64,000 nt of DNA from Microbacterium testaceum (GTDB lineage Bacteria > Actinomycetota > Actinomycetes > Actinomycetales > Microbacteriaceae): the NCBI RefSeq assembly GCF_029761935.1, contig NZ_CP121699.1, forward strand, positions 3,224,001-3,288,000. The letters run 5' to 3'. Shown here piece by piece: positions 1-64,000 of the stretch. The translations under genes were made by a program, and so were the position numbers. The notes beneath the pieces were generated by a model, which saw only the letters and a program-made list of their open reading frames with translations, did no database searches and was not told the DNA's origin. Each line of letters starts with the position of its first letter. The first letter of the stretch is position 1.

Positions 1-807
1 GTCGCCTTCGAACCGCCTCTCGAGCTCGCCGACCAGGTCGCCTTCGGCATGCGTGTCGCCGCCGAGGAGTTCATCGCCCAGCTCGGCGTGCACGATCTGG
101 TGTGCACCGAGCTGCGCGTCGTGCTCTCGGGTGAACGAGGAGAACGCAGTGAGCGCGTGTGGCTGCACCCCGGTTCGTTCGACGCCGCCGGGGTGGTCGA
201 CCGCGTGCGCTGGCAGCTCGCCGAAGACGCGCAGGGCATCTTCGGTAGCGGGGTCGCGGGGGTGCACATCGAGCCGGAGGCCGTCGACGCCGCAGCGCAC
301 CACGCCAAGGGGCTGTTCGGGGCCGGACCCGACGAGCGGGTGCATCACGCTCTCTCTCGCGTCCAGGCGATGCTCGGCCACCGCGGCGTGGTCACCCCCA
401 CGATCGGTGGCGGACGCTGGCTCGCCGAGCGTCAGGTGCTCGTGCCGTGGGGTGATCGGGCGATCACCGAGAAGGTGCGGACGCGGCCGTGGCCGGGCAG
501 CCTCCCCGACCCTCTGCCCGCCACCGTCTATCCGGAGCCGCGTCTGGTGGGGGTCACCGACATCGCCGGTGCGCCGGTCACGGTGGGCGAACGCGACGTG
601 CTGAGCGCTCCGCCGGCCGTCCTCGAGACCGCCGGGCAGCGACGCCGCATCAGCGAGTGGGCGGGTCCGTGGCCGATCAGCGAGCGGGGGTGGGATGCCC
701 TGCGGGCGCGCAAGGCTCACCGGTTCCAGGTGGTCGACACCGATGGCGGTGCCTGGTTGCTGGTGGTCGAAGAGGGCGAGTGGAGAGCAGAGGGACGCTA
801 TGACTGA
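1..807 (+). CDS. imuB: ImuB, Y-family polymerase-like mutasome protein (C-terminal part)
   Basis: The frame is open from base 1 to TGA at 805-807, so this is the last 268 residues of a gene that starts before the window. The first visible residues, FEPPLELADQVAFG, resemble the stretch at the start of the C-terminal half of actinobacterial ImuB proteins. dnaE2, the usual partner, starts 39 bases downstream on the same strand. ImuB is known as a catalytically inactive Y-family homologue that binds the beta clamp and brings DnaE2 to DNA lesions for mutagenic repair. The polymerase core, clamp-binding motif and any SOS box would lie upstream and cannot be checked. The visible part ends in a small beta-rich region with tryptophans (GAWLLVVEEGEWRAEGRYD). 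A true DinB is possible but less likely next to dnaE2. Confidence 0.8.
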   Translation, partial: VAFEPPLELADQVAFGMRVAAEEFIAQLGVHDLVCTELRVVLSGERGERSERVWLHPGSFDAAGVVDRVRWQLAEDAQGIFGSGVAGVHIEPEAVDAAAHHAKGLFGAGPDERVHHALSRVQAMLGHRGVVTPTIGGGRWLAERQVLVPWGDRAITEKVRTRPWPGSLPDPLPATVYPEPRLVGVTDIAGAPVTVGERDVLSAPPAVLETAGQRRRISEWAGPWPISERGWDALRARKAHRFQVVDTDGGAWLLVVEEGEWRAEGRYD

Positions 808-846
808 GGCTCCGCGCACCCCCGGTCCGCAGAAGGGGTCGCGCTG

Positions 847-3800
847 ATGGGGTGGACCAACCCTCCCGTGAAGTGGTCCGAGCTCGAGCGCGTGCTCAGC
901 GACGCCCGCAGACCCACCGGCGCACCGCCGAACGGCGACGGCGGTGACAGCCCCGCCTGGTCGCACAAACGCGGAGCCTACGTACCGCCCTCGATCGAGC
1001 GGCCCACCGATACGGTGCCCTACGCCGAGCTCCACGCGCACTCGTCGTACTCGTTCCTCGACGGCGCGTCCTCACCCGAAGAACTCGTCGAAGAGGCCGA
1101 GCGCTTGGGGCTGCACGCTCTCGCCCTCACCGACCACGACGGCTTCTACGGCATCGTGCGATTCGCCGAGGCGGCCGAACAGCGGGCCGTGAACACCGTC
1201 TTCGGCGCGGAGTTGTCGCTCGGGCTCCCCGGCCCCCAGAACGGGGAGGCGGACCCGACCGGCTCGCACCTGCTCGTCCTGGCCCGCCAGGAGGAGGGTT
1301 ATCACCGCCTCGCCGCCGCCATCACCCACGCCCAGCTGACCGGTGCAGAGAAGGGCCGGCCGGTCTACGACCTCGAAGACCTCGCGGAACGAGCCGGGGG
1401 ACCGGGCGACCCGCAGTGGGCGGTACTCACCGGATGCCGCAAGGGGGCGGTACGCCAGGCGCTCGCCTTCGAGGGTCCGGCCGGAGCCGCGCGTGAACTC
1501 GACACCCTCGTCGACCTGTTCGGCACCGAGGCGGTCTATGTCGAGCTGATGGATCACGGCGATCCGCTCGACTCGCGCCGCAACGACGTCCTGGCCGCGC
1601 TCGCCGCCGAGCGAGGGTTGCCGATCCTCGCCACCAACAACGTGCACTACGCCGCTCCGCAGAAGGAGCTGTTGGCCGCCGCCGTCGCCGCGGTGCGGGC
1701 GAACCGGGGCCTCGACGAGCTCGACGGCTGGCTCCCCTCCCATGCCGGGGCGCATCTGCGTTCGGGGGTCGAGATGGCGGCGCGGTTCCGGCGCTACCCG
1801 GGAGCGGTGGCGCGCACGGTCGAGCTCGCCGATGAGATCGCTTTTCCGTTGCGTCGGGCCAAGCCCGCCCTGCCGAAGCAGAAGGTACCCGAGGGGCACA
1901 CGCCCATGTCGTGGCTGCGGCACCTGGTCTGGGCGGCCGTACCGCGCAAGTACCCGAATCTGTCCGACGACGACCGGCGACGCATCGAACGCGAGCTCGA
2001 GGTCATCGAGATGAAGGATTTCCCGGGCTACTTCCTCATCGTCTACGGCATCGTGGCCGAGGCGCGGCGGCGCGGAATCCTGTGCCAGGGGCGGGGGTCG
2101 GCGGCCAACAGCGCCGTCTGCTATCTGCTCGACATCACCGCCGTCGACTCGATCTTCTACAAGCTGCCGTTCGAACGGTTCCTCTCGAGCCTGCGCGACG
2201 AAGAGCCCGACATCGACGTCGACTTCGACTCCGACCGTCGCGAAGAGATCATCCAGTGGGTCTACGGCGAGTACGGGCGTGAACGAGCGGCGCAGGTCGC
2301 GAACGTGATCCAGTACCGCCCCAAGAACGCCGTGCGCGACATGGCCCGTGCGCTCGGGCACTCCCCGGGCCAGCAGGATGCCTGGTCGAAGCAGGTCGAG
2401 CGGTGGGGAGCCACCCTCGAGAGCGGAGCCGATCACGACATCCCCGACCAGGTCATCGAGTTCGCGTCGGAGCTGTTGAAGGCGCCGCGCCACCTCGGCA
2501 TCCACTCCGGGGGAATGGTGCTCACGGACCGCCCGGTGGGCGAGGTCGTCCCCATCGAGCACGCGCGGATGGAGAACCGCACGGTGATCCAGTGGGACAA
2601 GGACGATGCCGCGTGGATGGGGCTGGTCAAGTTCGACCTCCTGGGCCTCGGCATGCTCGCGGCCCTGCAGTACTGCTTCGACCTGATCCGCGACGCCACG
2701 GGGGAGGAGTGGGAACTGTCGACTCTGCCGAAGGAAGAGAAGGCGGTGTACGACATGCTCTGCCGTGCGGATTCGATCGGGGTGTTCCAGGTGGAGTCGC
2801 GCGCGCAGATGGGTCTTCTGCCCCGGTTGCAGCCCCGCACGTTCTACGACCTCGTGGTGCAGATCGCCCTCATCCGCCCCGGCCCGATCCAGGGCGGGGC
2901 CGTCCACCCGTTCGTGCGCCGCAAGCTCGGCCAGGAGCCGATCACCTACGTGCACCCCAAGCTCGAGCCGGTGCTCTCACGCACCATGGGAGTACCGGTG
3001 TTCCAAGAACAACTCATGCAGATGGCCGTGGCCATCGGCAACTGCTCCGCCGAAGACGCCGATCTGCTGCGTCGCGCCATGGGATCCAAGCGTGGTCTGG
3101 AGCGGATCGACTCCTTGCGGGAGACGCTCTACGCGGGCATGGCCGAGAACGGCCTGGTGGGGCAGGTCGCCGACGAGCTCTACGCCAAGATCCAGGCCTT
3201 CGCGAACTTCGGTTTCGCGGAGTCGCATTCGCTGTCGTTCGCTCTTCTGGTCTACGCCAGCTCCTGGATCAAGCTGCACTACCCGGCCGCCTTCCTCGCC
3301 GGGCTCCTGCGCGCACAGCCCATGGGGTTCTACTCGCCCGCCACACTCACCGCCGATGCCCGCCGGCACGGGGTGCAGGTACGTCGGCCCGATCTGCTGC
3401 GCTCGGGGGTCGAGGCGACCCTCGAGCCTGTGGACGACACGGACAGCGAGAGGGGATCGGAGCGGACGGATGCCGCGGGGACGGCGAGAGGGGCGGATGC
3501 CGCGGGGGCGGCGAGAGGGGCGGATGCCGCGGGGGCGGATCCGGCGGGGGCGGCGTCACCGGGTTCGGCACCGCGGCGGGCGAGGAGGCCGGCGACCGGG
3601 CTCAAGGCGTGTGCTCACGCGATCCAGCCGCCGACGGGGGAGTTCGACCCCGCCGAGGCCGATGAGACGCTCGCCCATCGCCGCGACGGGGGTTTCGCCG
3701 TGCGTCTCGGGCTGGCCGGCGTCACCGGAATCGGAGCCAAGGTCGCCGCGCGCATCGTCGACGAGCGAGAGAACGGCGGAGACTACCGCGACCTGCGCGA

Positions 3801-4398
3801 CCTCGTGCGGCGGACGGGATTGGTCACGGCTCAGCTCGAAGCCCTCGCCACGGCGGGAGCGTTCGACTGCCTCGGGCACACGAGGCGCGAGGCGATCTGG
3901 TTGTCGGGGTCGGCCGCCCTCGACCGTCCGGAGTTCCTCCCCGACTCCCTGGTGGCCGTCCAGCCTCCTTTGTTCACCGACCCGTCGAGCTACGAGATCC
4001 TCGCATCCGACCTGTGGGCCACGGGCCTGTCGGCGGACGACCATCCGCTCACCCATTTCCGGGCCGCGCTCGATGCCCGCGGGGTGCTGACCTCGCGTGA
4101 GCTCCGCACCTTCGAGACCGACCGGCGCATCGAGGTGGCGGGGCTCGTGACGCACCGACAGCGGCCGGCCACGGCATCCGGGATCACGTTCCTCAACCTC
4201 GAAGACGAACACGGCCTGATGAACATCATCTGCTCGGTCGGCGTGTGGAACAGATACCGCCGCGTCGCGCGCGAATCACCCGCTCTCATCGTGCGCGGGA
4301 TGCTGGAACGCTCGGTTGAGGGAGTGACCAACGTGGTCGCCGACGGATTCACCGATCTGCGCGTGGGAGTGTCCCACGCGTCGCGAGACTTCCGATGA
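847..4398 (+). CDS. dnaE2: Error-prone DNA polymerase III alpha subunit DnaE2
   Basis: This 1183-residue C-family polymerase performs translesion synthesis with ImuB after DNA damage. A PHP domain comes first (HAHSSYSFLDGAS from about residue 63, TDHDGFYG near 98). The palm carries PDIDVDFDSDRRE with catalytic Asp455 and Asp457, and the third Asp is Asp597 in VKFDLLGLG. The tandem helix-hairpin-helix and an OB fold (VAGLVTHRQRPATASGITF) lie near the C-terminus. It is about 100 residues longer than many DnaE2 proteins, partly because of an Ala/Gly/Arg low-complexity insert at about 874-915 encoded by 27-bp repeats. The ATG at 847 is 39 bases after imuB and has no strong Shine-Dalgarno, so co-transcription with imuB is likely. 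SOS control would be expected from family knowledge but the promoter is outside the window. Confidence 0.96.
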   Translation: MGWTNPPVKWSELERVLSDARRPTGAPPNGDGGDSPAWSHKRGAYVPPSIERPTDTVPYAELHAHSSYSFLDGASSPEELVEEAERLGLHALALTDHDGFYGIVRFAEAAEQRAVNTVFGAELSLGLPGPQNGEADPTGSHLLVLARQEEGYHRLAAAITHAQLTGAEKGRPVYDLEDLAERAGGPGDPQWAVLTGCRKGAVRQALAFEGPAGAARELDTLVDLFGTEAVYVELMDHGDPLDSRRNDVLAALAAERGLPILATNNVHYAAPQKELLAAAVAAVRANRGLDELDGWLPSHAGAHLRSGVEMAARFRRYPGAVARTVELADEIAFPLRRAKPALPKQKVPEGHTPMSWLRHLVWAAVPRKYPNLSDDDRRRIERELEVIEMKDFPGYFLIVYGIVAEARRRGILCQGRGSAANSAVCYLLDITAVDSIFYKLPFERFLSSLRDEEPDIDVDFDSDRREEIIQWVYGEYGRERAAQVANVIQYRPKNAVRDMARALGHSPGQQDAWSKQVERWGATLESGADHDIPDQVIEFASELLKAPRHLGIHSGGMVLTDRPVGEVVPIEHARMENRTVIQWDKDDAAWMGLVKFDLLGLGMLAALQYCFDLIRDATGEEWELSTLPKEEKAVYDMLCRADSIGVFQVESRAQMGLLPRLQPRTFYDLVVQIALIRPGPIQGGAVHPFVRRKLGQEPITYVHPKLEPVLSRTMGVPVFQEQLMQMAVAIGNCSAEDADLLRRAMGSKRGLERIDSLRETLYAGMAENGLVGQVADELYAKIQAFANFGFAESHSLSFALLVYASSWIKLHYPAAFLAGLLRAQPMGFYSPATLTADARRHGVQVRRPDLLRSGVEATLEPVDDTDSERGSERTDAAGTARGADAAGAARGADAAGADPAGAASPGSAPRRARRPATGLKACAHAIQPPTGEFDPAEADETLAHRRDGGFAVRLGLAGVTGIGAKVAARIVDERENGGDYRDLRDLVRRTGLVTAQLEALATAGAFDCLGHTRREAIWLSGSAALDRPEFLPDSLVAVQPPLFTDPSSYEILASDLWATGLSADDHPLTHFRAALDARGVLTSRELRTFETDRRIEVAGLVTHRQRPATASGITFLNLEDEHGLMNIICSVGVWNRYRRVARESPALIVRGMLERSVEGVTNVVADGFTDLRVGVSHASRDFR
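3467..3547 (+). repeat. 27-bp tandem repeat inside dnaE2
   Basis: Three in-frame units begin at 3467, 3494 and 3521, each starting CGGATGCCGCGGGG. Units 1 and 2 differ at one base; unit 3 matches for its first 18 bases and then diverges. They encode a nine-residue ADAAG(T/A)ARG repeat in a linker between the polymerase core and the C-terminal domains. Confidence 0.9.
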
Positions 4399-4414
4399 CG
4401 TCGGACGCCATCAC

Positions 4415-4420
4415 TAGACT
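4415..4420 (+). promoter_or_regulatory. Candidate -10 box TAGACT for the DUF2510 protein gene
   Basis: TAGACT lies 43 bases before the ATG at 4463, in the short gap after dnaE2. It matches the TANNNT boxes seen before other genes in this window. An AGGGGAAA ribosome-binding site follows at 4453-4460. No convincing -35 is visible. Confidence 0.5.
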
Positions 4421-4462
4421 CGGGCCATCTCGCCCGGTTCCGCACCTGACAGGGGAAACGAC

Positions 4463-5827
4463 ATGACCGACACTCCCACTCCGCCCGACGGCTGGTATCC
4501 CGACCCCGCCGGAGGGGGCGGTCTGCGCCGCTGGAACGGCACCGGCTGGACCGACGAGGTGCGCTCCGCCACGGAATCCGCGTCGGCGCACGACGCCGCG
4601 CCGCGACCCGGCGACAGCTCGGCGGACCAGGGCTCCGCGGCCACCGAAGGGTCGTCGTACGACATCTCGTCGAGCCTCGACCCGCAGGAGCACTCCGCAG
4701 GCGCGGCGCACGAGGGAGCGTCGGCCGACGCTTCGGCGCACGCGGGCACTCCGTCGCACGAAACCCCGTCGGCGTACGCCGCAGGCGGTGCGGACAGCCA
4801 CGACACGCACGGCCCTGTCGGCGCGCACGGTGCGGCCGTGCCGCTCACCGCCTCCGAGCCGGCGGCTCCTGCTCCGCACGACCCGGCTCCGCACGACTCT
4901 GTCGCGCACGACTCAGCCGCGCACGACTCTGTCGCGCACGAGTCCCCGTCGCATGACTCCGCAGCGCCCGAGTCCGCCTCGCACCGCTCGGCGTCGCACG
5001 GCTCGACATCGTCCGACTCCGCGCCCTCGGCGGCTCCGGATTCGGCGTACTCCGCCGCCGGGGCAGCCGCCGGCGCGGGCGTGCCGCCCGTGGCTCCGCC
5101 CGCAGCCCCCGTGGCTCCGCCCACCGCCCCCGTCGCTCCGCCCGCAGCCCCTGCCTACACGTCCGCGCCGGCTTTCCCGGGCGCGCCGGCTTCCTCCTCC
5201 GCTCCGGCGTACCCCTCCGCTCCGGCGTACGCCGGAGCGGCCGGGGCCGGCTACGCCGCGGTTCCGGGCTACCCGAGCGCACCCCCGGTGTCGTACGACA
5301 CCGCGGCCCCTCGCCGCGACATCAAGACCAACACCGTGTGGGTGTGGCTCATGGTCTTCCTCCCGGTGCTCAACCTGCTCGGAATAGTCATCTTCGACTG
5401 GTCGTCGTACTTCCGAGACTCCTTCTACGCCGGTGTGTACTCCTACGACTCCGGCTCGGCGTCGATGGCCGGTACCAACGCCGCGACCGCACTGATCACC
5501 GTGGTGACATCGGTCGTCAGCATCGTCGTCTCGGCGCTCACCGTTCTGTTCGCCTTCCTCGACTGGCGTCAGCTGCGCGCGCGCGGTGTCGATCGCCCGT
5601 TCCACTGGGCCTTCAGCTTCTTCGTGCTGGTCGTCGGCTCGGGCCTGGTCTACATCATCGGTCGCGGCGTGATCCTGCGTCGCCGCACCGGCTCGGGCCT
5701 CGCTCCGATCTGGGCGTCGGTTGCGGTCAACCTCGCCGTGGTGGTCGGGTTCATCGTCTGGATCGTCGTGCTGGTGTCGCAGCTGACAACTCTCATCAGC
5801 GAGTTCTCCAGCAGCTACGGGTACTGA
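4463..5827 (+). CDS. DUF2510 protein with long low-complexity linker and four membrane segments
   Basis: This 454-residue protein is of unknown function. Residues about 7-35 form a DUF2510 motif ([12 protein letters not shown], then [13 protein letters not shown]), a short Trp-rich module typical of actinobacterial membrane proteins. Residues about 60-200 are Ser/Ala/His-rich with a repeating HDS(V/A)AH pattern. Residues 200-285 are a Pro/Ala linker with repeated VAPP(A/T)AP and SAPAY units. Four hydrophobic segments follow from about residue 290 ([73 protein letters not shown]). The linker would place DUF2510 away from the membrane, probably on the cytoplasmic side. It appears to be a single-gene unit ending at a strong hairpin. 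Confidence 0.88.
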
Positions 5828-5828
5828 C

Positions 5829-5871
5829 GCGAAGGGGGTGCGGCCGATCTCGTCGGCGGCGCCCCCTTCGC
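5829..5871 (+). terminator. Hairpin terminator after the DUF2510 gene
   Basis: GCGAAGGGGG at 5829-5838 pairs with CCCCCTTCGC at 5862-5871. The loop holds a second stem, GCCGA/TCGGC. It starts two bases after the stop codon and has no T-run, as is usual for high-GC actinobacteria. Confidence 0.7.
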
Positions 5872-5994
5872 CCTCGTCGATGACGCTGTATGACGCTGTG
5901 TTCCGTTCCGCGACGGCGTCGCCCCGGGCCCGCCGTGGCGGACATACGCTCCTCGAACCGACGCCCGATGTCGGTTCCGCCGGGGAGGCCACAC

Positions 5995-6660
5995 ATGTCC
6001 GCACCATCCATCGCCCAGCAGATCGACGACTTCAACGCCGGTTTCGAGGCGCAGATCGGCGATCGTCTCGCCGCTGTCTTCTCGGATGAGCAAAGTGAAC
6101 TCCGTGCGGCCGGCGTGCCGATCAGCGCGCTCGGCGCAAACGACACCGCTCCCGACGCCGACCTGCTCACCGTTGAGGGCGAGACCGTTTCGTTCTCCTC
6201 CGTCCGCGACGACGCCGTGACCGTCGTCGTCTTCTACCGCGGAGCGTGGTGCCCGTACTGCAACATCACGCTCCGCACCTACCAACGGGATCTCCTCCCG
6301 GCGCTCGAGGAGCGCGGAGCACAGCTCGTGGCCGTCTCGCCCCAGACTGCCGACGGCACCGCGCAGAGCCAGACCAACGGTGCCCTCGGGTTCACGGTCC
6401 TCTCCGACCCCGGCAATATTCTGGCTAACCGGTTCGGAATCGTCACCGAGCCGAGCGGGCACGCGCAGCAGGCGCACACCGAGCTCGGTTTCGCCGTCTC
6501 GGACAGCAACGCCGACGCGACGGCGCGCGTGCCCTTCCCCTCCGTGTACGTCATCGACGGAGCGGGGCGCATCCGCTTCGCCGACATCCATGTCGACTAC
6601 ACCTCCCGCACCGAGGTCACGGACATCGTCAGTGCCGTCGACAGCCTCGACGACAACTGA
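5995..6660 (+). CDS. Peroxiredoxin-like (AhpC/TSA) protein
   Basis: This 221-residue thioredoxin-fold protein has the motif FYRGAWCPYCNITLRTYQ near residue 80. The CPYC pair sits where AhpC/TSA proteins carry the peroxidatic Cys. VTVVVFYRG before it and VSPQTADGTAQ after it match the peroxiredoxin-like family of about 200-220 residues. The likely role is cytosolic reduction of peroxides. The ATG at 5995 is chosen because GGGGAGG at 5982-5988 lies six bases upstream; the frame is open further upstream but without a ribosome-binding site. The gene stands alone and ends at a hairpin facing coaBC. The exact substrate cannot be told. Confidence 0.87.
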   Translation: MSAPSIAQQIDDFNAGFEAQIGDRLAAVFSDEQSELRAAGVPISALGANDTAPDADLLTVEGETVSFSSVRDDAVTVVVFYRGAWCPYCNITLRTYQRDLLPALEERGAQLVAVSPQTADGTAQSQTNGALGFTVLSDPGNILANRFGIVTEPSGHAQQAHTELGFAVSDSNADATARVPFPSVYVIDGAGRIRFADIHVDYTSRTEVTDIVSAVDSLDDN

Positions 6661-6661
6661 T

Positions 6662-6704
6662 CCGCGTCGACCGCCGGGGCCTTGCGCCGGGGCGGCCGAC
6701 GCGG
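6662..6704. terminator. Hairpin between convergent peroxiredoxin and coaBC genes
   Basis: CCGCGTCG at 6662-6669 pairs with CGACGCGG at 6697-6704, extended inward by GCC/GGC. It fills the 56-base gap between two convergent stop codons and could terminate both transcripts. Confidence 0.6.
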
Positions 6705-6716
6705 GGCGCGAGCGGT

Positions 6717-7919
6717 TCAGCGTCCGCGCACCGTCAGAACAGCGTCGATCACCGCGTGAGCTGTGTCGTCCTTCGAGCCGGACGCCGTCCCCAGGACCTC
6801 GCCGGCAGCGTCCACGATCATCAGCTTGTTGTCCGCCGCTTCGAATCCGCGCGTCCAACCGACCGCGTTCGCGGCCAGAAGGTCGACGCCCTTGCGTGCG
6901 GCCTTCATGCGAGCGCGCTCGAGGAGCTCGTCGTCGTCGGCCACGGTCTCGGCCGCGAACCCGACGATCGTCTGCCCGGGGCGGCGGGCGGTGGCGAGTC
7001 CCGCGAGGATGTCGCGGTTCTCGCGCAACTCGAGCGTGAGGCCGCCGGGGGAGTCCTGCTTCCGGAGCTTGTGTTCCGACACCGCGGCGACGGAGTAATC
7101 GGCGACAGCCGCCGCCATGACGATCACGTCGGCGTCGGGGGCCACGGCATCCATCGCCCGTCCCAACTCGTCAGCGGTCCCGGCGGCGATCACTTCGACG
7201 CGAGGGTCGGGGCGCACGTCCGCGTCGAGGTGCGCGGCGACGAGCGTCACGCGGGCGCCCCGGTCAGCGGCGGCCCGTGCGATCGCCACGCCCTGCCGAC
7301 CGCTCGAGCGGTTCCCGAGGAACCGCACGGGGTCGATGGGCTCGCGCGTTCCCCCGGCGCTCACGACGATCGAGAGCCCCTCGAGGTCGCGCGGACGCCC
7401 GACGAGCGCCAGGGCCGCGGCCACGATCTCTTCGGGCTCCGACATGCGACCGGGGCCCGAGTCGCCGCCCGTGAGCACGCCGTCGGCCGGTCCGACCACG
7501 TGCACGCCGCGAGAGCGCAGGACGTCCATGTTGTGCGCGGTGGCCGGGTGCCGCCACATCTCGGTGTGCATGGCCGGGGCGACGACGACCGGAGCGGTCG
7601 TCGCGAGGAGGGTCGTGCCGAGCAGGTCGGACGCCAGCCCCGCCGTCATCGCCGCGAGCGTGTTCGCGGTGGCGGGGGCGACGATCACCAGGTCGGCGGA
7701 CTGGCCCAGCGCGACGTGCCGGACACGCGCGACGTCATCGTGCACCGAGGTCGTCACAGGGTTGCGGCTGAGGGCCTCCCACGTGGGCAGGCCGACGAAA
7801 CGCAGGGCGTCCGCGGTCGGGATCACGTGCACGTCGTGCCCCGCCTTCACGAGCAAGCGCACGAGACTCACGGTCTTGTAGGCGGCGATGCCCCCGGTCA
7901 CTCCCACGACGACGAACAT
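6717..7919 (-). CDS. coaBC: Bifunctional CoaBC (phosphopantothenoylcysteine decarboxylase / phosphopantothenate-cysteine ligase)
   Basis: This 400-residue fusion catalyses two consecutive steps of coenzyme A synthesis: joining cysteine to 4'-phosphopantothenate, and FMN-dependent decarboxylation to 4'-phosphopantetheine. The N-terminal CoaC half begins MFVVVGVTGGIAAYKTVSL and carries APAMHTEMWRHPAT, the actinobacterial form of the PAMN loop. The CoaB half has VSAGGTREPIDPVRF, GNRSSGRQG, the KLRK loop and VGFAAET. The ATG at 7919 is chosen because the flavoprotein fold starts there; the frame is open for another 160 codons upstream but that sequence is not protein-like. It is transcribed away from the NRDE gene, and the divergent gap holds an unusual hairpin and repeat block. 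Confidence 0.96.
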   Translation of the reverse strand: MFVVVGVTGGIAAYKTVSLVRLLVKAGHDVHVIPTADALRFVGLPTWEALSRNPVTTSVHDDVARVRHVALGQSADLVIVAPATANTLAAMTAGLASDLLGTTLLATTAPVVVAPAMHTEMWRHPATAHNMDVLRSRGVHVVGPADGVLTGGDSGPGRMSEPEEIVAAALALVGRPRDLEGLSIVVSAGGTREPIDPVRFLGNRSSGRQGVAIARAAADRGARVTLVAAHLDADVRPDPRVEVIAAGTADELGRAMDAVAPDADVIVMAAAVADYSVAAVSEHKLRKQDSPGGLTLELRENRDILAGLATARRPGQTIVGFAAETVADDDELLERARMKAARKGVDLLAANAVGWTRGFEAADNKLMIVDAAGEVLGTASGSKDDTAHAVIDAVLTVRGR

Positions 7920-7978
7920 CGTCCCAGTCTTCCAGGTCGGCGTCCGCGACGGGGGTGGTGCGATGAGAACAGGGGGAG

Positions 7979-8043
7979 CGACGGGAACAGGCGGTTCCGA
8001 CGCCGAACGGCCTGTTCCCGTCGCGCGGCCTGTTCCCGTGACG
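7979..8043. repeat. Inverted plus tandem GGAACAGGC/GCCTGTTCC repeats between coaBC and the NRDE gene
   Basis: CGACGGGAACAGGC (7979-7992) pairs perfectly with GCCTGTTCCCGTCG (8010-8023), a 14-bp stem. The 17-base loop holds a second GTTC/GAAC stem. CGGCCTGTTCCCGT then recurs directly at 8026-8039, giving two 18-bp tandem units. A related GAGAACAGGGG lies near 7965. The block sits between divergent genes. Confidence 0.85.
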
Positions 8044-8099
8044 AACACGGGCCGCCGCACGGGGCTTCCGCGGCCCGCCCCGTCCGGGCCTCGCGCGGG

Positions 8100-8105
8100 T
8101 AGCGT
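8100..8105 (+). promoter_or_regulatory. -10 box TAGCGT, leaderless start of the NRDE gene
   Basis: TAGCGT ends seven bases before the ATG at 8113, so transcription would begin at or next to the start codon. No Shine-Dalgarno is present, which fits a leaderless mRNA. Confidence 0.55.
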
Positions 8106-8112
8106 TGTCGGA

Positions 8113-8877
8113 ATGTGCACGGTCGTGATTGACGTTCCCGCGAGTCCCGGTGAGCCCGTACGGGTGCTCGCCGTCCGCGATGAGGACCGCGACCGCCCCT
8201 GGCGGGGCATCGGTGCCTGGTGGCCCGAGCGCGACGGTGTCCTGGGCGTGCGCGATGACCGCGCCGGAGGAGCGTGGCTGGCCCTCGACCCGGCCGCTCG
8301 CCGGCTCGCGGTTCTGCTCAATCGCGAAGACCTGTCCGACCGTCCCGACGACGGCCTCGTGAGTCGGGGCGGTGTTCCCCTCGATGCGGTGGGGGCCGGC
8401 ATCCCGGATCATCCCGCCACGCGGGGGTTCAACCTCGTCGAGGTAAATGCCGCGGGAGCGCACCTCGTGGAGTGGGACGGCGTGGTCTCGCGTCGCACCG
8501 CACTCGCCCCGGGCACGCACATGGTCGCCCACCACGCGGTCGACGACCCGGGAACCCCGCGCATCGCGCGGTGGCTCGAGGCGTTCCGCGCGGCCGGCCC
8601 GGCGGCCGGCTCGGACTGGTGGATGCCGTGGCTCGGCGTGATCGAGAAGGCGACGCACGAGCCCGAGTCGTCGATCCTGCGGCGGGATGCCCACGACGGG
8701 CTCGTCCTCGAATCGCTCCTGGTCTGTGCGGTGAGCATCCGGCCCGACGGCGTGGACGTGCGCGAAGCGACCCTCGCCGAGCCGGGGCGATGGGACGACG
8801 GTCTGGTCGCGGCGCTGCGGGAGCGCACGCCGCTGACGAGCGCCGACCGAACCGCCCGGGTCGAAGCGCCGCAGTAG
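8113..8877 (+). CDS. NRDE / TANGO2-family protein
   Basis: This 254-residue protein begins MCTVV and continues with VLAVRDEDRDRPWRG and LLNREDLSDRP. The latter contains the Asn-Arg-(Asp/Glu) signature that names the NRDE family, related to human TANGO2. The conserved Cys at position 2 is retained. The biochemical function in bacteria is not firmly known; the eukaryotic relative is linked to lipid and haem handling. The ATG at 8113 is supported by a -10 box seven bases upstream and by the normal N-terminus of the family. The TAG stop forms the first bases of the -10 box of the next gene, tRNA-Arg. Confidence 0.85.
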   Translation: MCTVVIDVPASPGEPVRVLAVRDEDRDRPWRGIGAWWPERDGVLGVRDDRAGGAWLALDPAARRLAVLLNREDLSDRPDDGLVSRGGVPLDAVGAGIPDHPATRGFNLVEVNAAGAHLVEWDGVVSRRTALAPGTHMVAHHAVDDPGTPRIARWLEAFRAAGPAAGSDWWMPWLGVIEKATHEPESSILRRDAHDGLVLESLLVCAVSIRPDGVDVREATLAEPGRWDDGLVAALRERTPLTSADRTARVEAPQ

Positions 8878-8880
8878 GCT
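8875..8880 (+). promoter_or_regulatory. -10 box TAGGCT for tRNA-Arg
   Basis: TAGGCT lies 11 bases before the first tRNA base at 8892. It overlaps the TAG stop codon of the NRDE gene, so the promoter is embedded in coding sequence. Confidence 0.6.
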
Positions 8881-8891
8881 GGGACGATCCC

Positions 8892-8964
8892 GCCTCCGTA
8901 GCTCAGGGGATAGAGCGCCGCACTCCTAACGCGGGCGTCGCAGGTTCGAATCCTGTCGGGGGCA
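8892..8964 (+). tRNA. tRNA-Arg (anticodon CCT)
   Basis: The 73-base cloverleaf has acceptor GCCTCCG/CGGGGGC with one T-G pair, D-stem GCTC/GAGC, and T-stem GCAGG/CCTGT with loop TTCGAAT. The anticodon loop CTCCTAA gives anticodon CCT, reading AGG. The bottom pair of the anticodon stem is an A-C mismatch. The discriminator is A and the CCA end is not encoded. Confidence 0.96.
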
Positions 8965-9111
8965 CTCCATCGCGACGTCGCCGTCGCATCTTCTTCTGCG
9001 CTCGGCGCGACGCACCCCGCGCGCGACGTCGCTTCGGCAGCGTCCGACGTGCCGTGATTCCGACGACGTCCGTCTCGGCGTTGCCTCCCCGCGTACCGCC
9101 GTGGCATGATT

Positions 9112-9133
9112 ACTGAACGATCGGTCGGAAAAC
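9112..9133 (+). promoter_or_regulatory. PaaR-like operator before the first paa operon
   Basis: The 22-bp site begins ACTGAACGATCGGTC and ends 53 bases before the thiolase start. Its first 15 bases are identical to a site before paaA at 16884. As I recall it, the Corynebacterium PaaR consensus is ACT-N-ACCG-NN-CG-NN-CGGT-N-AGT; this site matches 12 of its 16 fixed positions. TetR-type PaaR repressors release such sites when phenylacetyl-CoA is present. The surrounding 222-base gap after the tRNA holds nothing else I recognise. Confidence 0.7.
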
Positions 9134-9186
9134 CTCGCAGGCGAGGTGGACGGGCCCCGCCAGAGTCGGCGGGGGAGAGGAAGACG

Positions 9187-10377
9187 ATGACGGACGCGTT
9201 TCTCATCGGCGGTGCGCGCACCCCGGTCGGGCGGTACGGCGGGGCGCTGGCATCCGTTCGTCCCGACGATCTCGCGGCCCTCGTCGTGGCCGAGGCGGTG
9301 GACCGCGCGGGCGTCCCCGGCGAGGCGATCGACGACGTGATCCTCGGTGCTGCGAACCAGGCGGGGGAGGACAACCGCAACATCGCCCGCATGGCCGTGC
9401 TGCTCGCGGGGCTGCCCGACAGCATCCCCGGTCTGACCGTCAACCGCCTCTGCGCCTCGGGAATGAGCGCGATCGCGCTCGCCGCGCAGGCCGTGCGCGC
9501 GGGGGACGCCGACCTCGTCGTGGCCGGCGGTGTCGAGTCGATGACCCGCGCGCCCTGGGTGCAGGCGAAGCCCGAGAAGGCCTGGGCGAAGCCCGGGGCG
9601 GTATTCGACACCTCGATCGGCTGGCGCTTCACCAACCCTCGTCTCGCCGCGCGCGAGAAGGCCACGTTCTCGATGCCCGAGACGGCCGAAGAGGTCGCGC
9701 GCCTCGACGGGATCTCGCGGGCGGATGCCGATGCTTTTGCCCTGCGCAGCCACGAGCGCGCGATCGCGGCCCAGGATGCTGGTCGCTTCGCGAGCGAGAT
9801 CGTCGCGGTCGACACCGGCCGGGGCGTCGTCGACACCGACGAGGGACCGCGCCGCGACACCTCTCTGGACGCGCTCGCGCGGCTCAAGCCGGTCGTGAAG
9901 GACGGCGAGGTCGTCACCGCGGGCAACTCCAGCTCGCTCAACGACGGGGCCTCGGCCCTCGTCGTCGCGAGCGCCGAGGCCGTCGAGCGCTACGGACTCC
10001 GGCCCCGGGCTCGGATCGTCGCGCACGCCTCCGCGGCTCTCGCCCCCGAGATCATGGGCCTCGGCCCCGTGCCCGCAACCGAGAACGCCCTCGCGAAGGC
10101 CGGGCTCTCGGCATCCGACCTCGGCGCCGTCGAACTCAACGAGGCGTTCGCCTCGCAGTCGCTCGCGTGCGTGCGGCGCCTCGGGCTCGACCCCGAGATC
10201 GTCAACGCCGACGGCGGGGCGATCGCGCTGGGGCATCCGCTGGGCTCGAGCGGCTCGCGGCTCATCGTGACGCTGCTCGGCCGGCTCGAGCGCGAGGGCG
10301 GGCGGTACGGCCTCGCGACGATGTGCGTCGGCGTCGGCCAGGGAACGGCGATGATCGTGGAGCGGGTCGATGGCTGA
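9187..10377 (+). CDS. paaJ: Acetyl-CoA C-acyltransferase (3-oxoadipyl-CoA type thiolase)
   Basis: This 396-residue thiolase has the full catalytic set: Cys89 in NRLCASGMSAI, His350 in ALGHPLGSSGSR and Cys380 in CVGVGQG. In phenylacetate catabolism PaaJ cleaves 3-oxo-5,6-dehydrosuberyl-CoA and 3-oxoadipyl-CoA, releasing acetyl-CoA and succinyl-CoA. Its position as first gene of a paa operon supports that assignment over general beta-oxidation. The ATG at 9187 follows GGGGGAGAGG at 9171-9180. The 3' end overlaps the next gene by eight bases. Control by a PaaR-type repressor is inferred from the operator at 9112. Confidence 0.9.
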   Translation: MTDAFLIGGARTPVGRYGGALASVRPDDLAALVVAEAVDRAGVPGEAIDDVILGAANQAGEDNRNIARMAVLLAGLPDSIPGLTVNRLCASGMSAIALAAQAVRAGDADLVVAGGVESMTRAPWVQAKPEKAWAKPGAVFDTSIGWRFTNPRLAAREKATFSMPETAEEVARLDGISRADADAFALRSHERAIAAQDAGRFASEIVAVDTGRGVVDTDEGPRRDTSLDALARLKPVVKDGEVVTAGNSSSLNDGASALVVASAEAVERYGLRPRARIVAHASAALAPEIMGLGPVPATENALAKAGLSASDLGAVELNEAFASQSLACVRRLGLDPEIVNADGGAIALGHPLGSSGSRLIVTLLGRLEREGGRYGLATMCVGVGQGTAMIVERVDG

Positions 10378-11107
10378 AACCATCCGCATCGACGCCACCG
10401 CCGACCGCGTCGTCGCCACCCTCGACCGCCCCGAGGTGCGCAACGCGATCGACCAGGCCATGGTCGACGAGCTGCACGCCCTGTGCGCCCAGCTCGAGGC
10501 GAACCCGCGCACCCTGATCCTCACCGGCGCGGGCGGTGTCTTCGCCGCGGGAGCCGACATCGCCCAGCTGCGCGAGCGCACGGGAGACGACGCGCGACGC
10601 GGCATCAACGCGACGGTCTTCGATCGCATCCGGCACCTCCCGATGCCCGTGATCGCCGCGGTCGACGGCTTCGCCCTCGGCGGGGGAGCCGAACTCGCGT
10701 ACGCGGCCGACATCCGCCTCGGCACCCCCCGCGTGCGCTTCGGCAATCCCGAGCCGGGCCTCGGCATCATCGCCGCCGCCGGTGCGTCATGGCGTCTGCC
10801 CGAGATCGTCGGCCACGCCCGCGCGAGCGAACTGCTGCTCACCGCGCGCGTGATCGACGCCGACGAGGCCCTCGCCTGGGGGCTGCTGTCGAGCGTGCAC
10901 GAGCCCGACGACCTGCTCGCCGCCGCGCACGCGATCGCCGACCGCATCGCCGCGAACTCGGCGCGCGCGACGATCCTCACCAAGCGCGCGCTGCTCGCGC
11001 CTCGCGCCGAGCATCCCGCGATCGACGGCGAGCTGCAGGCCGAGCTCTTCGACAGCGCCGACAAGCGCGCCCGCATGACCGCGTTCCTCGAGAGGAAGAA
11101 GAAGTGA
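10370..11107 (+). CDS. Enoyl-CoA hydratase/isomerase (PaaF/PaaG-type)
   Basis: This 245-residue crotonase-fold protein carries the two oxyanion-hole segments FAAGADIAQL (about 60-69) and ALGGGAELAYAADIRL (about 102-117). Glutamates in FGNPEPGLGI fit the hydratase active site. It probably hydrates 2,3-dehydroadipyl-CoA (PaaF role) for PaaH, which follows. The second enoyl-CoA hydratase of the cluster, at 20682, would then take the PaaG isomerase role, but the two cannot be told apart safely by eye. It overlaps the thiolase by eight bases and PaaH by four, so translation is probably coupled. Confidence 0.88.
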   Translation: MAETIRIDATADRVVATLDRPEVRNAIDQAMVDELHALCAQLEANPRTLILTGAGGVFAAGADIAQLRERTGDDARRGINATVFDRIRHLPMPVIAAVDGFALGGGAELAYAADIRLGTPRVRFGNPEPGLGIIAAAGASWRLPEIVGHARASELLLTARVIDADEALAWGLLSSVHEPDDLLAAAHAIADRIAANSARATILTKRALLAPRAEHPAIDGELQAELFDSADKRARMTAFLERKKK

Positions 11108-12030
11108 CCCTTCCCGAGGCCACGTCTCGCACCCGCGCCGCCGCCACGGACGCGACCGACACAGCCGCCGCTCCCGCCGGAGCCCCGGCATCCGTCCGCG
11201 CCAACGTCGGCGTGCTCGGCGGAGGTCGCATGGGTGCGGGGATCGCGCACGCGTTCCTGCTCGCCGGAGCCCGCGTGCACGTCGTCGAGCGCGACGAGGC
11301 CGCCGCCGCCCAGGCGCGGGAGCGGGTCGAGACCGCCCTGGCCCGCTCGGCCGAGCGCGGAACGCTGATTCCGGATGCCGACTCCCTCACCGCCGGAGTC
11401 GACGCGGACGCATTCGCCGAGGCGGGCCTCGTGATCGAGGCCGTGCCCGAGGATCGCGACCTCAAGCTCGACGCCCTCGCGCGGATCGAGCGGGCTGTGC
11501 GGGACGACGCGGTCGTGGCATCCAACACCTCCTCCATCTCGATCGACGCGCTCGCCGCATCTCTCGACCGGCCCGACAGATTCCTCGGGCTGCACTTCTT
11601 CAACCCCGTGCCGGCGTCGGCGCTCGTCGAGGTGGTGACCGGCGACGCCACCGCCGCCGAGGTCGTCACGCGGGCGACGCAGTGGGTCGAGGCGATCGGC
11701 AAGGCCGCGGTCGTCGTGCGCGATGCGCCGGGCTTCGCGTCGAGCCGGCTGGGGGTCGCGCTCGGGCTCGAGGCGATCCGCATGCTCGAGGAGGGCGTCG
11801 CCACCGCGCACGACATCGACACGGCGATGGAGCTGGGCTACCGGCATCCGATGGGGCCTCTGCGCACCACCGACATCGTCGGACTCGACGTGCGCCTCGG
11901 CATCGCCGAAGAACTCGAGCGCGCGTTCGGCGCGCGTTTCACCCCGCCCGCTTTGCTGCGCGACCTCGTCGCCCAAGGGCACCTGGGCCGCAAGACCGGC
12001 CGCGGATTCTACGAATGGAGCGCCTCATGA
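11104..12030 (+). CDS. paaH: 3-hydroxyacyl-CoA dehydrogenase PaaH
   Basis: This 308-residue NAD-dependent enzyme oxidises 3-hydroxyadipyl-CoA to 3-oxoadipyl-CoA. An N-terminal tail of about 35 Ala/Thr-rich residues precedes the Rossmann motif VGVLGGGRMGAGIAHAF. SNTSSISI and the catalytic HFFNPVPASALVEVV follow. The C-terminal domain ends GRKTGRGFYEWSAS. The GTG at 11104 forms a GTGA overlap with the stop of the preceding hydratase, matching the style of the operon. A further ATGA overlap links it to paaZ. The tail is longer than usual, so a start downstream is possible, but no in-frame start with a ribosome-binding site is obvious. Confidence 0.92.
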   Translation: MTLPEATSRTRAAATDATDTAAAPAGAPASVRANVGVLGGGRMGAGIAHAFLLAGARVHVVERDEAAAAQARERVETALARSAERGTLIPDADSLTAGVDADAFAEAGLVIEAVPEDRDLKLDALARIERAVRDDAVVASNTSSISIDALAASLDRPDRFLGLHFFNPVPASALVEVVTGDATAAEVVTRATQWVEAIGKAAVVVRDAPGFASSRLGVALGLEAIRMLEEGVATAHDIDTAMELGYRHPMGPLRTTDIVGLDVRLGIAEELERAFGARFTPPALLRDLVAQGHLGRKTGRGFYEWSAS

Positions 12031-14078
12031 CCTTCCTCCCCAGCTACGTGAACGGCGCCTGGTGGGCCCCCGAGAGCGACCCCGACGCTTCGATCGTGCG
12101 CGACGCCTCGACGGGTGAAGAGATCGTGCGCGTCAGCACGCGCGGCCTCGATCTCGCGGGAGCCGTCTCCTTCGCCCGTGAGACGGGGCAGAAGAGCCTC
12201 GGCGCGCTGACCTTCCACCAGCGCGCGATGGTGCTGAAAAGCCTCGCGATCGCGCTGAACGAGCGCCGCGAAGAGCTCTACGCCCTGTCGGAGCGCTCCG
12301 GTTCGACCCGGCGCGACTCGCTCAGCGACGTCGACGGCGGCATCGGCGTGCTGTTCACCTTCTCGTCGAAGGCGCGGCGCGAGCTGCCCGCCGGAAAAGT
12401 CGTGCTCGACGGACCGATCGAGCCCCTGTCGAAGGACGGCTCCTTCCTCGGCCGGCACGTCTACACGCGCCTGCCGGGAGTTGCGGTGCAGATCAACGCC
12501 TTCAACTTCCCGATGTGGGGCGCGCTCGAGAAGTTCGCTCCGGCCTTCCTCGCCGGGCTCCCCACGATCGTCAAACCCGCAACCCCGACGGCCTATGTCG
12601 CCGAGGCGTGGGTGCGCATGGTCGTCGAGACCGGCCTGCTGCCCGAGGGTTCGCTGCAGCTGGTGAGCGGAAGCGTCCCGGGCCTGTTCGACCTGCTCGA
12701 CCTCGGCGACACGGTCGGATTCACCGGCAGCGCCTCGACCGCCGAGCTCCTGCGCGCCCAGGCGAAGCTCGGCGTGCGATTCACGAGCGAGACCGACTCG
12801 ATCAACGCCTCGATCCTCGGCCCCGACGCCACCCCCGGCACCCCCGAGTTCGACGCCTACGTCACGCAGCTGCTCGTCGAGCTCACGACGAAGGCGGGTC
12901 AGAAGTGCACGGCGATCCGCCGCGCGATCGTGCCGACGGGCATGACGGATGCCGTGGCCGAGGCGCTGCGCGACAAGATCGCCGAGCGCGTGGTCATCGG
13001 CGACCCACGCGCCGAGGGCGTGACGATGGGGCCGGTCGTCTCGATCGCGCAGCGCGACGAGGTGCTGCGCCAGGTGCAGGCCCTGCGCGATGCCGGCGGA
13101 CGGTTCGTCGTCGGTTCGGACGAGGCGCCCGAGAGCACGCCCGCGGAGGGCGCGTTCCTGCAGCCGATGCTGCTGTCGTTCGCGGATGCCACGACCCCGG
13201 CCGTCAACGACATCGAGGCGTTCGGCCCTGTTGCCAGCATCGTCGAGTACGCCGACGTCGCGGAGGCCGCGGCGATCGTGGGCCGGGGTGGCGGCTCCCT
13301 CGTCACGAGCGTCGCGACCCACGACCCCGACGTCGCGACCGAGCTGCTCACCCGCATGGGCGCGATGAACGGTCGCGTGCTCTTCCTCGACCGCGACGAC
13401 GCGCGCACCTCGACCGGACACGGCGCCCCCGTGCCGCACCTCGTGCACGGCGGACCCGGCCGCGCCGGCGGCGGTGAGGAGCTCGGCGGCATCCGCTCGG
13501 TGCTCCATTACATGCAGCGCACCGCGATCCAGGGCTCGCCCCGCATGCTCACCGCGCTGACCGGGGTGTGGCATCCGGGAGCCGAGACCGACTCCGCTGG
13601 CACGCACCCCTTCCGCAAACCGCTCTCGGAGCTGCGGATCGGGGACGCCGTGGAATCGGCCGAGCGCGAGGTCACCCTCGACGACATCGAGGTGTTCGCG
13701 AGATTCACCGGCGACACGTTCTACGCCCACATGGACGAGGAGTCCGCCGCGGCGAACCCGTTCTTCCCGGGGCGCGTCGCGCACGGCTACCTCCTCGTGT
13801 CGTGGGCGGCGGGGCTTTTCGTGGATCCGGCACCCGGTCCGGTGCTGGCGAACTCGGGGCTCGAGAACCTGCGCTTCGTCACTCCCGTCTCGCCCGGCGA
13901 CCGCATCCGCGTCGCCCTGACCGCGAAGCAGATCACCCCGCGCGAGACCGACGAGTACGGCGAGGTGCGGTGGGACGCCGTGATTCGCAACCAGAACGAC
14001 GAGATCGTCGCGCAGTACGACGTGCTCACGCTCGTGGCGAAGACGTGGGCGCCCGCTCCCGTGGCGGTGCCGGCATGA
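12027..14078 (+). CDS. paaZ: PaaZ, oxepin-CoA hydrolase / semialdehyde dehydrogenase
   Basis: This 683-residue fusion enzyme is the length expected for PaaZ. The N-terminal aldehyde dehydrogenase domain (to about 520) has INAFNFPMWG, FTGSAST and catalytic Cys294 in TKAGQKCTAIRR. The C-terminal MaoC-type hot-dog hydratase has FARFTGDTFYAHMDE and FPGRVAHGYLL. PaaZ hydrolyses oxepin-CoA with its MaoC domain and oxidises the resulting semialdehyde to 3-oxo-5,6-dehydrosuberyl-CoA with NADP. ATGA overlaps join it to both paaH and paaI. All key residues that I can locate are present. Confidence 0.96.
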   Translation: MTFLPSYVNGAWWAPESDPDASIVRDASTGEEIVRVSTRGLDLAGAVSFARETGQKSLGALTFHQRAMVLKSLAIALNERREELYALSERSGSTRRDSLSDVDGGIGVLFTFSSKARRELPAGKVVLDGPIEPLSKDGSFLGRHVYTRLPGVAVQINAFNFPMWGALEKFAPAFLAGLPTIVKPATPTAYVAEAWVRMVVETGLLPEGSLQLVSGSVPGLFDLLDLGDTVGFTGSASTAELLRAQAKLGVRFTSETDSINASILGPDATPGTPEFDAYVTQLLVELTTKAGQKCTAIRRAIVPTGMTDAVAEALRDKIAERVVIGDPRAEGVTMGPVVSIAQRDEVLRQVQALRDAGGRFVVGSDEAPESTPAEGAFLQPMLLSFADATTPAVNDIEAFGPVASIVEYADVAEAAAIVGRGGGSLVTSVATHDPDVATELLTRMGAMNGRVLFLDRDDARTSTGHGAPVPHLVHGGPGRAGGGEELGGIRSVLHYMQRTAIQGSPRMLTALTGVWHPGAETDSAGTHPFRKPLSELRIGDAVESAEREVTLDDIEVFARFTGDTFYAHMDEESAAANPFFPGRVAHGYLLVSWAAGLFVDPAPGPVLANSGLENLRFVTPVSPGDRIRVALTAKQITPRETDEYGEVRWDAVIRNQNDEIVAQYDVLTLVAKTWAPAPVAVPA

Positions 14079-14631
14079 GCCTGCGGCCGATGATGCAGAA
14101 CGACCGCGCGTCGGCGATGCTCGGCATGGTGGTCGAACACGACGCCCCGGGGGAGTCGCGCGTGTCGATGACCGTGCGCGACGACATGCTGAACGGCTTC
14201 GCCATCACCCACGGCGGGCTCGTGTTCACCCTCGCCGACACGGCCTTCGCGATCGCGTGCAACGAAGACGAGCGGGTCACGGTCGCCGGGGGCGCCGACA
14301 TCACGTTCCTGAAGTCGACGACGGCGGGACAGACGCTCACCGCGACAGCCGCCCGTCGCGCGCGGAGCGGGCGGACGGGCCTGTACGACATCCGCGTGAC
14401 GGATGAGACGGGCGACCTCGTCGCCGAGGTGCGCGGCCGCAGCATCACGACGGATCGGCGGCCGCTCGCGGCCGACGCAACCTCCGCGATTCGCGCACGC
14501 TCAGCCCGACACGCCGAGGTCGCGGCTGAGGATGTGCAGATCGCGGAGGCCCCCTCGACGAGCCCCGCAGCCTCGACCCCGAACCCCGCCCCCGAGCGCG
14601 ACGAGGCGCTCACGACCACGGAGGTGTCCCG

Positions 14632-14635
<4 letters not shown>
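14075..14635 (+). CDS. paaI: PaaI hydroxyphenylacetyl-CoA thioesterase with C-terminal extension
   Basis: The first 130 or so of 186 residues form a hot-dog (4HBT) thioesterase, with the signature ITHGGLVFTLADTAFAIA. PaaI removes CoA from dead-end intermediates that would trap the CoA pool during phenylacetate degradation. The last 50-odd residues are a Ser/Ala/Pro/Glu-rich tail that normal PaaI (about 140 residues) lacks. The tail ends exactly at the ATGA overlap with paaK, so it may be a low-constraint read-through of former spacer. The start is an ATGA overlap with paaZ. Confidence 0.92.
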
Positions 14636-15942
<1,307 letters not shown>

Positions 15943-16147
15943 GAGCGGGGGTGCGTCGGCCGGGCGGGTCGGGCTGGATGCTCTGCGCCTCTCGTGCGCA
16001 ACGCAGGACATTCGGGAGGCTGGGCCCGAATCGCCCGCCGGGTTGACGGGATCGGGTGTGCCGCGCCGCCGCTTCTCCTGCGTTGTGGCTCATCTCGCGG
16101 CGTGACCCTCCCCGGCGCGTGGACACGGGGGAGAGCTGCGCGCCGAC

Positions 16148-16810
16148 TCAACCTTCCGCGCGCGCGAGGGGTGTGCCGTCGAGCCCGTCGATCAGGTCGC
16201 GGAGGCTGTCGAAGACGCTTTCGGCCCCGGCGCCCGTCAGCTCTTCCCGCGAGAAGCCGCCGGTTCGTACCGCGATCGTGGGAACGGATGCCTTCGACGC
16301 GGCGATCGCGTCCCAGGGGGAGTCTCCGATCATGAGGCCGCGCGAACCCGGCACGCGATCGAGTGCCGTCTGGACGAGGTCGGGCGCGGGCTTGCTCGCC
16401 TCGACGTCGTCGGAGGTGGTCCAGGCGTCGGCGAGTTCGCGAGCTTCGACGAGGTCGAGGAAGTGCTCGACATGATCGCTCTTGCCGGAGCTGGCGAGAA
16501 CGATGTGGAACCCACGCCTCTTCACCTCCGCGAGAAGGTCGTGCGCTCCCTCGAAGGGTTTCACCTCGTCGATGAGGGAGTCGAACTCCTCGGTCCACGC
16601 CGTCCGCAAGGCCTCGCCGTGCTCGCGCTCGACGTCGTCGCTGGTGAGGGACGCGACGAGCTGATCCCCGCCCATGCCGATGGCGCGGTGGATCCGCCAG
16701 ATCGGCAGCACGATGTCGTGCCGCAGGAATGAGCGGTACCACGCGAGGGCGTGCTGGTAGTTGGTGTCGACGAGGGTGCCGTCGACGTCGAAGATCGCGG
16801 TGTCTGCCAT
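16148..16810 (-). CDS. HAD-superfamily phosphatase
   Basis: This 220-residue hydrolase has all four HAD motifs: DVDGTLVDT (about 6-14, nucleophile Asp and acid Asp), LASSGK, the lysine of ASKPAPD, and GDSPWDA. The cap between motifs I and II is helical as in phosphoglycolate-phosphatase or beta-phosphoglucomutase relatives. The substrate cannot be inferred. The ATG at 16810 is preferred because GGAGG lies just upstream and the fold begins at once; an ATG 12 codons earlier has no site. It is inserted on the opposite strand between the two paa operons and diverges from paaA, with no evident role in that pathway. Confidence 0.87.
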   Translation of the reverse strand: MADTAIFDVDGTLVDTNYQHALAWYRSFLRHDIVLPIWRIHRAIGMGGDQLVASLTSDDVEREHGEALRTAWTEEFDSLIDEVKPFEGAHDLLAEVKRRGFHIVLASSGKSDHVEHFLDLVEARELADAWTTSDDVEASKPAPDLVQTALDRVPGSRGLMIGDSPWDAIAASKASVPTIAVRTGGFSREELTGAGAESVFDSLRDLIDGLDGTPLARAEG

Positions 16811-16883
16811 GTCCTCCACGACACACGTCCGGCGGCGCGAGTGCACGCCCGTTGCAGTCCCTCGCGCCCTCCGCTAGAGTTTT

Positions 16884-16905
16884 ACTGAACGATCGGTCTG
16901 TAAAA
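16884..16905 (+). promoter_or_regulatory. PaaR-like operator before paaA
   Basis: ACTGAACGATCGGTC starts the site, followed by TGTAAAA. It matches 12 of 16 fixed positions of the PaaR consensus and shares its first 15 bases with the site at 9112. It runs directly into the AAAGGAG ribosome-binding site at 16903-16909, so bound repressor would block promoter escape. Confidence 0.72.
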
Positions 16906-16915
16906 GGAGTCGACG

Positions 16916-17887
16916 ATGACGATGACCGCCCCCACGACGGAGGCCCTCGACGGCGAGGCGATGTTCGACGCCCTCATCGAGGCCGACGGACGCATCGAGC
17001 CGCGCGACTGGATGCCCGACGGCTACCGGCGCACGCTCATTCGCCAGATCTCGCAGCACGCGCACTCCGAGATCATCGGCATGCAGCCCGAGGGGGCATG
17101 GATCACGCGCGCCCCGAGCCTCAAGCGCAAGTCGATCCTGCTCGCGAAGGTGCAGGACGAGGCCGGTCACGGGCTCTACCTGTACTCCGCCGCGCAGACC
17201 CTCGGCATGACGCGCGACGAGATGACGCAGCAGCTGGTCGACGGCAAGGCGCGGTACTCGTCGATCTTCAACTACCCGACCCCGACGTGGGCCGACATGG
17301 GGGCGATCGGTTGGCTCGTCGACGGCGCCGCGATCTGCAACCAGGTGCCCCTGTGCCGCGCCTCGTACGGGCCGTACGGACGCGCGATGGTGCGCGTCTG
17401 CAAGGAGGAGTCGTTCCACCAGCGCCAGGGATTCGAGATCCTGCTGACGCTCATGAAGGGCACCGACGAGCAGCGGCAGATGGCTCAGGATGCCGTGGAC
17501 CGGTGGTACTGGCCGAGCCTCATGATGTTCGGGCCCCCTGACGACGACTCGCCCAACTCGGCGCAGTCGATGGCGTGGAACATCAAGCGTTTCAGCAACG
17601 ACGATCTGCGCCAGCGGTTCGTCTCGATGCTCGTGCCGCAGGCCGCGGTGTTGGGCGTGACCCTGCCCGACCCCGAGCTGCGTTTCAACGACGAGACCGG
17701 CCAGTACGACATGGGCGAGATCGATTGGACCGAGTTCCATGAGGTGCTCGCCGGTCGAGGGCCGCTCAACCGCCAGCGTCTGCAGAACCGTCGCGCCGCG
17801 CACGAAGAGGGCGCCTGGGTGCGCGAGGCCGCGGCGGCCTATGCCGCGAAGAAGAGCGCTGCCCGTACCGAGACGGCGGCTGTCTGA
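16916..17887 (+). CDS. paaA: 1,2-phenylacetyl-CoA epoxidase catalytic subunit PaaA
   Basis: This 323-residue ferritin-like di-iron subunit oxidises the aromatic ring of phenylacetyl-CoA to the 1,2-epoxide. The two Glu...His iron ligand pairs are visible in [18 protein letters not shown] and [37 protein letters not shown] at the N-terminus is typical. The ATG at 16916 follows AAAGGAG by six bases. It leads the second paa operon and its stop overlaps the paaB start by one base (TGATG). Confidence 0.97.
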
Positions 17888-18192
17888 TGGCCACCCCCGG
17901 CGGCAGCCCCGCCGAGACCTGGCCGCTGTGGGAGGTCTTCGTGCGCGCGAATCGCGGTTTGAGCCACGTGCACGTGGGCTCGCTCCACGCCCCCGATGCC
18001 GAGCTCGCGGTGCGCAACGCCCGCGACCTCTACACCCGTCGCGGGGAGGGCGTGTCGGTGTGGGTCGTGCCCTCGGATGCCGTGACCACGAGCGACCCGG
18101 GAGCCAAGGGCGCGTTCTTCGAGTCGCCCGCGGGAAAGAACTACCGGCACGCGGTGTACTACACCGCCTCCGAGGGGGTGCCGCACCTGTGA
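17887..18192 (+). CDS. paaB: Phenylacetyl-CoA epoxidase subunit PaaB
   Basis: This 101-residue subunit (WPLWEVFVRANRGLSHVHVG, ARDLYTRRGEGVSVWVVPS) is the expected length. PaaB bridges the PaaA-PaaC heterodimers and is needed for activity, though it has no known catalytic residues. The ATG shares a base with the paaA stop, and the last codons overlap the GTG of paaC (GTGA). Confidence 0.96.
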   Translation: MATPGGSPAETWPLWEVFVRANRGLSHVHVGSLHAPDAELAVRNARDLYTRRGEGVSVWVVPSDAVTTSDPGAKGAFFESPAGKNYRHAVYYTASEGVPHL

Positions 18193-19061
18193 GCACCTGG
18201 ACCGACCGCGGTGCAGCGCCGGCGGCTGAGCCCGTCGAAGCCCCTGACGACCCGCACGGCGACGTCTCGCTCGACGCGCGCGAGCTGTCGGCCGAGCTCG
18301 CCGGGGGAGAGGACCGCGCGACCGACCCCGACGTCGCCGCGTACGCCCTGCGCCTCGGTGACGACGCCCTGATCCTGTCGCAGAACCTCTGCGGCTGGAT
18401 CGCCCGTGCGCCCGAGCTCGAAGAAGACGTCGCCCTCGGCAACATCGCCCTCGACCTGCTCGGCCACGCTCGCTCGCTCCTGCGGTACGCGGGGTCGTAC
18501 GACAGCCGCAGCGAAGACGACCTCGCCTACTGGCGCGACGAGCCGGACTTCCGTAGCGCCTGGCTGTTCGAGCTCCCGAACGGCGACTTCGCCCACACGA
18601 TCGCCCGTCAGCTCCTGGCATCCGCGTATCTGCTCGAGCTGTACCGCGACCTCACGGCATCCGCCGATCCGGTGATCTCGGCGGTCGCGGCGAAGGCCGA
18701 GAAAGAGGTCGACTACCACCGCGATCACGCCGTGCAGTGGACGCTGCGTCTCGCCGGCGGCACCGACGAGTCGCGTCGACGCTTCCTCGTCGCCCTCGAC
18801 GACGTGTGGCCGTACCTCGACGAACTGTTCCGCGACGAGCCGCTGCACGAGCGTCTCGAGGGGATCGCCGTGCGTCCCTCGACGCTGCGCGGTCGCGTCG
18901 ACGACGTGCTCACCGCCGTCCTGGCCGAAGAGGACGTTCCCGTCCCTTCGATCCCCGGTTCCTCCGCGGGGGGTCGCCGCGGTGCGCACCACCCGTCTTT
19001 CGGGCCGTTGCTCGCCGAGATGCAGGTGCTGGCCCGCCGGCATCCGGGGGCGACGTGGTGA
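18189..19061 (+). CDS. paaC: Phenylacetyl-CoA epoxidase structural subunit PaaC
   Basis: This 290-residue ferritin-like protein pairs with PaaA but does not itself bind the di-iron centre in known systems. ALGNIALDLLGHARSLLRYA and KAEKEVDYHRDHAVQWTLRL identify the family. The first 45 residues are an acidic, Pro/Ala-rich extension absent from the E. coli protein of about 250 residues. The GTG at 18189 overlaps the paaB stop by four bases, the same coupling as at paaC/paaD. Confidence 0.94.
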   Translation: MSTWTDRGAAPAAEPVEAPDDPHGDVSLDARELSAELAGGEDRATDPDVAAYALRLGDDALILSQNLCGWIARAPELEEDVALGNIALDLLGHARSLLRYAGSYDSRSEDDLAYWRDEPDFRSAWLFELPNGDFAHTIARQLLASAYLLELYRDLTASADPVISAVAAKAEKEVDYHRDHAVQWTLRLAGGTDESRRRFLVALDDVWPYLDELFRDEPLHERLEGIAVRPSTLRGRVDDVLTAVLAEEDVPVPSIPGSSAGGRRGAHHPSFGPLLAEMQVLARRHPGATW

Positions 19062-19540
19062 CCGCGACCCTCGCGCACGCGCGCGAGGTCGTCGCGGCCG
19101 TCGTCGACCCCGAGGTGCCCGTGCTCACGATCGACGACCTTGGGGTGCTCCGCGACGTGCGCCTCGACGGCGACACCGTCAGTGTCACGATCACCCCGAC
19201 CTACTCGGGGTGCCCCGCGGTCGACGCGATCCGCGACGACATCGTGCTCGCGCTCACCTCGGCCGGCTTCGACCACGCCGTGGTGAAGACGACGCTGACC
19301 CCCGCGTGGACAACCGACTGGATGAGCGATGACGGCAAGCGCAAGCTCACCGAGTACGGCATCGCCCCGCCGACCGGCCGCGCGCCCGCGGGACCCATCC
19401 GCGTGAAGCTCAGCGTCGCGTGCCCCCGCTGCGGATCCCTCGAGACCCGCGAGGTCTCGCGCTTCGGCTCCACCTCGTGCAAGTCGCACTGGGAATGCCG
19501 CGCGTGCCTCGAACCCTTCGACCACTTCAAGGCCCTCTGA
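19058..19540 (+). CDS. paaD: PaaD, Fe-S assembly factor for the epoxidase
   Basis: This 160-residue protein has an MIP18/DUF59 domain (VVDPEVPVLTIDDLGVL, TPTYSGCPAVDAI) followed by a C-terminal four-Cys zinc-ribbon-like part (CPRCGS ... CKSHWECRAC). PaaD helps mature the PaaE Fe-S cluster or the epoxidase complex. The GTG at 19058 overlaps paaC by four bases, and the stop shares one base with the ATG of paaE. Confidence 0.95.
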   Translation: MTATLAHAREVVAAVVDPEVPVLTIDDLGVLRDVRLDGDTVSVTITPTYSGCPAVDAIRDDIVLALTSAGFDHAVVKTTLTPAWTTDWMSDDGKRKLTEYGIAPPTGRAPAGPIRVKLSVACPRCGSLETREVSRFGSTSCKSHWECRACLEPFDHFKAL

Positions 19541-20676
19541 TGACGATGACGGATGCCGTGAACCCGGCCGCCACACCGGGAACCCCGCGGGCCCGCGCCC
19601 GCTTCCACACCCTGCGCGTCGCCGACGTGCGCCCCCTCACCCCGACCGCGATCGAGGTGACCTTCGCGGTGCCCGACGACCTCGCGGACGCGTTCGACTA
19701 CGCGCCCGGGCAGTACGTCGCGCTCCGCGCCCGTATCGACGGCGAGGAGCTGCGCCGCTCGTACTCGATCTGCCGTCCGCCGGCGCGCGGCTCGATCAGC
19801 GTCGGCATCAAGCGCGACCCCGACGGGCGCTTCTCGACCTGGGCGCACGAGGGCCTGCGTCCCGGCGACGAGGTCGACGTGATGAGCCCCCAGGGCACCT
19901 TCGTCTCGAAGGCCTCGACGGCCGCGGGCCACGTCGTCGCGATCGCCGCGGGCTCGGGCATCACCCCGATCATGGCGCTCGCCGCCGACGTGCTCGAGCG
20001 CTCCGCCGACAGCCGCATGACCATCGTCTACGCCAACCGGTCGTCGACCGACGTGATGTTCGTCGACGAGCTCGCCGACCTGAAGGACCGCTATCCGTCG
20101 CGCCTGACGCTCCATCACGTGCTGTCGCGCGAGCAGCGCGCGGCGCCCGTGTTCTCGGGGCGCATCGACGACGAGCGGCTGCGGCTGATCCTCGCGCGGC
20201 TCATCGATCCGGCATCCGTCGACGAGTGGTTCCTGTGCGGTCCGTTCGCCCTCGTCGAGCTGTGCCGCGAGGTGCTTGCCGAGGTCGGCGTGCCGCGCGA
20301 GCGCGTGCGCTTCGAGCTGTTCACCGCGGGAGACGGCGACGCCCCCGCGCAGGCCGGGGGAGCGCGCCCGGTGCGCGTGCGCCCGGACGAACCCGTCCGC
20401 CGCATCGACTTCACCCTCGACGGGCAATCGGCATCGGTCGACAGCCCGGTCGCGGCGAACGAGACGATTCTCGCGGCCGCGCTCCGCGTGCGCCCCGATG
20501 TGCCGTTCGCGTGCGCGGGAGGCGTCTGCGGAACCTGCCGCGCCCGCGTGATCGAGGGTGCCGTGACGATGACCGAGAACTACGCCCTCGAGCCCGACGA
20601 GATCGAGCGCGGATACGTCCTCACCTGCCAGTCGCACCCGAGCACCGACGCCGTCCGCGTCGACTACGACGGGTGA
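19540..20676 (+). CDS. paaE: Phenylacetyl-CoA epoxidase reductase PaaE
   Basis: This 378-residue flavo-iron-sulfur reductase passes electrons from NADPH to PaaA. The order is FAD domain (LRRSYSICRPP), NAD(P) domain (IAAGSGITPIMALAADVL, FLCGPFALVE) and a C-terminal plant-type [2Fe-2S] domain with CAGGVCGTCRAR and a later Cys in LTCQSHP. This is the class IA-like PaaE layout. ATG at 19540 shares a base with the paaD stop. Confidence 0.96.
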   Translation: MTMTDAVNPAATPGTPRARARFHTLRVADVRPLTPTAIEVTFAVPDDLADAFDYAPGQYVALRARIDGEELRRSYSICRPPARGSISVGIKRDPDGRFSTWAHEGLRPGDEVDVMSPQGTFVSKASTAAGHVVAIAAGSGITPIMALAADVLERSADSRMTIVYANRSSTDVMFVDELADLKDRYPSRLTLHHVLSREQRAAPVFSGRIDDERLRLILARLIDPASVDEWFLCGPFALVELCREVLAEVGVPRERVRFELFTAGDGDAPAQAGGARPVRVRPDEPVRRIDFTLDGQSASVDSPVAANETILAAALRVRPDVPFACAGGVCGTCRARVIEGAVTMTENYALEPDEIERGYVLTCQSHPSTDAVRVDYDG

Positions 20677-20681
20677 GCGCG

Positions 20682-21449
20682 ATGATCGACTACCGCTTCG
20701 ACGAGGGCGTCGCCGAGATCGTGCTGAACGCGCCCTCCCGCCGCAATGCCCTCGGCCTCGACGACCTGCACGAGCTCGCCGCCGCGTACGACCGCGCCGA
20801 GGCCGACGGCGCCCGCGCCGTGCTGCTGCGCGGAGAGGGGCCCTCGTTCTGCGCCGGCCGCGACATCTCGGGCGTCGATCCCGCGACCGACGACGTCGGC
20901 GGCTACCTCGATGACACGCTGACCCCTCTGCTGCGGCGCATGGCGATGTTCCCCGCACCCACGTTCGGCGTCGCGCACGGCGCCTGCCTCGGCGTGGGAC
21001 TCGGTCTGCTGATCGCCAGCGACGTCGTCTACGTCGCCGACACCGCGAAGATCGGCTCGCCCTTCGCCGCCCTCGGGGCGACCCTCGATTCCGGCGGTCA
21101 CGCGCTGTTCGTCGAGCGCCTCGGCGCTCACGCCACGCTCGACCTCATCTACACGGGGCGGCTGATGTCGGGTGCCGAGGCCGTTCGTGCCGGACTCTTC
21201 TCGCGCACTTTCCCGGCGGAGGAGCTTCAGGATGCCGCGTCCTCGGCGGCCCGCTCGGCCGCGACCGGTCCGACGCAGGCCTTCGGCGCGAGCAAGCGCA
21301 TCGTGAGCGCGATCCGCGACGAGCGTCTGGGCCTGTGGGACGCGATGGCGCTCGAGAACCGCGCCCAGGCGGCCCTGGCCGCCACGGACGACTACCGCGA
21401 GGGGTTCGCCGCCTTCCAGGCCAAGCGCCGGCCCACCTTCACGGGATGA
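20682..21449 (+). CDS. Enoyl-CoA hydratase/isomerase (probable PaaG role)
   Basis: This 255-residue crotonase-fold protein has FCAGRDISGVD (about 61-71) and HGACLGVGLGLLIASDVVYV (about 100-119) as oxyanion-hole segments. In the paa pathway PaaG isomerises epoxyphenylacetyl-CoA to the seven-membered oxepin-CoA; last position of the paaABCDE operon fits. The start is uncertain: a GTG at 20673 would form a GTGA overlap with paaE like its neighbours, whereas the ATG at 20682 is three codons later. The 3' end overlaps the convergent membrane-protein gene by 11 bases. Confidence 0.88.
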   Translation: MIDYRFDEGVAEIVLNAPSRRNALGLDDLHELAAAYDRAEADGARAVLLRGEGPSFCAGRDISGVDPATDDVGGYLDDTLTPLLRRMAMFPAPTFGVAHGACLGVGLGLLIASDVVYVADTAKIGSPFAALGATLDSGGHALFVERLGAHATLDLIYTGRLMSGAEAVRAGLFSRTFPAEELQDAASSAARSAATGPTQAFGASKRIVSAIRDERLGLWDAMALENRAQAALAATDDYREGFAAFQAKRRPTFTG

Positions 21450-21840
21450 AGACGGGCTCGACGAAGGGCTGGCTGCCCATCAGGAACTGTGCGGTCAGAA
21501 CGCCGATGAGCGACGCCACACCGATGGCGGCGCCGGCGTAGCCGAACGCGCGCCCGCGAGAGGCTCCCGCGCTCCGCGCCGCCGGCACGAGCACCGTGAA
21601 CCCCAGGAGGTGCGCGATCACCAGCGGAACGCCACCGACCACCATCGCGGTGCCCTGCACGGTCGTCCCGGCGGCCCGCGCTCGCGGCTCCTCGAGGATC
21701 TCGTCAATCCAGCTGGTCGCCATCCAGCCCCACGCCACGAACATAACTGCGGCGCCCGCGACGGCGAGCACCCAGAACAGCACGAGGGCCCCGCGCGACG
21801 ACGAGGACGGCGTGACCGGAACCGGTGCAGGAGTGGTCAT
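21439..21840 (-). CDS. Small integral membrane protein, unknown function
   Basis: This 133-residue protein has three clear membrane segments: LVLFWVLAVAGAAVMFVAWG, AMVVGGVPLVIAHLLGFTVL and FGYAGAAIGVASLIGVLTAQ. A short polar N-terminus rich in Pro/Ser precedes them. No recognisable motif. The ATG at 21840 is chosen as the first start before the hydrophobic part; the frame is open upstream without membrane-like sequence. The end overlaps the last paa gene tail-to-tail by 11 bases. Confidence 0.75.
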   Translation of the reverse strand: MTTPAPVPVTPSSSSRGALVLFWVLAVAGAAVMFVAWGWMATSWIDEILEEPRARAAGTTVQGTAMVVGGVPLVIAHLLGFTVLVPAARSAGASRGRAFGYAGAAIGVASLIGVLTAQFLMGSQPFVEPVFIP

Positions 21841-21990
21841 GGTCCGAGGGTAGGGGCGACGCTCCCGCGCGGCCCCGGCGCGAACGGCGTTGGCCGCGAA
21901 GCGCATCGCCGGCAGCGTCGGGTGGCGAGTTTCCACGTGGCTGGGGCACGAGATCATCGGAGCGCGGACGGATCCTGGTTGAATCGGTGG

Positions 21991-22731
21991 ATGCCGAGCA
22001 TCGACGACGATGGCGAACTCGCGGCCCTGCGCCGCAGGGCCTACGCCCCCGGAGCGGACATCTCCGCCGACCCCGCCGCCCTGCAGCGCCTCATCGAGCT
22101 GGAGGGGCATGAGGACGTCTCGGATTCCGCCACTTCCGCGTCGGGTGAGGAGCGTTCCGCGCTCGCAGCGGAGCCCGAGCGACCCGCCCCCGACGACGCC
22201 GCGGGCGCCGAGCCCGCAAGACCCCGTCTGCCGCGACCTCGCCATTCCACGGTGGTCATGGTTTCGGCGGCTGCCCTGGTCGCCCTGTGCGCCGTGACCG
22301 CTCTCGTCGTGGTGCAGCGCGTGCAGACCGACCCGCTGCAGACGGGCGCGACGCAGGTCGCGCGGCTCTCTGCGGATCCCTCGTTCGAGGTGCCGAGCGT
22401 TCTGACACCGGGCGTGACCAGCGGCACCACCGGGTACGCGGAGTACGAGGGCTTCCGCGTCGCCACCTATGCTTCTTTCGACGCGAGTGCCGACGCCGCG
22501 AAGTGCATGACGGTGTGGCAACCCGATCTGCTCGACGTCTCCGGCGGCGGGTTCTCGTACGACGGCCGGTACTTCCTGACCTCGTGCGGGGCGGGGATCT
22601 TCCCCGCCAACGCCATGCTCCAGCTCAGCGACGACTCGGCCGAGCTCCGTGTGACCGACCTGCCGTCGGGCACGTCCCTGCAGTTCGTCTACGACCGCGA
22701 GCACGACGAAATCGTCGTCTTCCGCGGCTGA
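21991..22731 (+). CDS. Membrane-anchored hypothetical protein
   Basis: This 246-residue protein has an acidic, disordered N-terminal part of about 85 residues, one membrane segment (STVVMVSAAALVALCAVTALVVV), and an extracytoplasmic domain of about 130 residues. The outer domain has two Cys (AAKCMTVW, LTSCGAGIF) that could form a disulfide. I do not recognise a family. The ATG at 21991 lacks a Shine-Dalgarno and has TTGAAT six bases upstream, so a leaderless start is possible. Confidence 0.78.
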   Translation: MPSIDDDGELAALRRRAYAPGADISADPAALQRLIELEGHEDVSDSATSASGEERSALAAEPERPAPDDAAGAEPARPRLPRPRHSTVVMVSAAALVALCAVTALVVVQRVQTDPLQTGATQVARLSADPSFEVPSVLTPGVTSGTTGYAEYEGFRVATYASFDASADAAKCMTVWQPDLLDVSGGGFSYDGRYFLTSCGAGIFPANAMLQLSDDSAELRVTDLPSGTSLQFVYDREHDEIVVFRG

Positions 22732-22742
22732 TCGAGGGTCCT

Positions 22743-22832
22743 GCCCCGCCGATCGACGGTCGTGCGGGGCAACGCGCGAGCCTCGGGACACCCGCGGACA
22801 TGACGATGCCCCGGCACGCGGCCGGGGCATCG
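22743..22832. terminator. Two hairpins between convergent genes
   Basis: GCCCCGC/GCGGGGC arms lie at 22743-22749 and 22764-22770. A stronger stem CGATGCCCCGGC/GCCGGGGCATCG lies at 22804-22815 and 22821-22832 with a five-base loop. They fill the gap between the plus-strand membrane protein and the minus-strand HesB-like gene. Confidence 0.7.
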
Positions 22833-22850
22833 TTCGACAGCGTCAGCGCG

Positions 22851-23138
22851 TCACGCGGCGCTGGTCACCGCGAACTGCACCGAGCCCTGCTCGGGGTCGA
22901 TCTGCGCATCGAGCACGCGGTCGTCGAGGACGGCGGCGGCGTCGCTGTCGAGGAAGACACGCGCTCCGGCGTTCTCCACGACGGCGTCGTCGGGCTGCGG
23001 GCCGTCCACGACCGAGAGCGCGAACTGCGACTCGGGGGATCCCGCGCCTTCGATGCGGACGCCGCCCTGGGCGGCATCCGGGAACTGGGCGGTGATGGTC
23101 TTCACGGCGGTCGTGGCCTCTTCGGTGAGCGTCAGCAT
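22851..23138 (-). CDS. HesB/IscA-like protein lacking cysteines
   Basis: This 95-residue protein (MLTLTEEATTAVKTITAQFP, GGVRIEGAGSPESQFALSV, ARVFLDSDAAAVLDDRVLDA) has the pattern of the HesB/IscA Fe-S biogenesis fold, in which Fe-S carriers have three conserved Cys. Here there is no cysteine at all, so it cannot bind a cluster in the usual way. Such proteins are often annotated as Fe-S assembly or adhesin-like. The ATG at 23138 follows AAGGAGA at good spacing. It appears to be a single-gene unit. Confidence 0.75.
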   Translation of the reverse strand: MLTLTEEATTAVKTITAQFPDAAQGGVRIEGAGSPESQFALSVVDGPQPDDAVVENAGARVFLDSDAAAVLDDRVLDAQIDPEQGSVQFAVTSAA

Positions 23139-23253
23139 GGTGACTCTCCTTCTCTGATCGACGACAGGAGTCAGCCACGATGCCGAGAATCCGAGCCGCG
23201 CTCAAGCTCAGGCCGTCATTGCCAGGGTTTTCCCACCGGCCTCTCGACCGGTG

Positions 23254-24105
23254 TCAGGGGAGCAGGCCGGCGCGCCGCGCCCGCGTCACCGCCGCGTGAC
23301 GCGTGGAGGCGTCGAGCTTCGACATCGCCGAGGCGAGATACGACTTGACGGTGGTCTCGCGCAGGTGCAGCGATGCCGCGATCTCGCCGTTCGTCGACCC
23401 CACCGCGGCGCACGCGAGCACGTCGATCTCGCGACGGGACAGGTGTACCTCGGAATCGGATGCCGTGTCGCCGGCGTCTCCGGTGAGGGCGGCGAGACGC
23501 GCTTCGACGTCTTCGAGGCGACGGCGCACCTCGTCGTCGGACACCCTCGCCGCAATACTGCGCAGCTGGGCGTAGCTCTCTCGGATCTCCTCGCGCGCTC
23601 CGGCGCCGAGTCCGTTCTCGGGGCCGGGGGCCGAGGCCAGTCGCCGCTCGACCTCGGCGCGCACGCGGAGCTCGGTGCCGAGCTCGCCGGCGACGTCGAA
23701 GGCGGGGCGCGCCTCGACGTCTCCGACCGGGGCCTGCGCCCACGATCCGCAGTACAGGACTCCGCGAGCCGCTCCGCTGACGAGGACGGGGACGGCGAAC
23801 AGCGTGGCGATCCCCTCGCCGAGGATGGCGCGATCGTAGTCGTGGGTGATCGAGCGAGACGTGCGGTAGTCCAGCGTCATGCGCGGGCGCCGCTCCACGA
23901 GGGCGCGACCACCGAGACCCCGCGACGCGTGGACGACGAGGCCCTCGATGCTGCGCGTGCGGGCGCCGACGATCGTAGTGACGTGGACGGCGCCGTCGTG
24001 CTCCAAGCCGCCGAAGGCGACGGGGAAGTGCGTGCGGCGCGCGAGCTCGGCGACCGCGTGCGACACGAGGGTCGCATCGTCTCGAAGTGTGGAGGGTGCA
24101 CTCAC
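23254..24105 (-). CDS. GAF-domain LuxR-type transcriptional regulator
   Basis: This 283-residue protein has an N-terminal GAF-like sensor (about 15-150), a helical linker (REEIRESYAQLRSIAARV, RRLEDVEARLAAL) and a C-terminal LuxR helix-turn-helix (LSRREIDVLACAAVGSTNGE, LRETTVKSYLASAMSKLDA). It starts with GTG at 24105. It is divergent from the DUF485/acetate-symporter operon, a common actinobacterial arrangement, so it probably controls that operon. The effector is unknown. A palindrome at 24205-24222 in the shared upstream region is a candidate site. Confidence 0.86.
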   Translation of the reverse strand: MSAPSTLRDDATLVSHAVAELARRTHFPVAFGGLEHDGAVHVTTIVGARTRSIEGLVVHASRGLGGRALVERRPRMTLDYRTSRSITHDYDRAILGEGIATLFAVPVLVSGAARGVLYCGSWAQAPVGDVEARPAFDVAGELGTELRVRAEVERRLASAPGPENGLGAGAREEIRESYAQLRSIAARVSDDEVRRRLEDVEARLAALTGDAGDTASDSEVHLSRREIDVLACAAVGSTNGEIAASLHLRETTVKSYLASAMSKLDASTRHAAVTRARRAGLLP

Positions 24106-24204
24106 GCACTACCTACTTCCGGGGGTGACGGCTTCGTCGCCGCGTTTCGTAGCGTCGACCCTATCACCGGGGAAGCAGCGGCCGACCCGGACTTTTCCGC
24201 CGTT

Positions 24205-24222
24205 CGACGCAGCGTTGCGTCG
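24205..24222. promoter_or_regulatory. Palindrome CGACGCA-N4-TGCGTCG before the symporter operon
   Basis: A perfect 7-bp inverted repeat with spacer GCGT ends 12 bases before the AAGGAGG ribosome-binding site of the DUF485 gene. It could be the operator of the divergent LuxR-type regulator or a hairpin in the mRNA leader. Confidence 0.55.
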
Positions 24223-24245
24223 CACTCATGAGGCAAGGAGGCCAC

Positions 24246-24599
24246 ATGACGGACCGTCGCATCGACGAAGCCCACAAGGGCGGCGTCGACTACATCGCGG
24301 TCGAGGAGTCCGCCCCGTTCCGGGAGTTGAAGAAGCGGCAACGCAGCTTCGTCTTCCCCCTCGCGGTGGCGTTCCTCGTCTGGTACTTCGTCTACGTTCT
24401 GCTGTCGTCGTTCGCGCCGGAGTTCATGGCGCAGCCGGTTTCGGGAGCCATCACGGTGGGGCTCGTGCTGGGGCTCGGCCAGTTCGTCACCACGTTCGCC
24501 ATCACCATGGGCTACGTCGCGTATGCCAACCGCCGCCTCGACCCGGGGGCCGAGGCGTTGCGGGTCGAGCTCGAGCGAGCTGACGGGGGCCGCGCATGA
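24246..24599 (+). CDS. DUF485 membrane protein (symporter partner)
   Basis: This 117-residue protein has two membrane segments (FVFPLAVAFLVWYFVYVLLS and AITVGLVLGLGQFVTTFAIT) and the DUF485 pattern FRELKKRQRSFVFPL. DUF485 genes are usually co-transcribed with acetate/solute symporters and are thought to act with them, mechanism unknown. The ATG at 24246 follows AAGGAGG. The stop forms an ATGA overlap with the symporter gene. Confidence 0.93.
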   Translation: MTDRRIDEAHKGGVDYIAVEESAPFRELKKRQRSFVFPLAVAFLVWYFVYVLLSSFAPEFMAQPVSGAITVGLVLGLGQFVTTFAITMGYVAYANRRLDPGAEALRVELERADGGRA

Positions 24600-26212
24600 A
24601 CGACGTCTTCGCCAGCATCGAGGCGGCCGTGCAGACGGTCGAGAACAACCCGGTGCTGAACATCTCGATCTTCGGGGCGTTCGTCGCCGTGACCCTGTTC
24701 ATCGTCATCCGGGCCAGCCGCAACAGCAAGACCGCGGCCGACTACTACGCCGCGGGCCGCTCGTTCACCGGACCGCAGAACGGGTTCGCGATCGCCGGCG
24801 ACTATCTGTCAGCGGCCTCCTTCCTCGGCATCGTCGGCGCCATCGCCATCAACGGCTACGACGGCTTCCTCTACTCCATCGGCTTCCTCGTCGCGTGGCT
24901 CGTCGCGCTGCTCCTCGTCGCCGAGCTCATGCGCAACACCGGCAAGTTCACGATGGCCGACGTGCTGTCGTTCCGTCTGAAGGAGCGGCCGGTGCGCATG
25001 GCCGCGGCCATCACCACGCTGGCCGTCTGCTTCTTCTATCTGCTCGCGCAGATGGCCGGAGCCGGTGGCCTGGTGTCGCTGCTGCTGGGCATCACCGAGC
25101 GCGTCGGGCAGTCGATCGTCGTCGCGGTGGTCGGCATCCTGATGATCGTGTACGTCCTCATCGGCGGCATGAAGGGCACCACCTGGGTGCAGATCGTCAA
25201 GGCGTTCCTGCTGATCGGCGGCGCGATCGTCATGACGGTCTGGGTGCTGGCGATCAACGGCTTCAACCTCAACACGCTCCTCGAGAGCGCGGTGGCGGCC
25301 TCTCCCAAGGGCGATGCCGTCCTTGCGCCGGGCCTGCAGTACGGCAAGAACCCCTGGGACTTCATCTCGCTCGCGCTGGCCCTGGTGCTCGGCACCGCGG
25401 GTCTGCCGCACGTGCTGATGCGTTTCTACACCGTGCCGACCGCGAAAGAGGCGCGTCGCTCGGTGGTGTGGGCCATCTGGCTGATCGGTCTGTTCTACAT
25501 CCTCACCCTCGTCCTGGGCTACGGCGCCGGTGCGATGGTCGGATCCGAGACGATCCTCGCCGCGCCCGGTGGAGTGAACGCGGCGGCGCCGCTGCTCGCC
25601 CTGGCTCTCGGCGGGCCGCTCCTGCTCGGGTTCATCTCGGCGGTGGCGTTCGCGACGATCCTGGCGGTGGTGGCCGGCCTCACGATCACGGCGGCCGCTT
25701 CGTTCGCGCACGACATCTACGCGAACGTCGTGAAGAAGGGCGACGTCCCGCCCGACGGCGAGGTCAAGGTCGCGCGGCGCACGGTCATCGTGATCGGCGT
25801 ACTGGCCATCCTCGGCGGCATCGGCGTGCAGGGGCAGAACGTCGCGTTCCTCGTGGCGCTGGCCTTCGCGGTCGCGGCGTCGGCGAACCTGCCGACGATC
25901 CTCTTCTCGCTGTTCTGGCGCCGCTTCACCACTCGCGGTGCCGTCTGGAGCATGTACGGCGGTCTGGGGTCGGCCCTGGTGCTGATCTTCCTCTCGCCGG
26001 TGTTCTGGGGGACCGCGACGAGCGTGTTCGCCAACACGGGTGTGGCGATCTGGCCGCTGAACAACCCCGGCATCGTGTCGATTCCGCTCGGGTTCTTCCT
26101 CGGGTGGCTCGGGTCCGTCACGTCGCGGACGCCGGAGGATCCGCGCAAAGCCGCTGAGATGGACGTCCGCTCCCTCACCGGTTACGGCGCCGAGAAAGCC
26201 TCGAACCACTGA
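24596..26212 (+). CDS. Cation:acetate symporter (ActP/SSS family)
   Basis: This 538-residue protein has about 13 membrane segments and sodium:solute symporter motifs: SKTAADYYAAGRSFTGPQNG near residue 40, AGDYLSAASFLGIVGAIA, GTAGLPHVLMRFYTVPTAKE and ASANLPTILFSLFWRRFTTR. ActP-type carriers import acetate and other short carboxylates. ATGA coupling to DUF485 and the nearby GAF-LuxR gene support that type. The substrate could also be pyruvate or propionate. The gene ends before a strong hairpin. Confidence 0.93.
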   Translation: MNDVFASIEAAVQTVENNPVLNISIFGAFVAVTLFIVIRASRNSKTAADYYAAGRSFTGPQNGFAIAGDYLSAASFLGIVGAIAINGYDGFLYSIGFLVAWLVALLLVAELMRNTGKFTMADVLSFRLKERPVRMAAAITTLAVCFFYLLAQMAGAGGLVSLLLGITERVGQSIVVAVVGILMIVYVLIGGMKGTTWVQIVKAFLLIGGAIVMTVWVLAINGFNLNTLLESAVAASPKGDAVLAPGLQYGKNPWDFISLALALVLGTAGLPHVLMRFYTVPTAKEARRSVVWAIWLIGLFYILTLVLGYGAGAMVGSETILAAPGGVNAAAPLLALALGGPLLLGFISAVAFATILAVVAGLTITAAASFAHDIYANVVKKGDVPPDGEVKVARRTVIVIGVLAILGGIGVQGQNVAFLVALAFAVAASANLPTILFSLFWRRFTTRGAVWSMYGGLGSALVLIFLSPVFWGTATSVFANTGVAIWPLNNPGIVSIPLGFFLGWLGSVTSRTPEDPRKAAEMDVRSLTGYGAEKASNH

Positions 26213-26217
26213 CCGAT

Positions 26218-26252
26218 CGATGCCCGGTCCCGCATCGCGGGGCCGGGCATCG
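26218..26252. terminator. Strong hairpin between symporter and Ogt-like gene
   Basis: A 16-bp stem with one G-T pair (26218-26233 with 26237-26252) closes a three-base loop ATC. It starts six bases after the symporter stop and lies between convergent genes. Confidence 0.8.
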
Positions 26253-26275
26253 TCGCGCGCGCCGCGCGAGGCCGT

Positions 26276-26809
26276 TCAGGCCGAGGCGCGCAGAGTCTCG
26301 CCGAGGATCACGTCGCTCTCGAGCGAGAGCAGGTATTCCTTCACCTCGGGGTGGCCGCCGTATTCGCCGATCGAGCCGTCGGCGCGGACGACCCGGTGCA
26401 CCGGGACGACGATCGAGAACGGCGACGACGCGCACGCCGTTCCCACCGCGCGGGCTGCTCGCGGGGCTCCGGCCATCATCGACACCTCGCCGTACGAGGC
26501 GACTTCGCCGTAGGGGATCTCGAGAGTGGCCTCGAGCGCAGCGCGGGTGAATCCGCGGGCGAAGCGCCAGTCGAGGGCGACGTCGAAGGCCCGTCGCGTC
26601 CCGTCGAAGTACTCCTCGAGCTGCGAGACCAAGGGGTGGTCCGTGGGCCGATGGTGCTCGGGGACGACCCCGAGACGGTGCGCGATCTCGGCGCGCGCGA
26701 TCTCGAGACCGTCGAGGGCCACATGCAGACGCACGAGGGCGTCGTCGACGAAGGTCAGCAGGATCGGCCCGATGGGGCTGTCGTATTCGGTGCTGGTGAC
26801 TCTGTTCAT
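26276..26809 (-). CDS. Ogt/MGMT-like alkyltransferase homologue lacking the acceptor Cys
   Basis: This 177-residue protein has the two-domain Ogt layout: an N-terminal RNase-H-like domain (YDSPIGPILLTFVDDALVRL) and the C-terminal DNA-binding domain with IPYGEVASYGEVSMMAGAPR, the arginine finger region AARAVGTA, and SPFSIVVPVHRVVRADG. In true alkylguanine transferases the last motif is PCHRV with the methyl-accepting Cys. Here codon 26399-26401 is GTG on the coding strand, so residue 137 is Val. Known alkyltransferase-like proteins have Trp or Ala there and bind damage for nucleotide excision repair. It should therefore be unable to repair O6-alkylguanine directly. Length and remaining motifs are intact, so it is not a decayed gene. 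Confidence 0.9.
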   Translation of the reverse strand: MNRVTSTEYDSPIGPILLTFVDDALVRLHVALDGLEIARAEIAHRLGVVPEHHRPTDHPLVSQLEEYFDGTRRAFDVALDWRFARGFTRAALEATLEIPYGEVASYGEVSMMAGAPRAARAVGTACASSPFSIVVPVHRVVRADGSIGEYGGHPEVKEYLLSLESDVILGETLRASA

Positions 26810-26971
26810 GCGCTCATCCTCATGACCGTGCCCGGGGCGTGCGCCGCGATCGCGCGCGAAGGGGGAGGATCTCGCCGACTCCCCGCCTGGGGAGGAAGAG
26901 CCGGTGGCGCGGCGTGTCGCTGATTACCGCGAAACTCGGGCCCGCTGCGCACGATCCCGCACTGCCCGGCT

Positions 26972-26977
26972 TAGTCT
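26972..26977 (+). promoter_or_regulatory. -10 box TAGTCT for the helicase-like gene
   Basis: TAGTCT places transcription start near 26984, so the start codon must lie downstream of the open frame's first GTG at 26904. GAGGA at 26997-27001 then serves the GTG at 27009. Confidence 0.5.
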
Positions 26978-27008
26978 GACAGGTGTGTGGCGAGCTGAGG
27001 ACGGTGCC

Positions 27009-30000
27009 GTGATCGGCGCTGACGGAGACGAGACGGTGTCGTCCGTCGATCCCGGCGACCTGCGATTGTCGGAACCCGGCATCGTGGTTCGCCACGTGGC
27101 CGACCCCGAACGCGACCGGATCCGGTCCGAGGCTGCGGCTCTCGGCGGACGATCGACCCTCCTGCGCTTCGACGACGCCCGCGATGCCGGCATCGACATC
27201 ACGAAGGCGCACCCGGGTTCGCTCCCGCAGTTCATCACGGGTCGCGCGACGATGCTGTCGAACCTCTTCCGCGACGAGGTGGCCCTGCGCACGGCCCGCA
27301 TGGCCGCCGAGCGCATCACGGCCAAGAACGTCGAGCTGCGCACCGCGCGCGGCCTCGAGCCCGTGCACCTCGCGGTGGGCCTGTCGGCGTGGAAGATCGG
27401 GGGAGTGGAGTGGTCCGCTCCGGTCCTCCTCCGCCCGCTCGCCATCCGCCGCCACCACGGCGACTTCGAGCTGAAGCTGCACGGCGCGTTCGTCATGAAC
27501 CCCGAGCTCGCTCGCGCGTTCCGCACGCACCTCGGCATCCAGATCGATCCCGCGGCTCTCGCGGGCCTCGCCTACGACCAGGGCGTGTTCAAGCCGCAGC
27601 CGGTCATCGACCACATCCGCCGCCTCACCTCGCACGTGCCGACCTTCGTCGTGCACCCGCGCCTGGTGATCTCGTCGTTCGCCGATGTCGGATCGGGTAT
27701 GGCTCGTGACACGCACGACCTCGACCACACCCTCTTGAACGCGCTCGCCGGTCACCCCGACGACCGCGCGCGCATCACGGTGCGTCGCGACGACCCGCAG
27801 GTCGTGAGCCCCGACGAGCGCACTCCCGCTGCCGACACCCTGCTCCTCGACGCGGATGCCGAGCAGGAGCGTGTCCTCGCCCGCATCGCCGCGGGGCAGT
27901 CGCTCGCCGTGCACACCCTTCCCGGCACGGGCGGCACGCAGACGGTCATCAACGCGATCGGGCAGCTCGTCCACGACAACAAGCGCGTGCTCGTGGTCAG
28001 TGCCCGTCGCTCGACGCTCGACGGCATCCGTCACCGTCTGGCCGGAGTCGGCCTCACGGGTCTCGCCGTCTCTCCGAACCACGTGCGTCGCGACCTCATC
28101 CGCGCGATCGGTCGCAATGAGAAGGCCGAGCAGCCGAAGGTCGCCGAGATCGACGACGCCCTCGTGCGTCTGCGCACGGTCCTGCGCGACTACCGTTCCG
28201 CCGTGACCGAGCCGCACCTCGCGTTGGGCGTCTCGGCGCTCGACATCCTGCGCGCGCTGACGTCGTTGGCATCCACTTCTCCCGCTCCGTCGACCGAGGC
28301 CCGCTTCGATCTCGCGACCCTCGAGAGACTCGCCGGACGACGAGATGCCGCGGCCCGGGCGCTCGCGATGGCCGCGCGCCTCGGCGAGTTCCGCTTCGGG
28401 CCCGACGATTCGCCGTGGTACGGCGTCAGCTTCTCGCGGACCGAGGACGCGCGTGCGGCGCACGATCTCGCGGGCAAGCTCCACAGCAGCGACGTTCCTC
28501 GTCTGCTCGAGCGCGGGTACGAGCTCATCGCGCAGACGCGCATGCGCCCGTTCCAGACGGTGTCCGAGCTCGGGTCGTACCTGAAGCTCCTGCAGGGCAT
28601 CCGCGAGTCGCTCGATCGCTTCAGCCCGAGTGTCTTCGAGCGTCCGCTCGGCGAGCTCATCGACGCGCACTCGCCGCGCCGCGACGCCTCCGCGATGAGC
28701 GGTCCCAACCGTCGTCGCCTCAAGCGGCTGTCGAAGGAGTACGTGCGCCCGGGCGTCCACGTGCCCGACATGTACGAGGCGCTCGTGCGCATCCAGCAGC
28801 AGCGCACGGAGTGGCAGCGCGTCGTCGACGCCGGCGTCACCCCCGAGGTGCCGCTGGGTCTCGCCGACGTCCACGTCGCGTGGCAGCGCACCGACGCCCT
28901 GCTCGGCGAACTCGATCAGATCCTCGGCCGTCAAGGCTCCGAGCGCCTCGCGACCCTGCCCGTGCAGCGTCTCGTGCGCACCCTCGCCGGTCTCGCCGCG
29001 GAGTCGACCTTCTTCGACAACCTCGTCGAGCGCGCTCAACTGCGTTCCGAGCTCGCGCGGCTGGGTCTCGAGCAGCTCCTCGTCGAGCTCTCGGTGCGCC
29101 ACGTTCCCGAAGAGCGCGTGGGGGCCGAACTCGAGTTCGCGTGGTGGCAGTCGGCCCTCGAGCATTTGCTGCGCACCGACCGTGCTCTTCTCGGTGCGAA
29201 CACGAGCGTCGTCGACCGTCTCGAGCGCGATTTCCGTCTCGTCGACGAGGCCCACGCCGCTGCGGCCGGCCCGCTGCTCGCCGCTCAGCTCGCGACGCAG
29301 TGGCGTATCGGCATCGTCGATCACGCCGACGAGGCGGCCGCCCTCAAGCGCGTCCTCAAGGACGGCCTGCACACGGCGCAGGAGATGTCGGATGCCGCGC
29401 CCATCCTGCTGCGCACGCTCGCGCCGGTGTGGCTCGCGTCGCCGTACGAGGTTCCCGACGTTCCGACCGATCTCGCGTTCGATGTCGTCATCATCGCGGA
29501 TGCCGCGGCCCTGTGCCTCGCCGAGGCGGCCCCGGCTCTGCGCCGGGCTCGCCAGGTCGTGCTGTTCGGCGACCCGGTGGTGCAAAAGCCCACCCCCTTC
29601 CGCGTGAGCGCGTCGATCGCCGCCGGCCCCGACGAGGCCGACGAGGTCCCCTTCGACGAGACCTCGGTCTTCGAGCGCATCGCCGAGCTGCTGCCCGTCG
29701 AGACGCTCACCCGCAGCTACCGCGCCGGCGGCGAGGATCTCTCGCAGCTGGTGAACGACGCCTTCTACGGCGGAGAGATCGTCTCGCTTCCCTGGGCCGG
29801 TTCGTACCTCGGCCGCGGCAGCCTGAGCGTCGATTACGTCGAGGGTGGTGTCGGTGCCCCCGACCCCGTCAGCGGCGCGGTCGAGAGCCCCGATGCCGAG
29901 GTCGCCCGCGTCGTCACGCTCGTCGTCGAGCACGCCGTGAACCGCGCGTCCGAATCGCTCATGGTCGTCACCGCCAGCCGCAAGCACGCAGAGCGCGTGC

Positions 30001-30716
30001 GTGCCTCGGTCGTGGCGGCGTTGGCCGGACGCTCCGACGTCGCCGAGTTCATCTCGAGGGATGCCGCCGAGCCCTTCGCCGTGCTGACGCTCGAAGAGTC
30101 CGTGGCCGAGAGTCGCGACCGCGTGGTGTTCTCGCTCGGCTTCGGTCTCACGCGCCACGGTCGCGTACTGAGCGACTTCGGCGACCTGTCGACGCCCGAT
30201 GGGGAGCGACTGCTCACCGTCGGGATGACGCGCGCCCGCCGCTCGATGGTGATCGTGTCATCGATCCGTCCCTCGGCGTTCGACGACGGCCGCCTCGAGC
30301 ACGGTGCCGCGACCCTCATGGGCATTCTGGGCAATGTCGCGTCGCGCAGCCGTGAGACGCGCCTCGAAGACCTGGCCGACCCGCTGACCCGCGCCCTGGC
30401 GCGCGAACTGCGCAGACTCGGCATCGAAGTCGACGTCGATTACCGCGGGTTGCTTCCGCTCGTCGCTCGCTACCAGGGCAAGGCGGTGGTGGCCGAGAGC
30501 GATCCCGAGACCATCGGCGAATCCCTCCGCGAGACCCTCCGTCTGCGGCCGCAGATCCTCCGCCGCCTCGGCTGGCACTACGTGCGCGTGCACGCGTTCG
30601 ACCTGTACAGCGACCCCGCCGGAGTGGCATCCCGTATCGGGGAACTCCTGGGGATCGCTCCCGACGACGCGGTCGCCCCCGACGCGACCACCGAGTCGCT
30701 CGATCTTCCCGACTGA
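27009..30716 (+). CDS. Large SF1-helicase-like protein with degenerate ATPase motifs
   Basis: This 1235-residue protein resembles UPF1/DUF4011-type superfamily I helicases. The Walker A position reads LPGTGGTQTVINAIGQ; Gly309 replaces the catalytic Lys of GTGKT. Walker B reads VVIIADAAAL; Ala830-Asp831 replace Asp-Glu. Motif III (VVLFGDPVVQKP), motif IV (TLTRSYRAGGE) and motif VI (VGMTRARRSMVIVSS) look normal. The C-terminal 110 residues recall a Vsr-like nuclease domain but lack its usual acidic/Lys set (ESDPETIG). An N-terminal 270-residue region and a helical insert (about 450-800) flank the core. It is probably a non-hydrolysing scaffold or regulator. The start GTG 27009 is inferred from GAGGA seven bases upstream and the -10 box; GTG 26904 is the alternative. 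Confidence 0.85.
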   Translation: MIGADGDETVSSVDPGDLRLSEPGIVVRHVADPERDRIRSEAAALGGRSTLLRFDDARDAGIDITKAHPGSLPQFITGRATMLSNLFRDEVALRTARMAAERITAKNVELRTARGLEPVHLAVGLSAWKIGGVEWSAPVLLRPLAIRRHHGDFELKLHGAFVMNPELARAFRTHLGIQIDPAALAGLAYDQGVFKPQPVIDHIRRLTSHVPTFVVHPRLVISSFADVGSGMARDTHDLDHTLLNALAGHPDDRARITVRRDDPQVVSPDERTPAADTLLLDADAEQERVLARIAAGQSLAVHTLPGTGGTQTVINAIGQLVHDNKRVLVVSARRSTLDGIRHRLAGVGLTGLAVSPNHVRRDLIRAIGRNEKAEQPKVAEIDDALVRLRTVLRDYRSAVTEPHLALGVSALDILRALTSLASTSPAPSTEARFDLATLERLAGRRDAAARALAMAARLGEFRFGPDDSPWYGVSFSRTEDARAAHDLAGKLHSSDVPRLLERGYELIAQTRMRPFQTVSELGSYLKLLQGIRESLDRFSPSVFERPLGELIDAHSPRRDASAMSGPNRRRLKRLSKEYVRPGVHVPDMYEALVRIQQQRTEWQRVVDAGVTPEVPLGLADVHVAWQRTDALLGELDQILGRQGSERLATLPVQRLVRTLAGLAAESTFFDNLVERAQLRSELARLGLEQLLVELSVRHVPEERVGAELEFAWWQSALEHLLRTDRALLGANTSVVDRLERDFRLVDEAHAAAAGPLLAAQLATQWRIGIVDHADEAAALKRVLKDGLHTAQEMSDAAPILLRTLAPVWLASPYEVPDVPTDLAFDVVIIADAAALCLAEAAPALRRARQVVLFGDPVVQKPTPFRVSASIAAGPDEADEVPFDETSVFERIAELLPVETLTRSYRAGGEDLSQLVNDAFYGGEIVSLPWAGSYLGRGSLSVDYVEGGVGAPDPVSGAVESPDAEVARVVTLVVEHAVNRASESLMVVTASRKHAERVRASVVAALAGRSDVAEFISRDAAEPFAVLTLEESVAESRDRVVFSLGFGLTRHGRVLSDFGDLSTPDGERLLTVGMTRARRSMVIVSSIRPSAFDDGRLEHGAATLMGILGNVASRSRETRLEDLADPLTRALARELRRLGIEVDVDYRGLLPLVARYQGKAVVAESDPETIGESLRETLRLRPQILRRLGWHYVRVHAFDLYSDPAGVASRIGELLGIAPDDAVAPDATTESLDLPD

Positions 30717-30723
30717 GCGCGCG

Positions 30724-30960
30724 ATGAGCGACACCCCGCACGATGCCGTCCCCGAGGCGGACGCGACGAGCGGTCGAGGCACCGAGCGTCAGCCGGTCGT
30801 CCGCGTCCGCGGTGCTCGTCGGGCGCGCCTGCTCGCCGCCCCGGGCACGACCGCCGAACCGGCGCCGGCCGACGATCCCGCGCGCGGGACGGGTGCGCGG
30901 CCCGCGGCATCCGGCCCCAACGACGAGCGCATGATGCGCGACGTCCCGCCGCACTACTGA
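30724..30960 (+). CDS. Small hypothetical protein following the helicase-like gene
   Basis: This 78-residue hydrophilic protein (MSDTPHDAVPEADATSG ... NDERMMRDVPPHY) starts seven bases after the helicase-like stop codon and is probably co-transcribed. It has an acidic N-terminus, a basic patch RVRGARRARLL and a Pro/Ala-rich linker. It ends with a distinctive DERMMRDVPPHY tail. No membrane segment or known domain is visible. It may be a partner of the large protein. Confidence 0.65.
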   Translation: MSDTPHDAVPEADATSGRGTERQPVVRVRGARRARLLAAPGTTAEPAPADDPARGTGARPAASGPNDERMMRDVPPHY

Positions 30961-30986
30961 CCCGCGCAGACGAAACGGCGCCCGGA

Positions 30987-31003
30987 CCGGGATGCGATCC
31001 CGG
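30987..31003. terminator. Short perfect hairpin between convergent genes
   Basis: CCGGGAT-GCG-ATCCCGG forms a 7-bp stem with a three-base loop in the gap before mscL. No T-run follows on either strand. Confidence 0.55.
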
Positions 31004-31035
31004 CGCGGACGCCGTCAGGGTGGGGCGATATCGGT

Positions 31036-31455
31036 TCAGAGTTTGTTCTGGCGCTCCAGCAGGTCGCGGATCTGCACGAGCAGCTCCTGCTCCGTCGGCA
31101 GCTTCGGCTCGTCCGAGGCGGGCTCGTTCACCCCGGCGCGCGCGGCCGCGATTGCCTTCCACCGGTTCATCGGGTAGACGAACACGAGGTAGACGACGAT
31201 CGCCACGGCGAAGAAGCTGATGATCGCGGAGAGCAGGGTGGGGAGGGGGAAGACCACTTCCTGCCCGTAGATGCCCGTGATCGTTGGCCCGACCTCGCCG
31301 TTCTCGGCGGGCTTGTAGAACACCTCGATCAGCGGGGTGATGACCGCCGCGACGATGGCGTTGACGACCGCCGTGAACGCCGCGCCGATGACCACCGCGA
31401 CGGCGAGGTCGATGACGTTCCCACGGAGGATGAACTCCTTGAATCCCTTGATCAT
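31036..31455 (-). CDS. mscL: Large-conductance mechanosensitive channel MscL
   Basis: This 139-residue protein opens under membrane tension to release solutes during hypo-osmotic shock. MIKGFKEFILRGNVIDLAVA forms the amphipathic N-terminal helix and start of TM1. TM2 is LLSAIISFFAVAIVVYLVFV followed by PMNRW. The C-terminal helix bundle ends EQELLVQIRDLLERQNKL. The length matches the family. It is the last gene of a minus-strand cluster behind fmdB (34-base gap). Confidence 0.97.
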   Translation of the reverse strand: MIKGFKEFILRGNVIDLAVAVVIGAAFTAVVNAIVAAVITPLIEVFYKPAENGEVGPTITGIYGQEVVFPLPTLLSAIISFFAVAIVVYLVFVYPMNRWKAIAAARAGVNEPASDEPKLPTEQELLVQIRDLLERQNKL

Positions 31456-31489
31456 GCGCTGGCTCCTCTCAGGCCGCGCCGACTCGGGC

Positions 31490-31759
31490 TCAGGAGGCCG
31501 AGGACGGGGCGGACGACGTCGATTCCGACTTCGATGATGTCGAAGAACCGGTCGAGCCGCTACCGGACCCGCCGGAGGTGGAGCTGCGGGAGTCGGTGCG
31601 GTAGAACCCCGAGCCGTTGAACGTCACGCCGATCGATCCGTACTGCTTGCGCACCTCGCCGCCGCACTCGGGGCACTCGGTGAGGGCAGCGTCCGCGAAC
31701 GACTGGACCGCGTCGAAACGGTGACCGCACTGCTTGCAGGCGTAGGAGTAGGTGGGCAT
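31490..31759 (-). CDS. FmdB-type zinc-ribbon protein
   Basis: This 89-residue protein has a single FmdB zinc ribbon: MPTYSYACKQCGHRFDAVQ and CPECGGEVRK supply two CxxC pairs. A Ser/Gly-rich disordered tail of about 35 residues follows. FmdB-family proteins are small putative regulators with no settled function in actinobacteria. The start is supported by the universal MPTY N-terminus. It lies 17 bases behind the 5-formyl-THF cyclo-ligase gene. Confidence 0.93.
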   Translation of the reverse strand: MPTYSYACKQCGHRFDAVQSFADAALTECPECGGEVRKQYGSIGVTFNGSGFYRTDSRSSTSGGSGSGSTGSSTSSKSESTSSAPSSAS

Positions 31760-31776
31760 GAGCGTCCTTCGGGTGT

Positions 31777-32373
31777 TCAGGAGGTGTGGGCGGCGAGCGG
31801 CAGCGTGCGCGTGGGGGTGACCACGCCCGTGACGGGCTGGTCGTGCACGTCGCGCGGCACGTCGTCGATGAGCTCGGAGTCGAAGATGACCGCGTACACC
31901 GGCGGGCACTTCTCCATCGAGCCGAGGGTCTTGTCGAAGTAGCCGCGACCCCAGCCGAGGCGCATGCCCTGGTGATCGACGGCGGCCGCCGGGATGATCA
32001 GGAGGTCGACGTCGTTGACGGCGATCGGCCCCAGAACGTCACCGATCGGTTCGGGAAGCCCGAACAGTCCCTCGGTGATCTCGGTGTCGGGAGTGGCCAC
32101 GCTCCAGTCGAGCAGACCGTCTTCGCGGGTGATCGGGAGCAGGACCCGGATGCCGCGCCCCACCGCCGCGCGAACGAAGGCGTGCGTGCCGGGCTCGGTG
32201 GGGGTCGACAGGAAACACGAGATGCTGCGCGCGCCGAGGCGGGCGACGAGGGCGTCGAGCTGCTCTGTGACGCCGGCCTCGGCCACCTCGCGCGCATGGG
32301 CGGAGATGGTCTGGCGGCGTTCGCGCAGATCGGCGCGGAGGGCGCGCTTGGCCTGCTCGATACGATCCGGCAT
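31777..32373 (-). CDS. 5-formyltetrahydrofolate cyclo-ligase
   Basis: This 198-residue enzyme converts 5-formyl-THF to 5,10-methenyl-THF with ATP. The N-terminal basic helix (KRALRADLRERRQTIS) and the folate/ATP motif MRLGWGRGYFDKTLG are both present, with VDLLIIPAAAVDHQG before the latter. The length is standard. A -10 box TAGACT lies six bases before the ATG, so its mRNA appears leaderless. It heads the cluster with fmdB and mscL and is divergent from galU. Confidence 0.94.
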   Translation of the reverse strand: MPDRIEQAKRALRADLRERRQTISAHAREVAEAGVTEQLDALVARLGARSISCFLSTPTEPGTHAFVRAAVGRGIRVLLPITREDGLLDWSVATPDTEITEGLFGLPEPIGDVLGPIAVNDVDLLIIPAAAVDHQGMRLGWGRGYFDKTLGSMEKCPPVYAVIFDSELIDDVPRDVHDQPVTGVVTPTRTLPLAAHTS

Positions 32374-32379
32374 GCGATA

Positions 32380-32385
32380 AGTCTA
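32380..32385 (-). promoter_or_regulatory. -10 box TAGACT, leaderless start of the cyclo-ligase gene
   Basis: On the minus strand the order is TAGACT, TATCGC, then ATG. The six-base spacing places transcription start at the start codon. Confidence 0.6.
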
Positions 32386-32423
32386 GGGGCGGGCGCGTTG
32401 CCGCCGGTGGCGCAGGACCCCGC

Positions 32424-32429
32424 TAGGGT
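32424..32429 (+). promoter_or_regulatory. -10 box TAGGGT, leaderless start of galU
   Basis: The order is TAGGGT, ATGCCC, then ATG at 32436. The same six-base spacing occurs on the divergent gene. It argues for the ATG at 32436 rather than the in-frame ATG at 32430. Confidence 0.6.
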
Positions 32430-32435
32430 ATGCCC

Positions 32436-33329
32436 ATGCCTCACAAGCCCTTCAAGGCCGTCATCCCGGCCGCCGGACTCGGTACGCGCTTCCTGCCCGC
32501 CACGAAGGCGATGCCCAAAGAGATGCTGCCCGTCGTCGACAAGCCGGCCATCCAGTACGTCGTCGAAGAGGCGACCGGTGCCGGCATCGAAGACGTCCTG
32601 ATCATCATCGGTCGCAACAAGAACAACATCGCCAACCACTTCGACTCCATGCCCGAGCTCGAGGCGAAGCTGCGCGAGAAGGGCGACGACGACAAGCTCG
32701 CCAAGGTCGAGCACTCATCCGAGCTCGCCGACATCCACATGGTGCGTCAGGGCGAGCCGAAGGGGCTGGGTCACGCGGTGCTGCGTGCGCGCAGCCACGT
32801 CGGCGACCACCCTTTCGCCGTCCTGCTGGGCGACGACCTCATCGACGAGCGCGACCCTCTGCTCACCAAGATGATGGACGAGTACGACAAGCGCGGCGGT
32901 GCCACCGTCATCGCGCTGATGGAAGTCGATCCCGCCCACATCCACCTCTACGGTGTCGCCGCCGTCGAGGCCACCGACGAAGAAGACGTCGTCAAGGTCA
33001 CGCAGCTCGTCGAGAAGCCCAAGGCCGAAGACGCGCCCTCGAACCTGGCGATCATCGGTCGCTACGTTCTCGGTCCCGACGTCTTCGACATCCTCGAGCG
33101 CACCGAGCCCGGCAAGGGCGGCGAGATCCAGCTGACCGATGCCCTCGAAGAGCTCGCGACCGGTGGTGGCGACGGCGGCGGCGTGTACGGCGTCGTCTTC
33201 CGCGGACGTCGTTACGACACCGGCGACCGTGTCGACTACATCAAGGCGATCGTGCAGCTGGCTGCCGACCGCGACGACCTCGGCCCCGCCCTCCGCCCCT
33301 GGTTCAAGGAGTTCGCGCAGGGTCTCTGA
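32436..33329 (+). CDS. galU: UTP-glucose-1-phosphate uridylyltransferase GalU
   Basis: This 297-residue enzyme makes UDP-glucose for cell-wall and capsular polysaccharides. The nucleotide-binding signature AAGLGTRFLPATKAMPKEML starts near residue 12. LLGDDLIDE, QLVEKPKAEDAP and IIGRYVLGPDVFDIL are further family motifs. The ATG at 32436 is preferred because the -10 box ends six bases upstream. A GNAT acetyltransferase follows after 15 bases and is probably co-transcribed. Confidence 0.97.
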   Translation: MPHKPFKAVIPAAGLGTRFLPATKAMPKEMLPVVDKPAIQYVVEEATGAGIEDVLIIIGRNKNNIANHFDSMPELEAKLREKGDDDKLAKVEHSSELADIHMVRQGEPKGLGHAVLRARSHVGDHPFAVLLGDDLIDERDPLLTKMMDEYDKRGGATVIALMEVDPAHIHLYGVAAVEATDEEDVVKVTQLVEKPKAEDAPSNLAIIGRYVLGPDVFDILERTEPGKGGEIQLTDALEELATGGGDGGGVYGVVFRGRRYDTGDRVDYIKAIVQLAADRDDLGPALRPWFKEFAQGL

Positions 33330-33344
33330 CCCGGGCAAGACGCC

Positions 33345-33968
33345 ATGGATCTGTCCGTCCCCCGGCGGCACGGCGACGTGTCGATCCGTCTCATCCGCAA
33401 TCGCGATGCGCGCGTCCTCCAGCAGCAGCTGATCGACAACCGCTCGTGGTTGAAGCGGTGGGAGGCGACCAGCCCCGACGGTCCCGTGTCGTTCGACATG
33501 CGCCTCGGCATCCGTCGTCTTCTGCAGCAGTACCGTGACGGCGTCGGCGTCCCCTTCGTGATGGCGTGGGACGACGACGTCGCCGGGCAGCTCAACGTGT
33601 GGGGGGTGTCGCGCGGATCGCTGGCGTCGGCGACGATCGGCTACTGGGTCGCCGAGGAGTTCGCGGGTCGCAACATCACCACGATCAGCGTGGCGATGGC
33701 GACCGACGTGTGCTTCACCGAGCTCAACCTGCACCGCGTCGAAATCTGCATCCGGCCCGAGAACCACGCCAGCCTGCGGGTGGTCGAGAAGCTCGGCTTC
33801 CGTTACGAGGGATTGCGGCGCAAGTACATCCACATCGACGGCGATTGGCGCGACCACTACGCCTTCGCCCTCGTGCGCGAAGAGGTTCCGTACGGGGTGT
33901 TGGATCGCTACGTGCGGGGGCAGGTCCCGCCGGATGCCGCTCGCGTTCCTCCTTCGGATCGGGTCTGA
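33345..33968 (+). CDS. GNAT acetyltransferase (RimJ-like)
   Basis: This 207-residue protein has the RimJ/RimL-type GNAT fold. VAGQLNVWGVSRG marks the central strands, FAGRNITTISVAMATDVCF the acetyl-CoA pyrophosphate region, and NLHRVEICIRPENHASLRVV with EKLGFRYEGLRRKYIHIDG the C-terminal signature. The substrate may be a ribosomal protein N-terminus, but this is not shown by sequence. Its position behind galU is conserved in related actinobacteria as far as I recall. Confidence 0.9.
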   Translation: MDLSVPRRHGDVSIRLIRNRDARVLQQQLIDNRSWLKRWEATSPDGPVSFDMRLGIRRLLQQYRDGVGVPFVMAWDDDVAGQLNVWGVSRGSLASATIGYWVAEEFAGRNITTISVAMATDVCFTELNLHRVEICIRPENHASLRVVEKLGFRYEGLRRKYIHIDGDWRDHYAFALVREEVPYGVLDRYVRGQVPPDAARVPPSDRV

Positions 33969-34056
33969 ACGGTTCCGTTGCGATCCGCCTCCGGTACGTG
34001 GCGAAAGTCTCGTCGCGACACGCCGGGGGATGCCGAGGTGTGATCTCTCGGTGACC

Positions 34057-34062
34057 TACCTT
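34057..34062 (+). promoter_or_regulatory. -10 box TACCTT, leaderless start of the coiled-coil gene
   Basis: TACCTT is followed by TATGGC and then the ATG at 34069, again with a six-base spacing. Confidence 0.55.
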
Positions 34063-34068
34063 TATGGC

Positions 34069-35130
34069 ATGGGTGGGCAGGTTCTCAGCGGCGGCGTGAT
34101 CGTCTTCGTCGCGGTCGCGCTCTGGCTCGTCTATCTGCTTCCGTCGTGGCAGAGCCGTCACCGGTTCACCTCCGCCGAACGCAATGCCGTGCGTCTCAAC
34201 CAGGCGCTGCGCGTGCTCGCCGAGACAGCCGAGACGCCCCGAGAGGTCCGGCTGGAGCTGACGGCGCGCACCGCCCACCAACAGCAGAAGCTCGCGCGCC
34301 AGATCCAGGCTGAGAAGGCCCAGACCGAGCTCGCCGCGGCCAAGGCACGACTCGAGGTGGCTCGTCTCGAGAGTGCCCGCGATCGCGATGTCGTCAAGGA
34401 GCAGCGTGCCGCGGCCGTGGACCTGGCTCGTGCCGAGCGTGCCGCGGCCGTCGAGGTCGCTCGCGCCGAACGCGCTGCCGCCCTCGAGAAGACCCGCGCC
34501 GAGCGTGCCGCTGCCGTCGAGCGCGCGCACGCGGAGCGCGCCGCGGCCGTTGCGCGCCCCGAGGCTCGTCGAGTCCGTGCTCGCCGCCGCTTCCGTCTGA
34601 GCGTGACCACGGTGGCCCTTGCAGGCCTTGTCGCCGCGCTGGCCGGCCTCGCGCAGGTCGTCACCGGGGGAGCGCCGGTGCTGCTCTCTCTCGGGTCGGT
34701 CGTCGTCGTGGCATCCCTCGTCGTCCTCCGCCGCATCTCGGTCGTGGCCGCCCGCACGGCGCCTGTGTCCGTTGCGACATCGGTGGCGACGCGCACGGTC
34801 GCGACCGAAGTGCAGGACGTCGCCCTCGTGCCCGAGCCGCGCCCCACGTGGACGCCTCGCGAGCTTCCGCGCCCGCTCGTCGCGTCGGCCGGGTCGCGTG
34901 CCGCCGCCGTGGTCGACGAGCAGATCGCCCGCGAGGCGCTGCGCGCCGCCGCCCGCGAGGAGGCCGCGCGCGAGCTCGCCGCCGAGCAGGCTCCCACCCC
35001 GATCGAGACGGCTCGTCCGGCCGCTGTCGCCCCCGCTCCGTCGCCGTATGCCGCGATGGGGTACGTCGACGACTCGGAGATCCAGGATCACGTTCAGCGG
35101 CTCCTGGCGCGTCGCGCGTCGGGGGAGTGA
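34069..35130 (+). CDS. Membrane protein with 11-residue (hendecad) coiled-coil repeats
   Basis: This 353-residue protein of unknown function begins with a membrane segment (GGVIVFVAVALWLVYLLPSW), then a long charged helix (about 35-165), then two more hydrophobic segments (VTTVALAGLVAALAGLAQVV, APVLLSLGSVVVVASLVVL), and an Ala-rich C-terminal region with a second helix. The first helix contains five consecutive 11-residue units beginning AAAV or AAAL and mostly ending AER, encoded by 33-bp repeats at 34408-34572. An 11-residue period is typical of right-handed coiled coils. The start is the leaderless ATG at 34069. It is the last protein gene before tRNA-Ala. Confidence 0.85.
   Translation: MGGQVLSGGVIVFVAVALWLVYLLPSWQSRHRFTSAERNAVRLNQALRVLAETAETPREVRLELTARTAHQQQKLARQIQAEKAQTELAAAKARLEVARLESARDRDVVKEQRAAAVDLARAERAAAVEVARAERAAALEKTRAERAAAVERAHAERAAAVARPEARRVRARRRFRLSVTTVALAGLVAALAGLAQVVTGGAPVLLSLGSVVVVASLVVLRRISVVAARTAPVSVATSVATRTVATEVQDVALVPEPRPTWTPRELPRPLVASAGSRAAAVVDEQIAREALRAAAREEAARELAAEQAPTPIETARPAAVAPAPSPYAAMGYVDDSEIQDHVQRLLARRASGE
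34408..34572 (+). repeat. Five 33-bp repeats encoding hendecads
   Basis: Units at 34408, 34441, 34474, 34507 and 34540 each encode 11 residues on the plan AAAVxxARAER. The unit boundaries are exact, but the last unit is diverged (AAAVARPEARR). Confidence 0.9.
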
Positions 35131-35260
35131 CGTCGGCCCCTTCGCGGGTGCCGGGCGTGCTCCGTCGATCTCGCTCTCGACCGATGCTGTCAGCGGCATA
35201 CGCCGCTCGTCGCGTGCCCGACGGAGTCGGTGCGCGTCGAGGCGGGCGCGAATGACGTGA

Positions 35261-35266
35261 TAGTGT
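35261..35266 (+). promoter_or_regulatory. -10 box TAGTGT for tRNA-Ala
   Basis: TAGTGT lies 13 bases before the first base of tRNA-Ala at 35280, in an otherwise featureless 149-base gap. Confidence 0.45.
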
Positions 35267-35279
35267 TTACGAGGTTTCC

Positions 35280-35355
35280 GGGCCTGTGGCGCAGTTGGTA
35301 GCGCGCCTCGTTCGCATCGAGGAGGTCAGGGGTTCGAATCCCCTCAGGTCCACCA
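35280..35355 (+). tRNA. tRNA-Ala (anticodon CGC)
   Basis: The cloverleaf has acceptor GGGCCTG/CAGGTCC, D-stem GCGC/GCGC, anticodon stem CCTCG/CGAGG with loop TTCGCAT (anticodon CGC), and T-stem AGGGG/CCCCT with loop TTCGAAT. The discriminator A at 35352 is followed by an encoded CCA, unlike the tRNA-Arg in this window. Confidence 0.97.
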
Positions 35356-35364
35356 GAACACCAC

Positions 35365-35400
35365 AAGAAGGCCTCCGCTCAGCGGGGGCCTTCTTCGTTT
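35365..35400 (+). terminator. Rho-independent terminator after tRNA-Ala
   Basis: AAGAAGGCC pairs with GGCCTTCTT, extended by TCCGC/GCGGG around a TCA loop. CGTTT follows. It begins nine bases after the encoded CCA. Confidence 0.88.
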
Positions 35401-35527
35401 GTCGACGGGATCTCCGGGGACGTGCGCAGCTCAGCGCGACGGGCCGGCGCCCTTGGGCCCCCTCCGCAGGCCGTGAGGAGCGAGGACTCAGGTGCCCTCG
35501 GCCGCTCGGCCGAAAGACGTCTCCGAC

Positions 35528-36184
35528 TCAGTCGGCCTCCGCCGCGGCACGTGCCCGACGCGAGGCGACCGTCTTGCGCACGATCGCGATGATCACCGGC
35601 AGCACCGAGATCAGCACGATCACGATCATCAGCACGTCGATGTTGTCGACGATGAACGGGATGCCGCCGAGGAGCAGACCGATAAGGGTCATCGCCACGA
35701 CCCAGAGCGTCGCGCCCAGGGTGTTCCACAGGAGGAACCGGCGGTAGCGCATGTGCGCGGTTCCGGCTGCCACCGGCACGTACGTCCGCACGATCGGCAC
35801 GAAGCGACCGAGAACGAGAGAGCCGCCGCCGTACCGGGTGAAGAAACGCTCGGCATCGTGCAGACGCTGGGGGCGCAGCACGCGCGCGCCTTCGCGGAAC
35901 AGGCGGCGTCCGAACCGGCGACCCAGCCAGTACCCGACCTGGTCGCCCAGGATCGCGGCGGGGATGCCGACTAGCAGCACCTGCCAGGGCTGGATGCCGA
36001 GAGGGCCGGCCAGGACCGCCGCGGTGACCAGCAGGGAGTCGCCGGGCAGGAACGGGAACAGCACGCCCGACTCGATGAAGATGAGCAGCGCGATGCCCCC
36101 GAGGACCCAGGGCCCGAAAGCGTGGAGGATCGACGCCGCGTCGGGCAGGATCCCGGTCGCCATGGCGACGGAGTGGGTGTTCAC
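35528..36184 (-). CDS. DedA/VTT-family membrane protein
   Basis: This 218-residue protein has four to five membrane segments and the DedA signatures FIESGVLFPFLPGDSLLVTA, GDQVGYWLGRRFGRRLF and LGRFVPIVRTYVPVAAG. DedA proteins are proposed lipid scramblases or flippases that recycle carrier or phospholipid headgroups and support proton-motive-force tolerance. It starts with GTG at 36184 behind GGGGAG about ten bases upstream; an ATG seven codons later is possible. It stands alone, convergent with tRNA-Ala. Confidence 0.93.
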   Translation of the reverse strand: MNTHSVAMATGILPDAASILHAFGPWVLGGIALLIFIESGVLFPFLPGDSLLVTAAVLAGPLGIQPWQVLLVGIPAAILGDQVGYWLGRRFGRRLFREGARVLRPQRLHDAERFFTRYGGGSLVLGRFVPIVRTYVPVAAGTAHMRYRRFLLWNTLGATLWVVAMTLIGLLLGGIPFIVDNIDVLMIVIVLISVLPVIIAIVRKTVASRRARAAAEAD

Positions 36185-36373
36185 GGCAGGTTCGCTCCCC
36201 GATTCGATCCGGCGCGCGTGGGTTCGCGGGCGCCGGGGTCCGGGGCGACGCTAACGCACGCGCTCTAAGGAGTCGCCAAGAATCCAAGGATGAGCGGACG
36301 AAGCGCGGGTGAACGGCGGGCGGCGCGGCATCCGAAGCTTCCTCGAAACCGCGCCTGATGGCGCGGCCGGTGC

Positions 36374-36755
36374 CTACGACGCGGGCTCGGGAAGCCGCGC
36401 GCCCGCACGGATCTCCTGCAGGGCCCAGGAGTTGCCGTCGGGATCTGCGAAGAACGCGTAGCGCACCCCGCCGCCCATGTCCTGTACCGGCGTCACCTCG
36501 AGGCCCTTCCCCGCGAGGTCCGCGCGAACCGTCCAGGTCGTCGATCACCAGGTGCATGTTCGACACCGGCGTCCCAGCCCCCATTCCGACGCCGAAAGCG
36601 ATCGAACAGGCGGAGCCGGGCGGGGTGAGTTGGACGGCACGCATGCCGTTTCCGGGGGAGACGTCGTGGTCGAGGACCAAGCCCACGACGTCGCGGGAGA
36701 ACGAGATGCTCCGGTCGACGTCGGACACGGGCAGGGGGACCAGCTCGAGGCGCAT
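36374..36755 (-). pseudogene. VOC/glyoxalase-family gene broken by a one-base frameshift
   Basis: The gene starts well (MRLELVPLPVSDVDRSISFS ... SNMHLVIDDLD), then loses frame. Shifting by one base after the CTGGAC codons restores VRADLAGKGLEVTPVQDMGG and YAFFADPDGNSWALQEI to a stop at 36374-36376. The span of 382 bases is one more than a multiple of three, so one extra C at about 36529-36530 (plus strand) is the simplest cause. Both halves are otherwise sound VOC-fold sequence. It begins three bases after the stop of the neighbouring VOC gene. It may be a recent inactivation or a sequencing error. Confidence 0.82.
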
Positions 36756-36757
36756 GC

Positions 36758-37198
36758 TCACGAGCTCACGCTCCCGCTCTCGGCCCAGCCGCCGGGGGCG
36801 GCGATGTTGAACATCCAGGCCACGCCCCAAGGGTCGGTCACCTCGCCGTAGAGGTCGCCCCACATCTGCTTCTCGAGCGGCTGCACGACCTCGGCGCCGC
36901 GCTCGACGAAGCGGTCGTAGAAGCCGCGCACGCGATCGAGCTCGTCGCTCATGAAGGCCGCGTGCACGCGGTTCGCGCCCCAGCCGCCTTCGGGCTCGCC
37001 GAAGGCGTCGGCGCCCATCACGGTGAAGCCGTCGGCGCGCAGCTCGGAGTGCATCACGCCGTCGGCGGGGGCATCGGCCATGCCGAAGTCGCCGAACGTG
37101 CTGAACGTGAGCTCTCCGCCGAAGACCGATTCGTAGAAGGTCATCGCCTCGCGGGCGGCTCCGGCGAACGAGATGTAGACGACGAGCGAGGTGGCCAT
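36758..37198 (-). CDS. VOC-family (PhnB-like) protein
   Basis: This 146-residue protein belongs to the PhnB/3-demethylubiquinone-9 methyltransferase-like branch of the VOC fold. Typical features are YISFAGAAREAMTFYESVFG, a central GFTVMGAD and MWGDLYGEVTDPWGVAWMFN. Substrates of this branch are mostly unknown. The ATG at 37198 lies after an AAGGAT-type site. It is followed immediately by a second, frameshifted VOC gene, and the two probably formed an operon. Confidence 0.88.
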   Translation of the reverse strand: MATSLVVYISFAGAAREAMTFYESVFGGELTFSTFGDFGMADAPADGVMHSELRADGFTVMGADAFGEPEGGWGANRVHAAFMSDELDRVRGFYDRFVERGAEVVQPLEKQMWGDLYGEVTDPWGVAWMFNIAAPGGWAESGSVSS

Positions 37199-37295
37199 GA
37201 GGCATCCTTCCGGCGGCGGGTGGCGGCCCTCACCCTAGACCCGTGCGTGGTGACGGCGATGGCGCCCGACGCCGCCGCCTGCCATGCTCGAGACC

Positions 37296-37886
37296 ATGAA
37301 GCCATCCGCCGCCAAAGTCATCGCCGGTGTCGTGTGCGGTGCGGTGGTCGTGGGACTGGCGGCATTGACGGTGCCGGCCTTCGCGCCGCTGGGGACGGTC
37401 GCCTCGGTGGCAGCGGGCCTCACGTCGTCGCTGAAATCGACTCCGAGCGTTTCGTCGACGCCGTCGGCATCCGCGGCGCCCGTCGATCCCTACGGGCCTC
37501 CCGAGGGGTACGTCCACGTCGGCAACGGTACGTACATTCCCGGTGGCGGCTTCGGCGACTGCGCGGAATCCGCCTACATCCACATGGGCAGTCAAGACGG
37601 ACAGGACTTCACCGCGAGCCTGTTCGGGAAGCTGGTCGACACGGGCGTGAGAGAGTTCGCGGCGGGGACCCCCGCGTTCGCCGATGACGGGCGGATCGCC
37701 ACCTACACGGTCGCCCCGGGCGATGTCCCCACGGCGATCGGCGACCGGTTCTGCATCTGGAACGGCATGTCCCTCACCACGCTCAACGGGATCCCGGGCA
37801 GCACCGCCATTCAGCCCGGTCAGGTGCTGGTGCTCGATCCCGCGGCCGTCCCGGGCTTCGTTTTCGACTATCCCTACGCCCGGTGA
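37296..37886 (+). CDS. Secreted or membrane-anchored LysM-domain protein
   Basis: This 196-residue protein (from the ATG at 37296) has a Lys-led N-terminus and hydrophobic segment (VIAGVVCGAVVVGLAALTV) acting as signal or anchor. A Ser/Thr/Pro linker follows, then an uncharacterised part with two Cys, and a C-terminal LysM-like repeat (IATYTVAPGDVPTAIGDRFC ... IQPGQVLVLDPA). LysM domains bind peptidoglycan, so it is probably a wall-associated protein. An ATG four codons upstream (37284) is equally in frame; CATGCT seven bases before 37296 hints at a leaderless start there. Confidence 0.8.
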   Translation: MKPSAAKVIAGVVCGAVVVGLAALTVPAFAPLGTVASVAAGLTSSLKSTPSVSSTPSASAAPVDPYGPPEGYVHVGNGTYIPGGGFGDCAESAYIHMGSQDGQDFTASLFGKLVDTGVREFAAGTPAFADDGRIATYTVAPGDVPTAIGDRFCIWNGMSLTTLNGIPGSTAIQPGQVLVLDPAAVPGFVFDYPYAR

Positions 37887-37920
37887 TCGCCCGCCGCGCC
37901 CGGCACGTGGCATCCGGTCG

Positions 37921-39507
37921 TCAGGCGCCCTGGAACGCCCGCAGCTGAGCGAGCAGCGTCGGGGCTCCCGCATCGAAACGCTTGCCGCCGATGAACACGC
38001 CGCCCGCGAAGACGATCGCTCCCCAGAGCAGTCCGATCGCGAGCGAGACCCATCCGGCGCCCGTCACTCCGAAGAAGACGGCCATCACGGCGGGGATCAC
38101 GGCGGGCAGCGCCAGCACGGCGACCAGAGCCCAGCACAGGAAGAACGCCAGGAACATCGTGAACGTCGACCCGGGCACGCGCTTGAAGGGCGAGTCGCCG
38201 GGGGCGGGCGTGGGAACGACGAGCAGGGCCGAGCTCACGGCACTGACACCGAGGCCGACCAGCGTGAGGCCCAGCGAGCCGCCGATGACCGCGGGGAGCA
38301 GCTCCCCCCTGCCGACGATCGCCAGCGTCACGACATCGGCGAGCAGCACGAGCGGGATGCTCACGGTCGCCGATCCGAGCATGCGCCCGAGACGGTCGGC
38401 GCGCCCGCGGATACCCGTCTGCAGCACCGTGGCGAAGGCGGTGCCGTCATACGACACGTCGGTGTACGCCAGGATGCCGGCGAAGAATCCGACCAGCAGG
38501 CCCGAGGCCGCGAAGAACGGCCCGTCGAGATCGCCGCGCGAGTAGACGAGGACGAGGACGGGGGCGAACGGTATCAGCAGCAACTGCCGCAGATACCGGA
38601 AGTCGCGCGTCCACGACGTGAGTGAGCGCGCCCAGGTCGCCCCGACGGGACTCGAGGGCATGACGCCGAACCACCCCAGCGATCCGGACCGGCGACGCGT
38701 AGCCACGCGTGCCGGAGGACCGACGAGGGATGCCGCCAGGCTCCGCCGCCAGAGCACCCACAGCAGCGCGAGGGTGGCGACCGCGATGACGAGCTTGAGG
38801 AGCCCCGTGATCCACGCCCCCGCGGCGAGGTCGCCCGGAACGGCCCACGCCGCGGCGACCGGGGTCCACGACAGCGCCGAAACGACGGTTTGCAGCTGCG
38901 CCCCCTGCTCGCTCGCCGAGAACAGCAGGTTCGTGACCCCGATGAAGAGCGGACTCGCGAAGATGACGAGGGCGAACCCGACCAGACCCACGACCTCGCG
39001 CGTGCGGCGGCCCCCGCCGATGCCCGCGGCGAGAGCGGCCACCGCGCGCGACGCGACGACGCAGATCACCACGCCGAGGGGGACGCACACGACGGCGGCC
39101 ACGGCCGCGGCCGGGTAGCGGGCCCAGACGAGGAACACGGCGAGGGATCCGATCGCGGTGGTGATCCCGGGCACGCCCGTGAGCCCACCCGCGGTGATCG
39201 CGACCATCATCTGCCGAGTCGTCATCGGGAACGGTGCGAGCTTCGCGGGATCGAGGGTGGTGTCGAGCCCCGCGGCGAAGATCGGTCCCACCACCCACCC
39301 GAGGGTCAGCACCGCGCCCGCCAAGGTGATGACGGCACGCGCGATGTCGAGGTCGAGCGTTCCGACGAAGAAGAGGCCGGCGCCCGCGAGGAACAGCATC
39401 CAGACCGCACCGATGACGCCGAAGATGAAGCCGACCAACTGCATGGGGCTCCGCGACAGGGTGTTGCCCAGCACGCGGAACCGGATCTTCAGGACTGTCG
39501 CAACCAC
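37921..39507 (-). CDS. ABC-2-type transporter permease
   Basis: This 528-residue protein has about 12 hydrophobic segments (for example MQLVGFIFGVIGAVWMLFLA and FTMFLAFFLCWALVAVLALP) and few motifs, as expected of ABC-2 permeases. It pairs with the ATP-binding subunit encoded just upstream, with a 19-base overlap. The GTG at 39507 follows GGAGGGG. The cargo is unknown. Direction of transport is probably export. Confidence 0.86.
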   Translation of the reverse strand: MVATVLKIRFRVLGNTLSRSPMQLVGFIFGVIGAVWMLFLAGAGLFFVGTLDLDIARAVITLAGAVLTLGWVVGPIFAAGLDTTLDPAKLAPFPMTTRQMMVAITAGGLTGVPGITTAIGSLAVFLVWARYPAAAVAAVVCVPLGVVICVVASRAVAALAAGIGGGRRTREVVGLVGFALVIFASPLFIGVTNLLFSASEQGAQLQTVVSALSWTPVAAAWAVPGDLAAGAWITGLLKLVIAVATLALLWVLWRRSLAASLVGPPARVATRRRSGSLGWFGVMPSSPVGATWARSLTSWTRDFRYLRQLLLIPFAPVLVLVYSRGDLDGPFFAASGLLVGFFAGILAYTDVSYDGTAFATVLQTGIRGRADRLGRMLGSATVSIPLVLLADVVTLAIVGRGELLPAVIGGSLGLTLVGLGVSAVSSALLVVPTPAPGDSPFKRVPGSTFTMFLAFFLCWALVAVLALPAVIPAVMAVFFGVTGAGWVSLAIGLLWGAIVFAGGVFIGGKRFDAGAPTLLAQLRAFQGA

Positions 39508-40319
39508 TGCGGCCCCTCCGCGTGGTGGCGCCCGCCGACCAGCTCCACGAAGCGGTCCTGCAGGGTCTGTCCACCGCGGACCTCGTCGACGGTCCCGGAT
39601 GCCAGCAATCGGCCCTGCGCGATGATGGCGACGTGGTCGCACATGCGCTGCACGAGGTCCATCGAGTGGCTCGAGACGATGACCGTGCCGCCCGAGGCGG
39701 TGTAGCCGCGCAGGATGTCCTCGATGTTGGCCGCCGACACCGGGTCGACGGATTCGAAAGGCTCGTCGAGGACGAGCAGACGGGGGGCGTGCACGAGAGC
39801 GCAGGCGAGGGCGACCTTCTTGGTCATGCCCGCGGAGTAGTCGACGACGGGCGTGCCCGCGGCCTCGGCGAGGTCCATGATCTGCAGCAGGTCGGCCGTG
39901 CGGGCGCCGACCTCCTCGCGCGTGAGGCCGAACATCATGCCGGTGTAGGTGACGAGCTGCTCGCCGGTGAGCCGGTCGAACAGGCGCACGCCGTCGGCGA
40001 GGTTGCCGATGAGCTTCTTCGCCTCGACCGGGTGGGTCCAGACGTCGACTCCGTGGATGCCGACCGTGCCGGCATCCGGCCTCAGAAGTCCCGTCGCCAT
40101 CGACAGCGTGGTGGTCTTGCCCGCTCCGTTGGGGCCGACCAGGCCGTAGAACGACCCGGTCGGGACGACGAGGTCGAGGCCTTCGACCGCGACCTTCTGA
40201 CCGAAGCGCTTGGCGAGACCGGTCACCTGCATCGCCGGACGGGAGTCGGTCGAGGCGCGGGGCGCGACCGCCTCGGGCAGGGCGGACGGCGGGGGGACGT
40301 CACGAGGGATGTCGGTCAC
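39489..40319 (-). CDS. ABC transporter ATP-binding protein
   Basis: This 276-residue ATPase has Walker A GPNGAGKTT, signature DYSAGMTKKVALACAL, Walker B RLLVLDEPFESVDP and the switch His in IVSSHSMDL. The signature is YSAGM instead of LSGGQ, as in many ABC-2 exporters. About 28 disordered residues precede the domain. It starts with GTG at 40319 behind GAGGA. It is the first gene of a two-gene operon with the ABC-2 permease. Confidence 0.93.
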   Translation of the reverse strand: MTDIPRDVPPPSALPEAVAPRASTDSRPAMQVTGLAKRFGQKVAVEGLDLVVPTGSFYGLVGPNGAGKTTTLSMATGLLRPDAGTVGIHGVDVWTHPVEAKKLIGNLADGVRLFDRLTGEQLVTYTGMMFGLTREEVGARTADLLQIMDLAEAAGTPVVDYSAGMTKKVALACALVHAPRLLVLDEPFESVDPVSAANIEDILRGYTASGGTVIVSSHSMDLVQRMCDHVAIIAQGRLLASGTVDEVRGGQTLQDRFVELVGGRHHAEGPQWLRQS

Positions 40320-40379
40320 TCCTCGAACCTATCGGCGGGCGGCGGGGCATTCCCAGCCCCGCTGCGCAACTCTGCGTTC

Positions 40380-41672
40380 TCAGTACCGGATGGCGTCGAT
40401 GACCTTGACCCGAACGGCGACGAGGGCGGGGAGCAGCCCGGCGATCGCGCCGACGACCGTGGCGGCGACCAGCCCGGTGACGGCGGCGTCGACGGGGAAG
40501 GGCGGGAAATCGCTCACCATGCCCTGGCCGATCAGGTCGCGCGTCGCGGGGGACTGCACGACGAGGATCGACACGATCACCCCGACCGCGCCGGCCACCA
40601 CGGTGGCCACCACGCTCTCCATCATCACCGCGAAGAACACCCGGCCCGCGGTCGCCCCGAAGCTGCGCCGGATGCCGATCTCGCGCACGCGCTGCTTCAC
40701 GGTGACGAGGGCGATGTTCACCAGCCCCAGAGCGCCGAGCAGCAGCACGAGCACGGCGATGCCGATCACGACGAGCTTGGTCACCAGGAACGGATCGTCG
40801 CCGTACGTCGCCCAGTCGTTGCGCGCGGCGTCGACCGAGACGTTCTCTCCGAGGGCTCCCGCCAGGTCGCGCTTGATGACCGTCGTCAGCTGATCGGAGA
40901 TCTCGGGCGGAACCCACATCTCATACTGCGTCTGCGGAGCACCCTGGCCGTAGGGATCGGTGGCCGCGGCTCCGGCACCGCGCTCGCCGGTGGCGGCATC
41001 CTGCATCGCGGACAGGTGATCGGCGAGCATGAACATCGTCGGCTGGGTCTCCCACGTCGCCGCGGGCACCACCCCGACGACGACGGCGGTCGTGCCGCCC
41101 GCCGGAATCCCGGATGCCGCGTGGGGGACGCCCTGCCCACCCAGCGCCACCACGGGGTGACTCGAGAGGGGAGGATTCCCCATCCGGTCCCAGAACACGC
41201 TGTTGACGATGAGGCGCGGCGCGAGCTGCTGCGCGTCGAGGGTCGTGAACCACTCGCCCTCGGCCATCTGCACGCGGTGCATCTCGCCGTAGGGCTGATC
41301 GACGGCCTGCGCGACGACCTCGACCGCTCCGTCGGGGAACGGCACGAGCTGCGACACGCTCTGCACACGGGTGGCGTACGACACCCCGTACCGATCGAGG
41401 ACCTCGGCCCAGGCGGCATCCACTTTCTTCGCGTCGAGGGCCACGCCGTCGGTCCGGAAGGCGGCGACGTGCAGCGTCGCGGGGCGACCCGACGAGCGCT
41501 CGCTCAGCTCCTGGTTGGCCTGCTGCACGATGGCGCCGAGGGCGACCACCGTGGTCAGCGAGCACACGGCGACCGCGACGCCCACGAGCGAGAGCAGGAC
41601 GCGGGTACGGTGCACCCGCACCTCTTGCCACGCTTCGAGGAGGGCGCCGACGAGGGCGGTGAGCGCGCGCAT
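40380..41672 (-). CDS. MacB/FtsX-type ABC transporter permease
   Basis: This 430-residue protein has an N-terminal membrane helix (TRVLLSLVGVAVAVCSLTTV), a large extracytoplasmic MacB-PCD-like domain (about 45-290) and three C-terminal helices (IAVLVLLLGALGLVNIALV, SVVATVVAGAVGVIVSILVV, GLVAATVVGAIAGLLPALVA). The pattern VREIGIRRSFGAT is diagnostic of the FtsX domain. With the upstream adaptor and ATPase it forms a MacAB-like complex that exports or extracts molecules without an outer membrane. ATGA overlap with the ATPase gene. Confidence 0.92.
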   Translation of the reverse strand: MRALTALVGALLEAWQEVRVHRTRVLLSLVGVAVAVCSLTTVVALGAIVQQANQELSERSSGRPATLHVAAFRTDGVALDAKKVDAAWAEVLDRYGVSYATRVQSVSQLVPFPDGAVEVVAQAVDQPYGEMHRVQMAEGEWFTTLDAQQLAPRLIVNSVFWDRMGNPPLSSHPVVALGGQGVPHAASGIPAGGTTAVVVGVVPAATWETQPTMFMLADHLSAMQDAATGERGAGAAATDPYGQGAPQTQYEMWVPPEISDQLTTVIKRDLAGALGENVSVDAARNDWATYGDDPFLVTKLVVIGIAVLVLLLGALGLVNIALVTVKQRVREIGIRRSFGATAGRVFFAVMMESVVATVVAGAVGVIVSILVVQSPATRDLIGQGMVSDFPPFPVDAAVTGLVAATVVGAIAGLLPALVAVRVKVIDAIRY

Positions 41673-42472
41673 CAGGCGTCGCTCCGTTCCGCGCCGCCGA
41701 GCCCGAGAGCGGCGAGGGCGTCGGTCGGCTCCTCCTCGGTCGGACTCGCCTCGCGACGGTCTCGGCGTGTGAGGGGTTCGAGCGTCGGATCGTCCACGGC
41801 CGTCAGGACTCCGCGGTCGAGACGGAAGTGCCGACGGGCGCGGCGGGCGATGGTGGGGTCGTGCGTGATGATCACCTGCGCTGCGCCCGTGCGTTCGGCG
41901 ACGTCGTCGATCAACTCCATGACGCTCTGGCCGGTGTCGAGGTCGAGCGCGCCGGTCGGTTCGTCGGCGAGGATCAGGCGCGGGCCGCGGACGAGGGAAC
42001 GGGCGATGGCCACGCGCTGCTGCTCTCCGCCCGACAGGCGGTCGGGCAGGCTGCCCAGGCGGTGCTCGAGCCCGACGAGCGCGAGCATCTCGGCGGCGAT
42101 CTTCTTGCGACGCCAGAAGGTGCGGCCCGTCGCGTACAGCAGGGGCATGGTCACGTTCTCGAGAGCGGTGCGCCCGGGGAGCAGATTGAACTGCTGGAAG
42201 ACGAAGCCGATCGCCGCACCCCGCAGACGGTCGCGCTGGGCCGCGGAGTACTCCTTCACCGGGCGGTCGTCGAAGGTGATCTCACCGCTCGTGGGCTTGT
42301 CGAGCAACCCGAGCATGTTCAGCAGCGTCGATTTGCCCGACCCCGAGCGGCCGACGATCGACACGTGATCGCCGGGCTCGATGACGAGGTCGACACCGTT
42401 GAGGATCGTCAGGGCGGGCTGATCCTGCGGGATCACCGTCCGGGTGACCTCGCGAAGCGCGAGCAGGCTCAC
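41672..42472 (-). CDS. MacB/LolD-type ABC ATPase
   Basis: This 266-residue ATPase has Walker A VGRSGSGKST, Q-loop GFVFQQFNLLPG, signature DRLSGGEQQRVAIARSLVRG and Walker B LILADEPTGALD. The short FQQFNLLP segment is typical of LolD/MacB-like ATPases. The GTG at 42472 forms a GTGA overlap with the adaptor gene stop. The last 40 residues are an acidic tail. Confidence 0.95.
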   Translation of the reverse strand: MSLLALREVTRTVIPQDQPALTILNGVDLVIEPGDHVSIVGRSGSGKSTLLNMLGLLDKPTSGEITFDDRPVKEYSAAQRDRLRGAAIGFVFQQFNLLPGRTALENVTMPLLYATGRTFWRRKKIAAEMLALVGLEHRLGSLPDRLSGGEQQRVAIARSLVRGPRLILADEPTGALDLDTGQSVMELIDDVAERTGAAQVIITHDPTIARRARRHFRLDRGVLTAVDDPTLEPLTRRDRREASPTEEEPTDALAALGLGGAERSDA

Positions 42473-43521
42473 GAGGCTGTGGCCGGATCGCAGTACATCG
42501 AGCCGTCCGGATACACCGTGCACCCGTCGTCCACCGGTGCCATCGCGCCGGGTGCGAACTCGAGGATCTCTTCTCCCTCGGTCAGCCCATCGGTGATCTG
42601 CACCTGCGTGCCGTCGGTGAGGCCGAGCGCGACGGCGCGCTCCGCGGTGGTGCCGTCGGGGCTCGAGACCCACACCGTCCCGCTCTGGGCGGCGCCCCGG
42701 ACGGCGGTGGTCGGAACCAGCAGTACGCCCTCGGCGCGTCCTCCCGCGAGGGTCATCTCGGCGGCCAGGCCCGAGAAGACGGTGACGTCCCCGGGAACGG
42801 TGCAGGTGGCGGTCGTGCCGGATGCCGCGGAGCCCGCGCCGCTCGTCCCGGCGGCGTTCCCCCCGGTCGCGGCGGAGTCGCCGCTCGTGCTGCCGGCCAA
42901 GGGGGTCGTGATGCGGAGGTTGCCGCAGGTGAACGCCGCGGGTCCTCCGGTGATGGTCACGGAGGCCTCGGTGGGCCGATTCAGCAGCCGGTACTGCTGG
43001 GCCGGCTCGAGGCTCCCGGTGACCGAGAAAGTGGGGGGAGCGACGGTCCCGGCGGCGGCGCCGATCGTCACGTCCTGACCCGCGATGACGGCGAGAGAGC
43101 TCAGCGTCCCCGCGGCGGGCGCCGTGACGTCGACGTACCGGTAGATCGCGGGCTTGGGCTTGCCCTCGGCATCCACGCTGTCCGCGGGGTCGCGCTCGAT
43201 CGGCACCTTGACGGTGAAGACGACATCGCCCTGGGCGACCGTCGCGCCTTCGGCGACGAAGATCTTGTTCACGGTTCCGGCGGCTGTCGACTTCATCGGC
43301 ACCGCCGCGTCGGCCGTGACGGTCGCCTTGACCACCACGTCGTTGGTGATGGTGCCGAGAGCGGCGATGGCGCGCGGCTCCACGATGGCCCCGGTCGGTT
43401 GCGCGGGCGCCGCGTCGGCCAGCCGATCCGGGAAGAATGCCAGCTTGATCAGCGCTGCCGCCACCAGGGCGACCAGAAGAATGCGCAGAATCGGAAAGAC
43501 CCACGCGCGTGCGATCCCCAT
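42469..43521 (-). CDS. HlyD/MacA-like adaptor protein
   Basis: This 350-residue protein has an N-terminal membrane anchor (ILRILLVALVAAALIKLAFF), a biotinyl-lipoyl-like hairpin region (AAGTVNKIFVAEGATVAQGD) and a beta-barrel part (AEGVLLVPTTAVRGAAQSGT). A Gly/Ser/Thr/Ala-rich insert lies near residues 215-245. MacA-type adaptors couple the FtsX-type permease to its substrate. The ATG at 43521 is preferred since a -10 box TAGGGT (minus strand, about 43559-43564) lies upstream; it covers the alternative GTG at 43560. It heads the three-gene operon. Confidence 0.88.
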   Translation of the reverse strand: MGIARAWVFPILRILLVALVAAALIKLAFFPDRLADAAPAQPTGAIVEPRAIAALGTITNDVVVKATVTADAAVPMKSTAAGTVNKIFVAEGATVAQGDVVFTVKVPIERDPADSVDAEGKPKPAIYRYVDVTAPAAGTLSSLAVIAGQDVTIGAAAGTVAPPTFSVTGSLEPAQQYRLLNRPTEASVTITGGPAAFTCGNLRITTPLAGSTSGDSAATGGNAAGTSGAGSAASGTTATCTVPGDVTVFSGLAAEMTLAGGRAEGVLLVPTTAVRGAAQSGTVWVSSPDGTTAERAVALGLTDGTQVQITDGLTEGEEILEFAPGAMAPVDDGCTVYPDGSMYCDPATAS

Positions 43522-43680
43522 GAAACCCCCCGGAACAGAATCGTCGTCGAACGTCCTCACCCTAGGGGGAGGGGTGTATCGGCGACGTATCGCGCACGGC
43601 AGACGAGGGGCGGGACGCCGGGCTCAGCCACGCGAATTCATCCAGAAGGATGGCGGCGTCATCCGCCGGAGGGGAGACGA

Positions 43681-43730
43681 CGGATGCCACGCCCCCGAGC
43701 GTTCTCGGAACGACGGGGGCGTGGCATCCG
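43681..43730. terminator. Long hairpin between the adaptor operon and APC permease
   Basis: A 17-bp perfect stem (43681-43697 with 43714-43730, arms beginning CGGATGCCACG) encloses a loop with its own CGTTC/GAACG stem. It follows the stop of the minus-strand APC gene at 43744. No T-run. Confidence 0.75.
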
Positions 43731-43743
43731 GTGTCTTATCGGG

Positions 43744-45243
43744 TCACTCCTTTGGAGGGGAGACCACGTTCGGCTTGGTCGGGTCGAGCGGCGCTCCGGT
43801 CCCGACACGGGCGTGGCTGCGCGAGTACGCGAAGTAGATCGCGAAGCCCAGGGCCAACCAGATGAGGAACCGCAACCACGTCTCGACCGACAGGTTGAGC
43901 ATGAGGTAGGTGCAGATGGCGGCCGAGAGGATCGGCAGGACCGGGCTCCACGGCACGCGGAATCCGCGCTTGAGGTCGGGGCGCTTGCGGCGCAGCACGA
44001 TCACGCCGATAGAGACGAGCACGAACGCCGACAGGGTGCCGATGTTGACCATCTCTTCGAGGATGCCGACGGGCGTCAGACCCGCGACGAGGGCGACGAT
44101 CACGGTCACCACGATCGAGATGACCCACGGGGTACGGAAACGCGGGTGCACCTTGGCGAGAGCGCCGGGGAGCAGTCGGTCGCGCGACATCGCGAAGATG
44201 ATGCGCGTCGCGCCGATGAGCAGCGTCAGCACCACGGTGGTCAGACCCGCCACGGCGCCCGCGGCGATGACCGTCGCCATCCACGTCTGGCCACGCGACG
44301 CGAACGCCTCGGCGAGGGCGGCCTTCGGGTTCAGCTCGTCGAAGGGCACCATGCCGGTCACGACCACGGCGACGGCGCAGTAGAGGATCGTGCAGATGAC
44401 GAGCGAGGCGATGATGCCGATCGGCAGGTCGCGCTGCGGGTTCTTGGTCTCTTCGGCCGTCGTCGCCACGACATCGAAACCGATGTAGGCGAAGAACACC
44501 AGGGCTGCACCGGCGAGGATGCCCCCGACGCCGAACGTCGCCGGCTCGAGGCCCGAGAGGAACTGCAACAGCGGCTGGGTGAGACCGGAGGCCGACTCGG
44601 TGGGGACCGACGGCGGGACGAAGGGGGTGTAGTTGGCCGGATTGATGAAGAGGATGCCGGCCACGATGACGAACAGCACGATGAAGAGTTTCACGGCCAC
44701 GAGCACGAGGTTGACCCGGAGGGACTCCTTGATGCCGACCGTCATGAGGCCGCCGAGGACCAGGACGAGAAGGATCGCGGGCACATCGACGACACCGCCG
44801 GAACTCACCGCCTCGGGCAGGACGATGCCGAGTTGCTGAAGGAAGGTGCTGAGGTAGGCGCTCCACCCCTGGGCCACGACGCTCGCGCCGAGGAACATCT
44901 CGAGGATGAGATCCCACCCGATGATCCACGCGAAGAGTTCGCCGAGCGAGGCGTACGAGAAGGTGTACGCCGATCCCGAAACGGGGACGGTGGAGGCGAA
45001 TTCGGCGTAGCACATGGCCGCGAGACCGCACGCGATCGCGGCGATGACGAAGCTGATCACGACGGCGGGGCCGGCGACTTCGTTGGCGGCGCGACCGGTC
45101 AGGGTGAAGATGCCCGCGCCGATCACGACGCCGACTCCGAAGACGGTCAGGTCGACGGCGCTGAGGGACTTCTTGAGTCGGAACTCCGGCTCATCGGTGT
45201 CGGCGATGGATTGCTCCACCGACTTGGTTCGGAAAAGACTCAC
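43744..45243 (-). CDS. APC-family amino-acid permease (cationic amino acid transporter type)
   Basis: This 499-residue carrier has 12-14 membrane segments and the APC motifs VFGVGVVIGAGIFTLTGRAA, PVSGSAYTFSYASLGELFAW and FFAYIGFDVVATTAEETKNP. It belongs with the YfnA/CAT-like group that imports amino acids. The GTG at 45243 gives the usual N-terminus SLFRTKSVEQSIADTDEPE and has AGAGGA eight bases upstream; an ATG three codons earlier sits on that site. A -10-like TATCCT lies on the minus strand near 45296-45301. Confidence 0.92.
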   Translation of the reverse strand: MSLFRTKSVEQSIADTDEPEFRLKKSLSAVDLTVFGVGVVIGAGIFTLTGRAANEVAGPAVVISFVIAAIACGLAAMCYAEFASTVPVSGSAYTFSYASLGELFAWIIGWDLILEMFLGASVVAQGWSAYLSTFLQQLGIVLPEAVSSGGVVDVPAILLVLVLGGLMTVGIKESLRVNLVLVAVKLFIVLFVIVAGILFINPANYTPFVPPSVPTESASGLTQPLLQFLSGLEPATFGVGGILAGAALVFFAYIGFDVVATTAEETKNPQRDLPIGIIASLVICTILYCAVAVVVTGMVPFDELNPKAALAEAFASRGQTWMATVIAAGAVAGLTTVVLTLLIGATRIIFAMSRDRLLPGALAKVHPRFRTPWVISIVVTVIVALVAGLTPVGILEEMVNIGTLSAFVLVSIGVIVLRRKRPDLKRGFRVPWSPVLPILSAAICTYLMLNLSVETWLRFLIWLALGFAIYFAYSRSHARVGTGAPLDPTKPNVVSPPKE

Positions 45244-45413
45244 GCGACGCATCCTCTGTCTCAAGCGATGTCCAGGGAGCGAACACCACCCAGGGAGGAT
45301 AGTCCCCCGACGGGCACGGTGCCTATCTTCGGGGAGGGCTCGACAGCCGCGCCTTTATCAGAGATGTCTAACGCGGGAAATTCATTGAATACGGGTGTAA
45401 GGTTTTTCGTATT

Positions 45414-45761
45414 ATGGCTATGAAGCACATCACGCACCTCGTCGACGACCTCGACGGCTCTGTTCTCGAAGACGGCCAGGGAAAGCAAATCACCTTCTCC
45501 GTCGAAGGTCGCGCTTACGAGATCGACCTCTCCGACCGCAATGCGGACAAGTTCTATTCGGCGATCGCCCCGTTCGTGGATGCCGCTCGTTCGGTGTCCC
45601 GTGGCAATTCGGCCGCGCGACGCCCCCGTGCTGCTCGCCGCTCGAACGACGTCGATCTTGGTGCTGTTCGGGAATGGGCGCGCGCGAACGGACACACCGT
45701 GAGCGATCGCGGTCGCGTTCCCGCGACGATTCTCGACGCGTACGCCGAGGCGAATTCCTGA
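45414..45761 (+). CDS. lsr2: Lsr2-family nucleoid-associated protein
   Basis: This 115-residue Lsr2 homologue has the N-terminal dimerisation domain ([40 protein letters not shown]) and the C-terminal DNA-binding domain ([20 protein letters not shown]) with the AT-hook-like RGR. Lsr2 bridges AT-rich DNA and silences acquired genes. A basic linker separates the domains. Upstream is the most AT-rich stretch of the window, with TTGAAT at 45385 and TATTAT at 45410, which may be both promoter and an autoregulatory Lsr2 target. ATG at 45420 is a second possible start. Confidence 0.95.
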
Positions 45762-45969
45762 ACCTCGTTTGTTCTCCTCTCGGCCGGGCGTGAATGCGAC
45801 GGCCGAGAGAATGACGCTGTTCGCCCCCGCGCTTGTCGCGTGCTGCGTCACCCGCGTGGATTCGCGGACGCGCCGCGCAGGGCGGGGGTCGGTGAAAGCC
45901 GGCGAGTCGGCGGGTGAATTCCCAAATCGCAGCCCGGAATGCGCCTCGTCGGCGGCTTATGGTCGCGAC

Positions 45970-46308
45970 ATGGCGAATGAGCACATCACGGAGACGATCG
46001 ACGACCTCGACGGTTCGGTCATCGAAGACGGAATGAGTGTGACCTTCTCTCTGGAAGGGCGTTCCGATGAAATCGATCAGTCGTCTGACAATGCACACAA
46101 ACTGCGCGACGCCTTTCGGCCGTACATGACGGCCGCGCGCCCGGTCGGTTCTTCTCCGTCTCCTCCGCGACGCACCCCGCGCGGGCGGGCCATTCCGACC
46201 CGAGATGTGATCGACGTGCGTTCCCGGACACAGAAGAACGGTTTCCCGATCACTGATCGCGGACGCATTTCCGCCACTGTCCTCGCGGCATCCGACGTCG
46301 CGCATTAA
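45970..46308 (+). CDS. Diverged Lsr2 paralogue
   Basis: This 112-residue protein aligns with the upstream Lsr2 over its whole length: EHITETIDDLDGSVIEDGMS and VTFSLEGRSDEIDQSS, then a Pro/Arg linker, then FPITDRGRISATVLAAS. The RGR motif is kept, but REWAR is replaced by RSRTQ and the dimerisation strand is altered. It lies 208 bases downstream on the same strand, so a tandem duplication followed by divergence is likely. The intervening gap holds no other gene. It may act as a modulator of Lsr2 bridging. Confidence 0.85.
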   Translation: MANEHITETIDDLDGSVIEDGMSVTFSLEGRSDEIDQSSDNAHKLRDAFRPYMTAARPVGSSPSPPRRTPRGRAIPTRDVIDVRSRTQKNGFPITDRGRISATVLAASDVAH

Positions 46309-46320
46309 ACCCCCGAACGC

Positions 46321-46367
46321 GAAGAACCGGATGCCCCGTCGAGGCGGCATCCGGTTCTTCTTTTCTT
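46321..46367 (+). terminator. Rho-independent terminator after the Lsr2 pair
   Basis: GAAGAACCGGATGCC (46321-46335) pairs perfectly with GGCATCCGGTTCTTC (46346-46360), a 15-bp stem, followed by TTTTCTT. It is the clearest intrinsic terminator in the window. Confidence 0.92.
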
Positions 46368-46371
46368 CCGG

Positions 46372-47445
46372 TCAGACGAGCGCGGTGCGTCCTGCGCCCG
46401 CGGCGAGTCGCTCCGCGGCGAGTCCCTCCGCTGCCGCGAGCGGGGTCACGCCCCGGTCCGCCGCCTCATCGAAGACGCGGCGGACGGTGTCGCCGATGCC
46501 GGCGACGCGCCCCATGATGTCGTCGAGGCTGCCGCGCTCCTTCGCCACCAGGTCGAGGTAGATGACCCCGCCCGCGTTGACGACGAAGTCGGGCGCGTAG
46601 AGGATGCCCCGGGCGGCGAGACGGTCGGCGCCGGAGCGGTCGGCCAGAGGATTGTTCGCGGGACCGCAGACGGAGCGGGCGTCGAGGGCGTCGATCACGT
46701 CGTCGGTGAGCACCCCGCCGATGCCCGCGGGAACGAAGACGTCGGCGGGAATGAGGTGCGCCTCGCTCGGCTCGACCCACGCCGCGTCCAGTTCGGTCGC
46801 GAGAGCGCGCTTGGCGGGATTCACGTCGGTGACGGTGAGAACGGCGCCCTCGCCGGCGAGACGCTCGGCAAGGCGGCTGCCCACCTGGCCGAGACCGGCG
46901 ATGGTGACGCGGCGCCCGGCCACGGCGCCGGTGCCGACAGCACGCTCCAGGGTCGCGACGAGCGAGGCGTACACGCCGAGGCTCGTGGGACCGGCCGGTT
47001 CACCCGAGCCGCCGACCGTGTCGGGGAGCCCGACCACGTGCGCGGTGCGCTCGCTGACGACGAGCATGTCCTCGGTGGTCGAACCGACGTCTTCGGCGGT
47101 GCGGTACAGCCCGCCCAAGCTCTCGACCGCGTCACCGAGGTCGAGGAACGCGGCGCGGCGCCGGTCGGCGTCGAGCACGGTGCCCTCGGGCAGTCCGATG
47201 ACCGACTTGCCTCCGCCCGCGTCGAGGCCGGCGGCGGCATTCTTGAGCGTCATCGCGGCCGAGAGGCGGAGCGCGTCGCCGAGCGCATCGGTCCACGACG
47301 GATAGGTCCACAGGCGCGCGCCACCGAGAGCGGGGCCGAGGACGGACGAGTGCAGGGCCACGGCGACGAACAGACCGCTGCGTCGCCCCGTGATCACCTC
47401 CACGCGTTCGTGGGTGAAATCGGGCAGGGGCAGAGCGGTTTTCAT
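46372..47445 (-). CDS. Leucine/valine dehydrogenase-type amino acid dehydrogenase
   Basis: This 357-residue enzyme belongs to the Glu/Leu/Phe/Val dehydrogenases. ALGGARLWTYPS and the catalytic-lysine motif NAAAGLDAGGGKSVIGLPEG identify the Leu/Val/Phe branch. The NAD domain shows VTIAGLGQVGSRLAERLAGE with VTDVN. It deaminates branched-chain or aromatic amino acids to 2-oxo acids. The ATG at 47445 follows AAGGAA. The 5' leader contains a CGGATGCCGC/GCGGCATCCG hairpin. Confidence 0.92.
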   Translation of the reverse strand: MKTALPLPDFTHERVEVITGRRSGLFVAVALHSSVLGPALGGARLWTYPSWTDALGDALRLSAAMTLKNAAAGLDAGGGKSVIGLPEGTVLDADRRRAAFLDLGDAVESLGGLYRTAEDVGSTTEDMLVVSERTAHVVGLPDTVGGSGEPAGPTSLGVYASLVATLERAVGTGAVAGRRVTIAGLGQVGSRLAERLAGEGAVLTVTDVNPAKRALATELDAAWVEPSEAHLIPADVFVPAGIGGVLTDDVIDALDARSVCGPANNPLADRSGADRLAARGILYAPDFVVNAGGVIYLDLVAKERGSLDDIMGRVAGIGDTVRRVFDEAADRGVTPLAAAEGLAAERLAAGAGRTALV

Positions 47446-47485
47446 CGCGTTCCTTGTCGTCGGTCGCCTTGTGGGCGGCACTGTG

Positions 47486-47511
47486 CGGATGCCGCGGCGT
47501 TGCGGCATCCG
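47486..47511. repeat. Hairpin upstream of the Leu/Val dehydrogenase gene
   Basis: CGGATGCCGC (47486-47495) pairs with GCGGCATCCG (47502-47511) around a six-base loop. It would lie in the 5' leader of the minus-strand dehydrogenase gene. Confidence 0.75.
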
Positions 47512-47672
47512 GGATCTATTCTGACCCGTCGGCGGGCGTCACGCGAGCGGCCCCGCGGCGCCTCGGCCGAGACCACACGATCCGCGCGAGCGCACACGCG
47601 CGGGACGCTCTCGAACGGGTGATCTCACGCGGATCGCGTGCGTTCGCGCCCGGCCCGTGGCGGGGCTCGCTC

Positions 47673-47678
47673 TAGGCT
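47673..47678 (+). promoter_or_regulatory. -10 box TAGGCT, leaderless start of the YbaK gene
   Basis: TAGGCT ends seven bases before the ATG at 47686, with no Shine-Dalgarno between. Confidence 0.55.
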
Positions 47679-47685
47679 GTCGGGC

Positions 47686-48162
47686 ATGACCGACGCCCTC
47701 CCCGCCCGTAGTCGCCTGGTCGCCGCCGCCCTCGAGGAGACGGGCATCGCCGGGCGCATCGTCGTGCTGCCGGATGCCGCGTCGACGGCTGCGCTCGCCG
47801 CCGCCGCCCTCGGTGTCGAGGTCGGCGCGATCGCCAACAGCCTCGTGTTCTGGAGCGACGACGAGCCACTGCTCGTCATGACCAGCGGCGCGCACCGGGT
47901 CGACACGGCGGCTCTCGCCGAGCGGCTCGGGCGCGGCGGCATCCGCCGGGCGACCCCCGAACAGGTGCTCGCGGCGACCGGCCAGCCCATCGGGGGAGTG
48001 GCGCCGACCGGCCACCCCGCGCCCCTGACGACGGTGGTCGACGAGGACCTCGCGGCGTTCCCCGAGATCTGGGCCGCGGGCGGCACGCCGCACACGGTAT
48101 TCCCGCTGACGTTCGACGAGCTGGTGCGGTTGACCGGCGGGACGGTGACGCGGGTCGTCTGA
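47686..48162 (+). CDS. YbaK/ProX-type aminoacyl-tRNA deacylase
   Basis: This 158-residue protein has the YbaK fold: AAALGVEVGAIANSLVFWSD, the conserved Lys position replaced in this subgroup, GVAPTGHP and WAAGGTPHTVFPLTFDELV. YbaK proteins hydrolyse mischarged tRNAs such as Cys-tRNA(Pro). The GGxPxT(V)F pattern is the family signature. The start is the leaderless ATG at 47686. It stands alone and converges with the glucosidase gene. Confidence 0.88.
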   Translation: MTDALPARSRLVAAALEETGIAGRIVVLPDAASTAALAAAALGVEVGAIANSLVFWSDDEPLLVMTSGAHRVDTAALAERLGRGGIRRATPEQVLAATGQPIGGVAPTGHPAPLTTVVDEDLAAFPEIWAAGGTPHTVFPLTFDELVRLTGGTVTRVV

Positions 48163-48250
48163 GCGGGGGCCCGGCGCGGCGTCTCGCCGTGGCCCCGGGG
48201 CCATCTTCGGCGCCCCGGGGCCCCGTTGAGCGCCCCATGAAGAGGGAAGG

Positions 48251-48286
48251 GCCGGGCGGCGGCGGTTCGGGGCGGCGCCGCCCGGC
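48251..48286. terminator. Hairpin between YbaK and glucosidase genes
   Basis: GCCGGGCGGCG (48251-48261) pairs with CGCCGCCCGGC (48276-48286). The 128-base convergent gap also contains GGCCCCGGGGCC, a self-complementary 12-mer. Confidence 0.6.
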
Positions 48287-48290
48287 GGGC

Positions 48291-50243
48291 TCACACCCCG
48301 GGGGCGGGTGTGAGGGCTGTGAGGCAGACCACCGCGGCGGCGGCTGACCACGCCTGCGGACGGCAGGCGGCGGGGTAAGGCGTCGGCACCGACGAGTGGG
48401 TACGCGGGTCGCCCGCGTGCAGCTCGGGCACGCGGTACGCGAAGCCCGAGGCGGCATCGAGCAGTCCGTCGACGACAGCGCGTGCCTCGTCGTGCAGGCC
48501 CGCGCGCAGCATGCCGTGCGCGGCGATGGCGGTGTCGTGCACCCAGACGCTGCCCCCGTGGTACGACAGCGGCCAGTACCCGGCGGCGCCGGTCGACATG
48601 GTTCGGATGCCGTATCCACTCGACATGCTCTCGCCGAGCAACAGCTGGGCGACGTGCGCCTCTTCTTCGGCCGACAGGATGCCGGTGCCGAGCAGGTGTC
48701 CGATGTTGCTCGTCAGCGTGTCGACCGGACGCTTGTCGCGGTCGAGCGCGACGGCGGGGTAGCGGCCCTCGGGCGTCTCGACCCAGTACGTGGCGGCGAA
48801 GCGCTTCTTGAGGTCGGCGGCCCAGGAGCGCCAGAACGCGGCGTCATCGGCATCCGCCCCCTCGCCGAACTCCTCGAGGAGGTCGGCTCCGGCCAGGGCG
48901 GCCTCGTACGCGTACGCCTGCACCTCGCACAGGGCGATCGGCCCCTCGGCGAGACTGCCGTCGCGCCACTGGATGGAGTCGCCCGAGTCCTTCCACCCCT
49001 GGTTCGACAGGCCCGTGCCCATGCGGTCGATGTAGTCGAGGAAGCCGTCGCCGTCGCTGTCGCCGCTGTCGCGGATCCAGCCGAGGGCGCCGCGGAGCGT
49101 CGGGAGCAGCTCGCGCACCTCGGCCTCGGGCATGCCGGCGCGCCAGGCGTCGGCGAGCAGGCAGATCCACAGCGGAGTCGAGTCGACGCTGCCGTAGTAC
49201 TTCGGGGGCAGCACGATGCCCTCGCCGGGGATCTCGAGCGCCGAGGCCCGCAGCTCGTGGAGGATCTTGCCCGGTTCCTGCGCGGTCTGCGCGTCGTCGT
49301 CGGCGCCCTGGAGGCGGGCGAGGACACGCAGGGTGGATGCCGCGATCTCGCGGTCGAGCGGGAGCGCGAGCCGCGCGGCCCAGATCGAGTCGCGGCCGAA
49401 GAGCGTGAAGAACCACGGCGCTCCCGCGGCGAAGAACTCGTCGTCGGGATGATCGGGGAGCACGAGCCGCAGGGCGTCGAGGTCGTCGAGAGCGGTGCGC
49501 AGCCATCGCGACAAGCGCGGGTCGGGGGCGCTGGCGGAGACGGCCGCGGCATGCCACCGCACGGGAGCGGTCGCCGAGCCCACGACGAGCGTGTCGTCGC
49601 GGAGCGTCAGCGTCCAGCCGATCTCGGCGGCGCCGAAGGGCGCGATCTCGACGTCCCACTCGGCCTCGAGGCCATGATCGGCCGACGCCACTCGGGCGCC
49701 CGGAGCGACGAGTTCGAGGCCCTGGGCGCCGGCATCCACCCGGATCTTCTCTCCCTCGACCACGGTCTCGGCGTTGCGAGCGGAGGCGTGACCCGACTTC
49801 ACCTCGTGCAGCTGCGCGAACTCGGGAGTGAGCACCAGGCGCAGCGTGGTGCGGATCGGCTGGTCGACGCGCGAGTGCAGGGTCCAGGACTCGCTCACCA
49901 CGCCGTCGTCGACGCGGCGGTCGCGCAGCAGGCGCACCTTCGGGTCGGGCGTGGTGTCGTCGAGGCCGCGGAGCAGCCCGCCGAAGACCACGCGCGAGGC
50001 GCCATCGGGGGCGGTCGAGATCCACTCGATCGGCGAGCCGTCGCAGCGGGAGGTGAGCGCGCGCACGTGTCGCACGTCACCGTGGTAGACGCCGTGCACC
50101 GCACCCGCGCCCATGTCTCCCGTGCCGTCGGACCACACCTGGGTGGGGGCCCGCAGCACGATGAGCGCATCGCTGAGCAGCGGTTGCAGGGGAGGGGAGT
50201 CGACCGTCGTCCCGGCAGGCGAGGTGGTGGGGGCGGTGGTCAT
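48291..50243 (-). CDS. Amylo-alpha-1,6-glucosidase / glycogen-debranching-type glycosidase
   Basis: This 650-residue protein has an N-terminal beta domain (QPLLSDALIVLRAPTQVWSD, GVYHGDVRHVRALTSR) and a C-terminal (alpha/alpha)6 barrel. GAPWFFTLFGRDSIWAARLA, FLDYIDRMGTGLSNQGWKDS and GGSVWVHDTAIAAHGMLRAG are typical of bacterial GDE-type enzymes. There is no signal peptide, so it would act on imported oligosaccharides in the cytoplasm. It overlaps the second permease gene by an ATGA and is the last gene of the importer operon. Confidence 0.92.
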   Translation of the reverse strand: MTTAPTTSPAGTTVDSPPLQPLLSDALIVLRAPTQVWSDGTGDMGAGAVHGVYHGDVRHVRALTSRCDGSPIEWISTAPDGASRVVFGGLLRGLDDTTPDPKVRLLRDRRVDDGVVSESWTLHSRVDQPIRTTLRLVLTPEFAQLHEVKSGHASARNAETVVEGEKIRVDAGAQGLELVAPGARVASADHGLEAEWDVEIAPFGAAEIGWTLTLRDDTLVVGSATAPVRWHAAAVSASAPDPRLSRWLRTALDDLDALRLVLPDHPDDEFFAAGAPWFFTLFGRDSIWAARLALPLDREIAASTLRVLARLQGADDDAQTAQEPGKILHELRASALEIPGEGIVLPPKYYGSVDSTPLWICLLADAWRAGMPEAEVRELLPTLRGALGWIRDSGDSDGDGFLDYIDRMGTGLSNQGWKDSGDSIQWRDGSLAEGPIALCEVQAYAYEAALAGADLLEEFGEGADADDAAFWRSWAADLKKRFAATYWVETPEGRYPAVALDRDKRPVDTLTSNIGHLLGTGILSAEEEAHVAQLLLGESMSSGYGIRTMSTGAAGYWPLSYHGGSVWVHDTAIAAHGMLRAGLHDEARAVVDGLLDAASGFAYRVPELHAGDPRTHSSVPTPYPAACRPQAWSAAAAVVCLTALTPAPGV

Positions 50244-51154
50244 TCTTTGACGGCTCCTTCGCTGGCGTTCATGATGCGGCGCTGGAAGATGAAGAACACC
50301 ACGGCGACCGGGATCGTCATGATGGCCGCGGCCGCGAGTTTGAGGGGGAACTGACTGCCCTGGCTGAGCTGACCGCTGGCCAGCGACGCCACGCCCTTGG
50401 TCAGGGTGGTGAGCTCGGGGGACTGGGTGGAGATGACGAAGTGGCTCAGCTCGTTCCACGATCCCTGGAACGACAGGATCACGATCGTGATGAGCGCGGG
50501 CCGAGCCATCGGCAGCACGACCGACCAGAAGATGCGGAACGTGCCCGCTCCGTCGATGCGCGCCTGCTCCTCGACCGAGGGCGGGATCGACTCGAAGAAG
50601 TTCTTCATGATGAACACGCCCGCGGCATCCACCAGCAGCGGCAGGATCATGCCCGCGTAGGAGTCGTAGATGCCGAGCTGGTTGATGACGAGGAACTTGG
50701 GGATCAGCAGCACCACGGTCGGCACCGCCATCACCGCGATGAGGGCGGCGAACACGATCCCGCGCCCGCGGAACTGCAGGCGGGCGAGCGCGTACCCGGC
50801 GAGGGAGTTGAAGAACACCCGCCCCGCGGTGACGAACACGGTCACCACGACCGAGTTGCCGAACCACACGGGGAAGTCGGAGTTCAAGAACAGTCGCTCG
50901 TAGGCCGCCCACGTGAAGGGCTGCGGCGCGAGCGAGATCGGGTCGGCCGCCGCCGCGGCATCCGTCTTGAACGACGTCGCCACCTGCACGAGGAACGGAT
51001 AGATGTAGATGACCGCGAGCACGATCAGCAGGACGTAGAGACCGATCTGCCAGCGCAGGGCCGTGGCCGACATGCGGTGCTTCGCGGGCTTGACGGGTCC
51101 GCCGATGCGCTGCTCGGCGAGGACGGTGGTCTGGGGAGAGGCCGTGGCGGTCAT
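50240..51154 (-). CDS. Carbohydrate ABC transporter permease (MalG type)
   Basis: This 304-residue protein has six membrane segments and the EAA loop (EEQARIDGAGTFRIFWSVVL). LYVLLIVLAVIYIYPFLVQV begins TM1. It forms the membrane channel with the MalF-type partner. ATGA overlaps link it to both neighbours. The ATP-binding subunit is not encoded here; such importers usually share an MsiK-like ATPase. Confidence 0.94.
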   Translation of the reverse strand: MTATASPQTTVLAEQRIGGPVKPAKHRMSATALRWQIGLYVLLIVLAVIYIYPFLVQVATSFKTDAAAAADPISLAPQPFTWAAYERLFLNSDFPVWFGNSVVVTVFVTAGRVFFNSLAGYALARLQFRGRGIVFAALIAVMAVPTVVLLIPKFLVINQLGIYDSYAGMILPLLVDAAGVFIMKNFFESIPPSVEEQARIDGAGTFRIFWSVVLPMARPALITIVILSFQGSWNELSHFVISTQSPELTTLTKGVASLASGQLSQGSQFPLKLAAAAIMTIPVAVVFFIFQRRIMNASEGAVKE

Positions 51155-52260
51155 CGCTGCACCCCCTTCTGCGCGGGCATCTCGTACTGGCGCAGGCGTC
51201 GGCGCGAGACCGGGCGGTCGCGCAGCACGAAGCGCTGCAGGATCGTGAGGGCGACGATGATGACGAAGAGCACGAACGCGATCGCCGCGCCCTGCCCCCA
51301 CTGCTGCGACAGGAAGGCCGAGGAGTAGCTGAGGTAGGCGGGCGTCAGTGTGGTCTTTCCGGGGCCGCCCTGGGTGCCGGTGTAGATCTGGTCGAACACC
51401 TGCCACGTGCCGATGAGGCCCAGCGTCAGCACCGTGAACAGCACGGGCTTGAGTTGCGGCAGGGTCACGCGCCAGAAGCGCTGCCACCCGTTCGCGCCGT
51501 CCATCATCGCGGCCTCCTGCACGTCGGCGCCGATGTTCTGCAGGCCCGCGATGAACAGCAGCATGAAGGTTCCTGAGGTGGTGAACACGGCCATGAGGAT
51601 GAAGGCCGACATCGCGACCGAGGGTCCGGCGAGCCAGTCCCACCACGAGACGCCGAGCATCGTGTTGCCGGTGAGAAAGGCCGGACCGCTGGTGATGCCC
51701 ACGGCTCCGAGGAGGTTGTGGACGACGCCCGAAGGATCGCTGAACCAGTTCGGTCCGTTGATGCCGAGCCACGACAGCACCTCGTTGACGGCACCGGATG
51801 CCGAGAAGAGGAAGAGCCACAGCACGGTGATGGCCACCGAGCTCGTGACCGAAGGGAAGTAGAAGGCGGTGCGGAAGAGGCCCCGTCCGCGCAGGACCGC
51901 GCGGTTGACGAGCACAGCGAGGAAGAGCGACAGCGCGGTCTGCAGCGGCACGACCAGCAGCACGTACCAGGCGTTGTTGCGCAGCGCCGTGCCGAAGTCG
52001 CGCTCGGCGAGCCCGCCGCCGGTGGTGACCGCGGCGTAGTTGTCGAGGCCGACGAAGCCGACGTTGGACGAGAAGGGGCTGCCGCGCCCGGTCCAGTCGG
52101 AGAAGCTCACCCACAGTGCCATGAGCACGGGGACGAGCAGGAACACGCCCAGGATGATCAGCACGGGGGCGGTGAACAGCCAGCCGGCGGCGGCCTCGCC
52201 GCGCCGGATCCCCGGGGAGGAGGATCCGGCGCGACGCGGCGCTGAGGTGAGAGCACTCAT
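51151..52260 (-). CDS. Carbohydrate ABC transporter permease (MalF type)
   Basis: This 369-residue protein has six to eight membrane segments, starting with WLFTAPVLIILGVFLLVPVL. The EAA loop is VQEAAMMDGANGWQRFWRVT. It is longer than its partner, with a periplasmic-side loop containing SASGAVNEVLSWLGINGPNW. It overlaps the solute-binding-protein gene by four bases. Confidence 0.95.
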   Translation of the reverse strand: MSALTSAPRRAGSSSPGIRRGEAAAGWLFTAPVLIILGVFLLVPVLMALWVSFSDWTGRGSPFSSNVGFVGLDNYAAVTTGGGLAERDFGTALRNNAWYVLLVVPLQTALSLFLAVLVNRAVLRGRGLFRTAFYFPSVTSSVAITVLWLFLFSASGAVNEVLSWLGINGPNWFSDPSGVVHNLLGAVGITSGPAFLTGNTMLGVSWWDWLAGPSVAMSAFILMAVFTTSGTFMLLFIAGLQNIGADVQEAAMMDGANGWQRFWRVTLPQLKPVLFTVLTLGLIGTWQVFDQIYTGTQGGPGKTTLTPAYLSYSSAFLSQQWGQGAAIAFVLFVIIVALTILQRFVLRDRPVSRRRLRQYEMPAQKGVQR

Positions 52261-53501
52261 GGCTGCGTGGTGATGGCCTCGAGGTTGGATTGCGCCGTCT
52301 TCAGCAGCGCCTGCGGGTCACCGGTCTTCAGTGACTCCAGCTGAGCGTTGAAGTCGGTGATGACGTCGGCGGCGCCGGCCATGTTCGGCGGGAACTGCGC
52401 GTACTCGGCACCGGAGAGGAACGCCGTGAGGTCGGGGTTCGCGGTGCTCCACGCGTCGGCGGCCGACTGGATCGAGGGCATCGGGCCGAAGGCCTTCGAG
52501 AACGCCAGCTGCTGGTCGGTCGAGGTCAGGAACTCGACGAGCGAGCGGGCCTGCTCCTGGTTGCCGCTGTCGGCGGCCATGCCCCAGCAGTTGGTGAACT
52601 GCAGCGTGCCCTTGCCGCCGGGACCGGCGGGCAGCTCGGCGACCTTGTACTTCACGCCGGGGTAGTCGGCCGACATCGCGCCGGTGATCCAGTTGCCCTC
52701 GATGACCATCGCGGCCTTCTGGGTGCCGAACGCCTCGCCGCCCCAGCCCGCCCCCACATCGGACGCGAAGGCGAACGTGCCGTCGTTCAGGTGCGTCTTG
52801 ACGTAGTTCAGCGCCTCGACGTTGGCGGAGCTGTCGGCGGTGGCCTTGCCGTCGGTGACGAGCCCGCCGCCGGCCTCGGCCATGAACGCGCCCACGCGCT
52901 GGTACTCGGCACCGAACGCGAGACCGACGCGGCCGTCGGTGGTGAGTTTTTGGGCGACGGATGCCAACTGGTCCCAGGTCGTGGGCACATCGGCATCCGT
53001 GAGCCCTGCCGCCGACCAGAGGTCGGTGTTGATGATGAGGGCCAGGGTCGAGAAGTCCTTGGGTGCGCAGAAGAACTTCCCGTCGACGGTGAAATTGTCG
53101 ACGAGCGAGGGATAGAAGTCGTCCTTGTTCGCCAGGTCGTCGCCGTAGGCGGCGATCGAGCCGTTCGCGGCGTAGCCGGCGAGGGCCTCGGGGGCGAGGT
53201 AGAAGAGGTCCGGCGGGGATCCTGCGGCGAAGCCCTGCGAGAGCTGCTGGGGGAGGTCGTTGGCGGTCTGGACCTCGGCCTGCACGCCCGACTGCTGGCT
53301 CCAGGCGGCGACGGCGTCGGTGACGGCCTTGGTCTCGGCGTCGCCCGAGGAGCCGATGAGGATGCTCAGCTTGCCCGAGCCCGAGGCCTGGGACTCGCCG
53401 GGGGTGTCGTTGAAGCCCGAGCCGCACGCGGTGAGCGTGAGCGCTCCGGTGGCGAGTAGTGCGCCGGCGGCGAGCCAGTTCCGGGCGGTGTGCCGTGTCA
53501 T
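52257..53501 (-). CDS. Extracellular sugar-binding lipoprotein
   Basis: This 414-residue protein has a lipoprotein signal (WLAAGALLATGALTLTACGS) with the lipidated Cys at about residue 26. The body is a family 1 solute-binding protein (AWSQQSGVQAEVQTANDLPQ, GSPPDLFYLAPEALAGYAAN). It captures an oligosaccharide for the two permeases. The ATG follows AAGGAGAG. It is the first gene of the operon, whose promoter carries a LacI-type operator. Confidence 0.95.
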   Translation of the reverse strand: MTRHTARNWLAAGALLATGALTLTACGSGFNDTPGESQASGSGKLSILIGSSGDAETKAVTDAVAAWSQQSGVQAEVQTANDLPQQLSQGFAAGSPPDLFYLAPEALAGYAANGSIAAYGDDLANKDDFYPSLVDNFTVDGKFFCAPKDFSTLALIINTDLWSAAGLTDADVPTTWDQLASVAQKLTTDGRVGLAFGAEYQRVGAFMAEAGGGLVTDGKATADSSANVEALNYVKTHLNDGTFAFASDVGAGWGGEAFGTQKAAMVIEGNWITGAMSADYPGVKYKVAELPAGPGGKGTLQFTNCWGMAADSGNQEQARSLVEFLTSTDQQLAFSKAFGPMPSIQSAADAWSTANPDLTAFLSGAEYAQFPPNMAGAADVITDFNAQLESLKTGDPQALLKTAQSNLEAITTQP

Positions 53502-53559
53502 GTGTCTCTCTCCTTCGATGAGGCATGCGACCCCTCCGGGTGCTCGGAGGGCCGTCCCT

Positions 53560-53573
53560 TTTGATCGTTCAAA
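53560..53573. promoter_or_regulatory. LacI-type operator TTTGATCGTTCAAA
   Basis: The 5-bp arms TTTGA/TCAAA surround TCGT. The site lies just downstream of the inferred transcription start of the minus-strand importer operon, a repressing position. The LacI gene is divergent at 53752. Confidence 0.72.
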
Positions 53574-53586
53574 TGACGGTTCGACT

Positions 53587-53616
53587 ACGGTAAAGAACGG
53601 CGGTGTTTCCTGTCAA
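53587..53616 (-). promoter_or_regulatory. Promoter of the sugar-importer operon
   Basis: On the minus strand, TTGACA (53616 to 53611) and TACCGT (53592 to 53587) are 18 bases apart. This is the best consensus-like -35/-10 pair in the window and lies about 85 bases before the binding-protein ATG. Confidence 0.75.
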
Positions 53617-53637
53617 GCGGTTGCTCGCCCCCTTAGG

Positions 53638-53656
53638 CTGTCGGTCTGACCGTCAG
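53638..53656. promoter_or_regulatory. Second palindrome in the importer/LacI region
   Basis: The 19-bp site pairs CTG-N-CGGTC with GACCG-N-CAG around a single central T. It overlaps TAGGCT at 53634-53639, a possible -10 box for the lacI-type gene. Its sequence differs from the LacI-type operator. Confidence 0.55.
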
Positions 53657-53751
53657 GCCTGCACGCGCGTCGGCGCGGAGCGCGCCGGCGTCGGAGGATC
53701 TGAAGAACCGGATGCCGCGGGGCACCGGCCACGGCACGGGGGAGACGAGGC

Positions 53752-54750
53752 ATGGCGAAGGCGCCCACCGTCGACGACGTCGCACGCGTCGCCGGCGTCT
53801 CGCGGCAGACCGTGTCGAACGTCGTGAACACCCCCGACATCGTGCGCGAGGCCACCCGCCTGCGCGTCGAAGCCGCGATCGCCGAGCTGGGATACCGCCC
53901 TCACGCCGCCGCCCGTCGCCTGCGCACGCGTCGGAGTTCCACCATCGGCATCCATCTCGATCCGTACGCCGGGGGGATCTCGGGCGTCGTGCTCGACCGC
54001 TTCGTGCACGCCCTCACCGAACGCGCGGGCGAGCGCGACATGCGCGTGCTGCTGTACGCCGCGCGCACCCCCGAAGAGGAGATCGCGCGCCTCGGCGACC
54101 TGCTGGAGGGGGGAGAGGTGGATGCCGTCGTCATCACCGGCACCTTCCACGGCGACCCGCGCACGGGGTGGCTGCTCGAGCGCGCCCTGCCGTTCGTGTC
54201 GTTCGGACGGCCGTGGGGCGAGGATGACGTCGAAGCTCCCGCGCACCTCTGGGTCGATGTGGACGGAGCGGCCGGCACGGGCGCCGCGACCGCGCACCTG
54301 CTCGGTCAGGGTTCTTCGCAGATCGCCTTCCTCGGCTGGCCGGGCGGATCCGGCACCGGCGACGAACGCGAACGCGGATGGCGCGAGAGCGCGGCTTCGG
54401 GACCGCGGTGGGTCGTCGAAGAGAACGTCTCGGCCGCACGCGACGTCGTCGCCGCAGGGCTCGCCGCGGACCCGGGAGTGACGGGCATCGTGTGCGCGAG
54501 CGATTCGCTCGCGATCGGCGCACACCTCGCCGTCACCCTCGCCGGCCGCCCCGACATCACGGTCATCGGCTTCGACAACACCCCCGCGGTGGAGGCGCTC
54601 GGCCTGTCGAGCGTCGAGCAGTTGCCCGAGAAGGTGGCATCCGGAGCGCTCGACCTGCTCATGGGCGAGAACGGCACGGTCGTCGCCCCCCGCGCCCCGA
54701 CGGCGGGAGCTGCGCACGTGCTGGTGGAGCCGCGGCTGGTGGTGCGCTGA
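53752..54750 (+). CDS. LacI-family transcriptional repressor
   Basis: This 332-residue regulator has an N-terminal LacI helix-turn-helix (VDDVARVAGVSRQTVSNVVN), hinge helix region (HAAARRLRTRRSSTIGIHLD) and a sugar-binding-protein-like core. VICASDS-like GIVCASDSLAIGAHLAVTL and VIGFDNTPAVEALGLSSVEQ are typical. It should repress the divergent oligosaccharide importer through the TTTGA...TCAAA site and be released by an imported sugar. Start ATG at 53752 lies behind GGGGGAGA. Confidence 0.94.
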   Translation: MAKAPTVDDVARVAGVSRQTVSNVVNTPDIVREATRLRVEAAIAELGYRPHAAARRLRTRRSSTIGIHLDPYAGGISGVVLDRFVHALTERAGERDMRVLLYAARTPEEEIARLGDLLEGGEVDAVVITGTFHGDPRTGWLLERALPFVSFGRPWGEDDVEAPAHLWVDVDGAAGTGAATAHLLGQGSSQIAFLGWPGGSGTGDERERGWRESAASGPRWVVEENVSAARDVVAAGLAADPGVTGIVCASDSLAIGAHLAVTLAGRPDITVIGFDNTPAVEALGLSSVEQLPEKVASGALDLLMGENGTVVAPRAPTAGAAHVLVEPRLVVR

Positions 54751-54784
54751 CGCGCTGCGGTGGTGCGCCGGGGCGGCACCCGCC

Positions 54785-55558
54785 TCAGGCGTGCCGGCCG
54801 ATGCGACGGGCGAGCTCGGCGGCGGTTCCGGATGCCGCTGACGCCAGTGCCGCGGCCTCGCGCGGCGGGCCGTCGGCCGGCCACGTGATCGCGACGGCCG
54901 CGGCGGGCCACCCGGCGTGATCCAGCACCGCGGCGGCGACGGAGCGGAATCCGGGCGTCACCTCGCCGTTCTCGCTCGCGTGGCCGTCTGCCCGCACCAG
55001 CCGAAGCACCTCGCGCAGTTCGCGCGGGGTCGCGGGGCCGGCGCCGTGGCGTTGGGTGAGGGCCGTGGCATCCGGGAACAACGCCCGCACCTGCTCGCGA
55101 GGAAGCGCCGCGAGCATCGCCCGACCCGTCGCGGTGAGGTGCGCGGGCAGGCGCACGCCCACGTCGGTCACGAGCGCGGGGCGACGCGGGGCGCGCTCTT
55201 CGACGATGTACAGCACGTCGCGGCCGGCCAGCACGGCGAGGTGCGCGGACTCGCCGACCCGGTCGGAGAGCCCTGCCAGCAGCGGCCGGCCGAGGCGGGC
55301 GAGGGGTTGCTGCCGGGCGTAGCCGCCGCCGAGCTCGAACGCCGCGGTGCCGAGACCCCACCGTCGATCGCCGGGCAGGTGCACGACGTAGCCGTGCTGT
55401 TCGAGGGTCGCGAGCAGGTGATAGACGCTCGAGCGGGGGATGCCGAGGGTCGTGGAGATCGACTGTGCGGCCATCGGGCCGGGCTGGCGCGCGAGCAGCG
55501 AGAGGATCCGCAACGTCTGGTCGGCGGCGGGGACCTGCGGACGGGGAATGTCTGACAT
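54785..55558 (-). CDS. IclR-family transcriptional regulator
   Basis: This 257-residue regulator has the winged helix-turn-helix (QTLRILSLLARQPGPMAAQS, LGIPRSSVYHLLATLEQHGY) followed by the IclR effector domain (GESAHLAVLAGRDVLYIVEE, HLTATGRAMLAALPREQVRA). It is divergent from hutH with 61 bases between starts, so it probably controls the hut genes. An 18-bp near-perfect palindrome covers its own start codon, suggesting autoregulation. Confidence 0.92.
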   Translation of the reverse strand: MSDIPRPQVPAADQTLRILSLLARQPGPMAAQSISTTLGIPRSSVYHLLATLEQHGYVVHLPGDRRWGLGTAAFELGGGYARQQPLARLGRPLLAGLSDRVGESAHLAVLAGRDVLYIVEERAPRRPALVTDVGVRLPAHLTATGRAMLAALPREQVRALFPDATALTQRHGAGPATPRELREVLRLVRADGHASENGEVTPGFRSVAAAVLDHAGWPAAAVAITWPADGPPREAAALASAASGTAAELARRIGRHA

Positions 55559-55566
55559 GGCAGACA
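55549..55566. promoter_or_regulatory. Palindrome over the IclR start codon
   Basis: TGTCTG-A-CATG-G-CAGACA is palindromic at every pair except the two single bases shown. The central CATG includes the minus-strand ATG of the IclR gene at 55556-55558. It lies 54 bases before the hutH start. Confidence 0.7.
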
Positions 55567-55619
55567 CAGGATGCCAGAACCCCGTCGTTCCGGGGCGCTC
55601 GGCGCGGTGGAATCGGCGT

Positions 55620-57170
55620 ATGAACACGAGCGTCACCGTCGGATCCCAGCCCCTCACCCCCCAGGACGTCGTCGCCGTCGCGCGCCACGACGCGCGGGTG
55701 ACGGTGAACGACGACGCTCTGCAGCGGGTGGCCGACACCCGCGCCCTCATCGAGGGGCTCGCCGACGACCCGCAGCCGCATTACGGGATCTCGACCGGCT
55801 TCGGTGCGCTGGCGACGACCTTCATCGCCGAGGACCGGCGCGCCCAGCTGCAGGCGAGCCTCATCCGCTCGCACGCCGCTGGCACCGGCTCCGAGGTGGA
55901 GCGCGAGGTCGCGCGCGCCCTCATGCTGCTGCGCCTGCAGACCCTCGCGACCGGCCGAACCGGCGTGCGACCGATTGTCGTCGAGACCTACGCCGCCGTG
56001 CTCAACGCCGGGATCACCCCCGTCGTGCGCGAGTACGGCTCGCTCGGCTGCTCGGGTGACCTCGCTCCGCTGTCGCACGTGGCCCTCGCGGTGATGGGCG
56101 AGGGGGAGGTGCGCGATGCCACAGGTGACCTGCGATCCGCCGCCGACGCGCTCGCCGCCGCGGGGATCGCCCCGGTCGCCCTGCGCGAGAAGGAGGGCCT
56201 CGCCCTCATCAACGGCACCGACGGCATGCTCGGCATGCTGCTGCTGGCCCTGCACGACCTCGAGATGCTGCTCACCACAGCCGACGTCTCGGCGGCGATC
56301 TCGATCGAGTCGCAGTTGGGGACGGATGCCGTGTTCGCGGCCGACCTGATGGCGCTCCGCCCGCAGCTCGGCCAGGCGGCATCCGCGGCGAACCTCCGCG
56401 CGTTCCTCGCCGGCTCGCCCATCGTCGCGAGCCACCGCGGGCCCGAGTGCACGCGCGTGCAGGATGCCTACTCGCTGCGCTGCGCGCCCCAGGTGCACGG
56501 CGCCGCGCGCGACACGATGACCCACGCGGCGCAGGTCGCCGAGCGCGAGCTGGCCTCCGCCGTCGACAACCCTGTCGTCACCGTCGACGGGCGCGTCGAG
56601 TCGAACGGCAATTTCCACGGCGCTCCCGTCGCGTACGTGCTGGACTTCCTCGCGATCGCGGTTGCCGACGTGGCGTCGATGTCGGAGCGCCGCACCGACC
56701 GCGCGCTCGACGTCGCGCGGAGCAACGGGCTGCCGCCTTTCCTCGCCGACGAGGTGGGGGTCGACTCGGGCCTGATGATCGCGCAGTACGCCGCCGCGGG
56801 AATCGTGTCGGAGCTCAAGCGACTCGCTGCCCCCGCCTCGGTCGACTCGATCCCCTCGAGCGCCATGCAGGAGGACCACGTCTCGATGGGGTGGGCGGGT
56901 GCCCGCAAGCTCCGTCGCGCGATCGACGGGCTCGCCCGCGTGTTGGCGATCGAAGTGCTGACCGGATGCCGTGCCCTCGACCTGCGCGCGCCTCTCCAGC
57001 CCGCGGCGGCCACCGGCGCCGTCCGCGACCTCGTCCGTATGCGGGTCGAGGGCCCCGGCCCCGACCGCTTCGTCTCGCCCGAGATCGAGGCGGTCACCGA
57101 CCTCGTCGCCTCGGGCGCGGTGGCCCGCGCCGCGCTCGCTCGCATCCCCGGCGGGGCCGTCACCGCGTAG
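55620..57170 (+). CDS. hutH: Histidine ammonia-lyase HutH
   Basis: This 516-residue lyase removes ammonia from histidine to give urocanate. [15 protein letters not shown] carries the catalytic Tyr loop and [17 protein letters not shown] the cofactor motif. The MIO cofactor forms from Cys-Ser-Gly here rather than Ala-Ser-Gly; I recall this variant in streptomycete enzymes. [20 protein letters not shown] and [20 protein letters not shown] are further active-site segments. It is the first gene of hutH-hutU-hutI, 44 bases before hutU. The ATG at 55620 fits the family N-terminus. Confidence 0.96.
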
Positions 57171-57214
57171 GCCGCGTCCGCCCCGACCATCCGCCCGATC
57201 GAAGGAGATCCGCC

Positions 57215-58999
57215 ATGACCGACACGACAACGACCGGCGCGACGCCGGTTGACATCTCGCCCAAAGTCGGCACCTCAGAACCGAGCGCCGGATCGGCGGT
57301 GGAGCCGGGAACGGACACCGCGACCGCAGCGATCGCCGGGGTCCCGGCATCCGCTCCCCGCTCTCCGATCCGCGCGGCGCGCGGCTCCGAGCGCACCGCG
57401 AAGAGCTGGGGCGCCGAGGCCGCCAAGCGCATGCTCATGAACAACCTCGACCCCGAGGTCGCCGAGCGTCCCGACGACCTGGTCGTCTACGGCGGCACGG
57501 GCCGGGCCGCGCGATCGTGGGAGGCGTACGACGCGATCGTGCGCACGCTCGACGAGCTCGAGCCCGACGAGACATTGCTCGTGCAGTCGGGCAAGCCGGT
57601 GGGCGTATTCCGCACGCACGAGTGGGCGCCGCGCGTGCTCATCGCGAACTCGAACCTCGTGGGCGACTGGGCGACGTGGCCCGAGTTTCGCAGACTCGAA
57701 GAGCTGGGGCTCACGATGTACGGGCAGATGACGGCCGGGTCCTGGATCTACATCGGCACGCAGGGCATTCTGCAGGGTACGTACGAGACGTTCGCGGCCG
57801 TCGCCACCTCGCTCGGCCGCGAGTCGCTCGCCGGCACCCTCACCCTCACCGCCGGGTGCGGCGGCATGGGCGGGGCGCAGCCGCTCGCCGTGACGATGAA
57901 CGGGGGAGCGGTGCTCATCGTCGACGTCGACCGCACGCGTCTCGACCGCCGCGTCGCCCACGGCTACCTCGACGAGGTCGCTTCCGATCTCGACGCGGCC
58001 ATCGAACGGGTGACCGCGGCACGCGAGGCGGGTGAGGCGCTGTCGGTCGGCGTCGAGGGCAACGCGGCCGAGGTGTTCCCGGAGCTTCTGGCGCGCGGCA
58101 TCCGGATCGATATCGTCACCGACCAGACCAGCGCGCACGACCCGCTGTCGTACCTGCCGGTCGGCGTCTCGGTCGACCAGTGGCAGGCCGAAGCCGCCCG
58201 TGACCCCGAAGACTTCACCCGCCGCGCGCGCGAGAGCATGGCGGCCCACGTGAAGGCGATGGTGGGGTTCCAGGATGCCGGGGCGGCGGTGTTCGACTAC
58301 GGCAACTCGATCCGCCGCGAGGCGGAGCTCGGCGGCTACGACCGCGCGTTCGCGTTCCCCGGTTTCGTGCCCGCGTACATCCGTCCGCTGTTCGCCGAGG
58401 GCAAGGGGCCGTTCCGCTGGGTCGCGCTCTCGGGTGACCCCGAAGACATCGCCAAAACCGACCGCGCCGTGGCCGAGCTCTTCCCCGAGGACGCAGCGCT
58501 GCACCGCTGGCTCGACAAGGCGGGAAAGCAGGTGCAGGTCGAGGGCCTGCCCGCGCGCATCTGCTGGCTCGGCTACCAGGAACGCCACCTGGCGGGCCTC
58601 AAGTTCAACGAGATGGTGGCCGCGGGCGAGCTGTCGGGACCCATCGTGATCGGCCGCGACCACCTCGACGCGGGGTCTGTCGCCTCGCCCTACCGCGAGA
58701 CCGAGGCCATGGCCGACGGCTCGGACGCCATCGCCGACTGGCCCCTGCTCAATGCCCTGCTGAACACCGCGAGCGGAGCGTCGTGGGTGTCGATCCACCA
58801 CGGCGGTGGGGTGGGGATCGGCCGCAGCATCCACGCGGGACAGGTGTGCGTCGCCGACGGCACCGAGCTCGCCGCCGAGAAGCTCGCCCGCGTGCTCGTC
58901 AATGACCCGGGCACCGGAGTCATGCGCCACGTCGACGCCGGCTACGACCGCGCTCGCGAAGTCGCGGCCGAGCGCGGCCTGACGGTGCCGATGTGGTGA
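57215..58999 (+). CDS. hutU: Urocanate hydratase HutU
   Basis: This 594-residue NAD-dependent enzyme converts urocanate to imidazolonepropionate. [55 protein letters not shown] and the active-site Cys region [20 protein letters not shown] are intact. About 50 extra N-terminal residues rich in Thr/Ala/Pro precede the usual start ([17 protein letters not shown]). The ATG at 57215 has AAGGAG eight bases upstream, which supports the extension. The 3' end lies inside a 33-bp tandem duplication shared with hutI. Confidence 0.96.
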
Positions 59000-59048
59000 G
59001 CGCTCCCGCGCTGACCGGTGCCGATGTGGTGAGCGCTCCCGCGCTGCC
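58983..59048 (+). repeat. 33-bp tandem duplication across the hutU/hutI junction
   Basis: Copies at 58983-59015 and 59016-59048 are identical except for the last two bases or so. Each contains CGGTGCCGATGTGGTGAGCG, the hutU end and the hutI start. The first copy carries the real hutU stop; the second repeats the GTGGTGA start region in the hutI frame. Confidence 0.93.
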
Positions 59049-60264
59049 CAGTGGCGAGGCGGGGGCCGACGGAGCCGAACGCGCGTTCCTGCTGACGAAC
59101 GTCGGCGAGCTCACCACCAACGTCCCCGTCGCGGGCGACCCCTGCGGAACGCTGCGCGACGCGGCGGTCCTCGTGCGCGCGGGGCGCGTGGAGTGGACGG
59201 GGCTGACGACCGAAGCTTCGGATGCCGCGGGCCTCACCGCCGACGCGAGGATCGAGGTGATCGATGCCGGCGGTCGCGCCGTGATCCCCGGGTTCGTCGA
59301 CAGCCACACGCACCTCGTCTTCGGCGGCGATCGGGCCGAGGAGTTCGCAGCGCGCATGGAGGGGAAGCGGTACGCGGCGGGAGGGATCCGCACCACCGTC
59401 GCCGAGACACGGTCCGCCTCCGACGACGAACTCCGCCAGCGCGTGCGCTCCCTCGTCGCCGAGTGTCGCGCGCAGGGAACGACGACGCTCGAGATCAAGA
59501 CGGGCTACGGCCTCGACGTCGCGACCGAGCTGCGGCTCGCGCGACTCGCCGCGGAGGTCACCGACGAGGTCACGTTCCTCGGCGCCCACGTCGTCGCGCC
59601 CGAGTTCGCCGGGCGCGCGGACGAGTACATCGACCTCGTGGTGGGCGAGATGCTCGACGCCGTGTCGCCGCTCGTCCGCTGGGTCGACGTCTTCTGCGAG
59701 ACCGGCGCGTTCACGGCCGCCCAGAGCCGGCGCGTGCTCGAGGCGGGCCGGGCGAAGGGGCTCGGCATCCGGGTGCACGGAAACCAGCTCGGCGCCGGGG
59801 ACGGGGTGGCACTCGCCGTGTCCCTGGACGCCGCCTCCGTCGATCACTGCACCTTCGTCTCGGATGCGGACGTGACCGCGCTCGCCGCATCCGACACCGT
59901 CGCGACCCTGCTGCCGGGGGTGGAGTTCTCGACGCGCCAGCCGTACCCCGACGCGCGGCACCTTCTCGACGCGGGAGTGATGGTCGCGCTCGCGAGCGAC
60001 TGCAATCCGGGATCGAGCTTCACCAGCTCGATGCCGCTCATGATCGCCCTCGCCGTGCGCGAGATGGGGATGACGCCTGCCGAGGCGGTGTGGGCCGCCA
60101 CCGCGGGCGGTGCGCGAGCACTGCGGCGCACGGATGTGGGCGTGATCCGTCCCGGCGCGCGCGCCGACCTCGTGCTGCTCGAGGCCCCGACCCGCGTGCA
60201 CCTCGCCTACCGGCCGGGTGTGCCCCTCGTGCGGACTGTGTGGAAGGACGGGGCCGAGGTCTGA
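58996..60264 (+). CDS. hutI: Imidazolonepropionase HutI
   Basis: This 422-residue amidohydrolase opens the imidazolone ring to N-formimino-glutamate. [20 protein letters not shown] gives the first metal ligands, [14 protein letters not shown] and [13 protein letters not shown] the next His, and [19 protein letters not shown] the catalytic Asp. The GTG at 58996 overlaps the hutU stop (GTGA). A second start set lies 11 codons later because of the tandem duplication, so the N-terminus has VSAPAL twice. Start choice is therefore uncertain by 11 residues. Confidence 0.94.
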
Positions 60265-60295
60265 GACAGGGCGGGCGGACGGCGGGTGGCCGGCC

Positions 60296-60760
60296 TCAGG
60301 GCGTCAGCAGTTCGAACTCGTCGGGAGGGGTGGCGTCGACGTCGTCCCACGTTCCCTCGTGCCACGTGAAGATCGCCACCGCGCACGTGACCATGCGCTC
60401 ATCGCGATCGGCGAGGCGCGACACCAGGGCGCTCATCCCGGGGTCGTGAGCGACCACCATCACCTCGTCGACCCCTGCGGCGCGCGCGGAGGCGAGCAGC
60501 TGCGCGGGCTCGGCGAGATAGAGCTCGGCGTGCTCGACGACCTCGGCATCGAACGCGCGAGCGAACGCCTCGGCGGTCTGTCGGGCGCGCAGCGCCGTGC
60601 TCGAGAGCACGACCTCGGGGCGGACGCCCTTGCGCACGACGGTCCGGGCCATCGCCGGTGCATCGCGTCGGCCGCGGTCGTTGAGGGGACGGTCGTGGTC
60701 GTCGAGACCCTCGTCGGCCCAGTCCGACTTCGCATGCCGCGCCAGAACCAGTTGGATCAT
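60296..60760 (-). CDS. SixA-type phosphohistidine phosphatase
   Basis: This 154-residue histidine phosphatase has LVLARHAKSDWADEGLDDHD (RHxK form of the RHG motif), VLSSTALRARQTAEAFARAF and VMVVAHDPGMSALVSRLADR with the second catalytic His. SixA dephosphorylates phosphohistidine on signalling or PTS proteins. The ATG at 60760 overlaps the hutG stop by four bases, so it is translationally coupled to hutG. Confidence 0.93.
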   Translation of the reverse strand: MIQLVLARHAKSDWADEGLDDHDRPLNDRGRRDAPAMARTVVRKGVRPEVVLSSTALRARQTAEAFARAFDAEVVEHAELYLAEPAQLLASARAAGVDEVMVVAHDPGMSALVSRLADRDERMVTCAVAIFTWHEGTWDDVDATPPDEFELLTP

Positions 60761-61764
60761 CGTCTTTCCGCCATTCCTGCCAGGAGCTCCAGAACGCACA
60801 GCGCGGCCAATCGCACGGTGCGGGCGTCGGGAGTGTCTGCCGTGGCATCCACCTCGACGATGTCGGCGCTCGTCACGCCGGGGTCTCGGGCCAACCCGCG
60901 CACGAGGGCGCGCAACTCCCAGGCGGCGAGTCCGCCCGGGACGCTCGCGGGGCAGCCCGGGGCGACCGAGCGGTCGCACACGTCCACATCGATGTCGAGG
61001 TGGATGCCGGAGGCCGCTGCCGCGGCATCGCCCGGCGCGGGGGCGGAGATCCGGGTCGTCGGGTCACCGGTCGGGGACGCGACCGCGTGGCCCTCCGCCC
61101 ACCCCACGGGTCCGTTCGCCGGCGATGCGCCCGTGCCGCGGGCGATGCGCAGCGACTCGGCGACGACCTCGTCGATGCCGCGGCGACGCACCTCGTCGAG
61201 CGTGATGACGGTGATGCCCGCGTCGAGAGCGCGCTGCGCGTACGCCGCCGAATTCGCGAAGTCGGCGATGCCGATCTGAACGATGCGGCGCGGGTCGAGA
61301 CCGTCGGCGATGAGTCGCCGCACGGGGGAGCCGTTCGACTCTCCGTCGCGGAGATCGAAGTGCGCGTCGAGGGTGATCAGACCCCCGACTCCGCGTCCCT
61401 GGGCGACACCGTAGGTGGCGGAGTTGTCTCCGCCGAGGGCGATCACCAGACGGGCCGCCGAGAGCGCCGCCACGGCTGCGCGCACGCGCGCCTCGCCGTC
61501 ACGCCCGTCGGGGTCGTCGACGTCGCCGGCGTCCACGATGGTCAGTGCGGCGGTGAGATCGAGAGGCGGGGGGCCGAGCACCGTCGGCGAGAAGCGCCGG
61601 AGAGCCTCGCGCACGGCCGCCGGTGTCTCGCCCGCGCCGGTCGGGGAGAGGGACGTGCGCCACGCGGGGACCCCGAGCAGGACGGCATCCGGCGCCGTCT
61701 TCTCATCGGGGGCGGGCCAGTCCCCGGCGCGCGGCCAGAGCGGGTCGACGGACAGGGCGCTCAT
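60757..61764 (-). CDS. hutG: Formimidoylglutamase HutG (arginase family)
   Basis: This 335-residue ureohydrolase-fold protein probably hydrolyses N-formimino-glutamate to glutamate and formamide, the last histidine-degradation step. Metal-ligand motifs are VIALGGDNSATYGVAQGRG, LITLDAHFDLRDG and HLDIDVDVCDRSVAPGCP. The first motif has Asn where arginases have His (GGDHS). A Pro/Gly/Ala-rich insert of about 45 residues lies before the last motif. The position opposite hutHUI supports the hut role; agmatinase is less likely. ATGA overlaps join it to neighbours on both sides. Confidence 0.88.
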   Translation of the reverse strand: MSALSVDPLWPRAGDWPAPDEKTAPDAVLLGVPAWRTSLSPTGAGETPAAVREALRRFSPTVLGPPPLDLTAALTIVDAGDVDDPDGRDGEARVRAAVAALSAARLVIALGGDNSATYGVAQGRGVGGLITLDAHFDLRDGESNGSPVRRLIADGLDPRRIVQIGIADFANSAAYAQRALDAGITVITLDEVRRRGIDEVVAESLRIARGTGASPANGPVGWAEGHAVASPTGDPTTRISAPAPGDAAAAASGIHLDIDVDVCDRSVAPGCPASVPGGLAAWELRALVRGLARDPGVTSADIVEVDATADTPDARTVRLAALCVLELLAGMAERR

Positions 61765-62111
61765 GCGGCCACGTAGACCCAGGCGCGGATGCCGCTGGCC
61801 AGGACGACGGAGGCGCGGCGGTAGAGCGAGACCTCGTACTCGTCGGCGGCGTCGAGTTCTTCGGGCGTCACGCGCAGCACGCGTCCGAACACGCGGTCGC
61901 GGGGGTCGTCGGTGCGGCGCAGGATCGGGTGCCGGTCGAGGCCGGACAGGCGCGCAACCCCTTCGTCGGCGATGTCGGTCCACTCGAGGCGGTAGCCGGC
62001 CAGGGCGTCTTCTGCGCCCTCGACGCGATGCCCGAAGGTGTCGAGCTGCACCTCGGGCAGCTGCAGCGTCCCGTAGGTGAAGAGGGACTCCGTGCCCGAA
62101 CCGTCGCTCAC
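61761..62111 (-). CDS. Gamma-glutamylcyclotransferase-fold (AIG2-like) protein
   Basis: This 116-residue protein has the AIG2/GGCT signature FTYGTLQLPEVQLDTFGHRV, the central YRLEWTDIADEGVARLSG and the acidic residue region DAADEYEVSLYRRASVVL. GGCT-fold enzymes release 5-oxoproline from gamma-glutamyl compounds. It is the first gene of a coupled cluster with hutG and sixA. The GTG at 62111 is chosen because a minus-strand TAGCCT ends seven bases upstream (leaderless); earlier GTG codons lie before or in that box. Confidence 0.82.
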   Translation of the reverse strand: MSDGSGTESLFTYGTLQLPEVQLDTFGHRVEGAEDALAGYRLEWTDIADEGVARLSGLDRHPILRRTDDPRDRVFGRVLRVTPEELDAADEYEVSLYRRASVVLASGIRAWVYVAA

Positions 62112-62118
62112 GCGCACC

Positions 62119-62124
62119 AGGCTA
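62119..62124 (-). promoter_or_regulatory. -10 box TAGCCT, leaderless start of the GGCT-hutG-sixA cluster
   Basis: The minus-strand order is TAGCCT, GGTGCGC, then GTG at 62111. The seven-base spacing matches other leaderless starts in the window. Confidence 0.5.
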
Positions 62125-62188
62125 CTCACGCGGCGGCGGCGAGGGGCGGCGTGACGCGAGCAGTTTCGGCCAGCGAGTGCGCGAACCG

Positions 62189-63463
62189 TCATGATCCCCA
62201 CACCAGGTGGGCGACCGTGAAGATCACCAGGCCTGCGAGAGCACCGACGATCGTGCCGTTCAGACGGATGTACTGCAGGTCGCGCCCGACCATGAGCTCG
62301 ATCTTCTCGGTGGTCTCTTCGGCGTCCCAGCGTTCGACGGTGTCGGTGATGATCGACGCGATGTCGTGCCGGTACCGCCCCACGACGAACACCGCCGCAT
62401 CGGTGACCCAGCCGTCGACCCGCTTCTGCAAGGCCTCGTCGCGCTGCAGGCGGACGCCGACCTCGGCGAGGGCGGCGGAGGCGCGGCGACGCAGGGCGCT
62501 CTCAGGGTCGGCGAGCGAACGCAGGAGGCCGGCCTTGGCGGTGTTCCAGGCGTCGGCCGCCAACTGCCGCACCCGCGGGCTGTCGAAGACCGCGGCCTTC
62601 GCCTCTTCGAGACGCACCATCGTCGCCGGGTCGTGCTGGAGGCTGTCGGCCAGTCTCCCGAGATAACCGTCGATCGCACCGCGCGCCTGGTGCCGAGGAT
62701 CGGCGCGCACCGCATCGACGAACTGCACCGCTTCGCGGTACACGGTGTCGTCGACGAGCCGTGCGGCCATGCTGGGCACCCAGGCCGGGAGTCGACGCGA
62801 GACCAGCCCCTGGAACGTGTCGCGGTTGTTGCCGAGCCAGATCGCGATGTTGTCGAGGGCGAGATCCACGGCGCCGTGGTGAGCGCCCGAGCCGACGACG
62901 CGTTCGAGCCATCCGCCGATCGAGGGGCCCCAGTCGGGGGAGAGGAGATGTTCGCGGGCGAGGTCTTCGATGAGACCCTGCACGTCGTCGTCGCTCAGCG
63001 CGGTGAGGACGCTCGACGCGAGCGTCGCGCCCTCGGCGGCCACGCGCTCGGCGTGTGCGGGATCGGTGAGCCAGGCCCCGGCCCGCGCCGAGAGGGGCGT
63101 GGACTCGAGCTTGGTGCGCACGACGTCGCCCTCGAGGAAGTTCGTCTCGACGAACTCGCCCAATTGGCGCCCGATCTCGTCTTTTCGTCGCGGGATGATC
63201 GCCGTGTGCGGGATGGGAAGGCCCAGCGGGTGCCGGAACAGCGCGGTGACCGCGAACCAGTCGGCCAGGGCGCCCACCATGCCGCCCTCGGCCGCCGCGC
63301 GGACGTACTGCAACCACTCGACCTCGCGCTGCAGCGAGAACGACACGGCGAAGACGAGGGCCATCGCGATCAGCGCGCCGAGAGCGACCCCCTTCATCAC
63401 CCGAAGAGCGCGGCGGCGCTCCTGGTCGGCCGGGCTCAGCGCCCGGGTCGGCGTGCGCGCCAT
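62189..63463 (-). CDS. DUF445-family membrane protein
   Basis: This 424-residue protein has an N-terminal membrane helix (VALGALIAMALVFAVSFSL), the family signature GALADWFAVTALFRHPLGLP with IPHTAIIPRRKDEIGRQLGE, a long helical middle, and a C-terminal membrane helix (IVGALAGLVIFTVAHLVWGS). The function is unknown; the family is widespread. The stop and the upstream gene's end share one base (TGATG), so it follows the acyl-CoA dehydrogenase in one transcript. Confidence 0.92.
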   Translation of the reverse strand: MARTPTRALSPADQERRRALRVMKGVALGALIAMALVFAVSFSLQREVEWLQYVRAAAEGGMVGALADWFAVTALFRHPLGLPIPHTAIIPRRKDEIGRQLGEFVETNFLEGDVVRTKLESTPLSARAGAWLTDPAHAERVAAEGATLASSVLTALSDDDVQGLIEDLAREHLLSPDWGPSIGGWLERVVGSGAHHGAVDLALDNIAIWLGNNRDTFQGLVSRRLPAWVPSMAARLVDDTVYREAVQFVDAVRADPRHQARGAIDGYLGRLADSLQHDPATMVRLEEAKAAVFDSPRVRQLAADAWNTAKAGLLRSLADPESALRRRASAALAEVGVRLQRDEALQKRVDGWVTDAAVFVVGRYRHDIASIITDTVERWDAEETTEKIELMVGRDLQYIRLNGTIVGALAGLVIFTVAHLVWGS

Positions 63464-64000
63464 CAGTCGGTCACCGGCCCGAGCCAGGCCGTCGCCGCGG
63501 TGGAGTGCGCCGATTCGGAGTCGGAGGGGTGGAACATGCCGGCGAGGACGTCGCGGTACAACCGGCTGAGCTCGTGGCGTGAGAAGTACGCCGAACCGCC
63601 GCCGACGAGGATGGCGTCGTCGACGACCTCTTTCGCCATGGCGACGGCGCGATACTTCACGCCCGACAGCAGGGTGAACCAGCGCGCGCCGTGGTCGACG
63701 AGGGTGTCGACGTCGGAGGCGAGCGAGGCCAACTGCGGCGGGAGCGCGTCGTACGCGAGCGCCATATCGGCGACGCGCCACCGGATGTCGGGGTCGTTCG
63801 CATAGGTGGTCCCGGTCTTCTTGGATCGGCGCGAGGTCGCCGCCTCGACCGCGAGCTCGATGGCCCGCCGCGCAATGCCCGTGTAGACGGACGCCAGCAG
63901 GATCTCGAAGACGGCGAAGATGCCGAACACGAGGGGATCGGGCTGGGGCCCCGGGACGACGCGGCGGATGACCCGGTCGGCCGGAGCGTGTGCACCGCGA
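63463..64000 (-). CDS. Acyl-CoA dehydrogenase family protein (C-terminal part)
   Basis: The frame is open to the right edge, giving about 178 C-terminal residues. FGIFAVFEILLASVYTGIAR, AATSRRSKKTGTTYANDP, IRWRVADMALAYDALPPQLA and ILVGGGSAYFSRHELSRLYR fit the helical C-terminal domain of acyl-CoA dehydrogenases. The FAD-binding middle and catalytic base region lie outside. There is a conserved-looking GG and Arg region for FAD contacts. It could be an acyl-CoA or related flavin dehydrogenase; the substrate is unknown. Confidence 0.82.
   Translation of the reverse strand, partial: RGAHAPADRVIRRVVPGPQPDPLVFGIFAVFEILLASVYTGIARRAIELAVEAATSRRSKKTGTTYANDPDIRWRVADMALAYDALPPQLASLASDVDTLVDHGARWFTLLSGVKYRAVAMAKEVVDDAILVGGGSAYFSRHELSRLYRDVLAGMFHPSDSESAHSTAATAWLGPVTD

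What the first reader, a model, noticed from the sequence alone, without database searches (positions are those of the whole stretch)
27009..30716. A full-length SF1-helicase-like protein with both Walker motifs destroyed
Gly309 stands where GTGKT needs Lys, and Ala830-Asp831 where IIDEA needs Asp-Glu. The nuclease-like C-terminal domain also lacks its acidic/Lys set. Motifs III, IV and VI and 1235 residues of good sequence remain, so this is an intact pseudo-helicase, not a decaying gene. A large non-hydrolysing helicase scaffold with a small conserved-looking partner could be an undescribed DNA- or RNA-binding system.
Basis: partly seen in the sequence, partly recalled or inferred. Interest (0 to 1): 0.75.

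Follow-up and report, generated by a model that had tools for sequence, protein, structure and literature searches.

The report
Conserved dead helicase of actinobacteria
This gene encodes a large helicase-shaped protein whose ATP-burning parts are gone, yet nearly every relative searched keeps it, mostly at the same chromosomal place, and the damage arose more than once, so it probably does an unknown job that needs no ATP hydrolysis.

Summary
Codon 309 (27933-27935) is Gly where Walker A needs Lys; 830-831 (29496-29501) is Ala-Asp where Walker B needs Asp-Glu. None of 103 Microbacteriaceae loci read has Lys or Asp-Glu there, although 149 of 150 species match. Selection is purifying; the model has a UPF1/IGHMBP2/Dna2-type fold. 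Neighbours, chiefly a convergent mscL, are shared in 162 of 192 loci. Relatives at that locus in Angustibacter and in many members of the Pedococcus/Knoellia family keep both motifs. There a single origin of the dead state is rejected (p-AU 9e-7). The nuclease His column holds no His in 44 of 44 ATPase-intact proteins. Nearest known proteins are DUF4011 helicase-nucleases named anti-phage or defence candidates. Best reading: a defence-type helicase-nuclease fixed as a core gene, disarmed nuclease first and ATPase later, probably kept as a non-hydrolysing scaffold. Its molecular role is inferred; no dedicated partner gene was found nearby.

The parts
27009..30716 (+). Pseudo-helicase CDS, 1235 aa, GTG start (an in-frame GTG at 26904 would give 1270 aa)
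   Evidence: database homologues of 1235-1239 aa
27126..27713 (+). N-terminal region with beta domain, aa 40-235 (DUF4011 region in ATPase-intact relatives)
   Evidence: secondary structure; (PF13195 in L035)
27864..27866 (+). Gln286, Q-motif-like Gln, kept
   Evidence: the role is recalled
27921..27941 (+). Motif I (Walker A) PGTGGTQ; the Lys position is Gly309 at 27933-27935
28119..29378 (+). Large helical insertion between the halves of the first RecA-like lobe, aa 371-790
   Evidence: no useful fold match
29496..29501 (+). Motif II (Walker B) Asp-Glu replaced by Ala830-Asp831
29568..29573 (+). Motif III Gly854-Asp855, kept (its Gln is Val858)
29718..29723 (+). Motif IV Tyr904-Arg905, kept
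30102..30107 (+). Motif V Gln-Gly replaced by Val1032-Ala1033
30228..30239 (+). Motif VI TRAR, kept
30366..30662 (+). C-terminal nuclease-like domain (REase_MTES_1575 type), degenerate, aa 1120-1218
   Evidence: (20.3 bits, under cut-off)
26276..26809 (-). Upstream neighbour: 6-O-methylguanine DNA methyltransferase family
31036..31455 (-). Convergent downstream neighbour MscL, locus landmark
31490..31759 (-). Zinc-ribbon protein (FmdB-like by recall), landmark
31777..32373 (-). 5-formyltetrahydrofolate cyclo-ligase, landmark
32430..33329 (+). Nucleotidyl transferase (GalU-like by recall), landmark
33345..33968 (+). GNAT acetyltransferase (RimJ-like by recall), landmark

Best explanation
This is the Microbacterium copy of a DUF4011-type SF1B helicase-nuclease that became a fixed chromosomal gene, mostly beside mscL, in this order of actinobacteria and was then disarmed in steps. 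Step 1 (shown as a pattern): the nuclease His is absent from its column in the locus copies tabulated, ATPase-intact ones included. Step 2 (shown as a pattern): Walker A Lys and Walker B Asp-Glu were lost more than once in different lineages, one of them the lineage of Microbacteriaceae, while the full-length protein stayed under purifying selection. Step 3 (inferred): in Microbacteriaceae the protein works without ATP hydrolysis, most likely as a clamp or scaffold. The two RecA-like lobes keep the adenine-side Gln, the P-loop glycines and residues of motifs III, IV and VI, so they may still close on a nucleic acid or be set by a bound nucleotide, and the large helical insertion would hold partner proteins. 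Partner and pathway are not known from these data.
Against: No biochemistry or genetics is available, so step 3 is inference. In families f3, f4, f9, f10, f14 and f20 motifs III, IV and VI are largely lost too, so binding through the helicase core cannot be the shared function there. Gln286, the P-loop glycines, Thr310 and Arg905 would also suit a protein that still binds or slowly turns over a nucleotide. Several f18 changes are mild (DE to EE or DD) and may leave activity; counting only loss of both motifs gives 10 or 7 losses and 7 or 5; if regain is allowed the counts are 7 and 5. Transfer inside f18 was not tested against a species tree; f18 and f14 are not single clades in the order-wide tree. 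All trees are quick searches, and long branches were flagged. 30 of 192 loci show no landmark (f12 0 of 5, f20 1 of 4), some because the stretch ends. dN/dS rises to 0.20-0.27 against four farther Microbacterium species and 0.82 against L035, where dS is poorly estimated. No other gene was run as a yardstick.
Confidence: 0.55

Rival explanations
1. The protein still binds, and perhaps slowly hydrolyses, a nucleotide in an unusual way, and works as a nucleotide-controlled switch or a weak motor.
For: Gln286, Pro305, Gly306, Gly308, Gln311, Gly854-Asp855 and Tyr904-Arg905 are the same in at least 95% of the 103 Microbacteriaceae loci as in ATPase-intact relatives; Thr310 is present in the window. 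Asp stands at the Walker B Glu position in 102 of 103.
Against: Lys309, Asp830, the motif III Gln and the motif V Gln-Gly are gone, and the Lys position varies freely (nine residues in the family), as expected if it no longer matters. In other dead families the glycines go too.
Confidence: 0.17
2. It is an RNA-side factor: a non-hydrolysing UPF1/IGHMBP2-like or HelD-like protein that rides on RNA polymerase, the ribosome or RNA.
For: The closest solved folds are RNA helicases of the UPF1/IGHMBP2/SETX group; mycobacterial RNA polymerase-bound HelD is among the Foldseek rows (ranks 40 and 50). Near-universal retention fits a central process.
Against: Dna2 and UvrD, which act on DNA, score in the same range, so fold does not choose the substrate. 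The nearest sequence relatives are defence-type helicase-nucleases. No genomic link to RNA genes was seen.
Confidence: 0.15
3. It is still an immune protein: a dead DUF4011 helicase-nuclease kept as a sensor, regulator or decoy against phages.
For: Similarity to PDC-S37 (283 bits), ProA (278) and Hhe (136); ATPase-intact cousins that show no landmark occur in Microbacterium, Arthrobacter and Micromonospora.
Against: Near-universal presence, mostly at one locus, and retention in genomes under 1 Mb are unlike patchy defence genes; both catalytic centres are lost; no partner gene beside it.
Confidence: 0.12
4. It is a relic on the way to loss, kept by chance.
For: Loss of motifs is progressive across families, and the deepest branches have lost further motifs.
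Against: dN/dS 0.05-0.10 for near species, spread over all domains; the scanned family matches are open frames with at most one stop listed; kept in the smallest genomes.
Confidence: 0.02

Closest known systems
DUF4011 SF1 helicase-nucleases: PADLOC PDC-S37, NCBIfam ProA (NF058533) and Hhe (NF042953)
   Same: Sequence similarity over the helicase lobes and C-terminal region; the ATPase-intact Angustibacter orthologue scores higher (L035: ProA 777, PDC-S37 804 bits).
   Different: Walker A and B, motif V and the nuclease centre are lost; core gene, mostly at one locus; scores far under the NCBIfam cut-offs (L035 is under them as well).
UPF1/IGHMBP2/Dna2-like SF1B helicases
   Different: No Walker Lys or Asp-Glu; a 420-residue helical insertion in the first lobe; degenerate C-terminal nuclease-like domain.
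Pseudohelicase PriA of Deinococcus radiodurans (PMC4504706, abstract read)
   Same: A conserved helicase whose motifs degenerated in a bacterial lineage, with DNA and partner binding kept.
   Different: Another helicase family with a known pathway; here the function is unknown and loss recurred at one locus.
RecC and AddB (recalled, no call)
   Same: SF1 helicase fold with degenerate ATPase motifs plus a nuclease or nuclease-like domain, used as scaffold or sensor.
   Different: They belong to the UvrD-like branch and work in a complex with active subunits; no such subunit is seen beside this gene.

Membership tests
SF1B (UPF1-like) helicase fold | Two RecA-like lobes of SF1B type | tested here: met
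SF1B (UPF1-like) helicase, active enzyme | Walker A Lys and Walker B Asp-Glu | tested here: not met
   Gly309, Ala830-Asp831; 0 of 103 Microbacteriaceae loci
SF1B (UPF1-like) helicase, active enzyme | ATP hydrolysis and unwinding | not testable with these tools
   needs purified protein
ProA anti-phage protein (NF058533) | Score above the curated cut-off of 1500 bits | tested here: not met
   277.6 bits
Hhe anti-phage protein (NF042953) | Score above the curated cut-off of 2000 bits | tested here: not met
   135.7 bits
PDC-S37 (PADLOC candidate) | Profile match | tested here: inconclusive
   E 1.1e-84, 283 bits, but the library gives no cut-off and no call shows that this candidate defends
REase_MTES_1575 (PF18741) | Score above the gathering cut-off | tested here: not met
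   20.3 of 38.2 bits; orthologues such as P0022, P0034 and P0039 carry PF18741 in the database annotation, and L035 scores 71.2
REase_MTES_1575 (PF18741) | Asp, Glu-x-Asp and His of the ancestral centre | tested here: not met
   Pro1150; Glu1163 and Asp1165 kept; no His at the His column
Pseudohelicase (descriptive class) | Helicase fold, fixed loss of catalytic residues, protein kept by selection | tested here: met
Pseudohelicase (descriptive class) | Kept nucleic-acid or partner binding | not testable with these tools
   needs binding assays
RecC/AddB-like complex subunit | A partner helicase-nuclease subunit | not tested
   only the near neighbourhood was examined; genomes were not searched for partners

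The most novel reading that the evidence does not exclude
A phage-defence-type helicase-nuclease was captured as a core gene near the root of an actinobacterial order, disarmed first at the nuclease and then many times in parallel at the ATPase, and now serves as an ATP-independent, possibly essential scaffold across the order, kept even in genomes under 1 Mb.
Probability: 0.5. Interest if true: 0.82.

Novelty: new variant of a known kind. Interest (0 to 1): 0.66.

Why it matters
A mostly single-copy core gene of nearly a whole order, over 1200 residues long and without known function, turns out to be a helicase that selection keeps after its motor has been lost more than once. If true, the ATP-independent job matters more than the helicase activity. 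The order offers a natural experiment: neighbouring genera carry ATPase-intact, half-dead and dead versions at the same place, so the ATP-independent function becomes directly testable. It would be an example of a defence-type protein turned into housekeeping, and it warns against calling such genes defence systems or active ATPases from family names ('AAA family ATPase' is the usual database name).

Tried and rejected

Literature: searches for 'pseudohelicase', DUF4011/Hhe (26), DUF4011 (57), MTES_1575 (32), PDC-S37/ProA (66), inactive SF1 helicases (68), Micrococcales essential genes (78), domestication (79) and Tropheryma/signature proteins (95) listed nothing that I recognised as about this gene. 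I judged from listings, except passages of PMC3710099 and PMC10250203 and the abstract and outline of PMC4504706. Only openly licensed PMC papers were searched, so nothing wider is claimed.

Limits of counts: presence tallies count any match at E 1e-3 or better, and some are partial or likely paralogues (e.g. G180, 5.9e-23). At class level 37 of 148 genomes matched, 10 of them from the window's own order, many of the rest by short pieces; the list of genomes without a match was cut, so no rate is given for family f38. Loci for reading were picked by hand. Motif tables used 192 of 193 loci (L193 is a 100-base mis-fetch). L128 ends before motif II. From the 104-row tree I left out seven duplicate loci and L275, L276, L281, L128, L184 and L187. 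The 52-row tree is a hand-picked subset. Of 80 named loci (L262-L282) were aligned. 'Away from the locus' means no landmark within the fetched flank. Family codes are the tool's; names come.
Full report
Observation. The ORF 27009-30716 (+) encodes 1235 aa. Walker A reads PGTGGTQ, with Gly309 at 27933-27935, and Walker B reads VVIIADAAA, with Ala830-Asp831 at 29496-29501.

Conservation of the death. All 35 Microbacterium genomes searched (own plus 34) match over nearly the whole length; one (G016) is split over contigs and one (G007) has extra weak matches. 149 of 150 Microbacteriaceae species match (85 of 85 genera). I read 103 Microbacteriaceae loci out of 182 matching genomes. The Lys position holds G 73, A 9, Y 6, V 5, L 4, I 2, S 2, T 1, R 1. 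The Asp-Glu pair is VD 55, AD 26, LD 16, MD 3, ID 2, LG 1. Asp stands at the Glu position in 102 of 103.

Selection. Nei-Gojobori dN/dS against the six nearest species read is 0.048-0.101; against L006 it is low in the five stretches measured (0.029-0.133). It is 0.20-0.27 against four farther Microbacterium species and 0.82 against L035, where synonymous change is too great for a sound estimate. No other gene was run as a yardstick.

Locus. The gene stands alone: an alkyltransferase gene runs away from it upstream; MscL, a zinc-ribbon protein and 5-formyltetrahydrofolate cyclo-ligase run towards it downstream, followed by a nucleotidyl transferase and a GNAT gene. At least one landmark lies in the expected place and orientation in 98 of 103 Microbacteriaceae loci and 64 of 89 others: 12 of 12 in f18, 8 of 8 in f6, 7 of 7 in f9, 5 of 5 in f4, 6 of 7 in the class-level family f38, but 0 of 5 in f12 and 1 of 4 in f20. 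The order-wide tree of 89 proteins needs 21 label changes for 22 groups, the least possible, although f18 and f14 are not single clades in it.

ATPase-intact relatives at the same place. Of the 89 loci outside Microbacteriaceae, 11 keep Lys and Asp-Glu: 2 of 3 in f5, 8 of 12 in f18 and 1 of 1 in f45. The f5 and f18 ones lie beside MscL; the f45 one shows no landmark. f5 is Angustibacter (the Angustibacter sp. Root456 protein comes from a contig of 281367 bases, the length of G056 contig 19). f18 holds Pedococcus, Phycicoccus, Nostocoides, Knoellia and Flexivirga. Of the 120 hits listed for the Angustibacter protein, 115 carry K and 115 carry DE.

Repeated loss. In f18, 78 of 79 genomes match. 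Of the 73 read, 42 are intact, 7 keep Lys or Asp-Glu only and 24 neither; MscL is in place in 32, 6 and 23 of these, and some of the rest come from short stretches. On a 104-row tree rooted with ATPase-intact proteins of other phyla, motif columns left out, intact and lost rows need 7 changes if regain is allowed. With loss only, 13 losses are needed, or 9 after collapsing branches under 95% support; for loss of both motifs 10 and 7. A 52-row tree with a mixture model gives 5 changes with regain, and with loss only 10 and 8, or 7 and 5 for loss of both. Holding the 16 dead rows of that tree together costs 210 log units (p-AU 9.1e-7). These are quick trees with some long branches, and replacement by transfer inside f18 was not tested. 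More than one loss is therefore well supported; the exact number is not.

Order of disarming. In the C-terminal REase domain the ancestral Tyr-His is present in 7 of 7 outgroup proteins and His in 5 of 7 actinobacterial relatives without a landmark. The His column holds no His in 44 of 44 ATPase-intact f5/f18 proteins (Ala 38, Gly 5, Gln 1), which otherwise mostly keep Asp (43 of 44), Glu (38 of 44) and Asp-Gly (44 of 44). In a few proteins a His stands one residue earlier (2 of the 44, and L042). That the His is catalytic is inferred from its conservation.

What the dead protein keeps. Of 212 columns invariant (95%) in 44 ATPase-intact proteins, 75 hold the same residue at 95% or more in the 103 Microbacteriaceae, among them Gln286, Pro305, Gly306, Gly308, Gln311, Asp825, Gly854-Asp855, Tyr904-Arg905, Asp1165 and Trp1189. 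Lys309, Asp830, Glu831 (Asp in 99%), the motif III Gln and the motif V Gln-Gly are lost; 28 positions are near-invariant only in the dead set. In families f3, f4, f9, f10, f14 and f20 motifs III, IV and VI are largely gone too, so the helicase core cannot work the same way in all dead families.

Family. Nearest described relatives are PADLOC PDC-S37 (283 bits), NCBIfam ProA (278 of 1500) and Hhe (136 of 2000). ATPase-intact relatives without a landmark exist in many phyla and in Microbacterium sp. oral taxon 186, Arthrobacter sp. C2 and Micromonospora sp. C31. In Pseudomonas aeruginosa a DUF4011 gene is likewise a core gene, flanking a defence hotspot (PMC10250203, passages).

Reading. The facts fit a defence-type helicase-nuclease that became a chromosomal fixture and was disarmed, nuclease first. 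What it does without ATP is open. A clamp or scaffold is the most economical idea, on the precedent of D. radiodurans PriA (PMC4504706, abstract). RNA-side, nucleotide-switch and immune-regulator readings remain possible.

Noticed in passing
L271, L274, L270: ATPase-intact DUF4011/SF1/MTES_1575 relatives without the mscL landmarks in Microbacterium sp. oral taxon 186, Arthrobacter sp. C2 and Micromonospora sp. C31: likely mobile active cousins of the fixed gene.
   Followed up: partly
L092 (G072, contig of 927303 bases): A 0.93-Mb genome keeps the 1172-aa dead protein, which matches no Pfam family at the threshold used. The contig size is the one I recall for Tropheryma whipplei strain Twist; no call checked the identity.
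   Followed up: no
L223, L238, L259, L235, L261, L232, L251: Seven half-dead f18 copies that keep Lys without Asp-Glu, or Asp-Glu without Lys: natural intermediates in the loss of the ATPase.
   Followed up: partly
window 33934-35130: Conserved neighbour of 398 aa (SepX-like by recall) without a Pfam match, found downstream in 26 of 103 Microbacteriaceae loci, whose fetched flanks often end before it.
   Followed up: no
window 8892-8965 and 35280-35355: tRNA-Arg (cct) and tRNA-Ala (cgc) genes.
   Followed up: no
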